NCBI GenBank assembly: GCA_019635735.1
Contig: JAHBYX010000003.1
Span: forward strand, 372,001 to 436,000
DNA length: 64,000 nucleotides
From: Mesorhizobium sp.
GTDB taxonomy: Bacteria; Pseudomonadota; Alphaproteobacteria; Rhizobiales; Rhizobiaceae
Direction: 5' to 3'
Each line of letters opens with the position of its first letter. Position 1 is the stretch's first letter. A model generated the notes under the pieces. It worked only from the letters and a program-made list of their open reading frames with translations. It was not told the origin of the DNA and searched no databases. Of this stretch, positions 1 to 64,000 are shown piece after piece. The translations under genes and the position numbers were made by a program.

Positions 1-401
1 GCCGGGCCGAGCAGCAGCATGGCGCCGGCAAGTGCGGCGAAGATCGCGATCAGCGGCAGCAGCACGATCGCCGGCAGCGGCAGGGCGCCGGTGCCGAGCA
101 CGACGGTCAGGATCGCGCCGGCATAGAGCTGCGCCTCGGCGCCGATGTTCCACAGTTTTGCGCGGAAGGCGACGGCGACCGCGAGGCCGGTGAAGATCAG
201 CGGCGTGGCGCGCGTCAACGTCTCCATCAGCGCGAATTGCGAGCCGGCCGCGCCCTTCAGCACCAGGCCGAAGACCGAGAGCGGATTGGCGCCGGCGGCC
301 AGCACGAGGAGGGAGGCGACGAGGACGGTGACCGCGACCGCGCCGACGGGGAAAAGGAGTGTCGTGGCGAGCGACGGGGCGGGTTTGGGCTCAAGGCGCA
401 T
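1..401 (-). CDS. ABC transporter permease, BMP/nucleoside type (partial)
   Basis: The reading frame runs off the window edge, so only the first 133 codons are visible. It starts with ATG at 401 (MRLEPKPAP). The peptide is hydrophobic, with a first membrane segment at about residues 12-36, and contains the run AFRAKLWNIGAEAQLYAGA. That run is typical of inner-membrane permeases of the BPD_transp_2 family that pair with BMP-type lipoproteins (NupP/YufP-like). It lies downstream of the matching ATPase and binding-protein genes on the same strand, so it should be the first permease of that importer. The substrate is probably a nucleoside or purine-like compound, but only by family analogy. A second permease would be expected beyond the edge. 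Confidence 0.85.
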   Translation of the reverse strand, partial: MRLEPKPAPSLATTLLFPVGAVAVTVLVASLLVLAAGANPLSVFGLVLKGAAGSQFALMETLTRATPLIFTGLAVAVAFRAKLWNIGAEAQLYAGAILTVVLGTGALPLPAIVLLPLIAIFAALAGAMLLLGP

Positions 402-450
402 GGGGATGCACCTTCTGCACGGAGCCGGAGGTCGGCGGGGTCGCGGAACA

Positions 451-583
451 CCCCCTCACCGACTGCCTTCGGCAGCCACCTCTCCCCCTGGCCGGGGGAG
501 AGGAGACGCCAATCGCCGAAGCTGCTGCTCCTCGCCCCCATGGAATGGGGGAGAGGTGGCACGCGAAGCGTGACGGTGAGGGG
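451..583. repeat. Intergenic inverted-repeat element, family A
   Basis: This 280-bp gap between the permease and ATPase genes holds two nested inverted repeats. CCCCCTCACC at 451-460 pairs with 575-584, and a perfect 14-bp arm at 475-488 pairs with 547-560. Inside are smaller GC-rich hairpins. The structure could fold into one long stem in the transcript and resembles the non-coding palindromic elements scattered between rhizobial genes. It sits inside an operon, so it could affect the relative expression of the flanking transporter genes. Confidence 0.75.
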
Positions 584-614
584 GACGCCGGCGACAGGGC
601 GTGACGATAGAGAT

Positions 615-666
615 GACCCCACCCGACCGGGCTTTGCCCGGCCACCCTCCCCTCAAGGGGGAGGGA
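615..666. repeat. Intergenic palindromic element, family B, copy 1
   Basis: A block of about 52 bp with two short hairpins, a CCGGGC/GCCCGG stem and a CCCTCCCCTC-AAGGGGGAGGG stem. Near-identical blocks occur at 2311-2363 in the same orientation and 2204-2250 in reverse orientation, so this is a dispersed repeat. It lies just after the stop of the ABC ATPase gene. Confidence 0.75.
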
Positions 667-683
667 TTGCGTTGCGCCCGCCC

Positions 684-2105
684 TCACGCCGCCGCCTCCG
701 CGTGTCCCGCCATCAGTTCGCCCAGCTCCCGCACCGTTCGCTCGCCGCGCGCGGACGGTACTGACAGCCGGCCGCCCGAAATCACCACGGTGCGGTCGGC
801 GAGCGTCAGGATCTCGTCGAGGTCCTCGGAGATCAAGAGCACCGCCGCCCCCCTCGCCCGCGCCTCGAGCAGCCGGCCGTGGACATAGGCGATGGCGCCG
901 ACGTCGAGGCCGCGCGTGGGCTGGTTGGCGAGAATGATGACCGGTTCGGGATCGAGCGCGCGGCCTAGGATCAGCTTCTGCATGTTGCCGCCCGACAGCA
1001 GGCGGATGCGCGCGTCGGGGCCAGGGCACTTGACGTCATAATCGCGGATGATCTCTTCCGCGAAATTTCGGGCGGCTTTCCAGTCCATGAAACCGTGCTT
1101 CGAGAAACGCGGCGTGCGGTAGCGCTCGGAGATGACGTTCTCCATGACGCTCATGTCGGCGATGGCGCCGACGGCGTGGCGGTCCTCGGGGATACGGGCG
1201 ATGCCGGCTTCGAGCGCCGCGACCGGGGACCAGTTGTCCGGCGCGTGACCCTGCACGGCCATCGAGCCGGACTGCGGCGTTTCCAGGCCCGACAGCAGGC
1301 CGGCGAGTGCCGCCTGCCCGTTGCCCGACACGCCGGCGACGCCGGTGATCTCGCCGCTGTGCAAGGAAAGCGTCACGCCGGAAAGCGGAGTGCCGGTGCC
1401 CCGGCGCGGGGTCGATACGTTCTCCATGATCAGCAGGGCCGGGCCGGTGACGACGGGCGGAACCGGCGGCGGCACGAGGTCCTGCCCGACCATCAGGGCG
1501 GCCAGCGCCTTGCGGTCGGTCTCGGCGGTGCGGCGTTCGCCCGCCACCTTGCCGGCGCGCAGCACGACGACGCGGTCGGAGATCGCCATCACCTCGTTGA
1601 GCTTGTGCGAGATGAAGATGATCGACAGGCCTTCGGCGACGAGCTTGCGCAGCGTCGAAAACAGGGCGTCGGTTTCGAGCGGGGTGAGCACGGCGGTCGG
1701 CTCGTCGAGGATGAGGATGCGCGCGTCGCGGTAGAGCGCTTTCAGAATCTCGACGCGCTGGCGCTCGCCGACGGTCAGCGCGGAAACGAGGCTGTCGGGA
1801 TGGACCTCGAGGCCGAAATCGGCGGAAAGTTTGCGGATCTTCTGCCGCGCCGCCTCACGCCGGAAGCGCGGTGCGAACAGCGGCTCGGTGCCTAGCGCGA
1901 TGTTTTCGAGCACGGTCATGTTGTCGGCGAGCGTGAAATGCTGGTGGACCATGCCGATGCCGGCATCGAGGGCGGCGCGCGGGTCGCCCGGGGGCAGTTC
2001 CGTACCGAAGGCCTCGACCGTGCCGTCGTCGGCGACGTAATGGCCGAAGAGGATGTTCATCAGCGTCGTCTTGCCGGCGCCGTTCTCGCCCAGCAGCGCC
2101 ACCAC
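684..2105 (-). CDS. ABC transporter ATP-binding protein, double-NBD BMP/sugar type
   Basis: This cytoplasmic ATPase has two fused nucleotide-binding domains. The first has Walker A GENGAGKTT, signature LTVGERQRVEIL and Walker B ILILDEPTA. The second is the usual degenerate half with VSGNGQAAL and LSGGNMQKL. It powers the adjacent BMP-type importer. The only conventional in-frame start is GTG at 2105, giving 473 aa. The frame stays open upstream and encodes the expected N-terminus (RLASITKRFGPLVAND, about 2181-2134), but has no ATG, GTG or TTG before the stop at 2298-2300. A family B repeat abuts this point at about 2204. The GTG start would remove the first strands of the NBD, so the real start is uncertain: it may be a rare codon, or the native start may have been lost. 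Confidence 0.85.
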   Translation of the reverse strand: MVALLGENGAGKTTLMNILFGHYVADDGTVEAFGTELPPGDPRAALDAGIGMVHQHFTLADNMTVLENIALGTEPLFAPRFRREAARQKIRKLSADFGLEVHPDSLVSALTVGERQRVEILKALYRDARILILDEPTAVLTPLETDALFSTLRKLVAEGLSIIFISHKLNEVMAISDRVVVLRAGKVAGERRTAETDRKALAALMVGQDLVPPPVPPVVTGPALLIMENVSTPRRGTGTPLSGVTLSLHSGEITGVAGVSGNGQAALAGLLSGLETPQSGSMAVQGHAPDNWSPVAALEAGIARIPEDRHAVGAIADMSVMENVISERYRTPRFSKHGFMDWKAARNFAEEIIRDYDVKCPGPDARIRLLSGGNMQKLILGRALDPEPVIILANQPTRGLDVGAIAYVHGRLLEARARGAAVLLISEDLDEILTLADRTVVISGGRLSVPSARGERTVRELGELMAGHAEAAA

Positions 2106-2203
2106 CTCGCCGCGCGCGAGGTCGAGCGAGATCGCATCGTTGGCGACGAGCGGCCCGAAGCGCTTGGTGATGGAGGCGAGGCGGAGGACGGGGGCGCCGA
2201 CGT

Positions 2204-2363
2204 TCCCTCCCCCTTGAGGGGAGGGTGGCGGCGCAGCCGCCGGGTGGGGTTGCTGCGGCAGGGCTCGACGTCCTCTGTTTGCTGATCCAAGGCGGAGTCA
2301 CCAAATTGGCGACCCCACCCGACCGGCTTTCGGCCGGCCACCCTCCCCTCAAGGGGGAGGGAT
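2204..2363. repeat. Pair of inverted family B elements between ATPase and binding-protein genes
   Basis: Two copies of the family B element face each other, 2204-2250 in reverse and 2311-2363 forward, separated by about 60 bp of unrecognised sequence. Each contains a CCCTCCCC-type hairpin and a GGC-rich hairpin. As a pair they can form a long stem. They fill the whole gap between the BMP gene stop (2369) and the coding-like 5' end of the ATPase (about 2200). The copy next to the ATPase appears to occupy the place where its start codon and ribosome site should be. Confidence 0.75.
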
Positions 2364-2368
2364 CACGC

Positions 2369-3394
2369 TCAGCTCGACTTCGGCTCCGTGTCGTTGATCT
2401 CGACCGTGAAGCTGCCGTCCTTGATGGCCTTTTCCTTCTCGGCGACCTTGGCCATGACCTCGGCGGGCACCTTGCCCTCGAAGGTGCCGAGCGGGGCGAT
2501 CGAGCAGCCGCCTTCCTTCATGAAGGAATACATGCCGTAATCGGCGGCCTTGAAGGTGCCGGCCTTGACCTCGGCGATGGCCTTGTCGAGCGTCGGCTCG
2601 AAGTGCCAGAGCGCGGAGGCGACGACGGTGTCCGGGTAGTCCTTCTGCGTGTCGATGACGTTGCCGATGGCCAGCACGCCCTTCTCCTTGGCCGCGTCCG
2701 AAACGCCGAAGCGCTCGGCATACATGACGTCGGCGCCGGCATCGATCTGGGCAAACGCGGTCTCCTTGGCCTTGGGCGGATCGAACCAGGAGCCGATGAA
2801 GGCGACCTGGAACTTGGCGTCGGGCGCGGTCTTCTTCACGCCGGCCATGAAGGCGTGCATCAGGCGGTTGACCTCGGGGATCGGGAAGCCGCCGACCATG
2901 CCGATGTTCTTCGACTTGGTCATGGCGCCGGCGATGATGCCGGTGAGGTAGGACGCGTCCTGGATGTAATTGTCGAAGACGGAGAAGTTCGGATTCTTGT
3001 CGTCCGGCTTGAACGACGAGCCCATCAGGAAGGCGGTGTCGGGATAGTCGGCGGCGACGGTGCGCGCGGCCTCCTCGACGCCGAAGACCTCGCCGACGAT
3101 CAGCTTGTTGCCGGCCTCGGCATATTCGCGCATGACGCGCTCATAGTCGGTGTTGGAGACGTTCTCGGTGGCGACGTATTCGATGTCGCCGCGCTCCTTG
3201 GCCTTCAGCGCCGCTTGGTGGATGCGCGACACCCACTGCTGCTCGAAAGGCACGGTGTAGATCGCCGCGACCTTGAGCTTTTCCTGGGCGAAGGCCCGGC
3301 CTGCGAGACCGGGAGCAAGGGCGAGCGCCGCGCCGGCTCCGGTCGCCTTCAGGATCTGGCGGCGCGAGAAGAAGAGATTGCTGGGTCTTGTCAT
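2369..3394 (-). CDS. BMP family ABC transporter substrate-binding protein
   Basis: Periplasmic binding protein of the BMP/Med/PnrA family, which mostly bind nucleosides or related compounds. The chosen ATG at 3394 (MTRPSNLFFSRRQ) follows AGAGGTGG about 6 bp upstream. The N-terminus is a twin-arginine signal (SRRQILKAT at residues 10-18, hydrophobic stretch, AFAQ cleavage near 36), so it should be exported folded by Tat. The body begins with KVAAIYTVPFEQQWVSRIHQ, followed by family-typical segments. At 341 aa it is normal in length. It heads the ATPase and permease genes below it and lies downstream of the amidase, separated by a terminator-like hairpin, so it probably has its own promoter. 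Confidence 0.9.
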   Translation of the reverse strand: MTRPSNLFFSRRQILKATGAGAALALAPGLAGRAFAQEKLKVAAIYTVPFEQQWVSRIHQAALKAKERGDIEYVATENVSNTDYERVMREYAEAGNKLIVGEVFGVEEAARTVAADYPDTAFLMGSSFKPDDKNPNFSVFDNYIQDASYLTGIIAGAMTKSKNIGMVGGFPIPEVNRLMHAFMAGVKKTAPDAKFQVAFIGSWFDPPKAKETAFAQIDAGADVMYAERFGVSDAAKEKGVLAIGNVIDTQKDYPDTVVASALWHFEPTLDKAIAEVKAGTFKAADYGMYSFMKEGGCSIAPLGTFEGKVPAEVMAKVAEKEKAIKDGSFTVEINDTEPKSS

Positions 3395-3467
3395 GTTCCA
3401 CCTCTGGCTTGCGGGTCCGGCCGATCCGTCCCACGATTTTTTATCGTTTGGACAAAATCTAAGCAGA

Positions 3468-3502
3468 AATCGCGCCTGCCGCAATCGGATGCAGGCGCGA
3501 TT
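3468..3502 (-). terminator. Hairpin after the amidase gene
   Basis: Perfect 12-bp inverted repeat, AATCGCGCCTGC at 3468-3479 and its complement at 3491-3502, with an 11-bp loop, 31 bp after the amidase stop codon. In the minus-strand transcript a T-rich stretch (TTCTGCTTAGATTTTGT) follows. This fits a factor-independent terminator, although the T run is imperfect. The promoter of the BMP gene would lie between it and 3394. Confidence 0.6.
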
Positions 3503-3532
3503 CCGGTGAATTGTATGAATAGCGCCGGCGTG

Positions 3533-4960
3533 TCAGAGCTTCGGCCGCGCCGTGGCCTCGCCGTACCAGCCGCCCACAGACTTCTCGTAGGCGATCGCGG
3601 CGCGCATGACGTCCTCGTCGCAATAGGTCCGGCCGACGATCTGCATGCCGGTCGGCACGCGGTTCTTCGCGTGGCCGGTCGGCACCGAGATGACCGGGCA
3701 GCGCGACAGCATGTTGAACGGCGTGGTCATGACCCAGCCGAGCGACGGATCGACGACCTTGCCGTTGATCTTCACCTCGTCCTTCGACTGGTCGTGATCG
3801 GCGGGCACGGCGGCAAGCGCGTTGGTCGGGCAGATGAAGATGTCGTAGTCCTCGAGCAGCGGGCCGAGAGAGTTGTACATCTCGGCTGCGGTCTCCAGCG
3901 TCGAGACGAAGTCGGTCGCCTTGGACGACTGGCCCTCCTCGGCGAATCTGCGTGTATATGTGCAGAGATCGTCGGCATGGTCCGCCAGCAGCTTCGCCAG
4001 CGAGGCGCCGAACAGGTGGTTGAGATAGGCCATGCCCTGCTGCAGCGCGTTCTTCGGCCAGCCGAGATCGACCTCCTCGACCGTGGCGCCGAGCGAGCGG
4101 AAGACGTCGAGCGCGGCCAGCGTGTTCTTCCGGACTTCCCTGTCGACCTCGAACAGGCCGAGATCCATCGACCAGGCGATCTTCCACTTGCCGATCGGCT
4201 TGTATTTCGTCGGCAGCGTCAGCTTGGGCCTGAGGCTCGCGATGTCGAGCGGGTGCGGGCCGCACATCACGTTCTGCAGCAGGATCGTGTCCTCGACCGT
4301 GCGCGCCATCGGGCCGGTGTGGCAGTAGAAGTCGAGATTGAACGGCGGGTCGTCCGGGTTGCGGCCATAGGGCGGCTTGAAGCCGACGACGCCGCAGGCC
4401 GACGCCGGGATGCGGATCGAGCCGCCGATGTCGGAGCCGGTCGCGATCGGCGCGAGGCCCGCGGTGAGCGCCGCGCCCGAGCCGCCGGACGAGCCGCCGG
4501 TGGTGAACTTCGGGTTCCATGGATTGCGCGTGACACCCCAGAGCCGCGACCAGGTGTAAGCCGCGCAGGAGAATTCCGGCGTCGCCGTGCGGGCATGGAC
4601 GATTCCGCCGGCGGCCATGATGCGCTGGTTGTTGGGCGAGGTCTTCTCGGCGACGAAATCCTTGAGGATCAGCGAGGCGTTCGAGGTCGGCTTGCCGGCG
4701 ATGTAGCTCTCGTCCTTGACGGCCACAGGCAGGCCTTCGAGCGGCCCGGTCTTCTTGCCCTTGGCGTATCTCGCTTCCGCCTTCTTCGCCAGCGCCAGCG
4801 CCTCGTCGTAATGCGTGTAGGTGAAGGCGTTGATCTTGTCCTTCGTCGCTTCCGCCCGATCGATCACCGCCGTCATCAGTTCGACCGGCGACAGCTTCTT
4901 CTTCCTGAACAGCGAAAGCGCCTCGGTCGCAGACATGTAGCAGAGGTCGAGGTCGCTCAT
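3533..4960 (-). CDS. Amidase-signature family hydrolase (NylA/GatA-like)
   Basis: Cytoplasmic amide hydrolase of the amidase signature family, 475 aa. The Ser-cisSer-Lys triad is visible: Lys82 in LPVAVKDES, Ser157 in GGSSGGSG and Ser181 in DIGGSIRIPAS, with the spacing known from family enzymes. The start ATG at 4960 overlaps the stop of the upstream serine hydrolase (ATGA) and has CCGGAG about 8 bp upstream. Family members cleave diverse linear and cyclic amides, including the 6-aminohexanoate cyclic dimer. Context (a NylB-like partner and a polyamine importer just upstream) suggests an amine-containing amide or lactam substrate. It is not likely to be GatA, because no gatC or gatB is present. 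The exact substrate is unknown. Confidence 0.88.
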   Translation of the reverse strand: MSDLDLCYMSATEALSLFRKKKLSPVELMTAVIDRAEATKDKINAFTYTHYDEALALAKKAEARYAKGKKTGPLEGLPVAVKDESYIAGKPTSNASLILKDFVAEKTSPNNQRIMAAGGIVHARTATPEFSCAAYTWSRLWGVTRNPWNPKFTTGGSSGGSGAALTAGLAPIATGSDIGGSIRIPASACGVVGFKPPYGRNPDDPPFNLDFYCHTGPMARTVEDTILLQNVMCGPHPLDIASLRPKLTLPTKYKPIGKWKIAWSMDLGLFEVDREVRKNTLAALDVFRSLGATVEEVDLGWPKNALQQGMAYLNHLFGASLAKLLADHADDLCTYTRRFAEEGQSSKATDFVSTLETAAEMYNSLGPLLEDYDIFICPTNALAAVPADHDQSKDEVKINGKVVDPSLGWVMTTPFNMLSRCPVISVPTGHAKNRVPTGMQIVGRTYCDEDVMRAAIAYEKSVGGWYGEATARPKL

Positions 4961-6153
4961 TCGAGTGCTCCGGAGATGGCATGGACCGCGCGCAAGGTCG
5001 CGACCGAATAGGGGTGATTGAGGAATTCGGGCCAGGTCGACAGTTTCACGGTGACGATCCGCGCGTCGAAATTGACATGGATGAGCTGGCCGAAGACGCC
5101 GCGGCACATCAGGTTGCGGGACTGCGCGTCCTCGATCCAGAACTGGTTGCGGTAGGAGCCGGGAAACGCCGTGCTGTAGGCTTGGCCATAGGAAGCGCCG
5201 TCGCGGGTGGCCGCGATCCATTCCGCCGGCACGATGCCCGCGCCATTGTCCAGGATCATCTGGCCGAAACGGCCATAGTCGCGCAGCGTCGCGTTGAAGC
5301 CGCCGTCGGCGAGCGCATAGCCGGCGCTGTCGACGGTGAAGCAGGCACTCTCCTCGCAGCCGAGTTTCTGCCAAAGCTCGTCCGAGACGAGGTCGGCCAG
5401 GCGCCTGCCGGTCACGCGCTCCATCGCGAAGGCCAGCACGTCGGTCTCGATGGAGCGATATTCGAACGCCTCGCCATGGGGGCGGTCGAGACGCTTCAGC
5501 GTCAGGATCAATTCCCACATGTGCGAAGGCCATTGGAACTCCGGATCGGCGCCCGGCGGGACCGGTTTCCAGCCGCTGGCGACGTCGGTCTGGCCGATCT
5601 CCGAATAGGGGTCGGTGTATTCCTCGCTGAAATGGACGCCCGTCGTCATGTCGAGCACCTGTTGCAGTGTGGCGCCATTCCACGCGGTGCGGACAAGTTC
5701 AGGAAGGTAGTCGGTGACAGGCCGCGAAGGTTCGAGCAGGCCGCGTCCGACGAGTATGCCGGCGACGGCGGAGGTGACGGATTTCGCCATCGACTGCGAC
5801 AGGTGCAGCGTGCGCGGCGTCATGCCGTTGAAATAGCGTTCGTAGACCACCGCCCCGTCCTTCAGGACAAGGAAGGCGTCGGTGTAGCTCTCGTCGAGAT
5901 GGTCGAGCAGCGTGGACGGCCGGCCGGCGCTGTCGGCGACGGCGAGCGCGTCGAGGCCTCGCTCCGCGCGCGGCAGGCGCGACGCGTGGCCGGGTCCCTT
6001 CCACACTTCGACGGTCGGCAGCAGTTCGCGGATGTGCTGGAACGACCAGCGGTTCCACGGCGGCCTGTCCCAGTCCATGCGCGGCGGCACGAGACGGGGC
6101 GGCGACCCGAGCATGATCGGCGGGCGCGGCTCGGAGTTGCGGTAGGATTTCAT
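4957..6153 (-). CDS. Beta-lactamase-fold serine hydrolase, NylB-like
   Basis: 398-aa serine hydrolase of the class C beta-lactamase/esterase fold. Ser121-x-x-Lys124 (SQSMAKSV) is the nucleophile motif. Tyr179 and Tyr232 (EYRS) lie at spacings close to those of the active-site tyrosines in 6-aminohexanoate-dimer hydrolase NylB. No signal peptide is visible, so it is probably cytoplasmic. It is translationally coupled to the downstream amidase and starts 49 bp after the polyamine-binding protein gene, with a GC hairpin in the gap. I infer that the two hydrolases process an amide brought in by the neighbouring importer. Esterase or D-amino-acid amidase activity is an alternative that sequence alone cannot exclude. 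Confidence 0.85.
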   Translation of the reverse strand: MKSYRNSEPRPPIMLGSPPRLVPPRMDWDRPPWNRWSFQHIRELLPTVEVWKGPGHASRLPRAERGLDALAVADSAGRPSTLLDHLDESYTDAFLVLKDGAVVYERYFNGMTPRTLHLSQSMAKSVTSAVAGILVGRGLLEPSRPVTDYLPELVRTAWNGATLQQVLDMTTGVHFSEEYTDPYSEIGQTDVASGWKPVPPGADPEFQWPSHMWELILTLKRLDRPHGEAFEYRSIETDVLAFAMERVTGRRLADLVSDELWQKLGCEESACFTVDSAGYALADGGFNATLRDYGRFGQMILDNGAGIVPAEWIAATRDGASYGQAYSTAFPGSYRNQFWIEDAQSRNLMCRGVFGQLIHVNFDARIVTVKLSTWPEFLNHPYSVATLRAVHAISGALE

Positions 6154-6170
6154 CGTCGCCCGAAGGAAAG

Positions 6171-6195
6171 CGGCCCCGGCGTGGCGCCGGGGCCG
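6171..6195 (-). terminator. GC-rich hairpin between binding protein and hydrolase genes
   Basis: Perfect 11-bp stem (CGGCCCCGGCG at 6171-6181, complement at 6185-6195) with a 3-nt loop, 8 bp after the stop of the polyamine-binding protein gene. Only a pyrimidine-rich CTTTCCTTC follows, not a true T run. It may be a partial terminator or an RNA-stabilising stem that keeps binding-protein mRNA abundant relative to the hydrolase genes. Confidence 0.55.
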
Positions 6196-6202
6196 GGATG
6201 CG

Positions 6203-7237
6203 TTACTTCTGAACCTCGGTCCAGATCTTCGTATAGATCTCCTGCACCTCAGGCGCGCAGCGGAGCATGAACTTGCCCTTGTCCGAGAATTCGGCCGGCG
6301 TCACGATCTCCGGCGCCGTCGCCATCTCCGGCGGCATGAACTTCTCCGAGCCCATGATGCCGTTGGCGTATTTGGCGAAGTTGGAAATCAGCGCCGCGTT
6401 CTCGGGCGCCATGACGAAGTTCAGGAAGAGCTTTGCGTTCTCGACGTTCTTGGCGTCCTTCAGGATGGCGGCGTTGTCCATCCACAGCGGGTAGCCTTCC
6501 TTGGGATAGCCGTAGTGGATCGAGCTCTTCGCGTCGCGCATGCGCAGCGAGGCGCCGTTCCAGTTGACCGTGGCGGCATAGTCGCCCTTGGCCATGGCTT
6601 CGATGTTGCCGTAGTTCATCGAGATCCACTTGGTCTTGGCTTCGACCAGCTTGTCGCGGACCTTCTTCAGGACCTCCTTGTCGCCGGTGCAGGGCTCGCC
6701 GCCCATATAGCGGATGGCGAGATGCATGACGTCGGCCATCTCGGGCACGACGTTGATCTTGCCGGCGAGTTCCGGCGGCGGGTCGAGGAAGATCGCGGAG
6801 GTGTTGATGTCGCCCTTGTAGACGGCGGTGTCGACGGAGACGCCCGTGGAGCCCCACTGCCACGGAACCGTGTATTTGCGGCCCGGGTCGAATTCGACGT
6901 CCACCCAGCGCGGGTCCACGTTCTTGAAGTTCTCCATCTGGTTCGGATTGGATTCGAGCAGCAGGCCTTCCTCGACCCAGATCTGGACGTAGGAGGCCGA
7001 GGGCACGACGATGTCGTAGCCGTGGCCGCCCTGGCGGATCTTGCCCAACGCGGTGTCGTTGGAATCGTAGTCGGTCACGGTGACCTTGACCTTGTAGGTC
7101 TCCTCGAACTTCTTGATCAGATCGGGCGCCGTGTAGTTGCCCCAGTTGAAGATGTTGAGCTCGCCCTCGGCGCGGGCAAGCCCGGTCGTGGCGAGAAGCG
7201 CGGCGGTCATCGCCGCGATCGTCAGTCTGCGTTTCAT
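6203..7237 (-). CDS. Polyamine ABC transporter substrate-binding protein (PotD/PotF-like)
   Basis: 344-aa periplasmic binding protein. It has a Sec signal peptide (MKRRLTIAAMTAALLATTG, cleavage near ARA-EG at 23). The mature start ELNIFNWGNYTAPDLIKKFE followed by YDIVVPSASYVQIW is diagnostic of the spermidine/putrescine-binding family. The start at 7237 has AAAGGAAG about 7 bp upstream. The gene is last in the potA-potB-potC-potD order on the minus strand. The ligand could be putrescine, spermidine, an acylated polyamine or a related cation. The presence of carbamoylputrescine and acetylpolyamine hydrolase genes nearby supports a polyamine-type ligand. Confidence 0.92.
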   Translation of the reverse strand: MKRRLTIAAMTAALLATTGLARAEGELNIFNWGNYTAPDLIKKFEETYKVKVTVTDYDSNDTALGKIRQGGHGYDIVVPSASYVQIWVEEGLLLESNPNQMENFKNVDPRWVDVEFDPGRKYTVPWQWGSTGVSVDTAVYKGDINTSAIFLDPPPELAGKINVVPEMADVMHLAIRYMGGEPCTGDKEVLKKVRDKLVEAKTKWISMNYGNIEAMAKGDYAATVNWNGASLRMRDAKSSIHYGYPKEGYPLWMDNAAILKDAKNVENAKLFLNFVMAPENAALISNFAKYANGIMGSEKFMPPEMATAPEIVTPAEFSDKGKFMLRCAPEVQEIYTKIWTEVQK

Positions 7238-7261
7238 CTCAGCTTCCTTTCCCTCTGGTTG

Positions 7262-8065
7262 TTATGTGCGTCGCCTGCTGATGAAGAAGAACAGCGTCAC
7301 GATCAGGATCGAGATCAGCAGGAAGACAGTGGAGATGGCGTTCATTTCCGGCGTGACGACGCGCCGGAGCTGGCCGAGCATGTAGGTCGGCAAAGTGTCC
7401 TGGCCGCCGGACTTGACGAACTCGGTGATGACGACGTCGTCCAGCGAGATGACGAAGGCGAGCATAAGACCCGCGATGATGCCGGGCCATAGGAGCGGCA
7501 GCGTGATGCGCGTGAACGTCTTCCACGGCGTGGCGTAGAGGTCGGCGGCCGCCGTCTCCAGCGTCAAGTCCATGCTCTCCAGCCGCGCCCGGATCGGCAG
7601 ATAGGCGAAGGGAATGCAGAACGCCGTGTGCGCCGCGATCAGGTAGCCGAGCCCGGAATAGCCGGTGGCAACCTTGATGCGGGCAAAGACGATGAGCAGC
7701 GCGACCGCCGTGACGATTTCCGGGATCATCAGCGGCTGGTTGATGAAAGCGTATTTGAAGGTCAGCCCGCGATACGGTTTCGTCCTCGTCGTGGCGAGCG
7801 CGGCCATCGTCGCGGCGATGGTGGCGACCACGGCCGCGACCGAGGCGATCTGGACGGAGCGGATCGAGGCCTCGAGAACCTGCTGATTGTTCCACGCCTG
7901 CCGGAACCAGCGTAGGGAAAAGCCTTGCCAGATCGCCACCGAGTTGCCCTCGTTGAAGGCATAGACGACCAGCGTGACGATCGGCAGATAGAGGAGCGCG
8001 AAGCAGAATATCGCGATGGTGGCGAAGCCGGGCTGGCGCTTGATGGCGAAATTGGATCTAGCCAT
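7262..8065 (-). CDS. Polyamine ABC transporter permease (PotC/PotI-like)
   Basis: 267-aa inner-membrane permease with about six membrane segments. The cytoplasmic EAA loop that contacts the ATPase reads ETAAADLYATPWKTFTRITL. Its start overlaps the end of the partner permease by 8 bp, so the two are translationally coupled. A gap of 24 bp separates it from the binding-protein gene downstream. It forms the membrane channel with the 8058-8978 product. Confidence 0.92.
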   Translation of the reverse strand: MARSNFAIKRQPGFATIAIFCFALLYLPIVTLVVYAFNEGNSVAIWQGFSLRWFRQAWNNQQVLEASIRSVQIASVAAVVATIAATMAALATTRTKPYRGLTFKYAFINQPLMIPEIVTAVALLIVFARIKVATGYSGLGYLIAAHTAFCIPFAYLPIRARLESMDLTLETAAADLYATPWKTFTRITLPLLWPGIIAGLMLAFVISLDDVVITEFVKSGGQDTLPTYMLGQLRRVVTPEMNAISTVFLLISILIVTLFFFISRRRT

Positions 8066-8978
8066 GCCGCTGTTCCGAGTGCGCCGCGTAGCGGACGTAG
8101 AACAGGAGCGCGACCGTGACGATGACGGTGAGCGTCAGCGCCAGCGCGGCGCCGAGCGGCCAGTTGCGGCCGGCGCCGAACTGCAGCTCGATCAGGTTGC
8201 CCAGCATCATCTGCTTGCCGCCGCCCAACACGCGCGGCGTGACGTAGGCGCCGAGCGAGGGGATGAAGACCAGGATCGAGCCGGCGATGATGCCGGGCTT
8301 GACCAGCGGGATGATGATGCGCCTGAGCACCTGGAAGCGCGTGGCGTAGAGATCGTAGCCGGCCTCGACCAGGCGGAAGTCGAGCTTCTCCATCGAGGCG
8401 TAGAGCGGCAGCACCATCAGCGGCAGGTAGACGTAGACCATGCCGATGCCGATGGCCCAGTCGGTGTAGAGGATCTGGATCGGCGTCGAGGTGACGCCCA
8501 GCCAGATCAGCGCGGTATTGAGGATGCCTTCGTTGCGGATCACCTCCTGCACGGCGAAGGTGCGGATCAGGAGGTTGGTCCAGAACGGGATTGTGATGAC
8601 GAACAGCCAGAGCGCCTGCGTCCGTTCCGGCCGCGTGGCGATGAAATAGGCGGTCGGGAAGCCGAAGAGGAGCGTCAGGATCGTCGTCGCGAAGGACAGA
8701 CGCACCGAGCGCAGGAAGATCGACAGGTGGGCGTCGGCGATGCCCAGCGTGTCGTCGAAGATGTCGCGCTGCAGGAAGACGCCGACCCAGGCGTCGGTCG
8801 AGAACTCCCACTTCACGTCGCCGTAGGGGCCGGGCGTCAGGAAGGAATAGAGCACGACGACGAGGAGCGGCCCGATGCCGGCGAGGAAGATGATGACCAG
8901 CGCGGGCGTCGAAAGCAGCCAGCGTTTGCGGATGTCGTCCCGCTCGGCCCTGGCTGCGATTTCCGCCGCTGTCGTCAT
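8058..8978 (-). CDS. Polyamine ABC transporter permease (PotB/PotH-like)
   Basis: 306-aa inner-membrane permease, the second channel subunit of the Pot-type importer. It has a short cytoplasmic N-terminus, about six membrane segments beginning near residue 23 (LLSTPALVIIFLAGIGPLLV) and the EAA loop LVEAGYDLYATRFQVLRRII. It starts 4 bp after the ATPase gene stop, which indicates tight operon packing. Confidence 0.92.
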   Translation of the reverse strand: MTTAAEIAARAERDDIRKRWLLSTPALVIIFLAGIGPLLVVVLYSFLTPGPYGDVKWEFSTDAWVGVFLQRDIFDDTLGIADAHLSIFLRSVRLSFATTILTLLFGFPTAYFIATRPERTQALWLFVITIPFWTNLLIRTFAVQEVIRNEGILNTALIWLGVTSTPIQILYTDWAIGIGMVYVYLPLMVLPLYASMEKLDFRLVEAGYDLYATRFQVLRRIIIPLVKPGIIAGSILVFIPSLGAYVTPRVLGGGKQMMLGNLIELQFGAGRNWPLGAALALTLTVIVTVALLFYVRYAAHSEQRHG

Positions 8979-8982
8979 CGCG

Positions 8983-10077
8983 TCAGTCCTTCAGGACCTG
9001 GGCGGCGTCGTCGGCGATCAGGATGCCGACATGCTCGCCCAGCTCGAAACCGCTGCCGGCGCTGCGCGTGTTCTGCTGGCGGACGATGAATGCGCCGCCG
9101 CCATCGAGGCGGACGTGGATGTTGGTGTCGGTGCCGAAGTAGACGATGTTGTCGATCACCCCCGGCAGATGCCCCTCCCCCTTCACGACGCGGGCATGTT
9201 CCGGGCGCACGACGATCGTGGCCTCGCCGGACGGCACGAGGTTCTCGGCGACGGTGGCGGCGATCGTCTTGCCGGAGGAGAGCGTCGCGTTCGCCTTGCC
9301 GCCCTCGGCGGGCTCGACCTTCGCGGTGAGGAAGTTCGTCTCGCCGATGAAGTCGGCGACGAAGCGCTCGGACGGCTTGTCGTAGATGTCCCAGGGCGTG
9401 CCGACCTGCAGGATCTTGCCCTGTGACATGACCGCGATGCGGTCGGACATCGTGAGCGCCTCCTCCTGGTCGTGGGTGACGAAGATGAAGGTGATGCCGG
9501 TCTCGTGCTGCAGGCGTTTCAGCTCGATCTGCATCTCCTTGCGCAGCTTGTAGTCGAGCGCGGAGAGCGGCTCGTCGAGGAGCAGCACCTTGGGCTGCGG
9601 GGCCAACGCGCGGGCCAGCGCCACGCGCTGCTGCTGGCCGCCGGAGATCTGGCTGGTCTTGCGGTTCTTCAGCGCCTCCATCTTGACCAGCTTGAGCATC
9701 TGGTCGACGCGCGCCGTCACCTCGTCCTTCGGCTTGCCCAGCATCTCGAGCCCGAAGCCGATGTTCTGCGCCACCGTCATGTGCGGGAACAGCGCATAGG
9801 ACTGGAAGACAGTGTTGACCGGGCGCTTGAACGGCGGCAGCGGCGCGATGTCCTGCCCGTGCAGCAGGATCTGGCCATAGGTCGGGAAATCGAAGCCGGC
9901 GATGAGCCTGAGAAGCGTGGTCTTGCCGCAGCCCGAAGGGCCGAGGAGGGTGAAGAACTCGTTTTCGCAGATGACGACCGAGACGTCGTCGAGTGCTGCC
10001 ACCCGATCGGCTCCCGAGCCGAAGATCTTCGAAACCCCGCGGACGTCGATTGCGCCCCTATCCGGATTGGCCGGCAC
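8983..10077 (-). CDS. Polyamine ABC transporter ATP-binding protein (PotA/PotG-like)
   Basis: 364-aa ATPase and first gene of the Pot-type operon. Walker A is GPSGCGKTT, the signature is [15 protein letters not shown], Walker B is [12 protein letters not shown], and the H-loop lies in [12 protein letters not shown]-terminal TOBE regulatory domain spans about residues 290-360. The start is GTG at 10077, supported by AGGGGA about 5 bp upstream. The promoter should lie in the gap 10078-10293. Confidence 0.92.
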
Positions 10078-10293
10078 GATATCCCCTGTTTGTTTTCCGC
10101 TCTTCCCGGCGGTTCATTTCGTCAATGTCAGCACAAGGCACCATGCCTTGGCAATGGAGAGTTTGAATCTCCGTTCAATTGGCGGCTCCGAGCAAGTCGC
10201 GTGCCGGACGGCGGGACAAGGGATTGGCGGGCGGACGCAGACGCGGCTGGTCAGAATTGCGGCAGGCTGCCGATTTTAGCGGCGCCCCCGCAC

Positions 10294-10402
10294 GCCGTCA
10301 TCCTCGGGCTTGTCCCGAGGATCTGCCGTCGTCGGCAGATTGCCATCACCGTCGAAGCGCTCATCTGGAGTAGATCCTCGGGACAAGCCCGAGGATGACG
10401 GC
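10294..10402. repeat. Long inverted repeat with perfect 30-bp arms
   Basis: The 339-bp gap between the potA-like gene start and the YtcJ-like gene stop contains an inverted repeat with perfect 30-bp arms at 10294-10323 and 10373-10402, separated by 49 bp. Each arm is itself a hairpin (CCTCGGG, 5-nt loop, CCCGAGG). A further stem, ATCTGCCG at 10321-10328, pairs with 10333-10340. This is a mosaic palindromic intergenic element of the kind frequent in rhizobial chromosomes. It may also terminate transcription of the amidohydrolase gene. The remainder, 10078-10293, probably holds the pot operon promoter, but I see no clear motif. Confidence 0.8.
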
Positions 10403-10416
10403 AACAGGTTCCGCAC

Positions 10417-12078
10417 TCATGCCTGAAACGTTACCTTGCCGCCGCAGACCGTCATCACCGGCCGGACCTCGTGAAGCGCTTCCGGATCGACCGCCTCGAT
10501 GTCGTGCGACAGGACGACGAAGTCGGCGAAGAAGCCCGGCTTCAGGCGACCCTTCGTCGCCTCGGCGAATTCGGTATAGGCGCCCTCGACCGTGTATCCG
10601 GCGATCGCCTCGTGCAGGGAGTAGCTGTGGTCGGGCAGGCCCTCGGCCCAGGGCTTGCGGATCATCGCCGACTGGATGCCGAGGATCGGGTCGACGTTCG
10701 ACACCGGCCAGTCGGAGGCAAAGACGACATGGGCGCCGGTGTTCTTGAGCGTGCGCCAGGCATAGGCGAGCCGCCAGCGGTCGCGGCCGATGCGCGAGAC
10801 GGTCGGCTCCAGCGGCAGGCCTTGCGAGCCCGGCGGATGCGGCGGCTGCATCGAGCAGATGACGCCGAGTTCGGCGAAGCGCGGCACGTCGGCGTCGGTC
10901 GTCACCTCGATATGCTCGATGCGGTGGCGGCTGTCGCGCCTGCCATTGGCCTTCTGCGCCGCCTCGTAGCCGTCGAGGACGGAGCGCACCGCGCCGTCGC
11001 CGATGGCGTGCACCGCGATCTGCAGCCCGCGCCGGTCGATCTCGGTGGCGATGCGGGCGAACTCGTCGGCGGGAAACAGCGGCTCGCCCACCCAGTCCGG
11101 CCGGTCGGCATAGGGCTCGACCATGACGGCCGTCCACGAGTCCAGCACGCCGTCCATGAACAGCTTGACGAAGCCCGACCTCAGCCATTCGTCGTCGAAG
11201 CGGCGGGTCATCTCGGAGGCGCGCTCGAGCTCGGAGATCTGCATGAAGTTCTTGTAGTGGAACGGCACGCGGGCGCGGCAGAGCAGCTTGCCCTCGTCGC
11301 GCAGCTCCGACAGCAGTTCGAGCGTGTAGGCGTTGCCGTCCATGTTGTGGAACGAGGTGATGCCGTGCTTTGCCGCGTGCTTCAGCCCTTCCAGCAGCAC
11401 GGCGCGGTCGGCGGCGCGCTCGGCGGCGGTCGGCGGCGTTTCCGGCTCGCCGCCGGTCGAGATGCCGAGCCTGATCCGGTCTTCGCCCGCCAGCGCCACC
11501 ACTGGTCCCATCGCTTCGCTCTCGCGGAGCTCGCCCTCGGCCAGCCCGTCGGCGCCCATGACGATCTCGTTGCCGGGTCCGAGCTTCTTTCCGTGCAGGA
11601 TGCCGGCCATCTCCAGCGCCTTCGTGTTCGCCCACATCGTGTGGTGGTCGGGCGAGGACATGGCGAAGGGGCGGTCGGGAACGATCCGGTCGAGATGATG
11701 GCGGGTGACCGGCTCGGTCTCGGACAGGATCGTGTAGTCGGCGCCCTGCGCCTGCAGCACTTTCCGGTCGGGATTGGCGGCGGCGAAAGCCTTCACCTTC
11801 GCCGACAGTTCGTCGAAGCCCTTGACGCCGAAGAGCTGCAGGTGGCCGAGTTCGGCGGCGCCAAGCAGGATGTGCAGGTGGCTCTCGATGAAGCCGGGCA
11901 GCACCGATTTGCCCGCGGCGTCGATCCGCTTCGCACCCGGCGCGGCGAGGCGCTCGATGTCGCCTCGGCTGCCGACCGCCACGATGCGTCCGTCTGCCAC
12001 CGCCATCGCCTCCGCCGCCGGATTGCCCTCGTCCATCGTGAGGATCCGCGCATTGGTGACGATCAAGTCTGCCTGCAA
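10417..12078 (-). CDS. Amidohydrolase, YtcJ-like
   Basis: 553-aa metal-dependent hydrolase of the amidohydrolase superfamily, YtcJ subgroup. Visible features are the N-terminal beta-sandwich (LIVTNARILTMD), the metal motif ESHLHI, VKLFMDGV, HAIGDGAV, HRIEHIE and the C-terminal SDWPV with the catalytic Asp. No signal peptide is seen, so it is cytoplasmic. Members act on N-substituted formamides and other amides, and true substrates are mostly unknown. It is transcribed away from the divergent acetylpolyamine amidohydrolase gene, sharing a 179-bp promoter region (12079-12257). A role in removing acyl groups from an imported amine is a guess from context. Confidence 0.88.
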   Translation of the reverse strand: MQADLIVTNARILTMDEGNPAAEAMAVADGRIVAVGSRGDIERLAAPGAKRIDAAGKSVLPGFIESHLHILLGAAELGHLQLFGVKGFDELSAKVKAFAAANPDRKVLQAQGADYTILSETEPVTRHHLDRIVPDRPFAMSSPDHHTMWANTKALEMAGILHGKKLGPGNEIVMGADGLAEGELRESEAMGPVVALAGEDRIRLGISTGGEPETPPTAAERAADRAVLLEGLKHAAKHGITSFHNMDGNAYTLELLSELRDEGKLLCRARVPFHYKNFMQISELERASEMTRRFDDEWLRSGFVKLFMDGVLDSWTAVMVEPYADRPDWVGEPLFPADEFARIATEIDRRGLQIAVHAIGDGAVRSVLDGYEAAQKANGRRDSRHRIEHIEVTTDADVPRFAELGVICSMQPPHPPGSQGLPLEPTVSRIGRDRWRLAYAWRTLKNTGAHVVFASDWPVSNVDPILGIQSAMIRKPWAEGLPDHSYSLHEAIAGYTVEGAYTEFAEATKGRLKPGFFADFVVLSHDIEAVDPEALHEVRPVMTVCGGKVTFQA

Positions 12079-12257
12079 GATGAGTTCCCCTTTGTCGTTG
12101 GAAGCAGGCTAGCACCGGCTCGCTCCAAAGCGCCACAGGTTGTTCTTTGGTCCAGATGAAGGATCGGAATGTGCCAGAAGCCTCGGCTTGCGGACGGCCG
12201 CGAAAAGCCGCTAGCCTTGGTTCGCCGCCAAGCGGCACAACCCGACAGGATCCCCGC

Positions 12258-13288
<1,031 letters not shown>

Positions 13289-13289
<1 letters not shown>

Positions 13290-14164
13290 TGGACGAGGTC
13301 AACAAGGTCACGCTCGGCGTCGTCCAGTTCGCCTGTTCGGACGACGTCGGCGAGAACATCGCAACGGCGTCGCGGCTCGTGCGGGCGGCGGCGGCCGAGG
13401 GCGCCAACATCGTCGTCGTGCAGGAACTCTTCGAGGGCCACTATTTCTGCCAGGAGGAGAACCCGGCGCATTTCGACCGCGCCCGGCCGCTCGATGGGCA
13501 TCCGACGCTCGCCGCGATGCAAGCCCTCGCCGCCGAATACGGCGTTGTCCTACCCGTCTCGCTGTTCGAGCGGAGGAACCAGGCCTACTACAACTCGCTG
13601 GTGATGGTGGACGATCGCGGCGAGGCGCTCGGCGTCTATCGCAAGTCGCATATCCCCGACGGGCCGGGCTATTCGGAAAAGTTCTACTTCAATCCGGGCG
13701 ACACCGGCTTTCGCGTCTGGAAGACGCGCTTCGGCACGATCGGCGCCGGGATCTGCTGGGACCAGTGGTTCCCGGAGGCGGCGCGGTCGATGGCGCTGAT
13801 GGGGGCGGAGTTCCTCATCTATCCGACGGCGATCGGCTCGGAGCCGGGCCGGCCGGATTTCGATTCCATGGAGCACTGGCGCATCACGATGCGGGGGCAC
13901 GCCGGCGCCAACCTGATGCCGGTGGCGGCGGCCAACCGGATCGGGACGGAAGTCGTCAACGGCCGGACGCAGACCTATTACGGCTCGTCCTTCATCGCCG
14001 GGCCGCAGGGGGATCTGCGCGCCAGCGCGGGGCGCGAGGGCGAGGCGGTGCTGACGGCGACGTTCGACCGGGCGATCATGCGCAACGAACGCGCGGCCTG
14101 GGGCCTGTTCCGCGACCGGCGGCCGGAGCTTTACGGGGCGCTGGCGGGGGCGGATGGGGGTTGA
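13289..14164 (+). CDS. aguB: N-carbamoylputrescine amidase, nitrilase superfamily
   Basis: 291-aa carbon-nitrogen hydrolase. The Glu-Lys-Cys triad is visible: Glu46 in VVVQELFEG, Lys119 in YRKSHIPDG and Cys156 in GAGICWDQWF. The runs DGPGYSEKFYF and CWDQWFPEAAR are characteristic of N-carbamoylputrescine amidases, which release putrescine, CO2 and ammonia. Its 1-bp overlap with the acetylpolyamine amidohydrolase gene indicates a joint role in converting modified putrescine to the free diamine. Beta-ureidopropionase is a less likely alternative. Confidence 0.9.
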
Positions 14165-14169
14165 TTGCA

Positions 14170-14502
14170 ATGTCCCTGCTCGATGAGAATGCCGAAGTGT
14201 TGCGACGACTGGAAGCCGAGGGACGCAACCTTGGTCCGCCTAGACAGATCGACTTTTCACATCTGCTTCCTGATAAAGAGTCAGCCGATGCGTTCGCCGA
14301 GATCGCAAGGCGCGTGGGCTTCTTGACGGCGGTCAAGCAACTGGACGACGATTGCGGCGACCCTGAGCTCCGATGGGAGGTAAGCGCGTCCAAGCACATG
14401 TCGCCGACATGCGAGGACATCACCGAAACCGAGGTGATGCTCGATTCGGCGGCGAGGCAGTATGGCGGACGGGCGGACGGCTGGGGGTTCTTCGACGTTT
14501 AA
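14170..14502 (+). CDS. RraB-like ribonuclease E inhibitor family protein
   Basis: 110-aa acidic cytoplasmic protein. The C-terminal part, with EDITETEVMLDSAARQYGG and a final DGWGFFDV, matches the RraB (regulator of RNase E activity B) domain, in which this GxxDGWG end is conserved. It begins 5 bp after the amidase stop and is probably co-transcribed, though functionally unrelated on present knowledge. Family members of this size without RNase E regulation exist, so the molecular role is open. Confidence 0.75.
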   Translation: MSLLDENAEVLRRLEAEGRNLGPPRQIDFSHLLPDKESADAFAEIARRVGFLTAVKQLDDDCGDPELRWEVSASKHMSPTCEDITETEVMLDSAARQYGGRADGWGFFDV

Positions 14503-14810
14503 TGTAGGGGCGGCTTCCGAGACCTTTCGTCGGCAAAGCCGCCCTCACGCAAGAGTTGGCGCCGCCCCTCTCCCTTACCCTCTCCCGTGAAGGACGGGGA
14601 GAGGGGGGCGCCGGCGTTTGAGCTGCGTTCTTCTCCCCGTTCTTACGGGGAGAAGTGCCCGGCAGGGCGATGAGGGGCAGCGCTGAGGGCGAAAGACAGC
14701 GTTGCGGATATGACGACCTGCGCTCCTCCCTCCCCTCGACGGGGAGGGTACCCGGCGAAGCCGGGTGGGTGGGGTGACCTGCGACGCTGGCGAAGCCTCG
14801 CCGTCACCAA
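14503..14810. repeat. Gene-free gap with several palindromic elements
   Basis: 308 bp between convergent genes. It contains a CCCTCTCCCG-type hairpin around 14578-14605, a perfect 11-bp stem (CTTCTCCCCGT at 14630-14640, complement at 14645-14655) and a family B-like element at 14728-14777 (CCCTCCCC stem, then ACCCGGC/GCCGGGT stem). No coding potential or promoter was recognised. The stems probably act as bidirectional terminators for the RraB-like and ferredoxin-NADP reductase genes. Confidence 0.7.
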
Positions 14811-15638
14811 TCACCCAACAAAGGCTCTCTCCAGAACGAACTCCGCCGGTGCCGAGTTGGAGCCCTCGGTGAAGCCGCGGGCCTGGAGCAGCGCCGCCAC
14901 GTCCTTGATCATCGCCATCGAGCCGCACAGCATGGCCCGGTCGGTGGCCGGGTCGAGCGGCGGGATGCCGAGGTCGGAGAACAGCTTGCCGCTCTCGATC
15001 AGCGTCGTCAGGCGGCCCATGTGCGGGCTTTCCTGGCGCGTGGTCGAGGCATAGTAGACGAGCTTGCCGCCGGCCATCTCGCCGATCAGCGGATCCTCGG
15101 TCGCGAGCGCCGCCAGTTCGTTGCCGTATTGCAGGTCGGCCACGTCGCGGCAGGTGTTGGTCAGGATCACCTGGTCGAACTTCTCGTAGGTCTCCGGATC
15201 GCGGACGAGGCTGGCGAAGGGCGCCATGCCGGTGCCGGTCGCGATCATGAACACGCGCTTGCCCGGCGTCAGCGCGTCGAGCACCAGCGTGCCGGTCGGC
15301 TTCGGGCGCATCAGCACGATGTCGCCCGGCTGGATCTTCTGCAGGTGCTGCGTCAGCGGGCCGTCGGGAACCTTGATCGAATAGAATTCGAGCTCGTCGT
15401 CCCAGGAGGGGCTGGCGATCGAATAGGCGCGATAGACCGGCTTCTCGGCGTTGGGCAGGCCGATCATGACGAACTCGCCCGAGCGGAAGCGGAAGCTCTG
15501 CGGGCGGGTGATGCGGAACGAGAACAGCCTGTCCGTATAATGCCTTACCGAAACCACGCGCTCCGCGTGGACGTTGGCGGGAATGGGAAATGGAAGCGCG
15601 GGAGCGATCGCGTCCTGACTGACGGCGGCATCTTGCAT
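14811..15638 (-). CDS. fpr: Ferredoxin--NADP reductase
   Basis: 275-aa flavoprotein of the bacterial Fpr type, which moves electrons between NADPH and ferredoxin or flavodoxin. The FAD-binding barrel carries YRAYSIASPS (RxYS motif), and the NADP domain carries ATGTGMAPFASL and the nucleotide-binding LCGSMAMIKDV. The C-terminus EFVLERAFVG is typical. The start ATG at 15638 (MQDAAV) has AAGGA 8 bp upstream. An upstream GTG at 15656 is possible but lacks a ribosome site. It is divergent from hyuA. It could supply electrons to the Fe-S reductase in the neighbouring block, though Fpr is also a general stress and Fe-S cluster enzyme. Confidence 0.93.
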   Translation of the reverse strand: MQDAAVSQDAIAPALPFPIPANVHAERVVSVRHYTDRLFSFRITRPQSFRFRSGEFVMIGLPNAEKPVYRAYSIASPSWDDELEFYSIKVPDGPLTQHLQKIQPGDIVLMRPKPTGTLVLDALTPGKRVFMIATGTGMAPFASLVRDPETYEKFDQVILTNTCRDVADLQYGNELAALATEDPLIGEMAGGKLVYYASTTRQESPHMGRLTTLIESGKLFSDLGIPPLDPATDRAMLCGSMAMIKDVAALLQARGFTEGSNSAPAEFVLERAFVG

Positions 15639-15755
15639 TCGGTCGGTCCTTGTCACAGGCTTGCGCCCGGAGAGTATAGCAGGCAGGCGCCGGATATGTG
15701 AGATGGCTGGCGCGCGCGGGGGACGATCGGCGCCACCTTGCCTGCGGGGATTATT

Positions 15756-15773
15756 AGTATACCAATGATTTTC
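15756..15773 (+). promoter_or_regulatory. Putative shared operator before hyuA (AGTATACCAATGATTTTC)
   Basis: An 18-bp AT-rich sequence 73 bp before the chosen hyuA start, oriented toward it. It aligns with TGCATACAAATGATACTC at 26818-26835 (13/18 identical) and with the minus-strand site at 32881-32898 (12/18). It stands out from the GC-rich surroundings. I propose it as the binding site of a common regulator of the nicotinate-type block. Confidence 0.5.
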
Positions 15774-15846
15774 GGGTCAATACGGAGCAATAGTCGCATG
15801 TTCCAAAATGCGCCCGCGAGCCAGTTCTTCATTCCGGATTCAGTCG

Positions 15847-17919
15847 ATGGCAGAGAAAGTGGCGGCAGGCAATGAATATGTGGTTGCCGGAATCGATGTT
15901 GGCGGGACGTTCACCGACCTCATCCTGATCGACGGCTCGGCAGGGGGCAGGGTCTATGTCGCCAAGACCCCAACGACGGTCGACAACCAGGCCTACGGCG
16001 TCGTCTCGGCGCTCGGCGCGACAGGGTTTCCGATCGATCGGATCGACCTGATCGTGCACGGCACGACGACGACGACCAACGCCGTGCTCGAGCGGCGCCT
16101 GGCCCGGACCGGCATGATCACGACGCAAGGGTTCCGCGACGTGCTGGAGCTCGGACGCAGGACCCGGCCGAACCCTTACGGAATGACGGGAACCTTCGTA
16201 CCCGTGATCCCACGCAACCTGCGACTCGAGGTTCCCGAGCGAGTCGAGGCCTCGGGTGCCGTGCGCACGCCGCTCGACGAGGAGGCTGTCCGCGCGGCCG
16301 TGCGGCAGCTGATCGACACCGGCTGCGAATCGCTGGTGATCCATTTCCTGCATGCCTATGCCAATCCGGCGCATGAGAAGCGGGCGGCCGAGATCGCCGC
16401 CGAACTCTGGCCTAACGACCACATCACTACAGGTCATTCGCTCCTGTCCGAGGCGCGCGAATTCGAGCGCGGCGTCACGGCGGCCGTCAACGCCTCGGTG
16501 CAGCCGATCCTGAAGCGCTATGTCGAGCGGCTGCGCGGCGAGCTGGCGAACCGCGGCTACCGCCGCGATTTCCTGATGATGAACGGCAATGGCGGCATGA
16601 TCTCCGCCCGCTACGTGACGAACGAGGCGGCCAAGACCGTCATGTCCGGCCCGGCGTCGGGAGTCATGGCGGCGGCCTATACCGGCCGGCGTGCCGGGTT
16701 CCCCAACCTCGTCACCTACGACATGGGCGGAACCTCGACCGACGTGGCGCTGATCCGCGGGGCGCAGCCGGCGGTGTCGAACGAGATCGAGATCGAATAC
16801 GCGATGCCGATCCATCTGCCGATGGTGGACGTGCACACGGTGGGCGCCGGCGGCGGCTCGATCGCGCGGATCGACGATTCCGGCCTGATCCGGGTCGGGC
16901 CCGAGAGCGCAGGCGCGTCGCCCGGACCGATCTGCTACGGCCGCGGCGGCACCGAGCCGACGATTTCCGACGCCAACCTGATCCTCGGCCGGCTCAATCC
17001 GAAACGGCTGCTCGCGGTCGATTCCCCCGTCAGCGTGCCCGATATCGAGGCGATTTTCGCCGAGAAGCTCGGCGGCCGCATCGGCGTCGGCGGCGCGGAG
17101 GCGGCGGGCGCCGTGCTGCGCATCGCCAATCTCAAGATGGCGGGCGCGATCCGCATGGTGTCGATCTCCAAGGGCCACGACCCGCGCGATTTCGCGCTGT
17201 TCGCCTTCGGCGGCGCCGGGCCGCTGCATGCGACCGCGCTGGCGCGCGAGCTCGGCATTCCGAAAGTGCTGGTGCCGGCGCGGCCGGGAATCACCAACGC
17301 GCTCGGCTGCGTGGTGGCCGACATGCGGCACGATTTCGTCAACACGCTGAACCAGCCCGTCGCCGCGCTCGACGAGGCCAGGGCGCGCGAGATCCTCGCC
17401 CGCCATGCGGCGGAGGGACGCGAACTGATCGCCAAGGAAGCGGTGAAGCCGCAGACGATCCGCGTCGTGCACTCGGCGGACATGCAGTTCGTCGGCCAGA
17501 CGCATCTGCTGAACGTCCCCCTGCCCTCGGCCGAGGTCACGCGCGCCCACCTGCAGGACATTTTCGAGAAGGCCTACTACGCCCGCTTCCGGGTGAAACT
17601 GCCGGAGATCCGCGCGGCACTCGTCAACCTGAACACGTCGGTCATCGGCGTGCGCAGCGAACTGGACCTCTCGACGCTGATCGATCCGGCCGGCCGCACC
17701 GGCACGGTCGCCGACGCGCTGGTCGAAACGCGTCCGGTCTGGTTCGACGGCGAATGGCGGGACACGCCCGTCTATGCCCGCGAGAAGCTGCCGCTCGACG
17801 CCGTCTTCGAAGGGCCGGCCATCCTCGAGCAGCTCGACGCGACGACGGTCGTCGAGCCGGGCGACCGATGTTCGTCGGACCGGGAAGGCAACATCATCAT
17901 CGAGGTGAGACCGGCATGA
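15847..17919 (+). CDS. Hydantoinase/oxoprolinase family protein, subunit A (HyuA-like)
   Basis: 690-aa ATP-dependent subunit of the HyuA/OplahA family. The actin-like ATPase fold shows GIDVGGTFTDLI at the N-terminus, the phosphate loop MGGTSTDVALIRG and FAFGGAGPLHA. Family enzymes open five- or six-membered cyclic amides, or carboxylate ketones, using ATP together with a HyuB partner. The start is uncertain: ATG at 15847 gives MAEKVAAGNEY, and an in-frame ATG at 15808 adds 13 residues. The downstream hyuB start overlaps its stop (ATGA). Given the adjacent nicotinate-type genes, a lactam such as 6-oxo-tetrahydronicotinate is a candidate substrate. 5-Oxoproline or a hydantoin are the standard alternatives. 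Confidence 0.9.
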   Translation: MAEKVAAGNEYVVAGIDVGGTFTDLILIDGSAGGRVYVAKTPTTVDNQAYGVVSALGATGFPIDRIDLIVHGTTTTTNAVLERRLARTGMITTQGFRDVLELGRRTRPNPYGMTGTFVPVIPRNLRLEVPERVEASGAVRTPLDEEAVRAAVRQLIDTGCESLVIHFLHAYANPAHEKRAAEIAAELWPNDHITTGHSLLSEAREFERGVTAAVNASVQPILKRYVERLRGELANRGYRRDFLMMNGNGGMISARYVTNEAAKTVMSGPASGVMAAAYTGRRAGFPNLVTYDMGGTSTDVALIRGAQPAVSNEIEIEYAMPIHLPMVDVHTVGAGGGSIARIDDSGLIRVGPESAGASPGPICYGRGGTEPTISDANLILGRLNPKRLLAVDSPVSVPDIEAIFAEKLGGRIGVGGAEAAGAVLRIANLKMAGAIRMVSISKGHDPRDFALFAFGGAGPLHATALARELGIPKVLVPARPGITNALGCVVADMRHDFVNTLNQPVAALDEARAREILARHAAEGRELIAKEAVKPQTIRVVHSADMQFVGQTHLLNVPLPSAEVTRAHLQDIFEKAYYARFRVKLPEIRAALVNLNTSVIGVRSELDLSTLIDPAGRTGTVADALVETRPVWFDGEWRDTPVYAREKLPLDAVFEGPAILEQLDATTVVEPGDRCSSDREGNIIIEVRPA

Positions 17920-19604
17920 CCACGCTCGACGCGATCACCCTATCGGTCATCCAGGCGGGCCTGCAGCAGGTCTGCGACGAGATGGACCTGACTTTCTCGC
18001 GCGCCGCGTTTTCGCCCGTGATCGCAGAAGCCAACGACCGCTCCGACGGCATCTATTCGGCCGAGGACGGGTCGCTGATCGCGCAAGGCATCGGCGGCCT
18101 GCCGGTGTTCGTCGGCGTGATGCAGTATTCGACGCGCACGCTGATCGAGATGATCCGCGAGGGCAAGGCGCTGAAGCCCGAACCGGGCGACATCTACATC
18201 GTCAACGACCCCTATCTGGGCGGCACGCACCTCATGGACGTGCGCTTCGTCAAGCCGGTCTGGCGCAACGGCAAGATCTTCTGCTGGCTGTCCAACACCG
18301 GCCACTGGCCGGACATCGGCGGAGCGGTGCCGGGCGGCTTCTCCGCCTCGGCGACGTCCGTCGAACAGGAGGGACTGCGGCTGCCGCCGGTCAAGCTGTT
18401 CAAGAAGGGCGTGATGGATCCGGAGATCCACGCCATCATCGCCTCGAACATCCGCGTCGCCGACCAGCGCATCGGCGACATCAAGGCGCAGGCGGCAGCC
18501 CTGATGGTCGGCCAGGACCGGCTCTACGAACTGCTCGACCGCTATGGCGACAAGACCGTCAACGACGCGATCGCGGAGCTGCGGCGCCGGGCCGGCGAGC
18601 AGATGCGGGCGCGCATCGCCGAGATGCCGGACGGCGTCTTCCGGTCGAAGGCCTTCGTCGATTCCGACGGCGTCGTCGACGAGCCGCTGACAATTGCGCT
18701 GGCGATCGAGAAGAGCGGCGACACGCTGACCTTCGACTTCGACGGTTCGAGCCCGCCCTGCGCCGGCCCGATGAACAGCGTGCTCGCGACCACGCTGTCG
18801 TCGGTCTATCTGGCGATCCGGCATGTCTTCCCGGACGTTCCGCTGTCGGCGGGCGCGTTCGAGCCGCTGATCGTCAAGCGGCCGGAGGGCACGTTCCTCG
18901 ACGCGCACTATCCGCGCCCCGTCTCTGGCTGCGCGGCGGAGGTCTCGCAGCGCATCGCCGAAGCCGTCTTCGCGGCGATGGTCCAGGCGCTTCCGGACAA
19001 GGTCACCGCGGCGCCTGCCGGATCGAGCGGCAATTTCGCGCTCGGCGGCCACGACCCGGCGCGCGGGCGCGACTTCGTGATGTACCAGATCTCGGGCGGC
19101 GGCTATGGCGGCAGCGCCGGAGCCGACGGCCTGTCGAACGGCTGTTCCACCATCGGCATCTCGAAATCGCCGCCGGTTGAAGTCATGGAGCAGGCCTTCC
19201 CGGTGCTCTACCGGCACTATGCCCTGCACGAGGGATCGGGAGGCGCCGGCCGGCATCGCGGCGGCTTCGGGCTCGCCTACGAGATCGAGCTGTTGCGCGG
19301 CCAGGCCCGCGCGTCGTTCGTCATGGACCACGGTCGCACCGGACCGCTCGGCGCGCTGGGCGGCGAGGACGGCGGCGTCAATAAGGTCAAGGTCATTCGC
19401 GGCGGCCACGAGCACGTGCCGCCGCATCTGTCGAAGGAGCAGGACATTCCGCTTTCCGCCGGCGACCGCGTGCAGGTGAAGACGCCAGGCGGCGGCGGCT
19501 ACGGCAATCCGCGGGAGCGGGACCGGGCGGAGGTCGCCCGCGACGTCGCGATGGGCTACTACACGCCGCAGGAGGCCGAAGCGCGCTTCGGCCCCTTCAG
19601 CTGA
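17916..19604 (+). CDS. Hydantoinase B/oxoprolinase family protein (HyuB-like)
   Basis: 562-aa partner of the preceding HyuA-like subunit. Recognised by NDPYLGGTHLMDV near residue 100, the central SSGNFALGGHD segment, GGGYGGSAGADG and the conserved C-terminal KTPGGGGYGNP. The length is normal for a stand-alone HyuB. It is coupled to hyuA by an ATGA overlap. Its 3' end overlaps the convergent MarR gene by 8 bp. HyuA and HyuB together form a cytoplasmic hetero-oligomer in characterised members. Confidence 0.92.
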   Translation: MTTLDAITLSVIQAGLQQVCDEMDLTFSRAAFSPVIAEANDRSDGIYSAEDGSLIAQGIGGLPVFVGVMQYSTRTLIEMIREGKALKPEPGDIYIVNDPYLGGTHLMDVRFVKPVWRNGKIFCWLSNTGHWPDIGGAVPGGFSASATSVEQEGLRLPPVKLFKKGVMDPEIHAIIASNIRVADQRIGDIKAQAAALMVGQDRLYELLDRYGDKTVNDAIAELRRRAGEQMRARIAEMPDGVFRSKAFVDSDGVVDEPLTIALAIEKSGDTLTFDFDGSSPPCAGPMNSVLATTLSSVYLAIRHVFPDVPLSAGAFEPLIVKRPEGTFLDAHYPRPVSGCAAEVSQRIAEAVFAAMVQALPDKVTAAPAGSSGNFALGGHDPARGRDFVMYQISGGGYGGSAGADGLSNGCSTIGISKSPPVEVMEQAFPVLYRHYALHEGSGGAGRHRGGFGLAYEIELLRGQARASFVMDHGRTGPLGALGGEDGGVNKVKVIRGGHEHVPPHLSKEQDIPLSAGDRVQVKTPGGGGYGNPRERDRAEVARDVAMGYYTPQEAEARFGPFS

Positions 19605-20052
19605 TCTTGTTGAGCAGTTTGAGCAGGGTCTGCGATTCGCGTTTCGTCAGCGGTTGCAGCGTGTCGCGGGTGATCTTGACTGCGACAGGAACGAGCTGGA
19701 CGAGCATGTCCCGTCCGAGCGGCGTCAGGGAAACAACGATGCGGCGGCGGTCTTCATTGTCCTCGGCCACCGCCACCAGCCCGCGCAGCTTCAAGCGGTC
19801 GACGACGCCCTTGATGGTCGCTGCGTCCATCGCGACGAGCTGGCCGAGGTGGTTCTGCGAACATTCGCCGAGATCGCCGAGCTTTGCCAGCGTCGCGAAC
19901 TGGGGAGGTGTCAACTCACTGATCTGAGACGAGAAAATCGCGATGTGACGCTGTTGCGCCTTGCGGAGGATGTAGCCCACCTGCTCCTGGAGACGATAGG
20001 TGGGTGTCGCGTCCTCCGTATCGGACGCAACTGGCGAGTCGTTTTCGGCCAT
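19597..20052 (-). CDS. MarR family transcriptional regulator
   Basis: 151-aa winged-helix regulator. The DNA-binding region includes LTPPQFATLAKLGDLGECS, AAT-IKGVVDRLKLRGLV and the wing DNEDRRRIVVSLT, all characteristic of MarR. The start ATG at 20052 overlaps the stop of the AA_synth gene (TGATG), so the two are co-transcribed. A longer frame from 20127 is unlikely because it lies inside the upstream gene. MarR-type NicR represses nicotinate genes in Pseudomonas and responds to 6-hydroxynicotinate. This protein may play a similar role here, which is inferred from location only. Confidence 0.88.
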   Translation of the reverse strand: MAENDSPVASDTEDATPTYRLQEQVGYILRKAQQRHIAIFSSQISELTPPQFATLAKLGDLGECSQNHLGQLVAMDAATIKGVVDRLKLRGLVAVAEDNEDRRRIVVSLTPLGRDMLVQLVPVAVKITRDTLQPLTKRESQTLLKLLNKIS

Positions 20053-20636
20053 CACCGCAAGCCATCCTCTCCCTTCACATGAGAGGCTTCGAGCCCGCCC
20101 ATGCGACTGTGGATTCTGGGACCGCATGACATAGCAATGCAGTATAGAATCTCGTCCGGGCGTGGGCCGTCTGGAATACTTACTGTCATAGCATCGAAAT
20201 GACTGCGCACATAGGCCGCGTTTGTATGGCCGAGCGGTATGTCGAGAGAGCTGCCAAATCCTCCGACTTTCATCGCGGACGGAACTATTGCCTTGGTCGC
20301 AGCCAATCGTTCCCGCATCGCATAGCCGCCGGGCACGTGCCAGAGTGCGCCATGCTCGATCTCGCCGGCGGAGCCTACGATCGCGCCCTTGCCGTAGCCA
20401 TCGATCGCGCCGACGTCGCCGCCGAGCGCGGCGATCAGCTTCTCCGTCAGCAACATTCCCAGCGGCTTCAGGTCGTCCATTGCCGGCTGCAGATTCGGCT
20501 CAAAGCGGCCGGCGAAAGGATTGCTGACCAGCGCCAGAGCGGCGGCGCGGCGGCGTGGAATGCCGGGCGGAGGACCTCCATCGTGAAAGATTTCCTCGCT
20601 AGTGATGGATATTTTGCGGATTTTAAAGTCTGGCAT
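20052..20636 (-). CDS. AA_synth (DUF1185) family protein
   Basis: 194-aa protein of the 'amino acid synthesis' family (PF06684), whose biochemical function is not established. Family-typical segments are the N-terminal KIRKISITSEEIFHDGG, ALVSNPFAGRFEP and the C-terminal IPDGPRPDEILYCIAMSCG. No signal peptide or membrane segment is visible, so it is cytoplasmic. No clear ribosome site precedes the ATG at 20636, and a putative operator sits only 8 bp upstream. It is the first gene of a two-gene operon with marR. Its position inside the nicotinate-type block suggests an accessory catabolic enzyme. Confidence 0.8.
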   Translation of the reverse strand: MPDFKIRKISITSEEIFHDGGPPPGIPRRRAAALALVSNPFAGRFEPNLQPAMDDLKPLGMLLTEKLIAALGGDVGAIDGYGKGAIVGSAGEIEHGALWHVPGGYAMRERLAATKAIVPSAMKVGGFGSSLDIPLGHTNAAYVRSHFDAMTVSIPDGPRPDEILYCIAMSCGPRIHSRMGGLEASHVKGEDGLR

Positions 20637-20640
20637 ATCA

Positions 20641-20685
20641 GAACATGTTCATTTGTTTGCAAATTGTCGAAGGGGCTTGCAAATT
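20641..20685 (-). promoter_or_regulatory. Putative operator cluster before AA_synth-marR
   Basis: The minus strand of 20644-20661 reads TGCAAACAAATGAACATG, 13/18 identical to the site at 26818-26835. Overlapping elements are a perfect palindrome GAACATGTTC (20641-20650), ATTTG-TTTG-CAAAT (20651-20664) and a direct repeat TTGCAAATT at 20657-20665 and 20677-20685, 20 bp apart (about two helical turns). The density of symmetric AT-rich elements fits autoregulation by the MarR protein encoded in this operon. Confidence 0.5.
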
Positions 20686-20785
20686 CTTTGCCCGCCGAAG
20701 TCATACAGGCGGACATCGATTCCAGGCAAGCATTTTAGCTTGGTACTCTCCACCTGACCGGCGCTTTTCGACTTCACTGACAATT

Positions 20786-21658
20786 CTACTCCATCGCGCG
20801 ACCAGAAGGACTCTCAAGCGGCAAGGCGGAACGGGCGATTTTCGACATTCCCGCCAGAAACAGGCCGGCGCTTTCGATCAGACCGCGCGCGAAGAACTCG
20901 CTTGCCTCGATCAACCCGCGCTCCAGAGCGTCGTCGACTTCGCGCTGCGTGAGGCTGCCTACGCCCGTCGTGACCAGCCTCTCGCCGAGATCGCTGTCCG
21001 GCTGCAGGGAGGACGCCGCCGCACGCGCGATGGCCGGATGCCCCGGAATGTCCACCGCATTCGCTATGAGGGTCGCCGCCGCGTCCGCTGTCGCGCCGTC
21101 GCGGCCGAGCACGGTCACCGCGTCGGCAATACCGAGCGAGAACGAGCGGCCCCGCCAGCCGCTGGTCGCCACGCCGCGCACGGGCGATGCATGCTCGATG
21201 GTCAGCCGGTCTTCGAAACCGTGACCCGTGCCGGCGACCGCCAGCCGCATCGACTCGCCGGGCGAGAGGTGGAGGGCAATGTCGCCGCCGTCGTTGACAT
21301 AGGCCTTCCGGAGTTCCCGTCCGGCGACCAGTGCCGCCAGCATCTCGTCGGCGACCGCGCCTGCGACCGCGGCCATCGGCGTGATGAACCGCGCGGAGAA
21401 GAGGCTCACAGCGCGCTCCATACGCCATGCCGTCGGCCCTTTGAACGGGCGGGGCATCGATCCCGCTGGCCGGCGCAGGTCCGGCCCTTCGGCAACGAGT
21501 TCGGCGAGGATCGTGTCAAAGCGGTCTGCCGCCTGCCCGTAGGCCCGGGCAACCTCACCGGGCTCTCCCCATGCCTCGACGATCAGGTCGATCGGGCCAT
21601 GATTCATGTGCAGTCGCCGGCCGTCGGGCAGCCAACCGATCTGCGGGCCAGCCGTCAC
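20786..21658 (-). CDS. UPF0280 family protein
   Basis: 290-aa protein of the uncharacterised UPF0280 family, which is distantly related in fold to ApbE-type flavin transferases. Recognised by GPTAWRMERAVSLFSARFI, PMAAVAGAVADEMLAA and the later YVNDGGDIALHL. The start is a GTG at 21658 that overlaps the stop of the hnr-like gene (GTGA), so the two are translationally coupled. It is the last gene of the FAD/Mo/hnr operon. An ApbE-like role, flavinylating or maturing the upstream reductase, is an attractive but untested idea. Confidence 0.85.
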   Translation of the reverse strand: MTAGPQIGWLPDGRRLHMNHGPIDLIVEAWGEPGEVARAYGQAADRFDTILAELVAEGPDLRRPAGSMPRPFKGPTAWRMERAVSLFSARFITPMAAVAGAVADEMLAALVAGRELRKAYVNDGGDIALHLSPGESMRLAVAGTGHGFEDRLTIEHASPVRGVATSGWRGRSFSLGIADAVTVLGRDGATADAAATLIANAVDIPGHPAIARAAASSLQPDSDLGERLVTTGVGSLTQREVDDALERGLIEASEFFARGLIESAGLFLAGMSKIARSALPLESPSGRAME

Positions 21659-23178
21659 TGCCGCAACCGCAGTTGCGCGAGCGGGGGCCAGTCGTTGCCC
21701 GCGGGCGCGGGTGTCACGACGCGCGGATTGAGGAACTCGCCGCCCTTTGCCAGGACGTCCTCGACGGTGCGGATATCCGACACATGGCCGCCGAGCTGCT
21801 CGTAGTGGTCGCGCCGCAGCGTGAATTCGATCGGCGCAACCAGTGCCGGCGTCGGCACGTAGCCGAAGGCGTTGTCCGGCAGCCGGGTCACGTCGACCAT
21901 CAGCGTAATACCGCCGCCCGGCCAGATATAGACCGGCGCGCCGCCGCAGGTGACATAGGTCTGGAGCCGGTGGACGGACCGGGTCAGATTGACCGGATTC
22001 TCGGTCACGCCGGCCCTGAGGCTGCCTCCTGCGCCGCCGACGAACAGCACCGAGCAGAGTGCCGGCTCGCAATTGTCCGCGATCAGCTCGACCGAGTTTC
22101 GCAGGCGATCCGGGAACGGCATCTTCACCGGCTTCAGGTCGCCGTCGAGTTCGTAGTAGCCGTAGTGTTCCCCCGTGGTCGAGACCATCAGGATCGAGAG
22201 CCCGGGCCGCGCGCCCTTCTTGGGGTTCCATGTGCCGAGGATGTCGAGCGGATCTTCGAGCATTGTACCGCCCCAGCCGGTTCCCGGCTCCGACACCTTG
22301 AAATAGCGACCGGGCGTCGAGCGCCGGCCGACGATCTTGATGCCGGTGTCTTCCCAACCGAGCACCTTGCCAGCCTGATGTTCCGATACGACGCCGGTGA
22401 TGTGATCGTCGACGACCACTACCTCGTCGACCAGCCCGCGCCACTGGCTGGCGAACATGCCGATGGTGGCCGAGCCGCAGCCGACCCGCATGCGGCTTTC
22501 GACCGCGCCGCCGATGACGGGCGGCTGGCCTGCCTGCACGATCACGGTCTCGCCGCCGTCGATGGTCAATTCGACCGGCTGCTTGTTGCACAGCGACAAG
22601 AGCGTGTCGCAGGTGACGCGGCCTTCCGCCTTCGACCCGCCGGTCAGATGGTGCACGCCGCCGAGCGACAGCATCTGCGAGCCGTATTCCGCCGTCGATA
22701 CGTGTCCCACCGCCTCGCCCGCCGCGCGAACCGTCGCGGCCTCGGGGCCGATGTGACGGTCGGTGTCGATCTTCACCTTGACGCCGCAATAGGAGAAGAT
22801 GCCCTCCGTCACCACGGTGACCAGATCGACGCCCTCAACCTCCTGGCTGACGATGAAGGGCGCGGGCTTGTAGTCCGGATAGGTGGTGCCGGCGCCGATG
22901 GCGGTGACGAACCGCCGACCGGTGTTGACGGGATTGCCGCTCCACGGCTCGTCCTGGCCGAAAGGCACCAGCGGCTGCCCTGTCTCGACCGCATGCTCAA
23001 GAATCGTGACCGGGTCGCAGCGGACGATCCGTCCGCCGAAATTGCCGTAGCGGTCGCAAGCCCCGGTGCGGCCTTCGGCGATGTAGCACATGACCGGGCA
23101 AGCGTCGCAGCGAAGCTTGTCGTTCGACTTGTTCTCTTCGAGCGCTCGGGATTCGAAGCGTTCCGCGAGTTCATTCAT
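21655..23178 (-). CDS. 6-hydroxynicotinate reductase-like iron-sulfur protein
   Basis: 507-aa protein resembling the 6-hydroxynicotinate reductases of the reductive nicotinate pathway known from Eubacterium barkeri and Azorhizobium. An N-terminal cysteine cluster (Cys24, Cys27, Cys31, Cys41 in LRCDACPVMC...GAC) should hold a 4Fe-4S centre. The rest is a Gly-rich domain without transmembrane segments. The reaction would convert 6-hydroxynicotinate to 1,4,5,6-tetrahydro-6-oxonicotinate using reduced ferredoxin or a similar donor. It is coupled on both sides by 4-bp overlaps, to the Mo hydroxylase upstream and UPF0280 downstream. I recognise it by family resemblance and context; the substrate is not proven. 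Confidence 0.8.
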   Translation of the reverse strand: MNELAERFESRALEENKSNDKLRCDACPVMCYIAEGRTGACDRYGNFGGRIVRCDPVTILEHAVETGQPLVPFGQDEPWSGNPVNTGRRFVTAIGAGTTYPDYKPAPFIVSQEVEGVDLVTVVTEGIFSYCGVKVKIDTDRHIGPEAATVRAAGEAVGHVSTAEYGSQMLSLGGVHHLTGGSKAEGRVTCDTLLSLCNKQPVELTIDGGETVIVQAGQPPVIGGAVESRMRVGCGSATIGMFASQWRGLVDEVVVVDDHITGVVSEHQAGKVLGWEDTGIKIVGRRSTPGRYFKVSEPGTGWGGTMLEDPLDILGTWNPKKGARPGLSILMVSTTGEHYGYYELDGDLKPVKMPFPDRLRNSVELIADNCEPALCSVLFVGGAGGSLRAGVTENPVNLTRSVHRLQTYVTCGGAPVYIWPGGGITLMVDVTRLPDNAFGYVPTPALVAPIEFTLRRDHYEQLGGHVSDIRTVEDVLAKGGEFLNPRVVTPAPAGNDWPPLAQLRLRQ

Positions 23179-25925
23179 CGCAGCGCCCCCTGCGCCTTGA
23201 TTGCTGCCAGCACCCGCGACGGCGTCGCAGGCACCTTCGTCACCAGCACGCCGGCGGCGTCGCGAATCGCGTTCAGGATAGCGGGCGCGGTGGGGATGAG
23301 AACATGCTCGCCCAGACCTTTTGCGCCGAACGGGCCCTCCGGGTCCGGCACCTCGACGATGATCGTCTCGATAGGCGGGACATCGCCGATGGTCGGGATC
23401 AGATAGTCGTGCAGGTTCTCCGTCCGGCCGGGCACGTATTCCTCGAGCAGCGCGAGGCCGATGCCCTGGGCGATGCCGCCCTCGACCTGGCCCTGGACCA
23501 GCAGCGGGTTGACGGCGCGGCCGACATCGTGCGCGGCGGTGATCTTGAGCAGCCTGACCGTGCCAAGTCTCGTGTCGACCTCGAGTTCGACGAGTTGCGC
23601 GCCGTAGCCATAGACGGCGTAGGGGCTGCCCTGTCCCTTGGCGTCCAGCGGCAGGGTCGGCGGATCGTAGCTTTCTTCTGCGGAAAAGGCGTAGCCCAGC
23701 GCATCCCGCGGCAGGGACGCGAGATCGATCCGCCGGGTCGCCTCGCCTTCGCTGACCGTCAGCACCGTGCCGTCGAGGTGGAGGCGTCCCGCCGCCGACA
23801 CGTTGGCGAAGCGCAGGATCGCCTCACGCAGCGCCGACGCTGCCTTCTGCGCCGCCTTGCCGGAAACGAAGGTCTGGCGCGACGCCGACGTCTTGCCGGC
23901 ATCCGGCGTCAGCGCCGTGTCGGCGCCGACGAGGCGGAACTTCGCCAGCGGCAGACCGAGCGCATCGGCCGCGATCTGCGTGATGACCGTGTTCGAGCCC
24001 TGGCCGATGTCGATCGCGCCCTGGTGAAGGACGACGTCGCCGTCGGCCGAAATGCCGATGCGCATGGTCGAGGGGTTGGGCAGCGAGGTGTTGCCGCAGC
24101 CGTACCAGCAGGAGGCGATGCCGACGCCCCGCCGGACATGGCCATCTGCCGCATTGGCGTCGCGGGCATCCGCCTGCGCCCTGTCCCAATGCGATTTGAG
24201 CGCCTCGAGGCAGGCGAGGATGCCGACGCCGGAGGCCAGCTCCTGGCCGGTGACGGTCCTGTCGCCGTCGCGCAGCGCGTTACGCAGGCGGAATTCGAGG
24301 CGATCGATGCCGAGCTTTCCCGCCAGCTCGTCATAGAGCGTTTCCTGCATGATCGTCGCCTGCGGCACGCCGAAGCCGCGGAAGGCGCCGGCGATCGGGC
24401 CGTTGGTATGCACGGCACGGCCGACGGCGCGGTAGTTGGGCGTCCGATAGGGGCCCGATGCGTGAACCGGCACGCGGTTGGCGACAGTCGGCCCCCAGCT
24501 GGCATAGGCACCGGTGTCGAAGTCGCCGTCGAAGATCATGCCGGCGATATGGCCGGAGGCGTCGGCACCGATCGTGGCGCGCATCCGCGCCGGATGCCGC
24601 TTGGTCGTCGACATCATCGATTCCTGGCGGGAATAGACCATCCGCGCCGGCCTGCCGGTCTTCAGCACGACGAGGCCGAGCAGCGGCTGGACCGAGACGT
24701 CGAGCTTGGAGCCGAAGCCGCCGCCGGTCGCGGTCGGGATGATGCGGACGCGCTCCAACGGCAGCCCCAGCACGGCGGCCGTCTCGTCGCGGTCGATACC
24801 CGCGCTCTGCGTGCAGGCGCGGATGACGAGGGTGTCGCCGTCCATCCAGGCGGACCCGGCTTCCGGCTCGATATAGGCGTGCTCGACGAAAGACGTCTCG
24901 ATGTCACCCGAGGCGGTCACGGCGGCCCGCGCCAGCGCCGCGTCCGGATCGCCGCGCTCGACCATGCCTTGGGTCAGGATATTGCCCGGGCGTGCGATAT
25001 GGATCAGGTCAGCGCCCTCGCGCCGGGCTTCGGCCTGATCCAGGATGTGCGGCAGGGCCGTCCATACGATCGGGAAGGCGGCGAGGTCGAGGTCTTCGAT
25101 CGCTTCCTTTTCCCCGGCGACGAGCGCCACCGCCTCGCCGCGGAACCGGACGAAGCCGTCGGCCAATGCCGGCTGGTCGGCGAAGGCGGCGATCACGCCG
25201 AAGCGGTTGCGGCCGGGAACATCCTTCGCCGTCACCACGGCGGCGATGCCCGGATGGGCGGCGACATAGGCGTCGAGGTCACCAAGGACGAAGGACGCGT
25301 GCCAGTGCGGCGAGCGGATCGCGACGACCGCGAGCGCGCCGGCAGGTGTTTCGTCCGCGCCGAAGCGCTCCGTCCCGTTCACCTTGGGGATGCCGTCGAG
25401 CCGGATCGGCGAGGCGCCGACGGCATAGCCCGGCGCCGGCATGGCGTCGGGCAGATTGTGGAAGCGCGAGGCAGCCATCACCGCCTCGACGATCTTGCGG
25501 TAGCCGGTACAACGGCAGAGCACGCCGCCCAGCGCATCGGCCACTTCGGTCTCGGAAGGATGCGGCGTGTGTTCGAGCAAGGCAGCGGCGGAGACCAGCA
25601 GGCCGGGCGTACAGATGCCGCACTGCGCCGCGCCATGCGCGAGAAAGGATTTCTGCAGCGACGACAGGTGGCCGTTGGCGAGGCCCTCCACGGTCGTGAC
25701 CGACGAACCCTCCGCCTGGGCGGCCGGCACGAGGCAGGAACAGACGGGCTCGCCGTCGAGGAGAACGGTGCAGGCGCCGCAGTCGCCGGCGTCGCAGCCG
25801 ACCTTGGTGCCGGTCAGGCCCAGCTCGTCGCGCAGCACGGCGGAGAGCCGCGCCACGGGCGAGACGTTCACCACCGCGCGGCTGCCGTTCACCTCAAAGG
25901 CAATGTCTTTGCCGGCGAGACTCAT
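23175..25925 (-). CDS. Xanthine dehydrogenase family fused Fe-S/molybdopterin subunit (nicotinate hydroxylase candidate)
   Basis: 916-aa fusion. Residues 1-160 are a 2[2Fe-2S] domain: the plant-type cluster has Cys44, Cys49, Cys52 and Cys64, and the second cluster has Cys102, Cys105, Cys137 and Cys139 (QCGICTPG, LCRCTGY). The molybdopterin domains follow from about residue 175, with GGGFGSKLD, GAFRGFGVPQ, QGSNTVITQ and the active-site Glu in GAKGLGEH. It would hydroxylate an N-heterocycle with water as the oxygen source. With the Hnr-like protein next to it, nicotinate to 6-hydroxynicotinate is the best guess. Purine or another heterocycle remains possible. It is coupled to the FAD subunit by an ATGA overlap. 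Confidence 0.9.
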   Translation of the reverse strand: MSLAGKDIAFEVNGSRAVVNVSPVARLSAVLRDELGLTGTKVGCDAGDCGACTVLLDGEPVCSCLVPAAQAEGSSVTTVEGLANGHLSSLQKSFLAHGAAQCGICTPGLLVSAAALLEHTPHPSETEVADALGGVLCRCTGYRKIVEAVMAASRFHNLPDAMPAPGYAVGASPIRLDGIPKVNGTERFGADETPAGALAVVAIRSPHWHASFVLGDLDAYVAAHPGIAAVVTAKDVPGRNRFGVIAAFADQPALADGFVRFRGEAVALVAGEKEAIEDLDLAAFPIVWTALPHILDQAEARREGADLIHIARPGNILTQGMVERGDPDAALARAAVTASGDIETSFVEHAYIEPEAGSAWMDGDTLVIRACTQSAGIDRDETAAVLGLPLERVRIIPTATGGGFGSKLDVSVQPLLGLVVLKTGRPARMVYSRQESMMSTTKRHPARMRATIGADASGHIAGMIFDGDFDTGAYASWGPTVANRVPVHASGPYRTPNYRAVGRAVHTNGPIAGAFRGFGVPQATIMQETLYDELAGKLGIDRLEFRLRNALRDGDRTVTGQELASGVGILACLEALKSHWDRAQADARDANAADGHVRRGVGIASCWYGCGNTSLPNPSTMRIGISADGDVVLHQGAIDIGQGSNTVITQIAADALGLPLAKFRLVGADTALTPDAGKTSASRQTFVSGKAAQKAASALREAILRFANVSAAGRLHLDGTVLTVSEGEATRRIDLASLPRDALGYAFSAEESYDPPTLPLDAKGQGSPYAVYGYGAQLVELEVDTRLGTVRLLKITAAHDVGRAVNPLLVQGQVEGGIAQGIGLALLEEYVPGRTENLHDYLIPTIGDVPPIETIIVEVPDPEGPFGAKGLGEHVLIPTAPAILNAIRDAAGVLVTKVPATPSRVLAAIKAQGALR

Positions 25926-26782
25926 GCGGCCATGTCCTCCGCCGCGCCGGCCAGACGCGCGATCGCCCGCGCCACGATCTCGCGGGCCGCCTCGCGGCGA
26001 TAGGCAGCGCTCGCGCGCACGTCGTCGATCGGGGAAAGCCCGGCGAGATGATGTTCCTGGACGACATGTGCCAGCGCCGCGTCCGCGTCGCGCCCAACGA
26101 GATCGGCCTCCAGCGCGGTCAGCCGCTTTGCGACCTCCGAACAGGAACCGACGGCGATCGCCGCCTGCGTGACGCGTCCAGCTGCGACCGCGATGCGAGC
26201 GGCGACCATGGCGATCGAGATCACCAGATAGCGCCGCGCGCCGAGCTTGAGGAAGGTGGAGCGGCCGCCGGCCGAGGCGGACGGGACCAGGACGGCGGTG
26301 ACAAGCTCGTCCGGCCGAAGCGCCGTGCGGCGGTTGCCGAGGATGAAGGCCTGCAGCGGCAGGACCCGCGTGCCGGCCGCGGAACGGAGTTCGACGCTGG
26401 CGTCGAGCGTCAGGAGCGGCGGTACGCCGTCGGCGGCGGGCGAGGCGTTGCACAGGTTGCCGGCGACGGTGCCCGTGTTCTGGATCTGCACGGAACCGAC
26501 CTCCCGCGCCGCGAGGCGCAACCCCTCGAAGGCCGGCGGCAGATCGGCGCGGACGATATCGGTCCAGCTCGTGCGCGCGCCGATGCGAATTCCCTCGGTG
26601 GTGCGCTCGATGCCGCGCAAGGCGGCGATGCCGTTCAGGTCGACGATGCTGTCGCGGATCGGACGGCTGCCCTGCGCCGGATAGAAATCCGTGCCCCCGG
26701 CGAGCGGCCGCCATCGTCCGGTCGACAGAAGCGCAACGGCCTCCTCGATCGTGTCCGGCCTGGCGTATCGCGGCTGGGTCAT
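25922..26782 (-). CDS. Molybdenum hydroxylase FAD-binding subunit
   Basis: 286-aa medium subunit of the CO dehydrogenase/xanthine dehydrogenase type. FAD contacts are RPLAGGTDFYP near residue 28 and TVAGNLCNASPAADG near 105. The C-terminal CODH_C-like domain includes ALEADLVGRD. It transfers electrons from the Fe-S/Mo subunit to an acceptor, so this hydroxylase probably uses NAD(P)+ or a quinone pool and not the cytochrome-linked arrangement of Pseudomonas NicAB. ATG at 26782 starts a four-gene operon (FAD subunit, Fe-S/Mo subunit, hnr-like, UPF0280). Confidence 0.9.
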   Translation of the reverse strand: MTQPRYARPDTIEEAVALLSTGRWRPLAGGTDFYPAQGSRPIRDSIVDLNGIAALRGIERTTEGIRIGARTSWTDIVRADLPPAFEGLRLAAREVGSVQIQNTGTVAGNLCNASPAADGVPPLLTLDASVELRSAAGTRVLPLQAFILGNRRTALRPDELVTAVLVPSASAGGRSTFLKLGARRYLVISIAMVAARIAVAAGRVTQAAIAVGSCSEVAKRLTALEADLVGRDADAALAHVVQEHHLAGLSPIDDVRASAAYRREAAREIVARAIARLAGAAEDMAA

Positions 26783-26804
26783 GCTCGGACCAGGTTCCCT
26801 AGCG

Positions 26805-26835
26805 GGAGTTTTTCGTATGCATACAAATGATACTC
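26805..26835. promoter_or_regulatory. Putative operator in the FAD-subunit/pncA divergent promoter
   Basis: A perfect palindrome GTATGCATAC (26815-26824) lies in an AT-rich island. On the plus strand it extends to TGCATACAAATGATACTC (26818-26835), the best representative of a motif also found before hyuA, AA_synth and the ABC binding-protein gene. On the minus strand a weaker copy begins TGCATACGAAAA. The two overlapping half-sites could serve both divergent units. The centre also resembles FadR-type GntR operators. Confidence 0.55.
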
Positions 26836-26938
26836 CCGGCGCTCCACTTGTCAAAGCTCTTGCGCGGCATGCGGCCATTGACGCAACAAAGCGCTTCAGG
26901 CGAGTTTCGACGCCGCGAATCTGCACGTGGAGAAGGCT

Positions 26939-27532
26939 ATGGAAGCGCTGGTGGTGATCGATGTCCAGAACGATTTCTGCCCGGGTGGCGCGCTCGCGGT
27001 CGCAGGCGGCGACGAGATCGTGCCGGTCGTCAACAGGCTCATCCAGTCGTTCGACCACGTCGTGCTGACGCAGGACTGGCATCCGGCCGGCCATTCGAGC
27101 TTCGCGTCGAGCCATAAGGGCCGGGAGCCGTTCGAGACGATCGCGATGCCTTATGGCCCGCAGACGCTCTGGCCGGACCATTGCGTGCAGGGCACCGCGG
27201 GCGCGCTGTTCCATCCCGATCTCGCCTGGACCAAGGCGGAACTCGTCATCCGCAAGGGATTTCGCAAGGGGATCGATTCCTATTCGGCCTTCTACGAGAA
27301 CGACCATACGACCCCGACAGGCCTCGGCGGCTATCTGAGGGAGCGCGGCTTCTCGAAGCTGACGATGGTGGGCCTCGCGACCGATTTCTGCGTCGCCTTC
27401 TCCGCGCTCGACGCGCGCAGGCTCGGCTTCGACGTGACGGTCAGGCTGGACGCCTGCCGCGCGATCGACCTCGGCGGTTCCCTGGCGGCGATGACGGACC
27501 GGATGCGGGAAGCGGGTGTGAAGCTGGTCTGA
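26939..27532 (+). CDS. pncA: Nicotinamidase/pyrazinamidase
   Basis: 197-aa cysteine hydrolase of the isochorismatase-like family. The triad is Asp8 (VVIDVQNDF), Lys106 (VIRKGF) and Cys151 (LATDFCVAF). Metal ligands are suggested by TQDWHPAGH (Asp46, His48, His52) and His81 in WPDHCVQG. The spacing fits characterised PncA. It converts nicotinamide to nicotinate and ammonia in the cytoplasm. The start ATG at 26939 has GGAGAAGG upstream; a GTG at 26927 is less likely. It is divergent from the Mo hydroxylase operon and feeds both salvage (PncB) and the proposed catabolic route. Confidence 0.93.
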   Translation: MEALVVIDVQNDFCPGGALAVAGGDEIVPVVNRLIQSFDHVVLTQDWHPAGHSSFASSHKGREPFETIAMPYGPQTLWPDHCVQGTAGALFHPDLAWTKAELVIRKGFRKGIDSYSAFYENDHTTPTGLGGYLRERGFSKLTMVGLATDFCVAFSALDARRLGFDVTVRLDACRAIDLGGSLAAMTDRMREAGVKLV

Positions 27533-27547
27533 AGGCTAGGGCAGACT

Positions 27548-28247
27548 CTACCCCACGCCCACGTAGCGCTTGACCATTTCCGGATCGGCCCGGAGCACGG
27601 CGACATCCACCGTCTCGCGGTTGTGGCCATTCTCGAGGAATGCCACGCGGTCGGCGACGGAGAGCACGGCATCGACGCGCTGCTCGACCAGGATGGTGGA
27701 GACACCGCGGCGGCGCAGTTCCACCACCGTCTCGCGGATCTTGGCGATCATCGAGGGCATCAGGCCCTCGGTCGGCTCGTCGAGCAGCAGCACCTCGGGC
27801 TCAAGGCAGAGCGCCCGGGCCATCGCCAGCATCTGCTGCTCGCCGCCGGAGAGCGTGCCGGAGCGCTGCTTCAGCCGCTCGCGAAGCAACGGGAAGAGGT
27901 CGAGCACGGCCTCGCGCGTCGCCGCTCCCTTGCCCCGGGCCATCAGTCCGATCTCGATGTTCTCGGCGACGGTCATCTCGGCGAACAGGCGGCGGCCCTG
28001 CGGCACGTAGGCGACGCCATGCTTGGGCACCTGCCAGGCCGGCAGGGCGGTCAGTTCGGTCTCGCCGAGCCGGACGGAACCGGCGCGGGCCGGCACCAGC
28101 CCCATGATCGCCTTGAGCAGCGTCGTCTTGCCGGCGCCGTTGCGGCCGAGCAGGCAGAGCACTTCTCCCCTGCGCAGCGACAGCGACACGCCATAGAGCA
28201 CCTGCACCTCGCCATAGGCGCAATCGAGGCCCTGGATCGCGAGAACG

Positions 28248-28255
<8 letters not shown>
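27548..28255 (-). CDS. Branched-chain-type ABC transporter ATP-binding protein (LivF-like)
   Basis: 235-aa ATPase. Walker A is GRNGAGKTT, the signature LSGGEQQMLAMARAL, Walker B VLLLDEPTEGL and the switch His is replaced as usual by VEQRV. It overlaps the LivG-like gene by 8 bp and ends 15 bp from the convergent pncA stop, with no visible terminator between. It is one of two ATPases of a HAAT-family importer whose substrate is here proposed to be nicotinate or nicotinamide and not a branched-chain amino acid. Confidence 0.92.
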
Positions 28256-28975
<720 letters not shown>

Positions 28976-28988
<13 letters not shown>

Positions 28989-29974
28989 TTCAGCCACCGT
29001 TCGCGGATCGAGCCGAACAAGCCCTTGGGGAAGAACAGGACGAGCAGGATCAATGCCACGCCGACGATGCCGATCTGGTTGAGCCGGGCGTCCGGAAACC
29101 AGGCGTTCAGCGCGTCGTTCGACATCTCGGCGAGATAGAACATCAGGAGCGTGCCGAAGAAGGGGCCGAGCGTCGTCGCGGCACCGCCGAGCAGCACCCA
29201 GAGCAGCGGCAGGATGGAATACTGGATCGAGGCGAAGGTGGAGCCCATGTAGCCGAAGAGGAGGACATAGGCGGCGCCCGCCGTCGCCGAGATCGCGCCG
29301 GAGATAGCCACCGACGCCAGCTTGTTGGCGAAGGTGTCAAAGCCCAGCATCCGCGCCCGCTCCTCGTTCTCGCGGATCGCGACAAGCACGCGGCCGAAGC
29401 GCGAACGGGCGATCAAGAGCGTGATGCCGAGGCCGAGCGCGAACAGCGCCCAGGCGATGATGTAGCGTGTGTCGCGGTTCGTCATGTCGAGGAACATCGG
29501 ACCGATCTCGATGATGCGCTCGGCGCGAGAGAGCGTCAGCCCCTCGTCGCCGCGCGTCCATTCGCCGAGCCACAGCGACATCAGGTAGGCGACCTGAGCG
29601 AACATCAGCGTCACGATCATGAAGGCGACGCCCGTCGTCCTGAGCGCCAGCGCGCCGACCAGCAGTGCAAGCGCCGTGCCGCAGCCGATGCCGATCGCAA
29701 AGGCCGGCAGCGGATGGACCCCGAAATGATAGATCGGCAGGCCGGCGCCGTAGAGGCCGGCAGCGAAGAACATCGAGTGGCCGAGCGAGAGCAGGCCCGT
29801 GTAGCCGAACAGGACGTTGTAGCCCATGGCGAACAGCGCCAGCACCATGACGCGCGCGATGACGCCGTTGTGGTAGTCCGGGAGCACATATTGAGCGGCG
29901 AAGAGAAGAGCGATCAGGCCGAAGTGAAGGCCCCAGACTCTCGCATCGTCGCGAGCGGTGAGATGTCCGCTCAT
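28976..29974 (-). CDS. Branched-chain-type ABC transporter permease (LivM-like)
   Basis: 332-aa inner-membrane permease with about nine hydrophobic segments, beginning near residue 14 (GLHFGLIALLFAAQYVLPDY). YNVLFGYTGLLSLGHSMFF is the LivM hallmark. The cytoplasmic segment ENEERARMLGFDTFANKLA contacts the ATPase. Its start overlaps the LivH-like stop (ATGA). Confidence 0.92.
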
Positions 29975-30852
29975 CGGGCCGCCGTCCCGAACAGGCCCTG
30001 CGGCCGGAAGACGAGCACCATCGCCACCAGCAGCGTCGCCAGCATCTTGGCGAGCGTCGGCGAGAAGAACACCGAGATGACGCCGTCGGACACGCCGATA
30101 AGCAGGGCGGCCACTACCGTGCCGCGCAGCGAACCCAGCCCGCCGATGATCACGACAATGAAGGACAGGAGCAGCGGATCGGTGCCCATCAGGTAGTGGG
30201 CCTGCTGGATCGGCACGATCAGCACCGCGGCCACCGCGGCGAGCATCGCGCCGAGCGCGAAAACACCGGCATAGACGCGGTCGACCGGAATGCCGAAGGC
30301 CTGCGCCGTCTCACGGTCGTATTGCGTCGCCCGCATGACGAGCCCGATCCTGGTGCGGGTCAGCACCAGCCAGGTCAGCGTGATGAGCAGGATCGACGCG
30401 CCGATCACGGCGAGCTTGTAGCCGGAATAGCCGAACCAGGGCAGAAGGACGCGGTAGTTGAACGGCGGGACGACCGGGTTGGCGTCGGGACCGTAGAAGG
30501 TGAGCGCCGCCTGCTGCAGCACGTAGAGCAGGCCGATCGTCGCGACGATCGTCGCCTCCGGATTGTAATGGATTCGTCGCAGCACCAGCCGCTCGGCCGC
30601 GAACGCGATCGCGCCGACGACCAGAGGACTCAGAACCAGCGCCAGCAGGAACCCGATCGCCGGATGCCCGGTCGCCAGCGTCGAGAAATACCAGGCCAGC
30701 ACCGCGCCCAGCATGAAGAACTCGCCATGCGCGACGTTGACGACACGCATCACGCCGAAGACCAGCGACAGGCCGAGCGCCATCAGCGCCAGCACGGCCG
30801 CCATGACGAGACCCTCGAGGGTGGCGAGAAGAAGATGCGGTCCGAAGGCCAT
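29971..30852 (-). CDS. Branched-chain-type ABC transporter permease (LivH-like)
   Basis: 293-aa inner-membrane permease. The N-terminal MALGLSLVFGVMRVVNVAHG and later YDRETAQAFGIPVDRVY are diagnostic for LivH. Its ATG (30852) directly follows the stop codon of the parE-like toxin gene (TGAATG, no intervening base), with no good ribosome site of its own. It may therefore depend on translation re-initiation from the toxin gene. Confidence 0.92.
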   Translation of the reverse strand: MAFGPHLLLATLEGLVMAAVLALMALGLSLVFGVMRVVNVAHGEFFMLGAVLAWYFSTLATGHPAIGFLLALVLSPLVVGAIAFAAERLVLRRIHYNPEATIVATIGLLYVLQQAALTFYGPDANPVVPPFNYRVLLPWFGYSGYKLAVIGASILLITLTWLVLTRTRIGLVMRATQYDRETAQAFGIPVDRVYAGVFALGAMLAAVAAVLIVPIQQAHYLMGTDPLLLSFIVVIIGGLGSLRGTVVAALLIGVSDGVISVFFSPTLAKMLATLLVAMVLVFRPQGLFGTAAR

Positions 30853-31158
30853 TCAGGGGGTCTCGTCGTCGGGGGCGTCGGGGCTCGGGGGCCACCGGCG
30901 CGCCGAATGATGCACCGAGGTTATCCAGATCCCGTCGTCCCGGATTTCGTAGACGATGACGTAGCTGGGATGGGGAATCAGTTCACGGGTGCCAGCAATC
31001 GACCCCGGACGGCCTATCCGGGGAAAGTCAGCCAGTTTCAGAACGGCCGTTTCAAACAGCAAGTCGATGCGGACCGCCGCACGCGGGCTGTCCAAGGCGA
31101 TGTACTCGCCGATTTCGAGGCGCTCTGTTTCAGCTTCCGGGGTCCACGTGACCTTCAA
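30853..31158 (-). CDS. ParE/RelE-family toxin
   Basis: 101-aa basic protein of the type II ParE toxin family. Features are the N-terminal VTWTPEAETERLEIGEYIA helix, ELIPHPSYVIVYEIRDD and IWITSVHHSARRW, which form the compact RelE/ParE fold. ParE toxins act on DNA gyrase, RelE-type ones on mRNA; sequence favours ParE but does not prove the target. It overlaps the upstream antitoxin by 4 bp (ATGA) and abuts livH. The C-terminal PPSPDAPDDETP tail is low-complexity. Confidence 0.85.
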   Translation of the reverse strand: MKVTWTPEAETERLEIGEYIALDSPRAAVRIDLLFETAVLKLADFPRIGRPGSIAGTRELIPHPSYVIVYEIRDDGIWITSVHHSARRWPPSPDAPDDETP

Positions 31159-31439
31159 GCGTCACGCTCGCGCGCTTCACGTTCCCACTTCGCGCGTCGC
31201 TTGGCGAATTCTGCGCGCACTTCCTCGTCCGAGCGCCCGCGTCCTGCAGCAATCGACTTCCGAGCCTCATCCACCTTGCCCTGGAGCCAGGCGACGTATT
31301 CCCGATCCTGATTGACATAGTTGCGCATCATTTCGCGCATGATCTGCGATGCGGGGCGGTCCGCAGCCGCGGCGGCCTTCATGAAGGCATCCCGCAGCTC
31401 CGGTTCGAGTTTCATCGTGAAAACGGCTTCCTTGGCCAT
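31155..31439 (-). CDS. Ribbon-helix-helix type antitoxin
   Basis: 94-aa protein with an N-terminal ribbon-helix-helix-like segment (AVFTMKLEPELRDAFMKAA, then DRPASQIMREMMRNYV) and a charged C-terminal tail (ERKWEREARERDA-like) that would bind the toxin. The start ATG at 31439 is preferred over an upstream in-frame ATG at 31553, which would read through the operator and into the preceding gene. Antitoxins of this type bind their own promoter, matching the strong palindrome just upstream. Confidence 0.82.
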   Translation of the reverse strand: MAKEAVFTMKLEPELRDAFMKAAAAADRPASQIMREMMRNYVNQDREYVAWLQGKVDEARKSIAAGRGRSDEEVRAEFAKRRAKWEREARERDA

Positions 31440-31455
31440 GGCGAACACTCCGATC

Positions 31456-31493
31456 AAAGGTAATGACAAGGTATATACCCCGTCATTACCTTT
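31456..31493 (-). promoter_or_regulatory. Operator/promoter of the ParE-type toxin-antitoxin pair
   Basis: Perfect 12-bp arms (AAAGGTAATGAC at 31456-31467, complement at 31482-31493) flank a central perfect palindrome GGTATATACC (31470-31479). The TATATAC core may double as a -10 element. It lies 16 bp before the antitoxin start codon and 16 bp after the stop of the ABC binding-protein gene, so transcription of the downstream permease genes could originate here. Confidence 0.75.
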
Positions 31494-31509
31494 CAACCGG
31501 AAACCGTCG

Positions 31510-32814
31510 TCAGAGCGGCATGGTCGTGTAGTCGCCCTCGGGCTCGTAGACACCGTCGTTGATCGATGTCTTGTGGATGACCTTGAGCTTGCCGCCCTCG
31601 ACCTTGGAAATGTTCTGGATGCCGAACACCTGGTGGATCTTGCCGTTAAAGACCTTGGCGCCCTGCGGATGCTCCGGCCCCTCGGGGAACTCGGTCAGCG
31701 CCTCGGTGGCTTCGACCAGCTTGGCACGGTCTTGCGGTCCCTGGTAGCCGGCGGCCTCCATCGCCTGCTTGATGACGTAGAGCGTCTCCCAGCAGCCGAA
31801 CATGTGAGCGGCGGTCGAGATGTCCTTCGGGTCGTCGACCGAGGCGCCGTTGTCATCGATGCCGACGGCGGCGCGATAGGCCTTCTGCGCTTCCGAGTCG
31901 TCGGCCTGGGCATAGCGCGGCGAGCCTTCCCAGAAATGGCTGCCGTCGAGGAATTCGAGGCCGGGCGAGTTGATGTCGACTGCTTCGAGACTGTCGATGA
32001 AGCCGAACAGCTGCGGCCGGTTCGAGCCATAGAACTCGCCGAGTTCCTTGACGAAGGTCAGCACTGCCGGCCCGACCATCACGTGGTAGATGACCTCGGT
32101 CTCCGCCGGGATCTGCGGGAAGTATTTGGTGAAGGACGACTCCGTCGGCGGGATGGCGATCTGGGCGATCACGTCGGCGCCCTGCGCCTTCAGCGCCGGC
32201 GGGAGATAGTCGCGATGGTCGTGGCCGAAGGCGAAGTCCGGGAAGATCTGCGTGACCTTCTTGCCGACATTGCCGGCGATCCACGGCGCCATCGACTGGA
32301 TCTGGCTCTTCACGTCGGTGATGCCCGGCTGGAAGACGTAGCGGTTCATCTTGGTCGAGGCGACGTGGTGGCCTTCCGACACGACATAGTACGGAATCTT
32401 GAGCTCGCCGGCCGCCGGCGAGGACGCGATGACGACATGGCTGAACAGGGTGCCGTAGACCACGTCGACCTTGTGCTGGTTGGCGAATTTCTCGACCACT
32501 TCCGGTCCGCGTTTGGCATCGGTGCCGTCATCCTCGGTGACGATCTCGACCGGCCGGCCGTTGATGCCGCCGGCGGCGTTGATGGCCTTGACCGCGGCCA
32601 TGGTGGTCTTCTCGTACCAGCGGCCGTAGGAGGCGCCGATGCCGGTGCGGTGCGCCTGGAAGCCGATCTTGATCGGCGCCGACGACTGCGCCTGCGCATA
32701 GCGCACGAAACCCGGCCCCATCGCGAGGCCGGCCGTGGCGCCTATTCCCTTCAGCGCCGAACGGCGGCTGATGCTCTTCCTCAGAAAGCTGATCTTTCCC
32801 TGTTCTTCGCTCAT
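31510..32814 (-). CDS. Branched-chain/amide-type ABC transporter substrate-binding protein
   Basis: 434-aa periplasmic binding protein of the type I fold (Peripla_BP_6). It has a twin-arginine signal (SISRRSALKGIG, cleavage near AQA-Q), then PIKIGFQAHRTGIGASYGRW and a ligand-binding region with VYGTLFSHVVIASSPAAGEL. The start ATG at 32814 has AAGGGGAA 6 bp upstream; longer frames read into the operator region. It resembles amide/urea-type receptors more than classic LivK. The gene position and upstream motif suggest it serves the nicotinate-type block, but the ligand is unknown. Confidence 0.9.
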   Translation of the reverse strand: MSEEQGKISFLRKSISRRSALKGIGATAGLAMGPGFVRYAQAQSSAPIKIGFQAHRTGIGASYGRWYEKTTMAAVKAINAAGGINGRPVEIVTEDDGTDAKRGPEVVEKFANQHKVDVVYGTLFSHVVIASSPAAGELKIPYYVVSEGHHVASTKMNRYVFQPGITDVKSQIQSMAPWIAGNVGKKVTQIFPDFAFGHDHRDYLPPALKAQGADVIAQIAIPPTESSFTKYFPQIPAETEVIYHVMVGPAVLTFVKELGEFYGSNRPQLFGFIDSLEAVDINSPGLEFLDGSHFWEGSPRYAQADDSEAQKAYRAAVGIDDNGASVDDPKDISTAAHMFGCWETLYVIKQAMEAAGYQGPQDRAKLVEATEALTEFPEGPEHPQGAKVFNGKIHQVFGIQNISKVEGGKLKVIHKTSINDGVYEPEGDYTTMPL

Positions 32815-32880
32815 GCCAGTTCCCCTTGCTTTGTCACATTCGCCCAGAAAACGCGCATCTCCGATCAATTCGCCAAGGAC

Positions 32881-32898
32881 GAAAATCGAATGTATGCA
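32881..32898 (-). promoter_or_regulatory. Putative shared operator before the ABC binding-protein gene
   Basis: The minus strand reads TGCATACATTCGATTTTC, 13/18 identical to the pncA-side site and 12/18 to the hyuA site (the GATTTTC end is shared with hyuA exactly). It lies 66 bp before the start codon, close to the 73-bp spacing at hyuA, and has the same orientation relative to its gene. Confidence 0.5.
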
Positions 32899-32946
32899 AA
32901 CTAGATCACTTGTCCCCGAAGTGCGCAAGCGATCCGCTCGGCAGCG

Positions 32947-34338
32947 TCATGCTCCGGTTGGCGTCGCCAGCAGCCACAGTCCCAGTACCGTATACAGGAT
33001 CATCAGAATTGTAAGCGGAATCTGACTCCTCGTGGCGGCCTGCGAGCTCCCGTGCAACCTCTCCGACAGCATGTGCGCGAGGATGACCGCCAGCACATGC
33101 GCCCCCACGATCGCCGCCGCCTGAAGGTTCCACAGGACCCAGGCCGCGGCCGGACCCATGACGAGGCCGGCCGAGATGTAATTGTCCGCCGTGCCGAACA
33201 GGTTCCAGCCGCGCGAGAACGGATCGGAGATCGCCGCCAGGGCGTATTGGCCGTTGACCAGGAGCGCGATCAGATAGTGGGCGAAGTGATAGGCGAGCGC
33301 GATCGGCGCGATCGACCACACCAGCGTCCCGGCCGCGCGGGCGAGCGGCAGCGGTTCGCCCGATAGCTTCTCCCCCGCCCAGACCGACACGAAGAACGCG
33401 GCGGCGAATGCCGCCGGCACCAGGACGAGGCCCACCGTGTTCTCGACCATCACCGCCGAACGGCCTGGGAACTCCAGCGGATTGACGCCGATTGCGCCGA
33501 GCCAGGCGAAGGTGCGCATCAATCCGTCGAAGGAGACCGAGCCGAGCACCAGAAGCAGGAACAGCGCGCCGGAAAGCGGCAGCGGTTCGACCCTGGCGAG
33601 TTTTCCGCCCGGCAGGCACAGGCGCAGGCGTCCCTCGCTGCGCTCGAGGATCGCCAGTTTCGAGACGATGCGGAAGAAGACCGAGAACGGTTCGCAGCGT
33701 CGCGTCCACGGATCGTGGCCGACGGCAAGGACGCCGGCGAAATTCGCCAGCCAGTAGATCGAGACGGCACAGGCGAGCCGGGCAGGATCGTCGGGCGCGG
33801 GATAGACAAGCTCGAACCAGGCGAAGGCCGCGAACTGGACGATGGCCAGCCCATATCCGAGCCGCTCGAGCCAGGCGGGCGCCGAACGTTCTCCGGCCCT
33901 GCCGAAGAGCCGCGCCGGTCCCCGCCACGGATCGAGCCAGTCGAACAGGTTGCCGAACACTCCGGTCGCCATGGTCAGGCCGATCCAGAACAGCGTCCAG
34001 ACAACGAGCGGCAGCGGGTTCGACAGGGGGTCGCGGCTGCCGAGCCAGCCTGCGGCGACGAGGATGGCCAGTACGGCAAGCGATATCCACCCGGTTGCCG
34101 TGCGCAAATCGGGCATCCGGCCGGCGAGCGTCGCCCGGCGCGAAGCCAGCTTCCCGAGGGCGCCGGCGGGCACCAGCCACAGCACCGCGAAACTCGCGGC
34201 GACGGCCAGTGCCCCGCCGACGAAGTAGTGACCGGTCGGCAGCAGCAGGACGAAGCCGCGCTCCGACGCATGCGCCAGCGCCTCGCCCGGCGCTAGAGCC
34301 GCCGCGCCGCACATGACTGCTGTTCCCACCCGCCTCAT
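32947..34338 (-). CDS. Polytopic inner-membrane protein of unknown function
   Basis: 463-aa hydrophobic protein with roughly ten or more membrane segments, for example [20 protein letters not shown] and [20 protein letters not shown]-like stretches. The N-terminal segment up to HASERG looks like a signal peptide. Several Trp/Asp-rich loops ([29 protein letters not shown]) are distinctive, but I cannot assign a family. The ATG at 34338 is chosen because upstream in-frame starts would enter the pncB promoter; ATG at 34314 is an alternative. It is divergent from pncB and ends about 50 bp beyond the operator of the ABC binding-protein gene. Confidence 0.7.
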
Positions 34339-34465
34339 GGCGACAACGAAGCACGCGCCTGCCGAACAGCGCAAGCGCGTGTGGCGCCGCACAACCGTTT
34401 CGCCCGACTGGATTTTCCACGGTGCAGCGCCTAGGAAGCTTGGCGGAGAGAGGGAAGAGTTCAGC

Positions 34466-35773
34466 ATGGCCACCAAGACCGACATCGCGCGCCGGGTCTA
34501 CAACCACACCTGGAAGCTCGACCCGATCGTGCGCAGCCTGCTCGATACGGATTTCTACAAGCTCCTGATGCTGCAGATGATCTGGGGCGTCTATCCGAAG
34601 GTTGACGCCACCTTCGACCTGATCAACCGCGCCACCCGCTACAGGCTCGCCGACGAGATCGACATCGAGGAGTTGCGCGACCAGCTCGACCACGCGCGCA
34701 CGCTCCGCTTCAAGAAGAAGGAGATGATCTGGCTCGCCGGCAACACCTTCTATGGCCGCAAGCAGATCTTCTCGCCCGAATTCCTCGACTGGCTGAAGGA
34801 CTTCCAGCTCCCCGAATACGAGCTGAGCAAGAAGGACGGCCAGTTCGAGCTCACCTTCCCCGGCCCGTGGATGTATACCTCGATGTGGGAGATTCCGGCA
34901 CTGGCGATCATCAACGAGCTCAGGTCGCGGGCGGCGATGAAGTCGCTCGGCCCGTTCTCGCTCGACGTCCTCTATGCCCGCGCCAAGGCAAAGCTCTGGG
35001 ACAAGGTCGAACGGCTCAAGCAGCTGCCGGACCTGCGCATCTCCGATTTCGGCACCCGCCGCCGCCACTCCTTCCTGTGGCACCGCTGGTGCGTCGAGGC
35101 GCTGAAGGAGGGGCTCGGCAGCGCCTTCACCGGCTCGTCCAACGTGCTTCTGGCCATGGACAACGACCTCGAAGCCGTCGGCACCAACGCGCATGAACTG
35201 CCGATGGTGCTGGCCGCACTCGCCGACAGCGAGGAGGAACTGAAGAAAGCGCCCTACCAGGTGCTGAAGGACTGGAAGAAATATTACGGCGGCAACCTGC
35301 TGATCGTGCTGCCCGACACCTTCGGCACCGCCTCGTTCCTGCGCGAGGCGCCGGACTGGGTCGCCGACTGGACCGGCTTTCGCCCCGACAGCGCGCCGGC
35401 GATCGAGGGCGGCGAACGGATCATCAGATGGTGGACGGAAAAGGGGCGCGATCCGCGCGAGAAGCTCCTGATCTTTTCCGACGGGCTCGACGTCGACACG
35501 ATCGTCGCCGCCTACCACCACTTCCACGACAAGGTCCGCATGGCCTTCGGCTGGGGCACCAATCTCACCAACGATTTCGAAGGCTGCGCGCCGAGCGAGG
35601 TCGAGGGGCTCAACGCGATATCGCTCGTCTGCAAGGTCACCGAGGCCAACGGCCGCCCGGCGGTCAAGCTCTCCGACAATCCGCTGAAGGCGACCGGCGA
35701 GCGGGCCGAGATCGAGCGCTATCTGCGCATCTTCGGCACAGAGGGCCAGACCGAGATCGGGTTGAAGGTGTGA
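34466..35773 (+). CDS. pncB: Nicotinate phosphoribosyltransferase
   Basis: 435-aa enzyme of NAD salvage converting nicotinate and PRPP to nicotinate mononucleotide. Characteristic segments are [15 protein letters not shown] near the N-terminus, [30 protein letters not shown] with the phosphorylatable His, and [11 protein letters not shown]. The start ATG at 34466 follows GGGAAGAG. It lies 7 kb from pncA with the ABC importer in between. It competes with the proposed hydroxylase for nicotinate. Confidence 0.95.
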
Positions 35774-35885
35774 GGCGGACGGCCTCGTCGGCCTCGGTAT
35801 CGTGGAACGGGGAGTCCCATCGCTTTTCCTCCGGCGTCAGCTCCTTCGCGGCGTACCGCAACGTAAGCGTGTTCGCGTCGTCGCG

Positions 35886-35901
35886 GACGAAACATTTCGT
35901 C
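35886..35901. promoter_or_regulatory. Palindrome before the DUF982 gene
   Basis: GACGAAA-CA-TTTCGTC, a perfect 7-bp-arm palindrome 72 bp before the DUF982 start and 113 bp after pncB. It may be an operator or the stem of a weak terminator. The rest of the 199-bp gap (35774-35972) shows nothing else I can name. Confidence 0.35.
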
Positions 35902-35972
35902 CTCGAGGGAGTTTGTAGGGCGCCGGTCACACCGGCATCCACAAAAGACCTCAGAACGATAAGGATCTCCGC

Positions 35973-36278
35973 ATGAACGCCGCATTCCGTCGCCGTATCA
36001 CCGTACTCGTCGGACTGGGGACGCCGCGCAGCATCGAGAGTGCCGGCGAAGCGCTGGCCTATCTGCTCGAACTTCCCCGCGGGGCCCGCGACGAAGCCTT
36101 CGAGGCGACGGTGGTGGCCTGCCGCGACGCTCTTCGTGGACTCTGCGACGCCGACGAAGCGCGGGACGTCTTCTGCGCCTTCGCCCGCCGGCGCGACGTC
36201 TTTCTGGAGGACGTGCCGATGGAAGACGCCCTGGCCGACATGACGGCGGATACCGAGCCGAGGCCCCTCGCCGCCTGA
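35973..36278 (+). CDS. DUF982 domain protein
   Basis: 101-aa cytoplasmic protein matching DUF982, a family nearly confined to rhizobia and relatives. The conserved pattern runs from TPRSIESAGEALAYLLEL through ATVVACRDALRGL to EARDVFCAFARRRDVF. Function is unknown; rhizobial genomes carry many copies, often as single genes. The ATG at 35973 has AAGGAT upstream. It appears monocistronic. Confidence 0.8.
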   Translation: MNAAFRRRITVLVGLGTPRSIESAGEALAYLLELPRGARDEAFEATVVACRDALRGLCDADEARDVFCAFARRRDVFLEDVPMEDALADMTADTEPRPLAA

Positions 36279-36353
36279 GGCGGGACCGGACACATTGCCC
36301 GCCCGGAATACTGTCCGGCGAGGCAGGAGGGTCTCGGTCCGCTGTCGCGCCGG

Positions 36354-36650
36354 CTACTTCATCGCCAGAACCACCGTCCCCGAAATGGGATCCGTGACGC
36401 CCATCCCGTTGCCGAGATCGAGGAGCGTGTGGCGGAAGCTGTCGAGCGTCGCGATCATCTGCGGCCTCGCGGCTGCCAGCGCATCCATGCTGTCCCACTC
36501 CGCGATGATGCAGTAGCGGCCCTCGCCGGCTGCGATGATGTTGGCGTGCCGCAGGCCTGGCCAGGCCGCGACGACCGCCCGATGCGCATCGAGAAACGCG
36601 TCTTCCATGCCAGGCTTGATCTTGAAGCGTACGACGTTGAAAGCGCTCAT
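36354..36650 (-). CDS. ABM-like (dimeric alpha-beta barrel) protein
   Basis: 98-aa protein resembling the antibiotic biosynthesis monooxygenase/YgiN type. It starts with VVRFKIKPGMEDAFLDAHRA and continues through RYCIIAEWDSMDALAAARP and LDSFRHTLLDL. Such proteins act as small cofactor-free oxygenases or heme/quinone-modifying enzymes, and many have no known substrate. The start ATG at 36650 has GGGAGG 6 bp upstream; the longer frame from 36674 lacks one. No operon partner. Confidence 0.7.
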   Translation of the reverse strand: MSAFNVVRFKIKPGMEDAFLDAHRAVVAAWPGLRHANIIAAGEGRYCIIAEWDSMDALAAARPQMIATLDSFRHTLLDLGNGMGVTDPISGTVVLAMK

Positions 36651-36816
36651 GACTGCCTCCCGCGAGCAACTCACATGACTGCAATGGATGTGAACGGCAC
36701 GTCCCCGGGGCCGGCCGAGGCGCGATGTTGCGCCGCAGGGCCTTCCCCAACGTCACACTAGCTCAGAAGTCCTGCAGAGAGAAGCTCGCGGGTGGGCGAC
36801 CTCCGGGAGGTCGCGA

Positions 36817-37977
<1,161 letters not shown>

Positions 37978-38101
37978 GGCTGGCTCCCTATTGTTCAAGG
38001 CTGGACAAAGCGCGGAAGCGCCGCGGCGTCAAGTGCAACCTTTACCCGTCGCGCCGATCGCTTTGCCAGAAGTCCGTAGACCCGGGCAATCAGCCTCGTT
38101 C

Positions 38102-39304
38102 CTATTCGTGCCTCAGCGCCTCGATCGGATTCAGCCGGGCGGCCTGGCGCGCTGGAAAATAGCCGAACCCCATGCCGATCAGCGCCGAGAACACGAAGGC
38201 AAGCGCGATGATCCCCGGGCTGGTGACGAAGGGAATGCCGAGATAGACGCCGACGCCAAAGGCCAGGCCAAGGCCGAACAGGATGCCTACGATGCCGCCG
38301 AACAGGGCCAGCACCGTCGCCTCGACGAGGAACTGAGTCAGGACCTGGCTTTCGAGCGCGCCGATGGCGAGCCTGATGCCGATCTCGCGGGTACGCTCCG
38401 TTACCGACACCAGCATGATGTTCATGATGCCGATGCCGCCGACAAGCAGGCTGACCGCCGCGACGGCGCCGAGCAGCCCGGTCAGGATGCTGGTTGTTCC
38501 GGCCATGGTGGCGGCGATCTGGGTCATGTCGTTGACCGAGAAGTCGTCCTCCTCGCCGGCCACGATGCCGCGCCGCTCGCGCATCAGGCGCTCGATGTCG
38601 CCCTGGACCTTGCTGGTGGCGACGCCGTTGCGCGCCGACACCAGGATCGTATCGACGTCGCTGTTGCCGGCCATCCGCCGCTGAAAGGTGCGCAACGGCA
38701 TGAGAACGATATCGTCCTGGTCCGTGCCCATGCTGGACTCGCCCTTCTCGCCGAGCACGCCGATGACCTCGCACGAGACCTTGCCGACCCGGATGCTCCT
38801 GCCGAGCGGTGACGAGCTGCCGAACAGCTTGCCGCGCACGGTGTCGCCGATCAGGCAGACGGCGGTGCCGCGCTCTTCTGCCGGCAGGAAGGCGCGGCCG
38901 GACGCGATCGTCCAGTCGCCGACGATGAGATAATCGGCGTTGGTGCCGGCGACGCTGCTCTGCCGGCTCTCGCCGCCGAAGATGACGGTCGCCGACGATT
39001 GCGACATGGGCGCGACCGCGCGCAGGCCGGCAACCTGGTCGCGGATCGCCGCGACGTCCCTGGACGTGAAGGATTTCGCCTGCGTGCTGGCGCGTCCCGG
39101 CCCGAACTGGCCCGGCCGGACGAACAGCATGTTGCTGCCGAGCTTGCCCAGTTCCTCGGTCACCCGGGCAGTGGTGCCATTGCCGATCGTCACCATCGCG
39201 ATCACCGCGGCGACGCCGATGACGATGCCGAGGATGGTCAGGAACGATCGCATCGGATTGCGCAGAATGGCCTGCGCGGCGAGTTTCAGGGTTTCATAGA
39301 ACAC
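38102..39304 (-). CDS. MacB-like ABC transporter permease
   Basis: 400-aa MacB/FtsX-type membrane protein. One N-terminal membrane segment (SFLTILGIVIGVAAVIAMV) is followed by a large periplasmic domain (about residues 45-270) and three C-terminal segments beginning around LLGAVAAVSLLVGGIGIMNI. The start is GTG at 39304, overlapping the ATPase stop, with AGGAG 8 bp upstream. Unlike enteric MacB it is not fused to its ATPase. With the adaptor it should form an export or lipoprotein/antibiotic efflux system through an outer-membrane partner not encoded here. Confidence 0.88.
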   Translation of the reverse strand: MFYETLKLAAQAILRNPMRSFLTILGIVIGVAAVIAMVTIGNGTTARVTEELGKLGSNMLFVRPGQFGPGRASTQAKSFTSRDVAAIRDQVAGLRAVAPMSQSSATVIFGGESRQSSVAGTNADYLIVGDWTIASGRAFLPAEERGTAVCLIGDTVRGKLFGSSSPLGRSIRVGKVSCEVIGVLGEKGESSMGTDQDDIVLMPLRTFQRRMAGNSDVDTILVSARNGVATSKVQGDIERLMRERRGIVAGEEDDFSVNDMTQIAATMAGTTSILTGLLGAVAAVSLLVGGIGIMNIMLVSVTERTREIGIRLAIGALESQVLTQFLVEATVLALFGGIVGILFGLGLAFGVGVYLGIPFVTSPGIIALAFVFSALIGMGFGYFPARQAARLNPIEALRHE

Positions 39305-40040
39305 CGGTCGGCTCCTGCACCCTGTCGGACTCGATCCTGCCGTCCACGAAACGGATGACCCGGCGCGCATAGAGGGCGATGTCGTCCTCGTGGGTGACCA
39401 TGATCACGGTGAGGCCCTCGTCCGCGTTGAGGCGGGTGACGATGCCCATGATCTCGCGGCTGATCTTCGTGTCGAGGTTGCCGGTGGGCTCGTCGGCGAG
39501 CAGGACCATCGGGCTGGTGACGATGGCGCGGGCGATCGCCACGCGCTGCTGCTGGCCGCCGGACATCTCCGCCGAGGTATGGTTGGCCCGGTCGGCGAGG
39601 CCGACCTGGCCAAGCGCCTGCAGCGCGCGCCGGCGCCGGTCGACCTCGTTCATGCCGCGATAGATCAGCGGCAGCTCGACGTTCTCCACGGCGGTGGTGC
39701 GGGCGAGCAGGTTGAATCCCTGGAAGACGAAGCCGATCATGTGGCGGCGCAGCAGCGTCCGCTCGTCGCGACCGAGCCGGCTCACCGGAACGCCCTGGAA
39801 CAGGTATTCGCCCGACGTCGGCACGTCGAGGCAGCCCATGATGTTCATCGCCGTCGACTTGCCTGACCCCGACGGGCCCATGATGGCGACGAACTCGCCG
39901 CGCGAGATGGACAGGTCGACGCCGTCGAGCGCGCGCACCTCGGCTTCGCCGCTGCCGTAGACCTTGGTCAGTGCGCGGAATTCGATCAGGGGGGAGGGAG
40001 AGGCGTCCAAGGCGGCCGTCTCAGTCGGGCGCGACGGCAT
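39294..40040 (-). CDS. MacB/LolD-type ABC transporter ATP-binding protein
   Basis: 248-aa ATPase. Walker A is GPSGSGKST, the signature [15 protein letters not shown], Walker B VLLADEPTGNLD and the H-loop lies in MVTHEDDIAL, the pattern of MacB and LolD ATPases. It overlaps the adaptor gene by 20 bp and the permease by 11 bp, so the three are tightly coupled. Confidence 0.9.
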   Translation of the reverse strand: MPSRPTETAALDASPSPLIEFRALTKVYGSGEAEVRALDGVDLSISRGEFVAIMGPSGSGKSTAMNIMGCLDVPTSGEYLFQGVPVSRLGRDERTLLRRHMIGFVFQGFNLLARTTAVENVELPLIYRGMNEVDRRRRALQALGQVGLADRANHTSAEMSGGQQQRVAIARAIVTSPMVLLADEPTGNLDTKISREIMGIVTRLNADEGLTVIMVTHEDDIALYARRVIRFVDGRIESDRVQEPTGVL

Positions 40041-41289
40041 CGAGAACGACGTCGTCGCCCTCGGCGAGGTCGCCGGATTTCAACTCGGTATTCTGTCCGT
40101 CGGTCGCTCCGGTCACGACGGTCGTTTCGACCGGCACCTTGTCGCGCATGACCCACAGCGTGCGCGAGCCGCCGGGGAGTTCGGCCGTGGTCGCCGAGCC
40201 CGTGTGCGGCGGCCTGAACATGCTCATCAGCCCGCCGCCCGAATCGTCCTCCACCGGCGGCGTGTAGCGCAGCGCCGCATTGGGCACGAGGAGGGCCTCT
40301 TGGACGGTGTTGACCACTATGTCCGCCGTGGCGGTCATGCCCGGCCGCAGGAGGAGCTCGCTGTTGTCCACCGCGAGCAGGGCCTTGTAGGTCACCACGT
40401 TGTTGATGGTCTCGGAGACGAAGCGGATTTCGGTGATCTGCGCCGGAAACGTCCGGTCGGGATAGGCATCCACCGTGAAGGTCCCGGACTGGCCGACGGA
40501 GACATTGCCGATGTCGGCCTCGTCGACGTCGACCTGGACCTCCATGCGTTTCAGATCGCCGGCAATGGAAAACAGCACCGGCGCCGAAAGCGAGGCGGCG
40601 ATCGTCGAGCCTTCGTTGATATCGCGTGTCAGTACGACCCCGTCGATCGGCGAGGTGATCAGCGTCTTGGCGAGGTTCGTCTCGGCCAGCTTCAGATCGG
40701 CATCGGCGACGAGCACCTCCGCCTCCACGGCCTTGAGCGCGGCGTCGGCCGCGTCCATCGCGAGACGCGTGTCCTCGAGCGTCTGCGCCGACATGACGCC
40801 GCGGTTGAACAGTGCCTCCTGTCGCTCGTACGTGGCTTTCGACGCGTTCGCCGTCGCCCTGGCCTTGGCGACGTTGGCGTTGGCGACGACCAGGTGGGCG
40901 CGTGCGCTGGCGACGCCCGCCTGGAGCGTATCGGCATCGAGTTCGGCGAGCACGTCGCCGCGGTAGACGATGCTGTTGTAGTCGACATTCACCTTGCGGA
41001 CGATGCCGGATATGGCCGTCGAGACATCGACCTGGGTGATCGGCTGCACGGTTCCGGTCGCCGTGACGATCACGGTGAGATCGCCCCTGGCGACCTTCTG
41101 CGTCGTGTAGACGTAGCCGCTGCCTTGCGCGAAGTAGGCCCAGGCGAAGTAACCGGCAGCCACAAGTGCCGCGCCGATCAAGAGCCATCGCACCGCGCGG
41201 CCTGCCAGGCGCGACGGCCCGAGCGCCGCATCGCCGAGGATGTCGCGCAACGAAGCTGCCGGTCCGGTAGGGACTGTGTCTGAAGTCAC
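40021..41289 (-). CDS. Efflux periplasmic adaptor protein (MacA-like)
   Basis: 422-aa membrane-fusion protein. One N-terminal membrane anchor (WLLIGAALVAAGYFAWAYFA, about residues 50-69), a lipoyl half-motif (VTATGTVQPITQVDVSTAIS), a coiled-coil hairpin around residues 130-190 and beta-barrel domains follow. It links the MacB-like permease to an outer-membrane channel. It is the first gene of the operon; its promoter shares the 220-bp region with the zinc importer (41290-41509). Confidence 0.88.
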   Translation of the reverse strand: MTSDTVPTGPAASLRDILGDAALGPSRLAGRAVRWLLIGAALVAAGYFAWAYFAQGSGYVYTTQKVARGDLTVIVTATGTVQPITQVDVSTAISGIVRKVNVDYNSIVYRGDVLAELDADTLQAGVASARAHLVVANANVAKARATANASKATYERQEALFNRGVMSAQTLEDTRLAMDAADAALKAVEAEVLVADADLKLAETNLAKTLITSPIDGVVLTRDINEGSTIAASLSAPVLFSIAGDLKRMEVQVDVDEADIGNVSVGQSGTFTVDAYPDRTFPAQITEIRFVSETINNVVTYKALLAVDNSELLLRPGMTATADIVVNTVQEALLVPNAALRYTPPVEDDSGGGLMSMFRPPHTGSATTAELPGGSRTLWVMRDKVPVETTVVTGATDGQNTELKSGDLAEGDDVVLDAVAPD

Positions 41290-41384
41290 GCCTGCCTCGC
41301 TGTAAGAGCCAGATTGACGAGTGACAGTCTTCGCGCCGCCGGGCGTTGACGTGAATCAAGGTCGACGCAGATCGCAGGCGCGGG

Positions 41385-41410
41385 ACCCCACCGGTCGACC
41401 CCACCGGTCG
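41385..41410. repeat. 13-bp tandem direct repeat
   Basis: ACCCCACCGGTCG occurs twice head to tail (41385-41397 and 41398-41410) in the divergent promoter region between the macA-like and aztA-like genes. It could be a regulator site on the macA side or a slippage product; I see no further copies. Confidence 0.6.
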
Positions 41411-41450
41411 ATGGACAGTCCCTGTGCGCTCGCTCGCGCAGCTTGACGAA

Positions 41451-41465
41451 TGTAATAACATAACA
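41451..41465 (+). promoter_or_regulatory. Zur-like box before the zinc importer
   Basis: TGTAATAACATAACA fits the imperfect palindrome TGT-n-AT-nnn-AT-n-ACA expected of alphaproteobacterial Zur operators. It lies about 45 bp before the aztA-like start in otherwise GC-rich sequence. This predicts repression of the operon when zinc is sufficient. Confidence 0.65.
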
Positions 41466-41509
41466 TAGGAAGAGCGCCTCGCGCGGCTGCGGCCGCTGGC
41501 GGATAGACC

Positions 41510-42322
41510 ATGACCCAGGCCTGCCTCACCTTTCGCGATCTGACGCTCGGCTATGACAGCCATCCGGCCGTCCATCATCTGAGCGGCACGGTCGCACGCG
41601 GATCGCTGACCGCCATCGTCGGCGCCAACGGATCGGGCAAGTCGACGCTGCTCAAGGGCATCGCCGGGATGCTGAGCCCGATGTCGGGGGAGTTCGTGCG
41701 CGATCCCTCCGCGCGCATCGCCTACCTGCCGCAACAGTCCGAAATCGACCGTGGCTTTCCCGCGCGTGTCGTCGATCTCGTCTCGCTAGGCCTATGGCCG
41801 AAGCGCGGCCTGCTCGGGCGCTTCACCGGCGAGGATCGTGCGACCGTGGCGCGTGCGCTGTCGGCGGTCGGGCTCGAAGGCTTCGAGAACCGGCCGATCG
41901 ACACGCTGTCGGGCGGCCAGCTGCAGCGCGCGCTGTTCGCCCGCGTGCTGGTGCAGGATGCCGAGCTCATCCTGCTCGACGAGCCGTTCAACGCGATCGA
42001 CGCGCGCACCGTCGCCGACCTAGTCGCGCTGATCCGGCGCTGGCACGGCGAGAAGCGCACCGTCATCGTCGTCAGCCACGACATGGATCTGGTGCGCGAG
42101 AATTTTCCGCAGACGCTGCTCCTGGCGCGGCAGCCGGTCGCCTGGGGCGAAACCGCCGAGGTGCTGCGGCCGGAGAACCTGCTCAAGGCGCGGCGTTTCA
42201 CCGAAGCCTGGAGCGAGGACGCGCCCTGGTGCGAGCCGGAGCACGATCACGCCCATGATCACGGCCACGGACACCACCATGCCCACGAACATGGTCACGA
42301 TCACGGCCCGAGGGCGGCATGA
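41510..42322 (+). CDS. aztA: Zinc ABC transporter ATP-binding protein (AztA-like)
   Basis: 270-aa ATPase with Walker A GANGSGKST, signature LSGGQLQRALFAR, Walker B LILLDEPFNAID and an H-loop in VVSHDMDLV. The C-terminal 30 residues form a His/Asp/Glu-rich tail (EPEHDHAHDHGHGHHHAHEH) that could bind zinc, unusual for a cytoplasmic ATPase. The operon order (ATPase, permease, binding protein) and Zur-like box match Azt/Znu importers. Manganese is the main alternative metal. Confidence 0.9.
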   Translation: MTQACLTFRDLTLGYDSHPAVHHLSGTVARGSLTAIVGANGSGKSTLLKGIAGMLSPMSGEFVRDPSARIAYLPQQSEIDRGFPARVVDLVSLGLWPKRGLLGRFTGEDRATVARALSAVGLEGFENRPIDTLSGGQLQRALFARVLVQDAELILLDEPFNAIDARTVADLVALIRRWHGEKRTVIVVSHDMDLVRENFPQTLLLARQPVAWGETAEVLRPENLLKARRFTEAWSEDAPWCEPEHDHAHDHGHGHHHAHEHGHDHGPRAA

Positions 42323-43194
42323 ACGCGATCTACGATTTCCTGCTAGCGCCGTTCGTCGACTACGCCTTCATGCAGCGGGCGCTGGCCGGCTCGGTGCTTT
42401 TGTCGCTGTCGTCCTGCCCGGTCGGCGTGTTCCTGATGCTGCGGCGCATGAGCCTGACGGGCGACGCGATGGCGCATGCGATCCTGCCGGGCGCCGCTGT
42501 CGGTTTCCTGCTCTACGGGCTGGAGATCGTGCCCATGACCATCGGCGGGCTGTTCGCAGGCATGGTCGTAGCGCTCGGCGCCGGCGCAGTGTCGCGGCTG
42601 ACCGTGCAGCGCGAGGATGCGTCGATGGCGGCGTTCTACCTGATCTCGCTGGCGCTCGGCGTGCTGCTGGTGTCGATGCGCGGCTCGTCCGTCGATCTGA
42701 TGCACGTGCTGTTCGGCACGGTGCTGGCGCTCACCGACGACGCGCTGTGGCTCATCGCCTCGGTGGCGGTCGTCACCGCCGTGACAGTCACCGTGTTCTG
42801 GCGCGCGCTGGTGGCGGAGTGCCTCGACCCGCTGTTCCTGCGCTCGGTCAGCCGGCTTGGCACGCCGACGCATTTCATCTTCCTGGCGTTGGTCGTGCTC
42901 AACCTCGTCGGCGGCTTCCAGGCGCTCGGCACGCTGCTCGCCGTCGGCCTGATGATGCTGCCGGCCGCGACAGCGCGATTCTGGACGTCGCGGGTCGGGC
43001 CGATGGTGGCCGTGGCGATTGCCGTCGGCATCGCCTCGTCGATCGCCGGCCTGCTCCTCTCCTATCACGCCGAACTGCCCTCCGGCCCGGCGATCATCCT
43101 GTCGGCGGGCGTCGCCTATGCCGCCTCCATCATGGCGGCCCCGCGCGGCGCGCTGAGGAGCCGCGTCCGTCCCCATCGTCACCGCACAGCCTAG
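42319..43194 (+). CDS. aztB: Zinc ABC transporter permease (AztB-like)
   Basis: 291-aa inner-membrane permease of the ABC-3 (ZnuB/AztB) family with about eight membrane segments. VGVFLMLRRMSLTGDAMAHA and ILPGAAVGFLLYG are diagnostic. Its start overlaps the ATPase stop (ATGA). The C-terminal tail is Arg/His-rich (RVRPHRHRTA). Confidence 0.92.
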   Translation: MNAIYDFLLAPFVDYAFMQRALAGSVLLSLSSCPVGVFLMLRRMSLTGDAMAHAILPGAAVGFLLYGLEIVPMTIGGLFAGMVVALGAGAVSRLTVQREDASMAAFYLISLALGVLLVSMRGSSVDLMHVLFGTVLALTDDALWLIASVAVVTAVTVTVFWRALVAECLDPLFLRSVSRLGTPTHFIFLALVVLNLVGGFQALGTLLAVGLMMLPAATARFWTSRVGPMVAVAIAVGIASSIAGLLLSYHAELPSGPAIILSAGVAYAASIMAAPRGALRSRVRPHRHRTA

Positions 43195-43205
43195 GAGACC
43201 TGACC

Positions 43206-44189
43206 ATGCGAACCAATCTTGCGCGCGCACTGCTCGCCGCCACGGTGCTGACCGCCCTTCCCGCGGCGGCCGCGGCCGAACCGCTCAAGGTCGTCGCCAC
43301 CTTCTCGATCATCGGCGACATGGCCAAACAGGTCGGCGGCGACCGCATCGACCTCACCGTACTCGTCGGGCCGAACGGCGATGCGCATGTCTACGAGCCC
43401 AAGCCGCAGGACGCGGCGCGCATCGGGGAGGCCGAGGTCGTGCTGGCCAACGGCCTGAAGTTCGAAGGCTTCATCGACCGCGTCGTCGAGGCGAGCGGCA
43501 CCAGGGCGCCGATCGTCGAGCTGACCAAAGGCGTCACTCCGATCGAGGCCGGCGAGGACGAACACGAGCACGGCCACGAGGAGGCCGCCCACGAGGGCGA
43601 GGAAGGCCACGACGGCGAAGACAAGGCCGAGGCCGGCCACGAAGGTCACGACCACGGCGCCTTCGACCCGCACGCCTTCCAGTCTATCCCCAATGCGATC
43701 ATCTACGTCGCCAACATCGCCGACGCGCTCTGCGCGGCCGATGCGGACGGCTGCGATACCTACAGGGCAAATGCCGCTTCCTATACCGAAACCCTGAAGG
43801 CGCTCGACGCCGAGCTGCGCGCGGAGGTGGCGGCGATTCCGGAGGGCAAGCGCACCATCATCACCTCGCACGACGCTTTCGGCTATTTCGCCAAGGAATA
43901 TGGCATCACCTTCCTGGCGCCGGAAGGTATCTCGACGGATGCAGAGGCCTCCGCCGCGGACGTGGCCAAGCTGATCGACCAGGTTCGCGAGGACAGCGCC
44001 TCGGCCGTCTTCGTCGAGAACGTCAGCAATCCCCGCCTGATCGAGCAGATCGCCAAGGAGACCGGCCTGAAGGTCGGCGGCGCGCTCTATTCGGACGCGC
44101 TGTCGGCCGCGGACGGACCGGCGCCCACCTATGTCGACCTGATGCGCTACAACATCCGCACCATTGCCGGCGCGATTACCGGAAGCTGA
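43206..44189 (+). CDS. aztC: Zinc ABC transporter substrate-binding protein (AztC/ZnuA-like)
   Basis: 327-aa periplasmic cluster A-I metal-binding protein. Its Sec signal peptide (residues 1-24, AAAAA-E) is followed by KVVATFSIIGDMAKQVGG. Metal ligands are expected from His60 (GDAHVYEPKP), the His in FDPHAFQS, the His in ITSHDAFGYF and a C-terminal Asp. A long acidic His-rich loop (about residues 119-155) separates the first two, as in zinc-specific members. The start ATG at 43206 has AGGAG upstream. Confidence 0.9.
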   Translation: MRTNLARALLAATVLTALPAAAAAEPLKVVATFSIIGDMAKQVGGDRIDLTVLVGPNGDAHVYEPKPQDAARIGEAEVVLANGLKFEGFIDRVVEASGTRAPIVELTKGVTPIEAGEDEHEHGHEEAAHEGEEGHDGEDKAEAGHEGHDHGAFDPHAFQSIPNAIIYVANIADALCAADADGCDTYRANAASYTETLKALDAELRAEVAAIPEGKRTIITSHDAFGYFAKEYGITFLAPEGISTDAEASAADVAKLIDQVREDSASAVFVENVSNPRLIEQIAKETGLKVGGALYSDALSAADGPAPTYVDLMRYNIRTIAGAITGS

Positions 44190-44225
44190 ACGGCGCCGCG
44201 GCGCCTGTTACGGGGTTTTCGATCG

Positions 44226-45029
44226 CTATTGCGCTTCGCCGGCCCCGTCAACACGCTCGGCACGGTCGGTCACGTCGAGCCGCACTCCGGCGGCGGCGAG
44301 CGCCTCGGCAATGTCGGCGGGCGGAGCGCGGTCGGTCACGAGGCCCGTCACGCCCTCCATCGCGCAGATGCGCACCAGCCCGCGGCGACCGAACTTCGAG
44401 TGGTCGGTCACCACGAGGCGGCGGCTGCCGCAGGACAGCACCGTGCGGGCGAACTCGGACTCCTCGAGATCGTAGTCCATCAGCCCCTCGGCATCGACCG
44501 CGCCGACCGAAATGATCGAGTGGTCGACCGAGAAGCGGCTGATGAACTCGATCGCCGAGACGCCGAAGGCCGCGCCGGAATCGCTTCTCAGCTCACCGCC
44601 GGCCATGTAGACCTTGTTGCCGTTGACCGTCGCCAGCGTGCGGGCGATGTCGGACGAGTTGGTGACGACCGTGAGCCTGCGGTGGCCCAGCAGTTCGCGG
44701 GCGAGGAAACTCGTCGTCGTTCCCGTGTCGAGCATGATGGAATCGCCGTCTGCGATGGTCGCCGCGACGTGGCGCGCGATGGCGCGCTTGGCGGCCGCGT
44801 TCTCGCGCATGCGACCTTCGAACGGCGCCTCGCCCCCCTGCCCGGCCAGCCCGACCGCTCCGTGCATCCTGACCACCGACCCGTCGCCGCTCAGCGGCTT
44901 CACGTCGCGCCGCACCGTCTCCAGCGAGACGCCGAGTCGGTCCGCCAGGTCGGAGATCGACATCGTGCCTTCCTCGCGCAACATGCGCAGGATCTCGGCG
45001 TGACGCTTCGACAGGAGGGTGGTGGACAT
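44226..45029 (-). CDS. DeoR/GlpR family transcriptional regulator
   Basis: 267-aa regulator. The N-terminal helix-turn-helix (SISDLADRLGVSLETVRRD) and the C-terminal sugar-phosphate-sensing domain with DTGTTTSFLA, TNSSDIARTL, GGELRSDSGAAFG and VTDHSKFGRRG are standard DeoR features. ATG at 45029 is chosen; 45059 is an in-frame alternative. It is divergent from the quaternary-amine operon across 204 bp, so it may control that operon or itself, possibly through a phosphorylated intermediate. Confidence 0.88.
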   Translation of the reverse strand: MSTTLLSKRHAEILRMLREEGTMSISDLADRLGVSLETVRRDVKPLSGDGSVVRMHGAVGLAGQGGEAPFEGRMRENAAAKRAIARHVAATIADGDSIMLDTGTTTSFLARELLGHRRLTVVTNSSDIARTLATVNGNKVYMAGGELRSDSGAAFGVSAIEFISRFSVDHSIISVGAVDAEGLMDYDLEESEFARTVLSCGSRRLVVTDHSKFGRRGLVRICAMEGVTGLVTDRAPPADIAEALAAAGVRLDVTDRAERVDGAGEAQ

Positions 45030-45126
45030 GATCGACCCAATTGCCCGTTTCGACGGCATTCGTGACCGCTCTTGCCCGCTTCGTGACAAAATTCGGTCAG
45101 GAAGCCATAAAACACCACATGCCTCG

Positions 45127-45155
45127 TTGACAAGGCGGCTGCCGCTGCGTGACAT
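45127..45155 (+). promoter_or_regulatory. Possible promoter of the quaternary-amine operon
   Basis: TTGACA at 45127-45132 with a 17-bp spacer and TGACAT at 45150-45155 gives a plausible, imperfect -35/-10 pair 79 bp before the binding-protein start. Nearby AT-rich sequence (CATAAAACACCACATG, 45106-45121) could be a DeoR operator. Both are pattern-based guesses. Confidence 0.35.
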
Positions 45156-45233
45156 TGCCGGATTGATACGAAGACCTCCTGCGGGGTTGTCCCGACCGGA
45201 GGCGGGGCGAACACTTTCACAGGAGTTTCGGAC

Positions 45234-46202
45234 ATGATTGCCACGTGCCATGCATTGAAGACGGCCTGCGCGACCCTCGCACTGGCCGCGGCGCTCTCCT
45301 TCGGCGGCGCAGCCGTCGCGCAGGAATCGACCGACCCGATCAAGCTCACGCTGCACGACTGGACGGGCCAGCTGATCACCACCGAGCTGATGGGCGAGGT
45401 GCTGAAGAAGGCCGGCTACAGCGTCGAATACGTCCAGGCCGACTATCTCGCGCAGTTCGCGGGGCTCGAGGCCGGCGATCTGCACGTGGCGATGGAGATG
45501 TGGGAGACCACCGGCCGCGACGCGATGGACGCCTCGACCGCCACCGGCAAGACCGAGGTGTTCGGCCCGACCGGCATGAAGGCCAAGGAAGAGTGGTGGT
45601 TTCCCGAATACATGAAGGAGAAGTGCCCCGGCCTGCCCAACTGGGAAGCGCTGAAGGACGAGAAGTGCGCCGAGATGTTCTCGACCGCCGAAACCGCGCC
45701 GAAGGGCCGCTATCTCGGCGGTCCCGTCACCTGGGGCGGCTTCGACGACGAGCGGGTGGCCGCACTCGGCCTGCCCTTCGAGGTGATCCATGCCGGCACG
45801 GACGCCGCGCTCTTCGCCGAGCTCGAAAGCGCCTACCAGCGGCAGGCGCCGATCCTGCTCTGGATCTACGCGCCGCACTGGGCGCCGGCGAAATACAAGG
45901 GCGAGTGGATCGAATTCCCCGAATACACCAAGGAATGCTACACCGACCCGAAATGGGGCTCGAACCCCAACGCGCTCTACGACTGCGGCAAGCCCTTCGG
46001 CGAGATCTGGAAGGTCGGCTGGGCCGGCGTGAAGGACAAGTGGCCGGGCGCCTACAAGGCGATCAAGGCGTTTTCGATCGACAATGACGAGATGGGCAAG
46101 ATGATCACCGCCGTGGACCTCGACGGCAAGAAGATCCCCGACGTCGTCGCCGAATGGATGGGCGCCAACGAGGCCAAGTGGTCGGAGTGGATCAAGAAAT
46201 AG
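45234..46202 (+). CDS. Glycine betaine/choline-type ABC transporter substrate-binding protein
   Basis: 322-aa periplasmic binding protein of the OpuAC/ProX family, with a Sec signal ending near AVA-Q (residue 29). Aromatic residues typical of the quaternary-amine cage are abundant: LTLHDWTGQ, AMEMWETTG, EEWWFPEYM, ILLWIYAPHWAP. The start ATG at 45234 follows CAGGAG. It opens a five-gene operon. Glycine betaine, choline, dimethylglycine or a related compound is the likely ligand. Confidence 0.9.
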   Translation: MIATCHALKTACATLALAAALSFGGAAVAQESTDPIKLTLHDWTGQLITTELMGEVLKKAGYSVEYVQADYLAQFAGLEAGDLHVAMEMWETTGRDAMDASTATGKTEVFGPTGMKAKEEWWFPEYMKEKCPGLPNWEALKDEKCAEMFSTAETAPKGRYLGGPVTWGGFDDERVAALGLPFEVIHAGTDAALFAELESAYQRQAPILLWIYAPHWAPAKYKGEWIEFPEYTKECYTDPKWGSNPNALYDCGKPFGEIWKVGWAGVKDKWPGAYKAIKAFSIDNDEMGKMITAVDLDGKKIPDVVAEWMGANEAKWSEWIKK

Positions 46203-46225
46203 GTCTGCCAGACCTCCATCACAGC

Positions 46226-47227
46226 ATGACCGCGAAACTCTCCTGCCGGCACGTGTGGAAACTGTTCGGCGAGGGCGCGAAGGCGTTTCTCGCCGACACG
46301 CCGTCCCCCGACGCCGCGGCGCTGTCGGCGCGCAACCTCGTCGGCGCGGTGCGCGACATCAATCTCGACGTGGCCGAGGGCGAGATCTTCGTCATCATGG
46401 GCCTGTCCGGCTCCGGCAAGTCGACGCTGGTGCGGTGTCTCTCGCGGCTGATCGAGCCGACCGCAGGCGAGATCCTGTTCAACGGCGAGAACCTGCTCGC
46501 CGCCGACGAGAAGCGGATGATCGAGATCCGCCGCCACCGGATGGGCATGGTGTTCCAGCATTTCGCGCTGCTGCCGCATCTCACCGTGCTCGACAACGTC
46601 GCCTTTCCGCTGTCAATCCAGGGCATGGACCGCGCCGCCCGCGAAACCCGGGCGCGCGAGATGATCGACCTCGTCGGACTGACCGGCCGCGAGGCTTTCT
46701 ACCCGCGCCAGCTCTCCGGCGGACAGCAGCAGCGGGTCGGCATCGCCCGCTCGCTCGCCGTCGAGCCGGAACTGTGGTTCCTCGACGAACCTTTCTCGGC
46801 GCTCGACCCGCTGATCCGGCGCGAGATGCAAGACGAGTTCGTGCGCCTTCAGTCCAAGCTGAAGAAGACGATCGTCTTCATCACCCACGATTTCGACGAG
46901 GCGATCAGGCTCGCCGACCGCATCGCCATCATGAAGGACGGCGAAATCGTCCAGACGGGCACGCCGGAAGATCTCGTGCTCAACCCCGCGACCGACTACG
47001 TGCGCGAGTTCACCCGCGACGTGGCGCAGGCGAAGGTGGTGCGGGTCGGTCGCCTGATGCAGCCGGGCGACGCATCCGGCCGGCCGCGGGTCGCGGCGAC
47101 CGCGCGCATTTCCGAGGCGGCGCGGCTGTTCGACGGCGGCGAGACGCTGGCAGTGGTCGATGCCAACGGCGCGCCGGTCGGCCGGCTCGAACGCCGCGAC
47201 GTCGCCGACCTGATGCTGAGGGGGTGA
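46226..47227 (+). CDS. Glycine betaine-type ABC transporter ATP-binding protein (ProV/OpuAA-like)
   Basis: 333-aa ATPase. An N-terminal extension ([14 protein letters not shown]) typical of ProV precedes Walker [10 protein letters not shown]. The signature is [15 protein letters not shown], Walker [14 protein letters not shown] and the H-loop [11 protein letters not shown]. The C-terminal 50 residues look like a single CBS-like half ([20 protein letters not shown]), short compared with ProV. The ribosome site before ATG 46226 is weak. Confidence 0.9.
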
Positions 47228-47249
47228 GCGTGCGCGTTCGACCCCACAC

Positions 47250-47338
47250 CCCCACCCCTAACCCCTCCCCACAAGGGGGAGGGGAAGCTGCCGCGCGCCC
47301 GTCCCCCTCCCCCTTGTGGGGAGGGATTAGGGGTGGGG
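47250..47338. repeat. Intergenic inverted repeat, family C
   Basis: Two arms of about 36 bp (47250-47285 and 47302-47338), nearly perfect complements with essentially one mismatch, in the 121-bp gap between the ATPase and fused permease genes. Each arm also contains a CCCCTCCCC-ACAA-GGGGGAGGGG hairpin. It sits within an otherwise compact operon and could reduce read-through or stabilise the upstream mRNA. Confidence 0.8.
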
Positions 47339-47348
47339 ATAGTCGCCC

Positions 47349-49379
47349 ATGACCGCCTCAGCCATTACTCCGCGCGACATGTCCACATCGACGACGGGCC
47401 GGAACAACTACCCGGTCGTCTGGCTCATAGCGCTCGCCGTCTTCGCCCTTCTCTGGCTGGCGCCGGTGCCAGGCTGGATCGACGTCTACCCGAAAGCGTG
47501 GGAAATCCCCGCTTCCCGCTGGATCTCGGCGGCGATGAAATGGCTGGTCAACGAAGCCAGCTTCGGCCTCTTCACCTTCACCGAATTCACCCGGTTCCTC
47601 GCCTCGATCATCGAGGCGCCGTACCGGCTGGCGATGAGCCTGCTCGCGACCGGCTTCCTCTCCGGCCAGGGGTCGAGCGCGGTGCAGGTCGCGCCGCCGC
47701 TGTCGTGGGTCGCGGTGATCGGCATCGCGGCGCTGATGGGCCATGCCGCCGGCGGGCGGGCGCTCGCGCTGCTGGTCTTTGCCTGCTTCGCCTTCATCCT
47801 CGTCTTCGGCCAGTGGCAGAGCGCGATGGCGACGCTCGCCTCGGTGCTGGTCGCGGTGCCGATCGGCATCGCCGGCGGGCTTTTGCTCGGCATCGCCGCC
47901 TACCGGCATCCGCGCTTCGAGCGGGCGCTGACGCCGGTGCTGGACGTCATGCAGACCGTTCCGGCCTTCGCCTATCTGGTGCCGATCCTTTTCCTGTTCG
48001 GCTTCGGCCCGACGGCGGCGATCCTGGCGACCGTCATCTACGCCCTGCCGCCGATGGCGCGCATCACCGCGCTGTCGCTGCGCCAGGTCGCGCCCGAGAT
48101 CCGCGACCTCGGCCGCATGGTCGGCGCCACCAGGCGGCAGCTGACCTGGCGCGTGCTGGTGCCCTCGGCGCGCGACAGCCTGATGGTCGGCGTCAACCAG
48201 GTGATCATGCTGTCGCTCAACATGGTCATCATCGCCTCGATGATCGGCGCCGGCGGGCTGGGCTTCGACGTGCTGGCGGCGCTCCGCCGGCTCGACATCG
48301 GCGCCGGGCTGGAGGCGGGGCTTGCGATCGTCGCGCTTGCCGTGGCGCTCGACCGGCTGAGCCAGGCATTCGCGCAGCGCGAAGCCAGCCCCCTCGCCGA
48401 CCGGGGCGCGTCCTGGCCCGCGCGCCATCCGCACGTCGCAGCCGGGCTGGCGCTTGTCGCCGCAACCTATCTGCTCGGCCTCCTCCTGCCCGCATTCCGG
48501 ACCTGGCCCGAGGCGTGGGAGATCTCCACCGGCGCATACCTCTCCGAGATGGTGAAGTGGATCAACGTCAACTTCTTCGACACGTTCGAGGCGGTGAAGA
48601 ATGCGGTGCTGCTCAATGTGCTCATACCCTTCAAGCGGCTGCTCGGCGAGCTGCCCTGGCTCGGCGTGACCGGGTTGCTCGCGGTTGCCGGCTGGCGGCT
48701 CGGCGGTGTCCGGCTGATGGCGACGGTCGCGATCCTCTCCTTCCTCATCGCGGCGACCGGCCAGTGGGAGAAGGCGGCGATAACGGTCTATCTGTGCGGC
48801 GTCTCGGTGCTCGTCGCCGCGCTCATCGGCATCCCCATCGGCATCATGTGCGCCGAGAACGAGCGCGTCTGGCGCGTCGTGTCGCTCGTCATCGACACGC
48901 TGCAGACGCTGCCCTCCTTCGTCTATCTCATGCCCGTGGTGATGCTGTTCCGCGTTGGCGATTTCTCGGCGATGATCGCGGTCGTCGCCTACGCGGTCGT
49001 GCCGGCGATCCGCTACACGGTGCTCGGCCTCACACGCGTCGACCCGCGCGTGGTCGAGGCAGGGCGGGCCATGGGTGCGACGCGCGGCCAGATCCTCTGG
49101 CGCATCCGGCTGAAGCTCGCACTGCCCGAAATCCTGCTCGGCCTCAACCAGACGATCATGTTCGCGCTGTCGATGCTGGTCATCACCGCGCTGGTCGGTA
49201 CGCGCGACCTCGGCCAGGAAGTCTACATCGCGCTGACCAAGGCTGACACCGGCCGCGGCCTCGTCGCCGGCCTGGCGGTGGCGGCGATCGCGATCATCGC
49301 CGACCGGCTGATCTCGGCGGGAGCCGCAAGAACCAGAGCGAGGCTCGGACTCGCCGATAGCGGAGGAAGTGCATCTTGA
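47349..49379 (+). CDS. Glycine betaine-type ABC transporter permease, tandem fusion of two permease units
   Basis: 676-aa inner-membrane protein, about twice the usual ProW length. Two permease units follow each other. Unit 1 has EAA-type LRQVAPEIRDLGRMVGATRR near residue 240, and unit 2 has LTRVDPRVVEAGRAMGATRG near residue 565. Each is preceded by a matching WPEAWEIS/YPKAWEIP segment, showing internal duplication. One chain could therefore supply both channel halves. It begins after a palindromic repeat and ends overlapping the kinase-like gene by one base. Confidence 0.9.
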   Translation: MTASAITPRDMSTSTTGRNNYPVVWLIALAVFALLWLAPVPGWIDVYPKAWEIPASRWISAAMKWLVNEASFGLFTFTEFTRFLASIIEAPYRLAMSLLATGFLSGQGSSAVQVAPPLSWVAVIGIAALMGHAAGGRALALLVFACFAFILVFGQWQSAMATLASVLVAVPIGIAGGLLLGIAAYRHPRFERALTPVLDVMQTVPAFAYLVPILFLFGFGPTAAILATVIYALPPMARITALSLRQVAPEIRDLGRMVGATRRQLTWRVLVPSARDSLMVGVNQVIMLSLNMVIIASMIGAGGLGFDVLAALRRLDIGAGLEAGLAIVALAVALDRLSQAFAQREASPLADRGASWPARHPHVAAGLALVAATYLLGLLLPAFRTWPEAWEISTGAYLSEMVKWINVNFFDTFEAVKNAVLLNVLIPFKRLLGELPWLGVTGLLAVAGWRLGGVRLMATVAILSFLIAATGQWEKAAITVYLCGVSVLVAALIGIPIGIMCAENERVWRVVSLVIDTLQTLPSFVYLMPVVMLFRVGDFSAMIAVVAYAVVPAIRYTVLGLTRVDPRVVEAGRAMGATRGQILWRIRLKLALPEILLGLNQTIMFALSMLVITALVGTRDLGQEVYIALTKADTGRGLVAGLAVAAIAIIADRLISAGAARTRARLGLADSGGSAS

Positions 49380-50266
49380 TGGAAATGAACGCCCGTATCT
49401 GGGTGCTGCCGATCTGGTCGGGTCCCGTCGACCCGAAGCCGCTGAAGGGCGGGCTGTCGAACAAGAGCTACACGGTCGAGGATGCCGGCCGGAAATATGT
49501 TGTGCGCTTCGGCCAGGACTATCCGTTCCACCACGTCTTCCGCAGCCGCGAGATCATGACCGCCCGGGCGGCGCATGCCAGCGGTTTCGCGCCCGAGGTG
49601 GTCTATACCGGCCCCGGCGTGATGGTGTCGCGCTTCGTCGAAGGCAAGACCTTCGCGCCCGCCGACGTCACCGCGAACATCGGCCGCGTCGCCGACATCG
49701 TGAAGCGGTTCCACACCGAGATGCCGCGCCAGATCAGCGGCACGGGTTTCGCATTCCTCGTCTTCCACGTCATCCGCGACTATGCCCGCACGCTGCGCGA
49801 GGGCCAGAGCCGCATGAGCGATCGCCTGCCGGAGTTCCTCCAGCTTGCCGCCGACCTCGAGAAGACCCAGCCGCCGCTGCCGATCATCTTCGGCCACAAC
49901 GACTTCCTGCCCGCCAATATCCTCGACGACGGCGAGCGGCTGTGGCTGATCGACTTCGAATATGCCGGGTTCACCACCGCGATGTTCGACCTTGCCGGTC
50001 TCGCCTCCAATGCCGGCTTTTCGGACGAGCAGTCGCAGGAGCTTCTCGCGCGCTACTTCGGCGAGAAGCCGACGCCTGAGATCGTGCGCGCCCATGCGGC
50101 GATGCAATGCGCCTCGCTGCTGCGCGAGGCGATGTGGTCGATGGTGTCCGAACTGCATCTCGATGCGCCCGGCGCCGACTATGAAGCTTACACTGCGGAA
50201 AACCTCGCGCGTCTCGACACCGCGCTCGACCGTTACCAGTCCCGGTTCGGGAGGCTGACGCCATGA
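49379..50266 (+). CDS. Choline/ethanolamine kinase-like phosphotransferase
   Basis: 295-aa protein of the APH/choline kinase fold. The catalytic loop is FGHNDFLPANIL and the metal-binding motif LIDFEYAGF. The N-terminal lobe has GGLSNKSYTVED and YVVRFGQD. The start ATG at 49379 overlaps the permease stop; GAGGAAG lies upstream. It overlaps the dehydrogenase gene by ATGA. The substrate may be choline, ethanolamine or another small amino alcohol carried by the importer. Its coupling to a demethylating dehydrogenase is unusual for phosphocholine synthesis. Confidence 0.85.
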   Translation: MEMNARIWVLPIWSGPVDPKPLKGGLSNKSYTVEDAGRKYVVRFGQDYPFHHVFRSREIMTARAAHASGFAPEVVYTGPGVMVSRFVEGKTFAPADVTANIGRVADIVKRFHTEMPRQISGTGFAFLVFHVIRDYARTLREGQSRMSDRLPEFLQLAADLEKTQPPLPIIFGHNDFLPANILDDGERLWLIDFEYAGFTTAMFDLAGLASNAGFSDEQSQELLARYFGEKPTPEIVRAHAAMQCASLLREAMWSMVSELHLDAPGADYEAYTAENLARLDTALDRYQSRFGRLTP

Positions 50267-52704
50267 CCTTGCCCTCTCACGCACAGATCGTTGTCATCGG
50301 CGGCGGCATCATCGGCTGCTCCACCGCCTACCACCTCGCCCGCGACCACAAGGCCGATGTCGTATTGCTCGAAATGGGCCAGATCACCTCCGGCTCGACC
50401 TGGCACGCCGCCGGCCTCGTCGGCCAGTTGCGCTCGTCGGCGTCGATCACGCGGGTGCTGAAATACTCCGTCGAGCTCTACAAGGGGCTGGAGGCCGAGA
50501 CCGGGCTTGCGACCGGCTGGAAGATGACCGGCTGTCTCAGGCTCGCCACCAACCAGGACCGCTGGACCGAATTCAAGCGCACGGCCACCACGGCGAAGAG
50601 CTTCGGCATGGAGATGCACCTGCTCTCGCCGGCCGAGACCAAGGCGATGTTCCCGCTGATGGACGTCGCCGACCTCGTCGGCGCGTCGTGGCTGCCGACC
50701 GACGGGCAGGCGAGCCCGTCGGACATCACCCAGTCGCTGGCCAAGGGCGCGCGCATGCACGGCGCGAAGCTGTTCGAGAACGTGCGCGTCACCGGCTTCG
50801 AGATGAAGAATCGCCGCATCGTCGCGGTCAAGACCGACCGGGGCGACATCGCCTGCGAGACCGTCGTCAACTGCGCCGGCCAGTGGGCACGGCAGGTGGG
50901 CGCGCTCGCCGGCATCAACGTGCCGCTGCAGCCGGTCAGGCACCAGTATGTCATCACCGAGAAGATCCCGGGCCTCGCCACCGACGCGCCGACGATCCGC
51001 GATCCCGACCGGCGCACCTATTTCAAGGAGGAGGTGGGCGGGCTCGTGTTCGGCGGCTACGAGCCGAACCCGCAACCCTGGACGACGGGGGACGTGCCCA
51101 ACGACTGGCAGTTCCGCCTGTTCGACGACGACTACGACCATTTCGAGCAGCACATGGTCGAGGCGATCGCCCGCATTCCGGCGCTCGAGACCGTCGGCAT
51201 CAAGCAGATGATCAACGGGCCGGAGAGCTTCACGCCCGACGGCAATTTCATCCTCGGCGCGGCGCCGGAATGCGTGAACATGTTCGTCGGCGCCGGCTTC
51301 AACGCCTTCGGCATCGCCTCGGGCGGCGGCGCCGGCTGGGTGCTGGCGCAGTGGGCCATCGACGGCGAGGCGCCGCTCGACCTCTGGGTCGTCGACATAA
51401 GGCGCTTCGCGGACATGCACCGCAGCCGCGACTGGGTGCGCGACCGCACGCTCGAGGCCTACGGCAAGCACTACACGGTCGCCTTCCCGCACGAGGAATA
51501 CGAGAGCGGCCGGCCGCTGATCGTCTCGCCGCTCTACCAGCGCCTGAAGAAGCACCGCGCCGTCTTCGGCTCCAAGCTCGGCTGGGAGCGGCCGAACTGG
51601 TTCGCGCCGGAGGGCGTGGAGCCGGCAGACGTCTATTCGATGGGCCGGCAGAACTGGTTCGGCCCGGTCGGCGAGGAACACCGGCTGGTGCGCGAGAAGG
51701 TCGGCATCTTCGACCAGTCCTCCTTCGCCAAATACGAGCTTGCCGGGGCGGATGCGCAGAAAGCGCTCGACTGGATCTGCGCCAACGACGTGTCGAAGCC
51801 GGTCGGGCGGCTGACCTACACGCAGCTCCTCAATTCGCGCGGTGGCATCGAGGCCGACTTGACGGTCGCGCGGCTGGCCGAAGACCGGTTCTACATCGTC
51901 ACCGGCACCGGTTTCCGCACTCACGACCTCTCCTGGATCGAGGATCACATCGGCGCAGGGCTCGACGCACGGCTGACCGATGTGACCGAACGGTTCGGCA
52001 CGCTGTCGCTGATGGGGCCGCGCGCCCGCGACGTGCTGGCCGCGGTGACTGATGGCGACGTGTCGAACGCCTCCTTCCCCTTCGGCCATGTCCGCGAGAT
52101 CTCGATCGCCGGTGCGAGCGTGCGGGCGCTGCGTGTCACCTATGTCGGCGAGCTCGGCTGGGAGCTGCACGTTCCGATCGACGCGACCGGCGACGTGTTC
52201 GACGCGCTGATGGCGGCCGGCAAACCGCACGGCATCCGCCCGGTTGGCTACCGCGCGCTCGAATCGCTCCGGCTGGAAAAGGGCTACCGTGCATGGGGTT
52301 CGGACATCACGCCCAACGACACGCCGTTCGAGGCGGGGCTCGGCTGGGCGGTGAAGCTCCGCAAGAACACAGACTTCAACGGGCGCCGCGCCCTTGAGGC
52401 TGTTGCTGGCCAGCCGCTGAAGAAGCGGCTCGCCTGCTTCACCGTCGACGATCCGTCGGTGGTCCTGCTCGGCCGCGAGACGATCCTGCGCGACGGCCAG
52501 CCGGTCGGCTACCTCACCTCCGGCGGCTACGGCTACACGGTGGGCCAGAACATCGGCTACGGTTATGTGCGGAATGCGGAGGGCGTTAGCGACGAGTTCC
52601 TGGCGTCGGGGACATACGAGCTGGTCGTGGCGATGGAGACGGTGCCGGCGACGCTGCACATGCGGCCGCTCTACGATCCGACGGCGGAGCGGGTGAAGGG
52701 GTAG
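50263..52704 (+). CDS. GcvT-type FAD-dependent dehydrogenase (dimethylglycine/sarcosine dehydrogenase-like)
   Basis: 813-aa cytoplasmic flavoprotein. Residues 8-380 are a DAO domain with VVIGGGIIGCSTAYHL and SGSTWHAAGL, in which His48 is in the position used for covalent FAD. A linker (FAO_M-like, to about 430) is followed by a folate-binding GcvT domain (about 440-700; VTYVGELGWELHV) and a GcvT C-terminal barrel. Such enzymes oxidatively demethylate N-methylglycines and pass formaldehyde to tetrahydrofolate. It is the last gene of the quaternary-amine operon, consistent with catabolism of the imported compound. Confidence 0.9.
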   Translation: MTLPSHAQIVVIGGGIIGCSTAYHLARDHKADVVLLEMGQITSGSTWHAAGLVGQLRSSASITRVLKYSVELYKGLEAETGLATGWKMTGCLRLATNQDRWTEFKRTATTAKSFGMEMHLLSPAETKAMFPLMDVADLVGASWLPTDGQASPSDITQSLAKGARMHGAKLFENVRVTGFEMKNRRIVAVKTDRGDIACETVVNCAGQWARQVGALAGINVPLQPVRHQYVITEKIPGLATDAPTIRDPDRRTYFKEEVGGLVFGGYEPNPQPWTTGDVPNDWQFRLFDDDYDHFEQHMVEAIARIPALETVGIKQMINGPESFTPDGNFILGAAPECVNMFVGAGFNAFGIASGGGAGWVLAQWAIDGEAPLDLWVVDIRRFADMHRSRDWVRDRTLEAYGKHYTVAFPHEEYESGRPLIVSPLYQRLKKHRAVFGSKLGWERPNWFAPEGVEPADVYSMGRQNWFGPVGEEHRLVREKVGIFDQSSFAKYELAGADAQKALDWICANDVSKPVGRLTYTQLLNSRGGIEADLTVARLAEDRFYIVTGTGFRTHDLSWIEDHIGAGLDARLTDVTERFGTLSLMGPRARDVLAAVTDGDVSNASFPFGHVREISIAGASVRALRVTYVGELGWELHVPIDATGDVFDALMAAGKPHGIRPVGYRALESLRLEKGYRAWGSDITPNDTPFEAGLGWAVKLRKNTDFNGRRALEAVAGQPLKKRLACFTVDDPSVVLLGRETILRDGQPVGYLTSGGYGYTVGQNIGYGYVRNAEGVSDEFLASGTYELVVAMETVPATLHMRPLYDPTAERVKG

Positions 52705-52786
52705 CCAGAAACAGAACGATCCCCGAAAATCAGCCAAGATCGTAACCCGTAACGCGACGCTTTACAAGTGAGCCAGAGAGACCTAC

Positions 52787-52802
52787 GATCATTTGAATGA
52801 TC
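52787..52802. promoter_or_regulatory. Palindromic operator overlapping the higB start
   Basis: GATCATT-TG-AATGATC, perfect 7-bp arms, includes the ATG of the higB-like gene (52797). HigA-type antitoxins repress their own operon, and this is the only clear symmetric site upstream. Confidence 0.6.
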
Positions 52803-53087
52803 ATCCGATCGGTGAAGCACAAAGGCCTGCGCCGACTGATCCTGGACGACGACGCCGGCGGACTTCCGGCGCAGTTCATCGGAAAGATTCGCAACATCAT
52901 CGCATTCCTGCAGGATATGGAGCGCGAGGACGAGTTGCGTAGCGTTCCGACCTGGAAAGCCCACCAGCTCGTTGGCGACCGAAGGGGCACGTGGAGCCTT
53001 TTCGTCAGCAAGAACTGGCGCATCACCTTTCGGATCGATCAGCAGGAGATCGAGATCATCGATCTCGACTACGAAGACTACCATTAG
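52797..53087 (+). CDS. higB: HigB-like type II toxin
   Basis: 96-aa RelE-superfamily toxin. Recognised by IIRSVKHKGLRRLILDD, then DELRSVPTWKAHQLVGDRRG and the end SKNWRITFRIDQQEIEIID-LDYEDYH, typical of HigB/plasmid maintenance killer proteins, which cut mRNA on the ribosome. Toxin-first order and a 9-bp gap to the antitoxin are standard for HigBA. Confidence 0.92.
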   Translation: MIIRSVKHKGLRRLILDDDAGGLPAQFIGKIRNIIAFLQDMEREDELRSVPTWKAHQLVGDRRGTWSLFVSKNWRITFRIDQQEIEIIDLDYEDYH

Positions 53088-53096
53088 GAACGGACC

Positions 53097-53423
53097 ATGA
53101 CCGCAAAACCGAGCTTCCGCCTGAAAAGCCCGCCGCATCCCGGTAGCTTCGTGCGCGCGGAGATTCTGGAACCGGCGGGACTGTCGGTCACGGCTGGGGC
53201 CGAAGTGCTTGGGGTGACGCGTCCGGCCCTGTCCGCCCTGCTCAACGAACGCGCGGCGCTATCGCCGGAAATGGCACTGCGTCTCGAGAAAGCCTTCGGC
53301 GTCAGCATGGACACGCTGATGCGCATGCAGAACAGCTACGACATCGCCGTCGCCCGCAAACGCGAGGGCGAGATCAACGTCGCGCGCTATGTTGCGGTCG
53401 CCCCGGAACCCAAGTCGGCTTGA
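53097..53423 (+). CDS. higA: HigA-like antitoxin
   Basis: 108-aa XRE-type DNA-binding antitoxin. PPHPGSFVRAEILEPAGLSV and the helix-turn-helix TAGAEVLGVTRPALSALLNE with LSPEMALRLEKAFGVS are hallmarks of HigA/VapI. It neutralises the preceding toxin and should bind the palindrome over the higB start. Confidence 0.92.
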   Translation: MTAKPSFRLKSPPHPGSFVRAEILEPAGLSVTAGAEVLGVTRPALSALLNERAALSPEMALRLEKAFGVSMDTLMRMQNSYDIAVARKREGEINVARYVAVAPEPKSA

Positions 53424-53434
53424 ACCGGGCTCGG

Positions 53435-54064
53435 CTATCGCCGCAACACCACCGCCCGGCTCGGCACTGTACCCACCTCCCCGGGCATCGAGACATAAGG
53501 CTCCGTCTCCTCGGCGCGGGTGACCATGCCCCGCGCCTCCAGCTCCGCGATCCGCGTGGCAAAGCCCTCCTCCCACAGCGTGTTCTTGACAGTCAGCACG
53601 ATCGCGCCGCCCGGCCGGCAGATGCGGATCAGCTCGTCGAGCCCTTCCGCGCCGACATGGCCGGTCGTGAAGACGCCCGCCGAGACGATGCCGGCGAAAT
53701 GACCGTCGGCGAAGGGCAATGGACCGCCGAGCGCCAGATTGTGCAGCTTCGAATAGGCACCCTTGGCCCTCGCCCGCTCCAGCATGCCCGGCGAGATGTC
53801 CAGTCCCTCGACCTCGGGATAGCCGACGATGCCCAGCCATTCACCGACCAGCCCGGTGCCGCAGCCGGCGTCGAGCACGGGTGTCGCCCCGCGCGGCAAA
53901 TGGCGCGCCAGAAGGGCCAGCGCGATCGACGGGTGACGATAACCTGCGACCGCCATTTCCGCGTCATAGGTATCGGCCCAGCGATCGTAGAGCGCCGCGA
54001 CCTCTTCAGGCTTTTTCGCACTGTAGACCTGTCCGAGCGCGCCCTCGTGATGTCCGTCCGCCAT
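53435..54064 (-). CDS. Class I SAM-dependent methyltransferase
   Basis: 209-aa cytoplasmic methyltransferase. Motif I is VLDAGCGTGLVGE, followed by VEGLDISPGMLERARAKGAY and the later IRICRPGGAIVLTVKN. The N-terminal ALYDRWADTYDAEM resembles small UbiE/tellurite-type methyltransferases. It is a single gene, convergent with higA. The substrate cannot be predicted. Confidence 0.88.
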   Translation of the reverse strand: MADGHHEGALGQVYSAKKPEEVAALYDRWADTYDAEMAVAGYRHPSIALALLARHLPRGATPVLDAGCGTGLVGEWLGIVGYPEVEGLDISPGMLERARAKGAYSKLHNLALGGPLPFADGHFAGIVSAGVFTTGHVGAEGLDELIRICRPGGAIVLTVKNTLWEEGFATRIAELEARGMVTRAEETEPYVSMPGEVGTVPSRAVVLRR

Positions 54065-54334
54065 GATGTCCTCGCTGCTTCTACGCGATCCACCATATCC
54101 CGGCGGGGGGCCGTGAAGGCAAGCCTGAGTGAAGGCACCTTCGTCCGCGCTTAATCAGACAGTCGGTGACCGCATTCCCCAGATCGGCACACCTCGATGC
54201 GTGGGCAGGGGCGCGGCGTCGTCCAGCGGGCGTTTTCGGCGGAGCCCTTGGCCTATCTGGGCCATTGTTTCCGCCAGGGAACCATGCATCATCCCGCCTG
54301 CTCATCTTGCCACGTCCAGACCAGGAGAACACCC

Positions 54335-54817
54335 ATGTCCATCGGACGCATATCGGTCCTCGCTTCGATCGCCCTGGCAACGGCCATCGGCGCAGCAGGA
54401 CAGGCCCATGCAGGCAAACTGTTCAAGGGCATCGCTGTCATCACCGCCCGCACCGCCACTGGCCCCTGCATCGCGGAATACGACGTCTCGGAAAGCTTCA
54501 TCGTCGAATACAAGGCCAATGTCGGCGCCGAGACTGCGCCCGAGCGGCTGGCGATCATCAGCTCGAACGGCGCTCTGCTGATGACCAACAACGACGGCAC
54601 GCCGACCCTGCGCGGCGCCGGCACGGTCAGCGTATCCGGCAACGCCTTTGCGCAGCCGGTTACGATTCCCTCGATCACGACCAATTTCGCGATCTCGGCC
54701 GTCGCCGCCGCCACCACTACGGTGACAATGACGGGAACGGCCAACAATCTCGGCATTCCGGGCTGCAGCGTGACCATTCGCGCGGCCCTCACCTATCTGC
54801 CGCCCGGCGGCTACTGA
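54335..54817 (+). CDS. Secreted protein of unknown function
   Basis: 160-aa protein with a clear Sec signal peptide (MSIGRISVLASIALATAIG, cleavage near AHA-G at 26). The mature part is Ala/Thr-rich with beta-strand-like alternation, and two cysteines (TGPCIAEY and IPGCSVTI) could form a disulfide. ATG at 54335 has CAGGAG 10 bp upstream. No family recognised. The 270-bp gap before it (54065-54334) holds no recognisable feature apart from its promoter. Confidence 0.65.
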   Translation: MSIGRISVLASIALATAIGAAGQAHAGKLFKGIAVITARTATGPCIAEYDVSESFIVEYKANVGAETAPERLAIISSNGALLMTNNDGTPTLRGAGTVSVSGNAFAQPVTIPSITTNFAISAVAAATTTVTMTGTANNLGIPGCSVTIRAALTYLPPGGY

Positions 54818-54920
54818 GCGCCGGGGCGCGTTCCGCCATAGTGGTGCAACGTACTTCACCCCTTGATGAACGGGGGTGGAGTGAGGCTATGCTGCGTTCT
54901 CAGCCTCGCCGGATTACACA

Positions 54921-55829
54921 ATGACCGAAGACCTCGCCGACGTCCGCGCCGTCCTTGCCTCCATTCCGGCGCTCGCCGGTTATGGTGGCCCGCTGGAGCG
55001 GATGGGCGGGCTGACCAACCGCGTCTACCGCGCCGGCGAGTTCTGCCTGCGCATCCCCGGCAAGGGCACCGAGGAATATATCAGCCGCGCCAACGAGGCA
55101 GTTGCCGCGCGCGAGGCGGCGAAGGCCGGCGTGTCGCCGCAGGTTCTGCATTTCGACGAGGCGACCGGCGTGATGGCGACGCGCTTCGTCGACGACGCGG
55201 TGACGATGTCGCCGGAAGAGTTCCGGGCGCGTTCCGGCAGTCCGGCCCGCGCGGGTGAAGCCTTCCGCAGGCTTCACACATCGGGCGCCGTCTTTCCGTT
55301 CCGTTTCGAACTCTTCGCGATGATCGACGACTACCTGAAGGTGCTCTCCACCAAGGATGTCGCCCTGCCCCCAGGCTACCATGACGTCGTGCGCGAGGCG
55401 GACGAGACGGTGCGCGCGGCGCTTGCGGCGCATCCGCTGCCAATCGTCGCCTGCCATTGCGATCCGCTCTGCGAGAACTTCCTCGACACCGGCGAGCGCA
55501 TGTGGATCGTCGACTGGGAATATTCGGGCATGAACGATCCGATGTGGGATCTCGGCGACCTTTCGGTGGAAGGGGGCTTCGATGCGCGCCAAGAAGACGA
55601 GATGCTGGCCGCCTATTTCGGCGGCGAACCGTCGGCGAGCGACCGCGGCCGCGTCGTCATCTACAAGGCGATGTGCGATCTGCTGTGGACGCTGTGGGGG
55701 CTGATCCAGCTCGCCAACGGCAACCCGGCCGACGACTTCCGCGCCTATGCCGACAACCGCTTCGCCCGGTGCAAGGCGCTGATGGAGACGCCCGATTTCG
55801 CCCGCCACGTCGCGGCGGTGCGGGGCTGA
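54921..55829 (+). CDS. Choline kinase/LicA-like phosphotransferase
   Basis: 302-aa protein of the choline/ethanolamine kinase family. MGGLTNRVYRAGEFCLRIPG is the nucleotide-binding lobe, ACHCDPLCENFL the catalytic loop and MWIVDWEYSGMNDPMWDLG the metal-binding motif, closely matching LicA. It likely phosphorylates choline or ethanolamine for phosphatidylcholine synthesis or surface decoration. It is the second kinase of this fold within 6 kb, but the two differ clearly in sequence. It lies 68 bp before fmt on the same strand. Confidence 0.87.
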   Translation: MTEDLADVRAVLASIPALAGYGGPLERMGGLTNRVYRAGEFCLRIPGKGTEEYISRANEAVAAREAAKAGVSPQVLHFDEATGVMATRFVDDAVTMSPEEFRARSGSPARAGEAFRRLHTSGAVFPFRFELFAMIDDYLKVLSTKDVALPPGYHDVVREADETVRAALAAHPLPIVACHCDPLCENFLDTGERMWIVDWEYSGMNDPMWDLGDLSVEGGFDARQEDEMLAAYFGGEPSASDRGRVVIYKAMCDLLWTLWGLIQLANGNPADDFRAYADNRFARCKALMETPDFARHVAAVRG

Positions 55830-55897
55830 CCGGGCGGACGGGTTGACCTTCGCGCGCCGAGGCTGTTCAAGCGCGCAGACCAGGTGAACCGACCAGC

Positions 55898-56833
55898 ATG
55901 ACGTTGCGACTGATTTTCATGGGCACGCCGGAGTTTTCCGTGCCGACGCTGCGCGCCCTCTGTGCGGCGGGGCACGAGATCGCGGCCGTCTATTCGCAGC
56001 CACCGCGCCCGGCCGGCCGGCGCGGGCTCGAACTCACCCCCTCGCCCATCCAGCGCGCGGCGGAAGCGATGGGCATTGAGGTGCGCACGCCCGTCTCGCT
56101 CAAGGGCGAGACCGAGCAGGAGGCGTTCCGGGCGCTGAGGGCAGACGCGGCGGTCGTCGTCGCCTACGGGCTTCTCCTGCCGAAGGCGATCCTGGAGGGC
56201 ACAAGGCTCGGCTGTTTCAACGGCCATGCGTCGCTCCTGCCGCGCTGGCGGGGTGCGGCCCCCATCCAGCGCGCGATCATGACCGGCGACGCTGAAACCG
56301 GCATGATGGTGATGAAGATGGATGAGGGGCTCGACACCGGCCCTGTCGCCCTGACCGCCCGTGTCGCGATTGGTCCCGACATGACCGGCGGCGAACTGCA
56401 CGACCGCTTGAGCGAGACTGGCGCGGCGCTGATGGTCGAGGCAATGGCGAAGCTGGAGCGGGGCGAATTGGCATTGACGCCACAGCCCGCCGACGGCGTC
56501 ACCTATGCGAAGAAGATCGACAAGGCCGAAACCCGGATCGACTGGACGCGTCCTGCGCGCGAGGTGCACGACACGGTGCGGGCGCTGTCGCCCGCCCCCG
56601 GAGCCTGGTGCGAGGTGACGGTCAACGGCAAGGCGGAACGGCTCAAGGTGCTGCGAACGACGCGGGCGGACGGCGCGGGCGAGCCCGGCGAGGTGTTGGA
56701 CGGCGATCTCGCCATCGCCTGCGGCGACGGCGCGGTTCGCCTCGTCGAGGTGCAGCGCGCCGGCGCCAAGCCGATGACGGCGCAGGACTTCCTGCGCGGC
56801 GTGCGCCTCGCCACGGGAGACCGGCTGTCATGA
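55898..56833 (+). CDS. fmt: Methionyl-tRNA formyltransferase
   Basis: 311-aa enzyme that formylates initiator Met-tRNA using 10-formyltetrahydrofolate. [17 protein letters not shown] at the N-terminus, the catalytic Asn-His in [17 protein letters not shown] and the Asp in MDEGLDTGP are diagnostic. The C-terminal OB domain starts near residue 205. The usual partner def (peptide deformylase) is not adjacent in this window. The GNAT gene overlaps its stop by ATGA. Confidence 0.96.
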
Positions 56834-57333
56834 TCCGCGGCCTCGTCATTCGCCCGGCAGAGCCCGCCGACCGCGCCGGCATCCGCGATGTGGAACTGCA
56901 GGCCTTCGGCCAGCCGGCCGAGGCCGATCTTGTCGAGGCGCTTGTTGCCGGCGGCGACACGGTGCTCGAACTCGTCGCGACGCAGGAAGGCGAGATCGTC
57001 GGCCACATCCTGTTCTCGCGCCTCATCGTCGAGAACGGGACCGATCGGTTCCCCGCCGTCGCGCTTGCGCCCCTCTCCGTCAAGCCGAAGCGACAGGACA
57101 GCGGCATCGGCACCGCGCTCGTCGAAGCCGCCCATGCGCTGCTGAAGGATGCCGGCGAGACTTTGTCCGTCGTGCTCGGCGAGCCGTCCTACTACGGCCG
57201 CTTCGGCTACGCGCACGAGCGCGCTGCCGGCTTTGCCAGCGACTACCAGTGCGAGGCGCTGCAGGCGTTGGCCTGGGGCGACGCGCCGGCGAGCGGTCGG
57301 CTCGTCTACGCCCGCGCCTTTTCGGATCTCTGA
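56830..57333 (+). CDS. GNAT family N-acetyltransferase
   Basis: 167-aa acetyltransferase. [18 protein letters not shown] opens the GNAT fold; acetyl-CoA binding is by [19 protein letters not shown], and [20 protein letters not shown] is typical of YhbS-like members. It overlaps fmt by 4 bp and precedes truA by 1 bp, so it is inside the housekeeping operon. The substrate is unknown. Confidence 0.9.
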
Positions 57334-57334
57334 G

Positions 57335-58090
57335 ATGCCGCGCTACCGGCTCGACATCGAATATGACGGCAGCGCGTTTTCCGGCTGGCAGCGGCAGGCC
57401 GGGCAGCGTTCGATCCAGGAGGCGATCGAGGACGCGATCAAGGCCTTCTGCGGCGAAGACGTGTCGATCCGCGGCGCCGGGCGCACCGACGCCGGTGTGC
57501 ATGCGACCGGCCAGGTCGCGCATGTCGATCTCGCGAAGGACTGGCCGGCCGATACCGTTCGCGATGCGCTCAACGCCCATCTCGGGCTCGCCAGCGACGC
57601 GGTCGCGATCCTTGCCGCGCGACAGGTGGGAGCGGAGTTCGACGCCCGCTTCTCGGCCACCGCCCGCCATTATCTCTACCGGATCGTCAACCGCCGCGCC
57701 CGTCTGGCCCTGGAGGCGAAGCGGGCCTGGTGGGTGCCGAAGCCGCTCGATGCAGAGGCCATGGACAAGGCCGCACAACACCTGGTCGGCAGGCACGACT
57801 TCACCACCTTCCGCTCGATCCACTGCCAGGCAAACAGCCCGCTGCGCACGCTCGACCGGCTCGACGTCACCCGCGTGGGCGACGTGATCGAGATCCGTGC
57901 CTCGGCGCGGTCATTCCTGCACAACCAGGTCCGCTCGATGGCCGGCACGCTGAAACGCGTCGGCGAAGGCGCCTGGACACCAGGGGACGTGAAGGATGCG
58001 CTCGCCGCCGCCGACCGGGCACGCTGCGGCCCCGTCGCGCCGCCGGACGGACTCTATCTGATCGCCGTCGACTACCCGGCCGGAACCTGA
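57335..58090 (+). CDS. truA: tRNA pseudouridine(38-40) synthase
   Basis: 251-aa enzyme that isomerises uridines 38-40 in the tRNA anticodon arm. The catalytic Asp52 lies in [33 protein letters not shown] and [15 protein letters not shown] are conserved. Its 3' end overlaps the convergent membrane-protein gene by 19 bp. Confidence 0.96.
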
Positions 58091-58674
58091 GCCCCTTCCA
58101 GGCCGAACAGACCCTGCAGGAACACGATTAGGAATATCCCTGCAAAGACCATGCCGACGAAGACGGCGCTGGCGACGACGGCACCTTTCACCAGGACAGC
58201 GTTCGTCAGCCGCCAGCTCAGCACCAGGGCGGCGAGGAAAACGACCAGCGAAACCGTGTTGTTGAGATCGCTTGCCTCCGGGGCGAAGAGGTTGAGCAGG
58301 CCGGCCGGCAGCATCAGCCATGCCAGCAGGGCCGAAGCCCAGTTGCTGGCGACGACGAAATGCGGATAGCGGTCGAGAATGCCCGCCGGCCGCGCGACCA
58401 GGCCAAGGACGAGCAGCGGCAGAACCCAGGCCACGACGTCGATGACCGCGAGGCGCAACAGGATCGAATAGCGGCTGCCGAGCCCGTCTTCGGAGAGTTC
58501 GGCCGCGAGCGCGGCCCAGCTGACGCTGAGCGCCGGGAACGCCACGAGGATAGCGAAGAACGAGTTCCAGAATCCGTCGGCCGAAACGTCCAGCGCGCGC
58601 ACGCCGTCGGGCTTGCCCATCATCAGCCGCCAGGCGCCGGCGAGGTAGGCTTGTATGTCGTCGCCGCTCGGCAT
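58072..58674 (-). CDS. Small polytopic membrane protein
   Basis: 200-aa protein with about five hydrophobic segments, for example [20 protein letters not shown] and [20 protein letters not shown]. The cytoplasmic N-terminus reads [20 protein letters not shown]. Overall layout recalls YIP1-type membrane proteins, but no diagnostic motif is seen. It starts 1 bp after dapE and is probably co-transcribed. Confidence 0.75.
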
Positions 58675-58675
58675 G

Positions 58676-59863
58676 TCAGGCGAACCAGTCCGCGAGGAAG
58701 CGCTGGTAAATGCGCGTCAGCATCTCCAGATCGTCGAGCGCCACGCGCTCGTCGACCATATGCATCGTCTTGCCGACGAGCCCGAACTCCACCACCGGAC
58801 AATAGTCCTTGATGAAGCGCGCGTCGGAGGTTCCCCCCGAGGTCGAGAGCGCGGGATATCGCCCGGTCATCTTCTCGACCGAACCGCTTAAGGTGCGGAT
58901 CAGCTTGTCGTCGTGGGTCAGGAACACCGGGCTCGCCCGGCCGCGCCAGACAAGCTCGTAGTCGACCGGCTCCGTCCTGCCGGGGCGCAGCTTCGACTTG
59001 CGGGCCGCGCGGTCGAGACGATTGTGGATCTCGGCCTGGATCGTCTCGCCGTTCCAGCTGTCGTTGAAGCGGATGTTGAACGAGGCGGTCGCCTTGCCGG
59101 GGATGACGTTCGTCGCCGGGTTGCCGACGTCGATGGTCGTGACTTCGAGATTGCTTGGCTGGAAATCGGCCGTGCCCTTGTCGAAGGCCGGATAAAGCAA
59201 CGCTTCGACCAGGGAGACGAGGCCGCGCACCGGATTGTCGGCGAGATGCGGATAGGCGGCATGGCCCTGCACGCCGCGCACGATGATCGTGCCGGAGATG
59301 GAGCCGCGCCGGCCGATCTTGATCGCGTCGCCCAGCCGTTCGGGATTGGTCGGCTCGCCGACGATCGAGGCGTCCCAGGTCTCGCCCTTCGCGGCGGCCC
59401 ATTCGAGCAGCTTCGACGTGCCGTTGATCGACGGGCCTTCCTCGTCGCCGGTGATCAGCAGCGAGACCGAGCCCTTCGGCGCGCCGCGCTCCCCGACATG
59501 GCGGGCAATCGCCGCCACGAAGCAGGCGATGCCGCCCTTCATGTCGACGGCGCCGCGGCCGTACATCTGGCCGTTGGCGATCTCGGCGGCGAAGGGCGGG
59601 TGCGTCCAGGCCTGCTCGTCGCCCGGCGGCACGACGTCGGTATGACCGGCGAACATCAGGTGCGGGCCGTTGCCGGACAGCCGGGCATAGAGGTTCTCGA
59701 CGTCGGGCGTGCCCTGTTCGCTGAACACCGGCCGTTCGACCGAAAAGCCCATAGGCGCCAGCATGCCGCCCAGCGCGCTGAGCGCCCCGCCCTCGGCCGG
59801 CGTGACCGACGGGCAGCGGATGAGTGCGGCGAGATTGGCGGCGGGATCGGTGGGCAGGCTCAT
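58676..59863 (-). CDS. dapE: Succinyl-diaminopimelate desuccinylase
   Basis: 395-aa zinc peptidase-family enzyme of lysine and cell-wall diaminopimelate synthesis. Metal and catalytic residues: His74 in [11 protein letters not shown], Asp107 in [10 protein letters not shown], Glu141-Glu142 in TGDEEGP and the final His in [11 protein letters not shown] at 59863 (MSLPTDP) is chosen; a 22-residue upstream extension lacks conservation and a ribosome site. It works in the same pathway as dapD, 2.5 kb away. Confidence 0.95.
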
Positions 59864-60009
59864 TGCACGAGCGTTAGTCCAAAGGGCGGCGTCTGTCACG
59901 ATGCCAGGCGCTGGTGCGACGATGGGCATGACCCAAGCGCACCAAAGACTTTATCAACCCTTAACTCCGCTGTGCTAGTGTGCGTCCTGGAGTCGGAGTC
60001 GCGCGGCCA

Positions 60010-60780
60010 ATGGCCTTCAAACACCTGGACCTGTCTTCTCGTGGCAAGGCGCGGGTCTATCTGCTGACCGCGGTCGGCACGCTCTTCTGCATCCTCGCGG
60101 CATTCGCGATCGACAGTTATTCGTTCGAGACCGGCACATGGCGCTGGGGCAAAGACCCGGTGAACAACATCATCATCCCGCTGGTCGTCGCTCCGCCCTT
60201 CTTCTTCTTCCTGCTGAGCAAGCTGCGCGAACTCTCCATCGCGCACAGCGAGCTCATGAACGTGGCGGCCACCGACCCGCTGACCTCCTGCCTGAACCGG
60301 CGTGCCTTCACCGCGCTGGTCGACGGATACCTGGAGCGGGTGGAAAAGCATGAGGGAGCCGGCAGCGGCGCCCTGCTGGTGCTCGACGTCGACCACTTCA
60401 AGGCGGTCAACGACAATTTCGGTCATGACCTCGGCGACGAGGCATTGAAGCTGATCGCCGGCACGATCAAGTCAATGGTCCGCGAGATCGATCTGGTCGG
60501 CCGGCTTGGCGGGGAGGAATTCGCGGTGTTCCTTCCCAGCGCGGATCCGGCGCGGACCGCGATGGTCGCCGACCGCATCCGCGCCGCGGTGCGCTCCGCC
60601 CCGTTCGCGCCATACGGCCGCAAGCACGACCTCTCCATCAGCGTCGGCGGAGCGACGTTCGACCGGGGCGCGACGTTCGCCGATCTCTACCGGGCGGCGG
60701 ACGAACGTCTTTATGCCGCCAAGAATGCCGGACGCGACCGCGTCGACATCACGCGCTACGGTCCCAAGATCGCCGCCTGA
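60010..60780 (+). CDS. Membrane-bound GGDEF diguanylate cyclase
   Basis: 256-aa protein with two membrane segments (about residues 15-35 and 53-70) and a cytoplasmic GGDEF domain (about 85-250). The active site GGEEF at 167-171 is intact, and an inhibitory I-site REID lies at 158-161, five residues before it. It should make cyclic di-GMP with product inhibition. No sensory domain is apparent beyond the membrane part. Start ATG 60010 is preferred over GTG 59980. Monocistronic. Confidence 0.92.
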   Translation: MAFKHLDLSSRGKARVYLLTAVGTLFCILAAFAIDSYSFETGTWRWGKDPVNNIIIPLVVAPPFFFFLLSKLRELSIAHSELMNVAATDPLTSCLNRRAFTALVDGYLERVEKHEGAGSGALLVLDVDHFKAVNDNFGHDLGDEALKLIAGTIKSMVREIDLVGRLGGEEFAVFLPSADPARTAMVADRIRAAVRSAPFAPYGRKHDLSISVGGATFDRGATFADLYRAADERLYAAKNAGRDRVDITRYGPKIAA

Positions 60781-60855
60781 GCGGTCCTGCAACCGCCGGA
60801 CGTTGAAAGCCTGGCGCCTTCAGGATAGCCTTTTTGTTCGAACCGGGGGTGTCTC

Positions 60856-61101
60856 ATGGCGCTCTATGTCAAGGACCAGGAAGTCGACCGGCTTGTCCGT
60901 GACGTCCAGGCCGCCTACGGTGTGAAGACGAAGACCGAGGCGGTGCGGATCGCGCTGCAGCGGGCGCTGGATCAGGCCGGGGCGAAGCCTACCCTGCGCG
61001 AACAGCTGGAGGCGGTCCGGCGCCGGATCCGCGAAGACTACGGCCCGGACGACCCGAACTTCGACGACAAGGCCTATTTCGACGAAATGTGGAGCCGCTG
61101 A
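60856..61101 (+). CDS. VapB/Rv0623-like antitoxin
   Basis: 81-aa protein of the type II antitoxin family: ALYVKDQEVDRLVRDVQAAY, then the conserved KTKTEAVRIALQRALDQ and acidic C-terminus (DDPNFDDKAYFDEMWSR). GGGGGTG lies upstream of the ATG. Its PIN-domain toxin should follow immediately, but only a short related-looking reading frame is present, so the antitoxin appears orphaned. Confidence 0.85.
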   Translation: MALYVKDQEVDRLVRDVQAAYGVKTKTEAVRIALQRALDQAGAKPTLREQLEAVRRRIREDYGPDDPNFDDKAYFDEMWSR

Positions 61102-61211
61102 TTTTCGTGGATCCTACGGCGACAGTCGAAACGATGCCGGCCGACCCGAAGACCGGGCCGGTCGTCTCGCCGTCCCTCGGGACACCTGCCGTGCTGACAG
61201 ATCCCGCCTGA
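61099..61211 (+). pseudogene. Possible remnant of a VapC toxin gene
   Basis: A 37-codon frame beginning at a CTG (61099) overlapping the antitoxin stop reads LIFVDPTATVETMPADPK, similar in pattern to PIN toxin N-termini (IFVDxSAxVxxxxxE), including the first catalytic Asp. It ends at a stop near 61211 with no further PIN motifs. I read it as a decayed or truncated vapC. A chance resemblance is possible given its brevity. Confidence 0.35.
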
Positions 61212-61952
61212 TCAGCCGGGCCGGCGGGGCGCGCCGGACTGTTCGGCAATCATGATGATCTTCTGCCAGATCTTGCGCGCCAGGTTGCTGCCGAGGCTTT
61301 CCACGTCGTTCACGGCGCGGACGACGACGTCGTCGTTGACGGACTGGGCGTAGAGCGCCGCGAGCTTGCCGGTGATCGACAGCATCTCGGTGCAGTAGTC
61401 GAGATAGCGCGACAGGTCGGCGGGGGTCAGGTCGCGCTTCGGCGAATGCGTCGAGGGCGTGAAGCTCTGCGACAGCGCTGCGGGATCCTTCGTCAATTGA
61501 TGCATGTCGATGACGTGGATCATCGAGCGCAGCGAATGCAGCCCGGCGAAGACCTTGCGGCGCTTCACCCTGATCTCGGTCTGGGTCAGCGTGATCATGC
61601 CGAGACCGACCAGCAGCAGCGTATTCAGGGATGCCTCGATGCCCTGGACGAAGTCGAAGGCGCCGGTGTCGATGCGGTCGAAGGACAGGATGGTCATCAC
61701 GAAGGCAATGACCAGCACGCCGATCAGGATCGTCGCCCAAATCATCAGGCGCAGCCAGCGGATCGGCGCCTCGAGCGCCCGAGCTTCGCGGGCGATGTCC
61801 CTGCCGAGGGCGATCAGTTCGACGGCGACCTTGCGCAGTCCCGATTCGGGGAAGCGGTCGGCGATCCGGGCCTCGAGCAGTTCGGCCGTCGCGATGACCC
61901 TGGTGGCGTCGATGGTCCGGTAGCGTGCCGAAGTATCGAGACCGGACGACAT
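61212..61952 (-). CDS. Membrane protein of unknown function with two TM segments
   Basis: 246-aa protein. A cytoplasmic N-terminal helical region (about 65 residues) precedes two hydrophobic segments (LMIWATILIGVLVIAFVMTI and LNTLLLVGLGMITLT), then a long helical C-terminal domain containing SLRSMIHVIDMHQLTKDP. No family assigned. Four base pairs separate it from the DUF805 gene upstream, so they form an operon. Confidence 0.75.
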   Translation of the reverse strand: MSSGLDTSARYRTIDATRVIATAELLEARIADRFPESGLRKVAVELIALGRDIAREARALEAPIRWLRLMIWATILIGVLVIAFVMTILSFDRIDTGAFDFVQGIEASLNTLLLVGLGMITLTQTEIRVKRRKVFAGLHSLRSMIHVIDMHQLTKDPAALSQSFTPSTHSPKRDLTPADLSRYLDYCTEMLSITGKLAALYAQSVNDDVVVRAVNDVESLGSNLARKIWQKIIMIAEQSGAPRRPG

Positions 61953-61956
61953 GGGC

Positions 61957-62328
61957 TCACGCCGGACTGTTGGTCGTTTCGCCGTACCTGTTGGGTCCCG
62001 GCTCCCCCGGCATCACGCACAGGATGACGAAGGCGACATAGGAGACGAGCGGAACGAACAGGGCGAGCGCATAGGCGCCGGGCTTGCCGAGGTCGTGCAC
62101 GCGCTTCACGCTCAGTGCGAAGATCGCCCAGATCGCAAGGATGCCGATCAGGGTGAAGGCAACTGCCCAGCCCATCGACTCCGTGCTGCCTTCGGGCACC
62201 AGGGTGAACCGGTAGAGCAGGAAGAGCGGAATTAGGTTCGCGAGCAGGCCGGCGAGCAGGTAGGCCGCGCGGCTGATGCGCCCCTTCAGCCGCAGGAAAA
62301 GCCAGACAAGCTGCGACACGTCGATCAT
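61957..62328 (-). CDS. DUF805 family membrane protein
   Basis: 123-aa inner-membrane protein with four hydrophobic segments. The pattern LKGRISRAAYLLAGL and the loop ALSVKRVHDLGKPGAYAL match DUF805 (YhaH-like), function unknown. The end PGEPGPNRYGETTNSP is also typical. It begins 16 bp after the dapD stop and is probably co-transcribed with it. Confidence 0.88.
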   Translation of the reverse strand: MIDVSQLVWLFLRLKGRISRAAYLLAGLLANLIPLFLLYRFTLVPEGSTESMGWAVAFTLIGILAIWAIFALSVKRVHDLGKPGAYALALFVPLVSYVAFVILCVMPGEPGPNRYGETTNSPA

Positions 62329-62344
62329 CGGCTACATCGCCCCC

Positions 62345-63199
<855 letters not shown>

Positions 63200-63357
63200 G
63201 GATAACGCTCCGTTAACAGCAGGACGGGTAGGCTAAAACCGCGCGGAACCTATGTCATCGACATGGGCGAGGGTCAATCGCGCTTCGACCGCCGGAGACG
63301 CCCGACTCTGCGGGCCTTCCAGGACGGAAAAACGCGGTCGGAACAGGGGAACTGCTG

Positions 63358-64000
63358 ATGAATCCCATGGAAAAGAACGGCTGGACGCCGCTGCCACACT
63401 CCGACGAGGATCTGGAGCGTGCCAAATCCGTCCCCGATACGCCGCAGACCCGCGCGTCCACCTACCGGCTCGCCTGGAACGACGAGGACTTCCTGACCCG
63501 GCGCGAGATGCGCGCGGTGCGCCTGCAGCTCGAACTGATGAAGCCGGAGCTGATCCTGACCGAGCGCGGCATCCGCTCGACGGTCATCCTGTTCGGTGGC
63601 GCGCGCATCCCGGAGCCCGGCGGGCCTGCCTGGGCGGCCAAGAACGAGACCCAGGAGAAGAACCTCAAGGCGAACAGCAAATATTACGACGAGGCGCGCA
63701 AGTTCGCCCGCCTGTGCTCGGAACATTCGGCCGGGTCCTATCACCGCGAATTCGTCGTCGTCACCGGCGGCGGGCCGGGGGTGATGGAGGCGGGCAACCG
63801 CGGCGCCGCGGATGTGGGCGCTCCGTCGATCGGCCTCAATATCGTCCTGCCGCACGAGCAGGCGCCCAATCTCTACGTGACGCCGGAGCTGTGCTTCAAC
63901 TTCCACTATTTCGCGATCCGCAAGATGCACTTCATCATGCGCGCCAAGGCGGTCGCCATCTTCCCCGGCGGCTTCGGCACGATGGACGAGTTCTTCGAGA
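63358..64000 (+). CDS. LOG family protein (partial)
   Basis: The first 214 residues are visible before the window ends. The nucleotide-binding motif VVVTGGGPGVMEAGNRGA and the catalytic FPGGFGTMDEFFE identify the LOG (lysine decarboxylase-like) family, which hydrolyses cytokinin riboside monophosphates or other nucleotides. A roughly 95-residue N-terminal extension (NDEDFLTRREMRAVRLQLEL) precedes the core, as in long bacterial type II forms. AGGGGA lies upstream of ATG 63358. Confidence 0.88.
   Translation, partial: MNPMEKNGWTPLPHSDEDLERAKSVPDTPQTRASTYRLAWNDEDFLTRREMRAVRLQLELMKPELILTERGIRSTVILFGGARIPEPGGPAWAAKNETQEKNLKANSKYYDEARKFARLCSEHSAGSYHREFVVVTGGGPGVMEAGNRGAADVGAPSIGLNIVLPHEQAPNLYVTPELCFNFHYFAIRKMHFIMRAKAVAIFPGGFGTMDEFFE

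Follow-up and report, generated by a model that had tools for sequence, protein, structure and literature searches.

The closest described systems

NylB (1wyb, 2zm0), the 6-aminohexanoate linear-dimer hydrolase, is a close described relative of the serine hydrolase considered here. What NylB-type enzymes do in nature is, to our knowledge, an open question that is tied to the evolution of nylon-oligomer degradation. The dimer activity of NylB is given as 200 times that of a homologue with 88% identity (PMC10858056), and Asp181 and Asn266 are said to matter for its activity on the linear dimer (PMC7019077). A further report describes an interaction of NylB with the N-terminus of the dimer, lists Asp181 among the reaction sites, and names the 6-aminohexanoyl (acyl) side as the part that is strictly recognised (PMC11052090). 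Both positions also appear in PDB titles among our structure-search matches, where G181D and H266N are named as engineered changes. For spermidine/putrescine-type uptake, the reference systems are E. coli PotABCD and PotFGHI, and the primary-amine site of PotF is given as S38, D39, and D247 (PMC8666671).

Here we analysed a window of 64,000 nucleotides from the soil bacterium Mesorhizobium sp. (contig JAHBYX010000003.1, positions 372,001 to 436,000), in which a NylB-like gene and an amidase gene follow a Pot-type importer. All coordinates below are those of the window unless a locus handle precedes them.

The NylB-like hydrolase and its partner amidase

The NylB-like gene (4957–6153, minus strand) is an intact ORF encoding a beta-lactamase-fold hydrolase of 398 aa (Pfam Beta-lactamase, E 3.3e-34), which we placed using phmmer, a residue map, and an AlphaFold2 model. 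By phmmer it matches NylB entry 2zm0 with E 2.9e-65, well past any chance similarity, and the two proteins are identical at 137 of 340 aligned residues (40%). The first-pass annotation had described Ser121, Lys124, Tyr179, and Tyr232 as spaced nearly as in 6-aminohexanoate-dimer hydrolase, and the alignment agrees column for column, with S121/K124/Y179/D190/Y232 falling on NylB S112/K115/Y170/D181/Y215. The Ser-x-x-Lys nucleophile motif (S121, K124) and the Tyr215 equivalent (Y232) are present, as are the equivalents of Asp181 (D190) and of Tyr170 (Y179), the latter a functional position that we take to be a marker of the NylB type. The protein shares its fold and Ser-Lys-Tyr set with NylB but differs at Asn266, a residue expected of an efficient linear-dimer enzyme, where it has D283; its gene also differs in sitting in a chromosomal polyamine-type operon. 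The AlphaFold2 model (pLDDT 82.3, 40 sequences), which was also searched with Foldseek, is structurally closest to 4gb7 (Z 47.0, with 368 aligned), followed by PIB-1 (8rlj, Z 44.0), while NylB lies at Z 39.0. 4gb7 is a putative 6-aminohexanoate-dimer hydrolase of Bacillus anthracis, but it has 28% identity to the window protein and its function name is the depositors' own.

The stop of the NylB-like gene and the start of the amidase gene (3533–4960, minus strand) share the bases ATGA. The amidase ORF is likewise intact and encodes an amidase-signature enzyme of 475 aa (Pfam Amidase, E 1.3e-88), with K82, S157, and S181 in the family motifs as Lys, cis-Ser, and Ser, respectively. Both the overlap and these three residues had been noted at first pass and were confirmed on reading the sequence. 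The enzyme had also been called NylA-like, which stands at the superfamily level and fails as a specific assignment. Although it shares the amidase-signature family and the Lys/Ser/Ser set with both aryl acylamidase 4yj6 and NylA 3a2p, the nearest solved relative is 4yj6, which aligns over the full length (E 9.8e-58, residues 8–462), whereas the best stretch against NylA spans only residues 2–240 (E 1.2e-39). On this comparison we rejected NylA membership. The protein falls below every NCBIfam cut-off shown, and its AlphaFold2 model was unusable (pLDDT 32.2, 7 sequences). By eye, an evident signal peptide is absent from the starts of both the NylB-like protein and the amidase, so both enzymes likely act in the cytosol.

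Operon organization and neighbouring genes

On the minus strand, the gene order is an Amidohydro_3 gene, potA-, potB-, potC-, and potD-type genes, the NylB-like gene, and the amidase. The first gene of this apparent operon encodes an Amidohydro_3 metal-dependent hydrolase (10417–12078, minus strand; PF07969, E 1.3e-104) and is separated from potA by 339 bases; from potA through the amidase, the intergenic gaps are at most 49 bases. The importer consists of a PotA-type ATPase (8983–10077, minus strand; TIGR01187, 381.2 bits, above the cut-off of 355.6), a PotB-type permease (8058–8978, minus strand; NCBIfam PotB, E 8.1e-71, below cut-off), a PotC-type permease (7262–8065, minus strand; NCBIfam PotC, E 2.9e-58, below cut-off), and a PotD/PotF-type periplasmic binding protein (6203–7237, minus strand; putrescine-binding proteins at E 1.2e-44 and weaker). 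As in E. coli PotABCD and PotFGHI, all four component types are present together, but in the window the importer is coupled to NylB-like and amidase-signature hydrolases. The pair had been placed beside a diamine importer at first pass, and a spermidine/putrescine-type ABC importer does lie directly upstream.

Divergent from the operon are an HDAC-type acetylpolyamine amidohydrolase (12258–13289, plus strand) and AguB, an N-carbamoylputrescine amidase (13286–14164, plus strand; TIGR03381, 439.8 bits, above the cut-off of 410.25). The closest solved relatives of the former are acetylpolyamine amidohydrolases (9gkz, E 2.7e-132; 6phr, E 5.7e-121; 3q9b, E 1.2e-105), and we infer its start at 12258 since the 9gkz alignment begins at residue 38 of the ORF at 12147–13289. 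Directly downstream of the amidase, at 684–3484, there is a Bmp/PnrA-type binding protein and an ABC ATPase; L036 and L139, two close relatives, have both with the cluster in the same order.

Scans for promoters and terminators over 2300–13400 gave matches in chance-level numbers. They also showed a strong, GC-rich hairpin at the junction of potD with the NylB-like gene (6171–6195, minus strand), which stood out only by comparison with relatives. We surveyed this junction in 73 of 80 relatives, leaving out six with the amidase in between and one without potD. A stem of at least 9 pairs occurs in 68 of the 73, compared to 12 of 73 in one mononucleotide shuffle each, and the stem sequences differ among lineages in the first 25 relatives listed. 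The hairpin may separate the expression level of the binding protein from that of the enzymes.

Ligand site of the binding protein

Alignments place G33, N34, and A229 of the window binding protein at PotF S38, D39, and D247; the first automatic alignment put PotF 247 in a gap, and A229 comes from a second alignment. The proximal carboxylates of the primary-amine site, D39 and D247 in PotF, are therefore replaced by Asn and Ala, while acidic residues are kept at PotF positions 182, 185, and 278. Of 108 binding proteins encoded near a NylB-like gene, 69 have Asn and 39 have Asp at position 39, and 1 has Asp at position 247. The same genome encodes a canonical PotF-like protein at another locus (L197), which by eye has Asp at both motifs. 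These substitutions hint weakly that one end of the ligand may not be a free primary amine. E. coli PotD also has no second carboxylate, with Ser at the 247 position, so the proximal-site residues leave the ligand class undecided.

Pocket residues of the NylB-like clade

We surveyed the pocket in 103 aligned rows and defined the clade of the window protein as the 61 rows with at least 44% identity to it. The Tyr170 equivalent is found in 60 of these 61, position 190 is Asp in 58 (Gly in 3), and 52 have Asp at position 283, where the other 9 have Cys, Ser, or Asn. Asp at 190 recurs among the other 42 rows only in L146 and in NylB itself. Judged from these alignments, a residue tied to nylon-dimer activity (PMC7019077) hardly varies within a clade that is chromosomal and linked to importers. 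The same Asp residues at 190 and 283 occur in clade members beside peptide importers, so Asp190 would be the mark of a substrate with a cationic end and not specifically of polyamines.

At 78 of 85 loci a tandem NylB-type paralogue lies near the NylB-like gene; its position 190 is Arg (in 19 of 20 NYLB2 rows) and its position 283 is Ala or Ser. At L067:11235-12416 and in its equivalents at most Mesorhizobium loci, the paralogue directly follows the NylB-like gene and has Arg in place of Asp190 and Ala in place of Asp283, giving the pocket the opposite charge. In a quick maximum-likelihood tree of the 103 rows, the importer-type label changes 22 times vs a mean of 43.5 for shuffled labels, and 0 of 200 shuffles were as low as 22, a result that near-copies help. 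Arthrobacter NylB falls outside the window clade in this tree, on a long branch whose placement is unsure.

Conservation of the linkage in relatives

The related-locus search kept 80 of 150 confirmed loci, nearly all from Mesorhizobium or Aminobacter. To these we added loci from further genomes and counted genes lying no more than 7 kb from the top NylB-like gene, in bit-score bins that hold many near relatives and include some loci cut by contig ends. A potD gene lies within this distance at 98 of 102 loci scoring at least 440 bits, which are close orthologues, mostly from Mesorhizobium. By bin, potD is found at 84/85 loci (at least 600 bits), 14/17 (440–600), 5/28 (300–440), and 0/21 (below 300). 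The amidase type is near the NylB-like gene at 21 of the 102 loci, with 10/85, 11/17, 1/28, and 0/21 in the same bins, so most Mesorhizobium loci have no nearby amidase. Of the 11 amidases in the 440–600 bin, the one at L116 is weak (193 bits) and the one at L169 is fragmentary. A Dpp-type importer gene follows a different distribution, at 0/85, 3/17, 14/28, and 2/21 loci.

The amidase beside the NylB-like gene is broken at L060:8853-9928, a locus of the top bin (two pieces), and at L169:2375-3842 (pieces), either as a decayed gene or through assembly error. Its presence in pieces makes the amidase seem dispensable in some lineages.

Where the amidase is present, its position varies by group: it directly follows the NylB-like gene, separates that gene from potD, or lies upstream in divergent orientation. 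The two genes occur together in six family-level groups (f1, f10, f14, f23, f38, f53). Because gene order has changed while the company is kept, a functional link is favoured over inherited order alone. We set aside chance adjacency since order and orientation shift while the genes remain together. With 7 amidase-signature genes in 4.96 Mb (8 matches, two counted as pieces of one gene), a calculation by hand puts one near a given gene about 2% of the time. Across 397 genomes of the order, the NylB-like gene is present in 34 (E <= 1e-80) and the amidase in 32 (E <= 1e-130), and both occur in 20 of the 397 vs 2.7 expected, with a Fisher p of 8e-17 that ignores kinship.

We also chose 20 further amidase loci from 39 matches, namely those not adjoining a NylB-like orthologue. 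A potD gene of at least 200 bits lies within 7 kb in 10 of them, and some PotABCD-type gene of at least 200 bits in 13, leaving 7 with none. Two of these unlinked loci, L203 and L206, have a NYLB2-type paralogue instead, and L206 also has potABCD, HDAC-type, and AguB genes. Genes for acetylpolyamine amidohydrolase and AguB lie near the operons of several relatives as well.

Other neighbours vary among loci. At L116:15469-17913, a pair of PAD_porph genes of the agmatine-deiminase type and one AguB-type gene diverge from a pot–NylB-like–amidase cluster, and at L127:5248-6816 a gamma-glutamyltranspeptidase-type gene comes after a Pot operon next to two NylB-type genes. L118:1434-10120, and likewise L121, L122, and L174, combine a Dpp-type binding protein and fused Dpp ATPases with an amidase and a NylB-like gene. 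The best solved match of the L118 amidase is NylA 3a2p, over the full length (E 6e-71). As far as sequence comparison can tell, the chromosomal pairing of NylA and NylB types is closer in these four loci than in the window, and there it is joined to a peptide importer, not a polyamine importer.

Discussion

The observation behind the first-pass annotation is right, its NylA label is too strong, and the conserved context is stronger than foreseen. It had suggested that the natural role might be read from the chromosomal pair, and a polyamine-related role is indeed plausible, with an arrangement conserved in relatives. On balance, and with modest confidence, we predict that the pair closes a conserved operon for importing and hydrolysing polyamine conjugates, or similar amides that bear an amine, in a deacylation cassette whose amidohydrolases would be interchangeable. 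We favour polyamine conjugates because of the NylB-type fold and residues, the Pot importer, the acetylpolyamine amidohydrolase, AguB, the kept linkage despite a varying layout, the excess of genomes with both enzymes, the Pot-type genes at 13 of the 20 unlinked amidase loci, and the near-constant Asp190. PotABCD would import the conjugate into the cell, and its amide bonds would then be hydrolysed in the cytosol by the NylB-like enzyme and by the amidase with its Lys82/Ser157/Ser181 set. By analogy with NylB, Ser121 would be the nucleophile, Lys124 and Tyr232 would serve as the base, Tyr179 would sit near the leaving nitrogen, and Asp190 and Asp283 may line a pocket for the cationic end of the substrate. 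The neighbouring acetylpolyamine deacetylase and N-carbamoylputrescine amidase would carry out the same chemistry and yield putrescine-type amines. We infer the substrate class, the cytosolic site, and the division of labour among the enzymes from this combined picture.

Several findings weigh against this prediction: members of the clade also adjoin importers for peptides (at 14 of 28 loci in the 300–440 bit bin), the amidase is scarce in Mesorhizobium loci and in pieces at L060 and L169, the 7 unlinked amidase loci described above have no Pot-type gene of at least 200 bits, and the loci counted come mostly from near relatives. The importer could instead carry another cationic or zwitterionic nitrogen compound on which both enzymes act, such as omega-aminoacyl or guanidinoacyl amides, short peptides of non-protein amino acids, or lactam-derived amides. 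We consider this explanation unlikely, though it deserves real weight: related clade members adjoin peptide importers of the Dpp type, in some cases together with a NylA-type amidase, and the binding protein is without the proximal carboxylates of PotF. Since NylB strictly recognises the acyl side (PMC11052090), the cation pocket may read an omega-aminoacyl group and not the polyamine side. However, acetylpolyamine amidohydrolase and AguB genes adjoin the operon in the window and lie near those of several relatives.

It is quite improbable that the NylB-like protein is mainly a family VIII carboxylesterase, with the amidase a generalist and the place in the operon incidental. The superfamily is common to esterases EstG, EH7, and EstB, but these match the model at Z 26–28, far below the 39.0 of NylB, the Tyr170 and Asp181 equivalents are retained, and the linkage is kept in several families. 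A relative of PIB-1-kind beta-lactamases with a role against antibiotics would fit the second-best structural match (8rlj, Z 44.0) and a sequence match of E 7.1e-38. NylB is nevertheless the better match by sequence and the surrounding genes are polyamine-type, which leaves this role very improbable. Least credible is that the pair degrades nylon oligomers as such. The families are common to NylB and, at the superfamily level, NylA, but the amidase is not specifically NylA-like. Being chromosomal and widespread in Mesorhizobium and Aminobacter, the arrangement is unlike a response to a modern polymer, and we set aside a nylon-degradation pathway because the arrangement is too widely conserved.

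Beyond the polyamine-conjugate operon predicted for the window, a wider reading is possible but somewhat doubtful: alphaproteobacteria may scavenge conjugated polyamines by mixing unrelated amidohydrolases around one importer, with the NylB Asp as an old ammonium-gripping residue. The enzymes in this mixture would be the NylB-type hydrolase, its tandem paralogue of opposite charge, and the amidase-signature, HDAC-type, nitrilase-type, and Amidohydro_3 enzymes. If the Asp is old and nearly fixed, the pocket that takes the nylon dimer would have been an amine-amide pocket already and not a novelty. For rhizobia, an appealing class of substrates would be plant phenolamides; such amides are discussed for another root symbiosis (PMC9956245).

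The fold and type of mechanism are known, and the polyamine-operon setting is new as far as our literature searches show: among the matches listed, titles and abstracts gave no link between NylB-like enzymes and polyamines, with most subscription papers outside their coverage. For the family, the tandem paralogues, with Asp vs Arg at one pocket position, offer a natural experiment in selectivity by charge. The amidase-signature partner adds a second enzyme for the same pathway. The conserved operon, its importer, and neighbours of known chemistry narrow the natural role of these enzymes to a short list of candidate substrates, and the association with the importer, conserved in several bacterial families, suggests that such enzymes naturally cleave polyamine-like amides.
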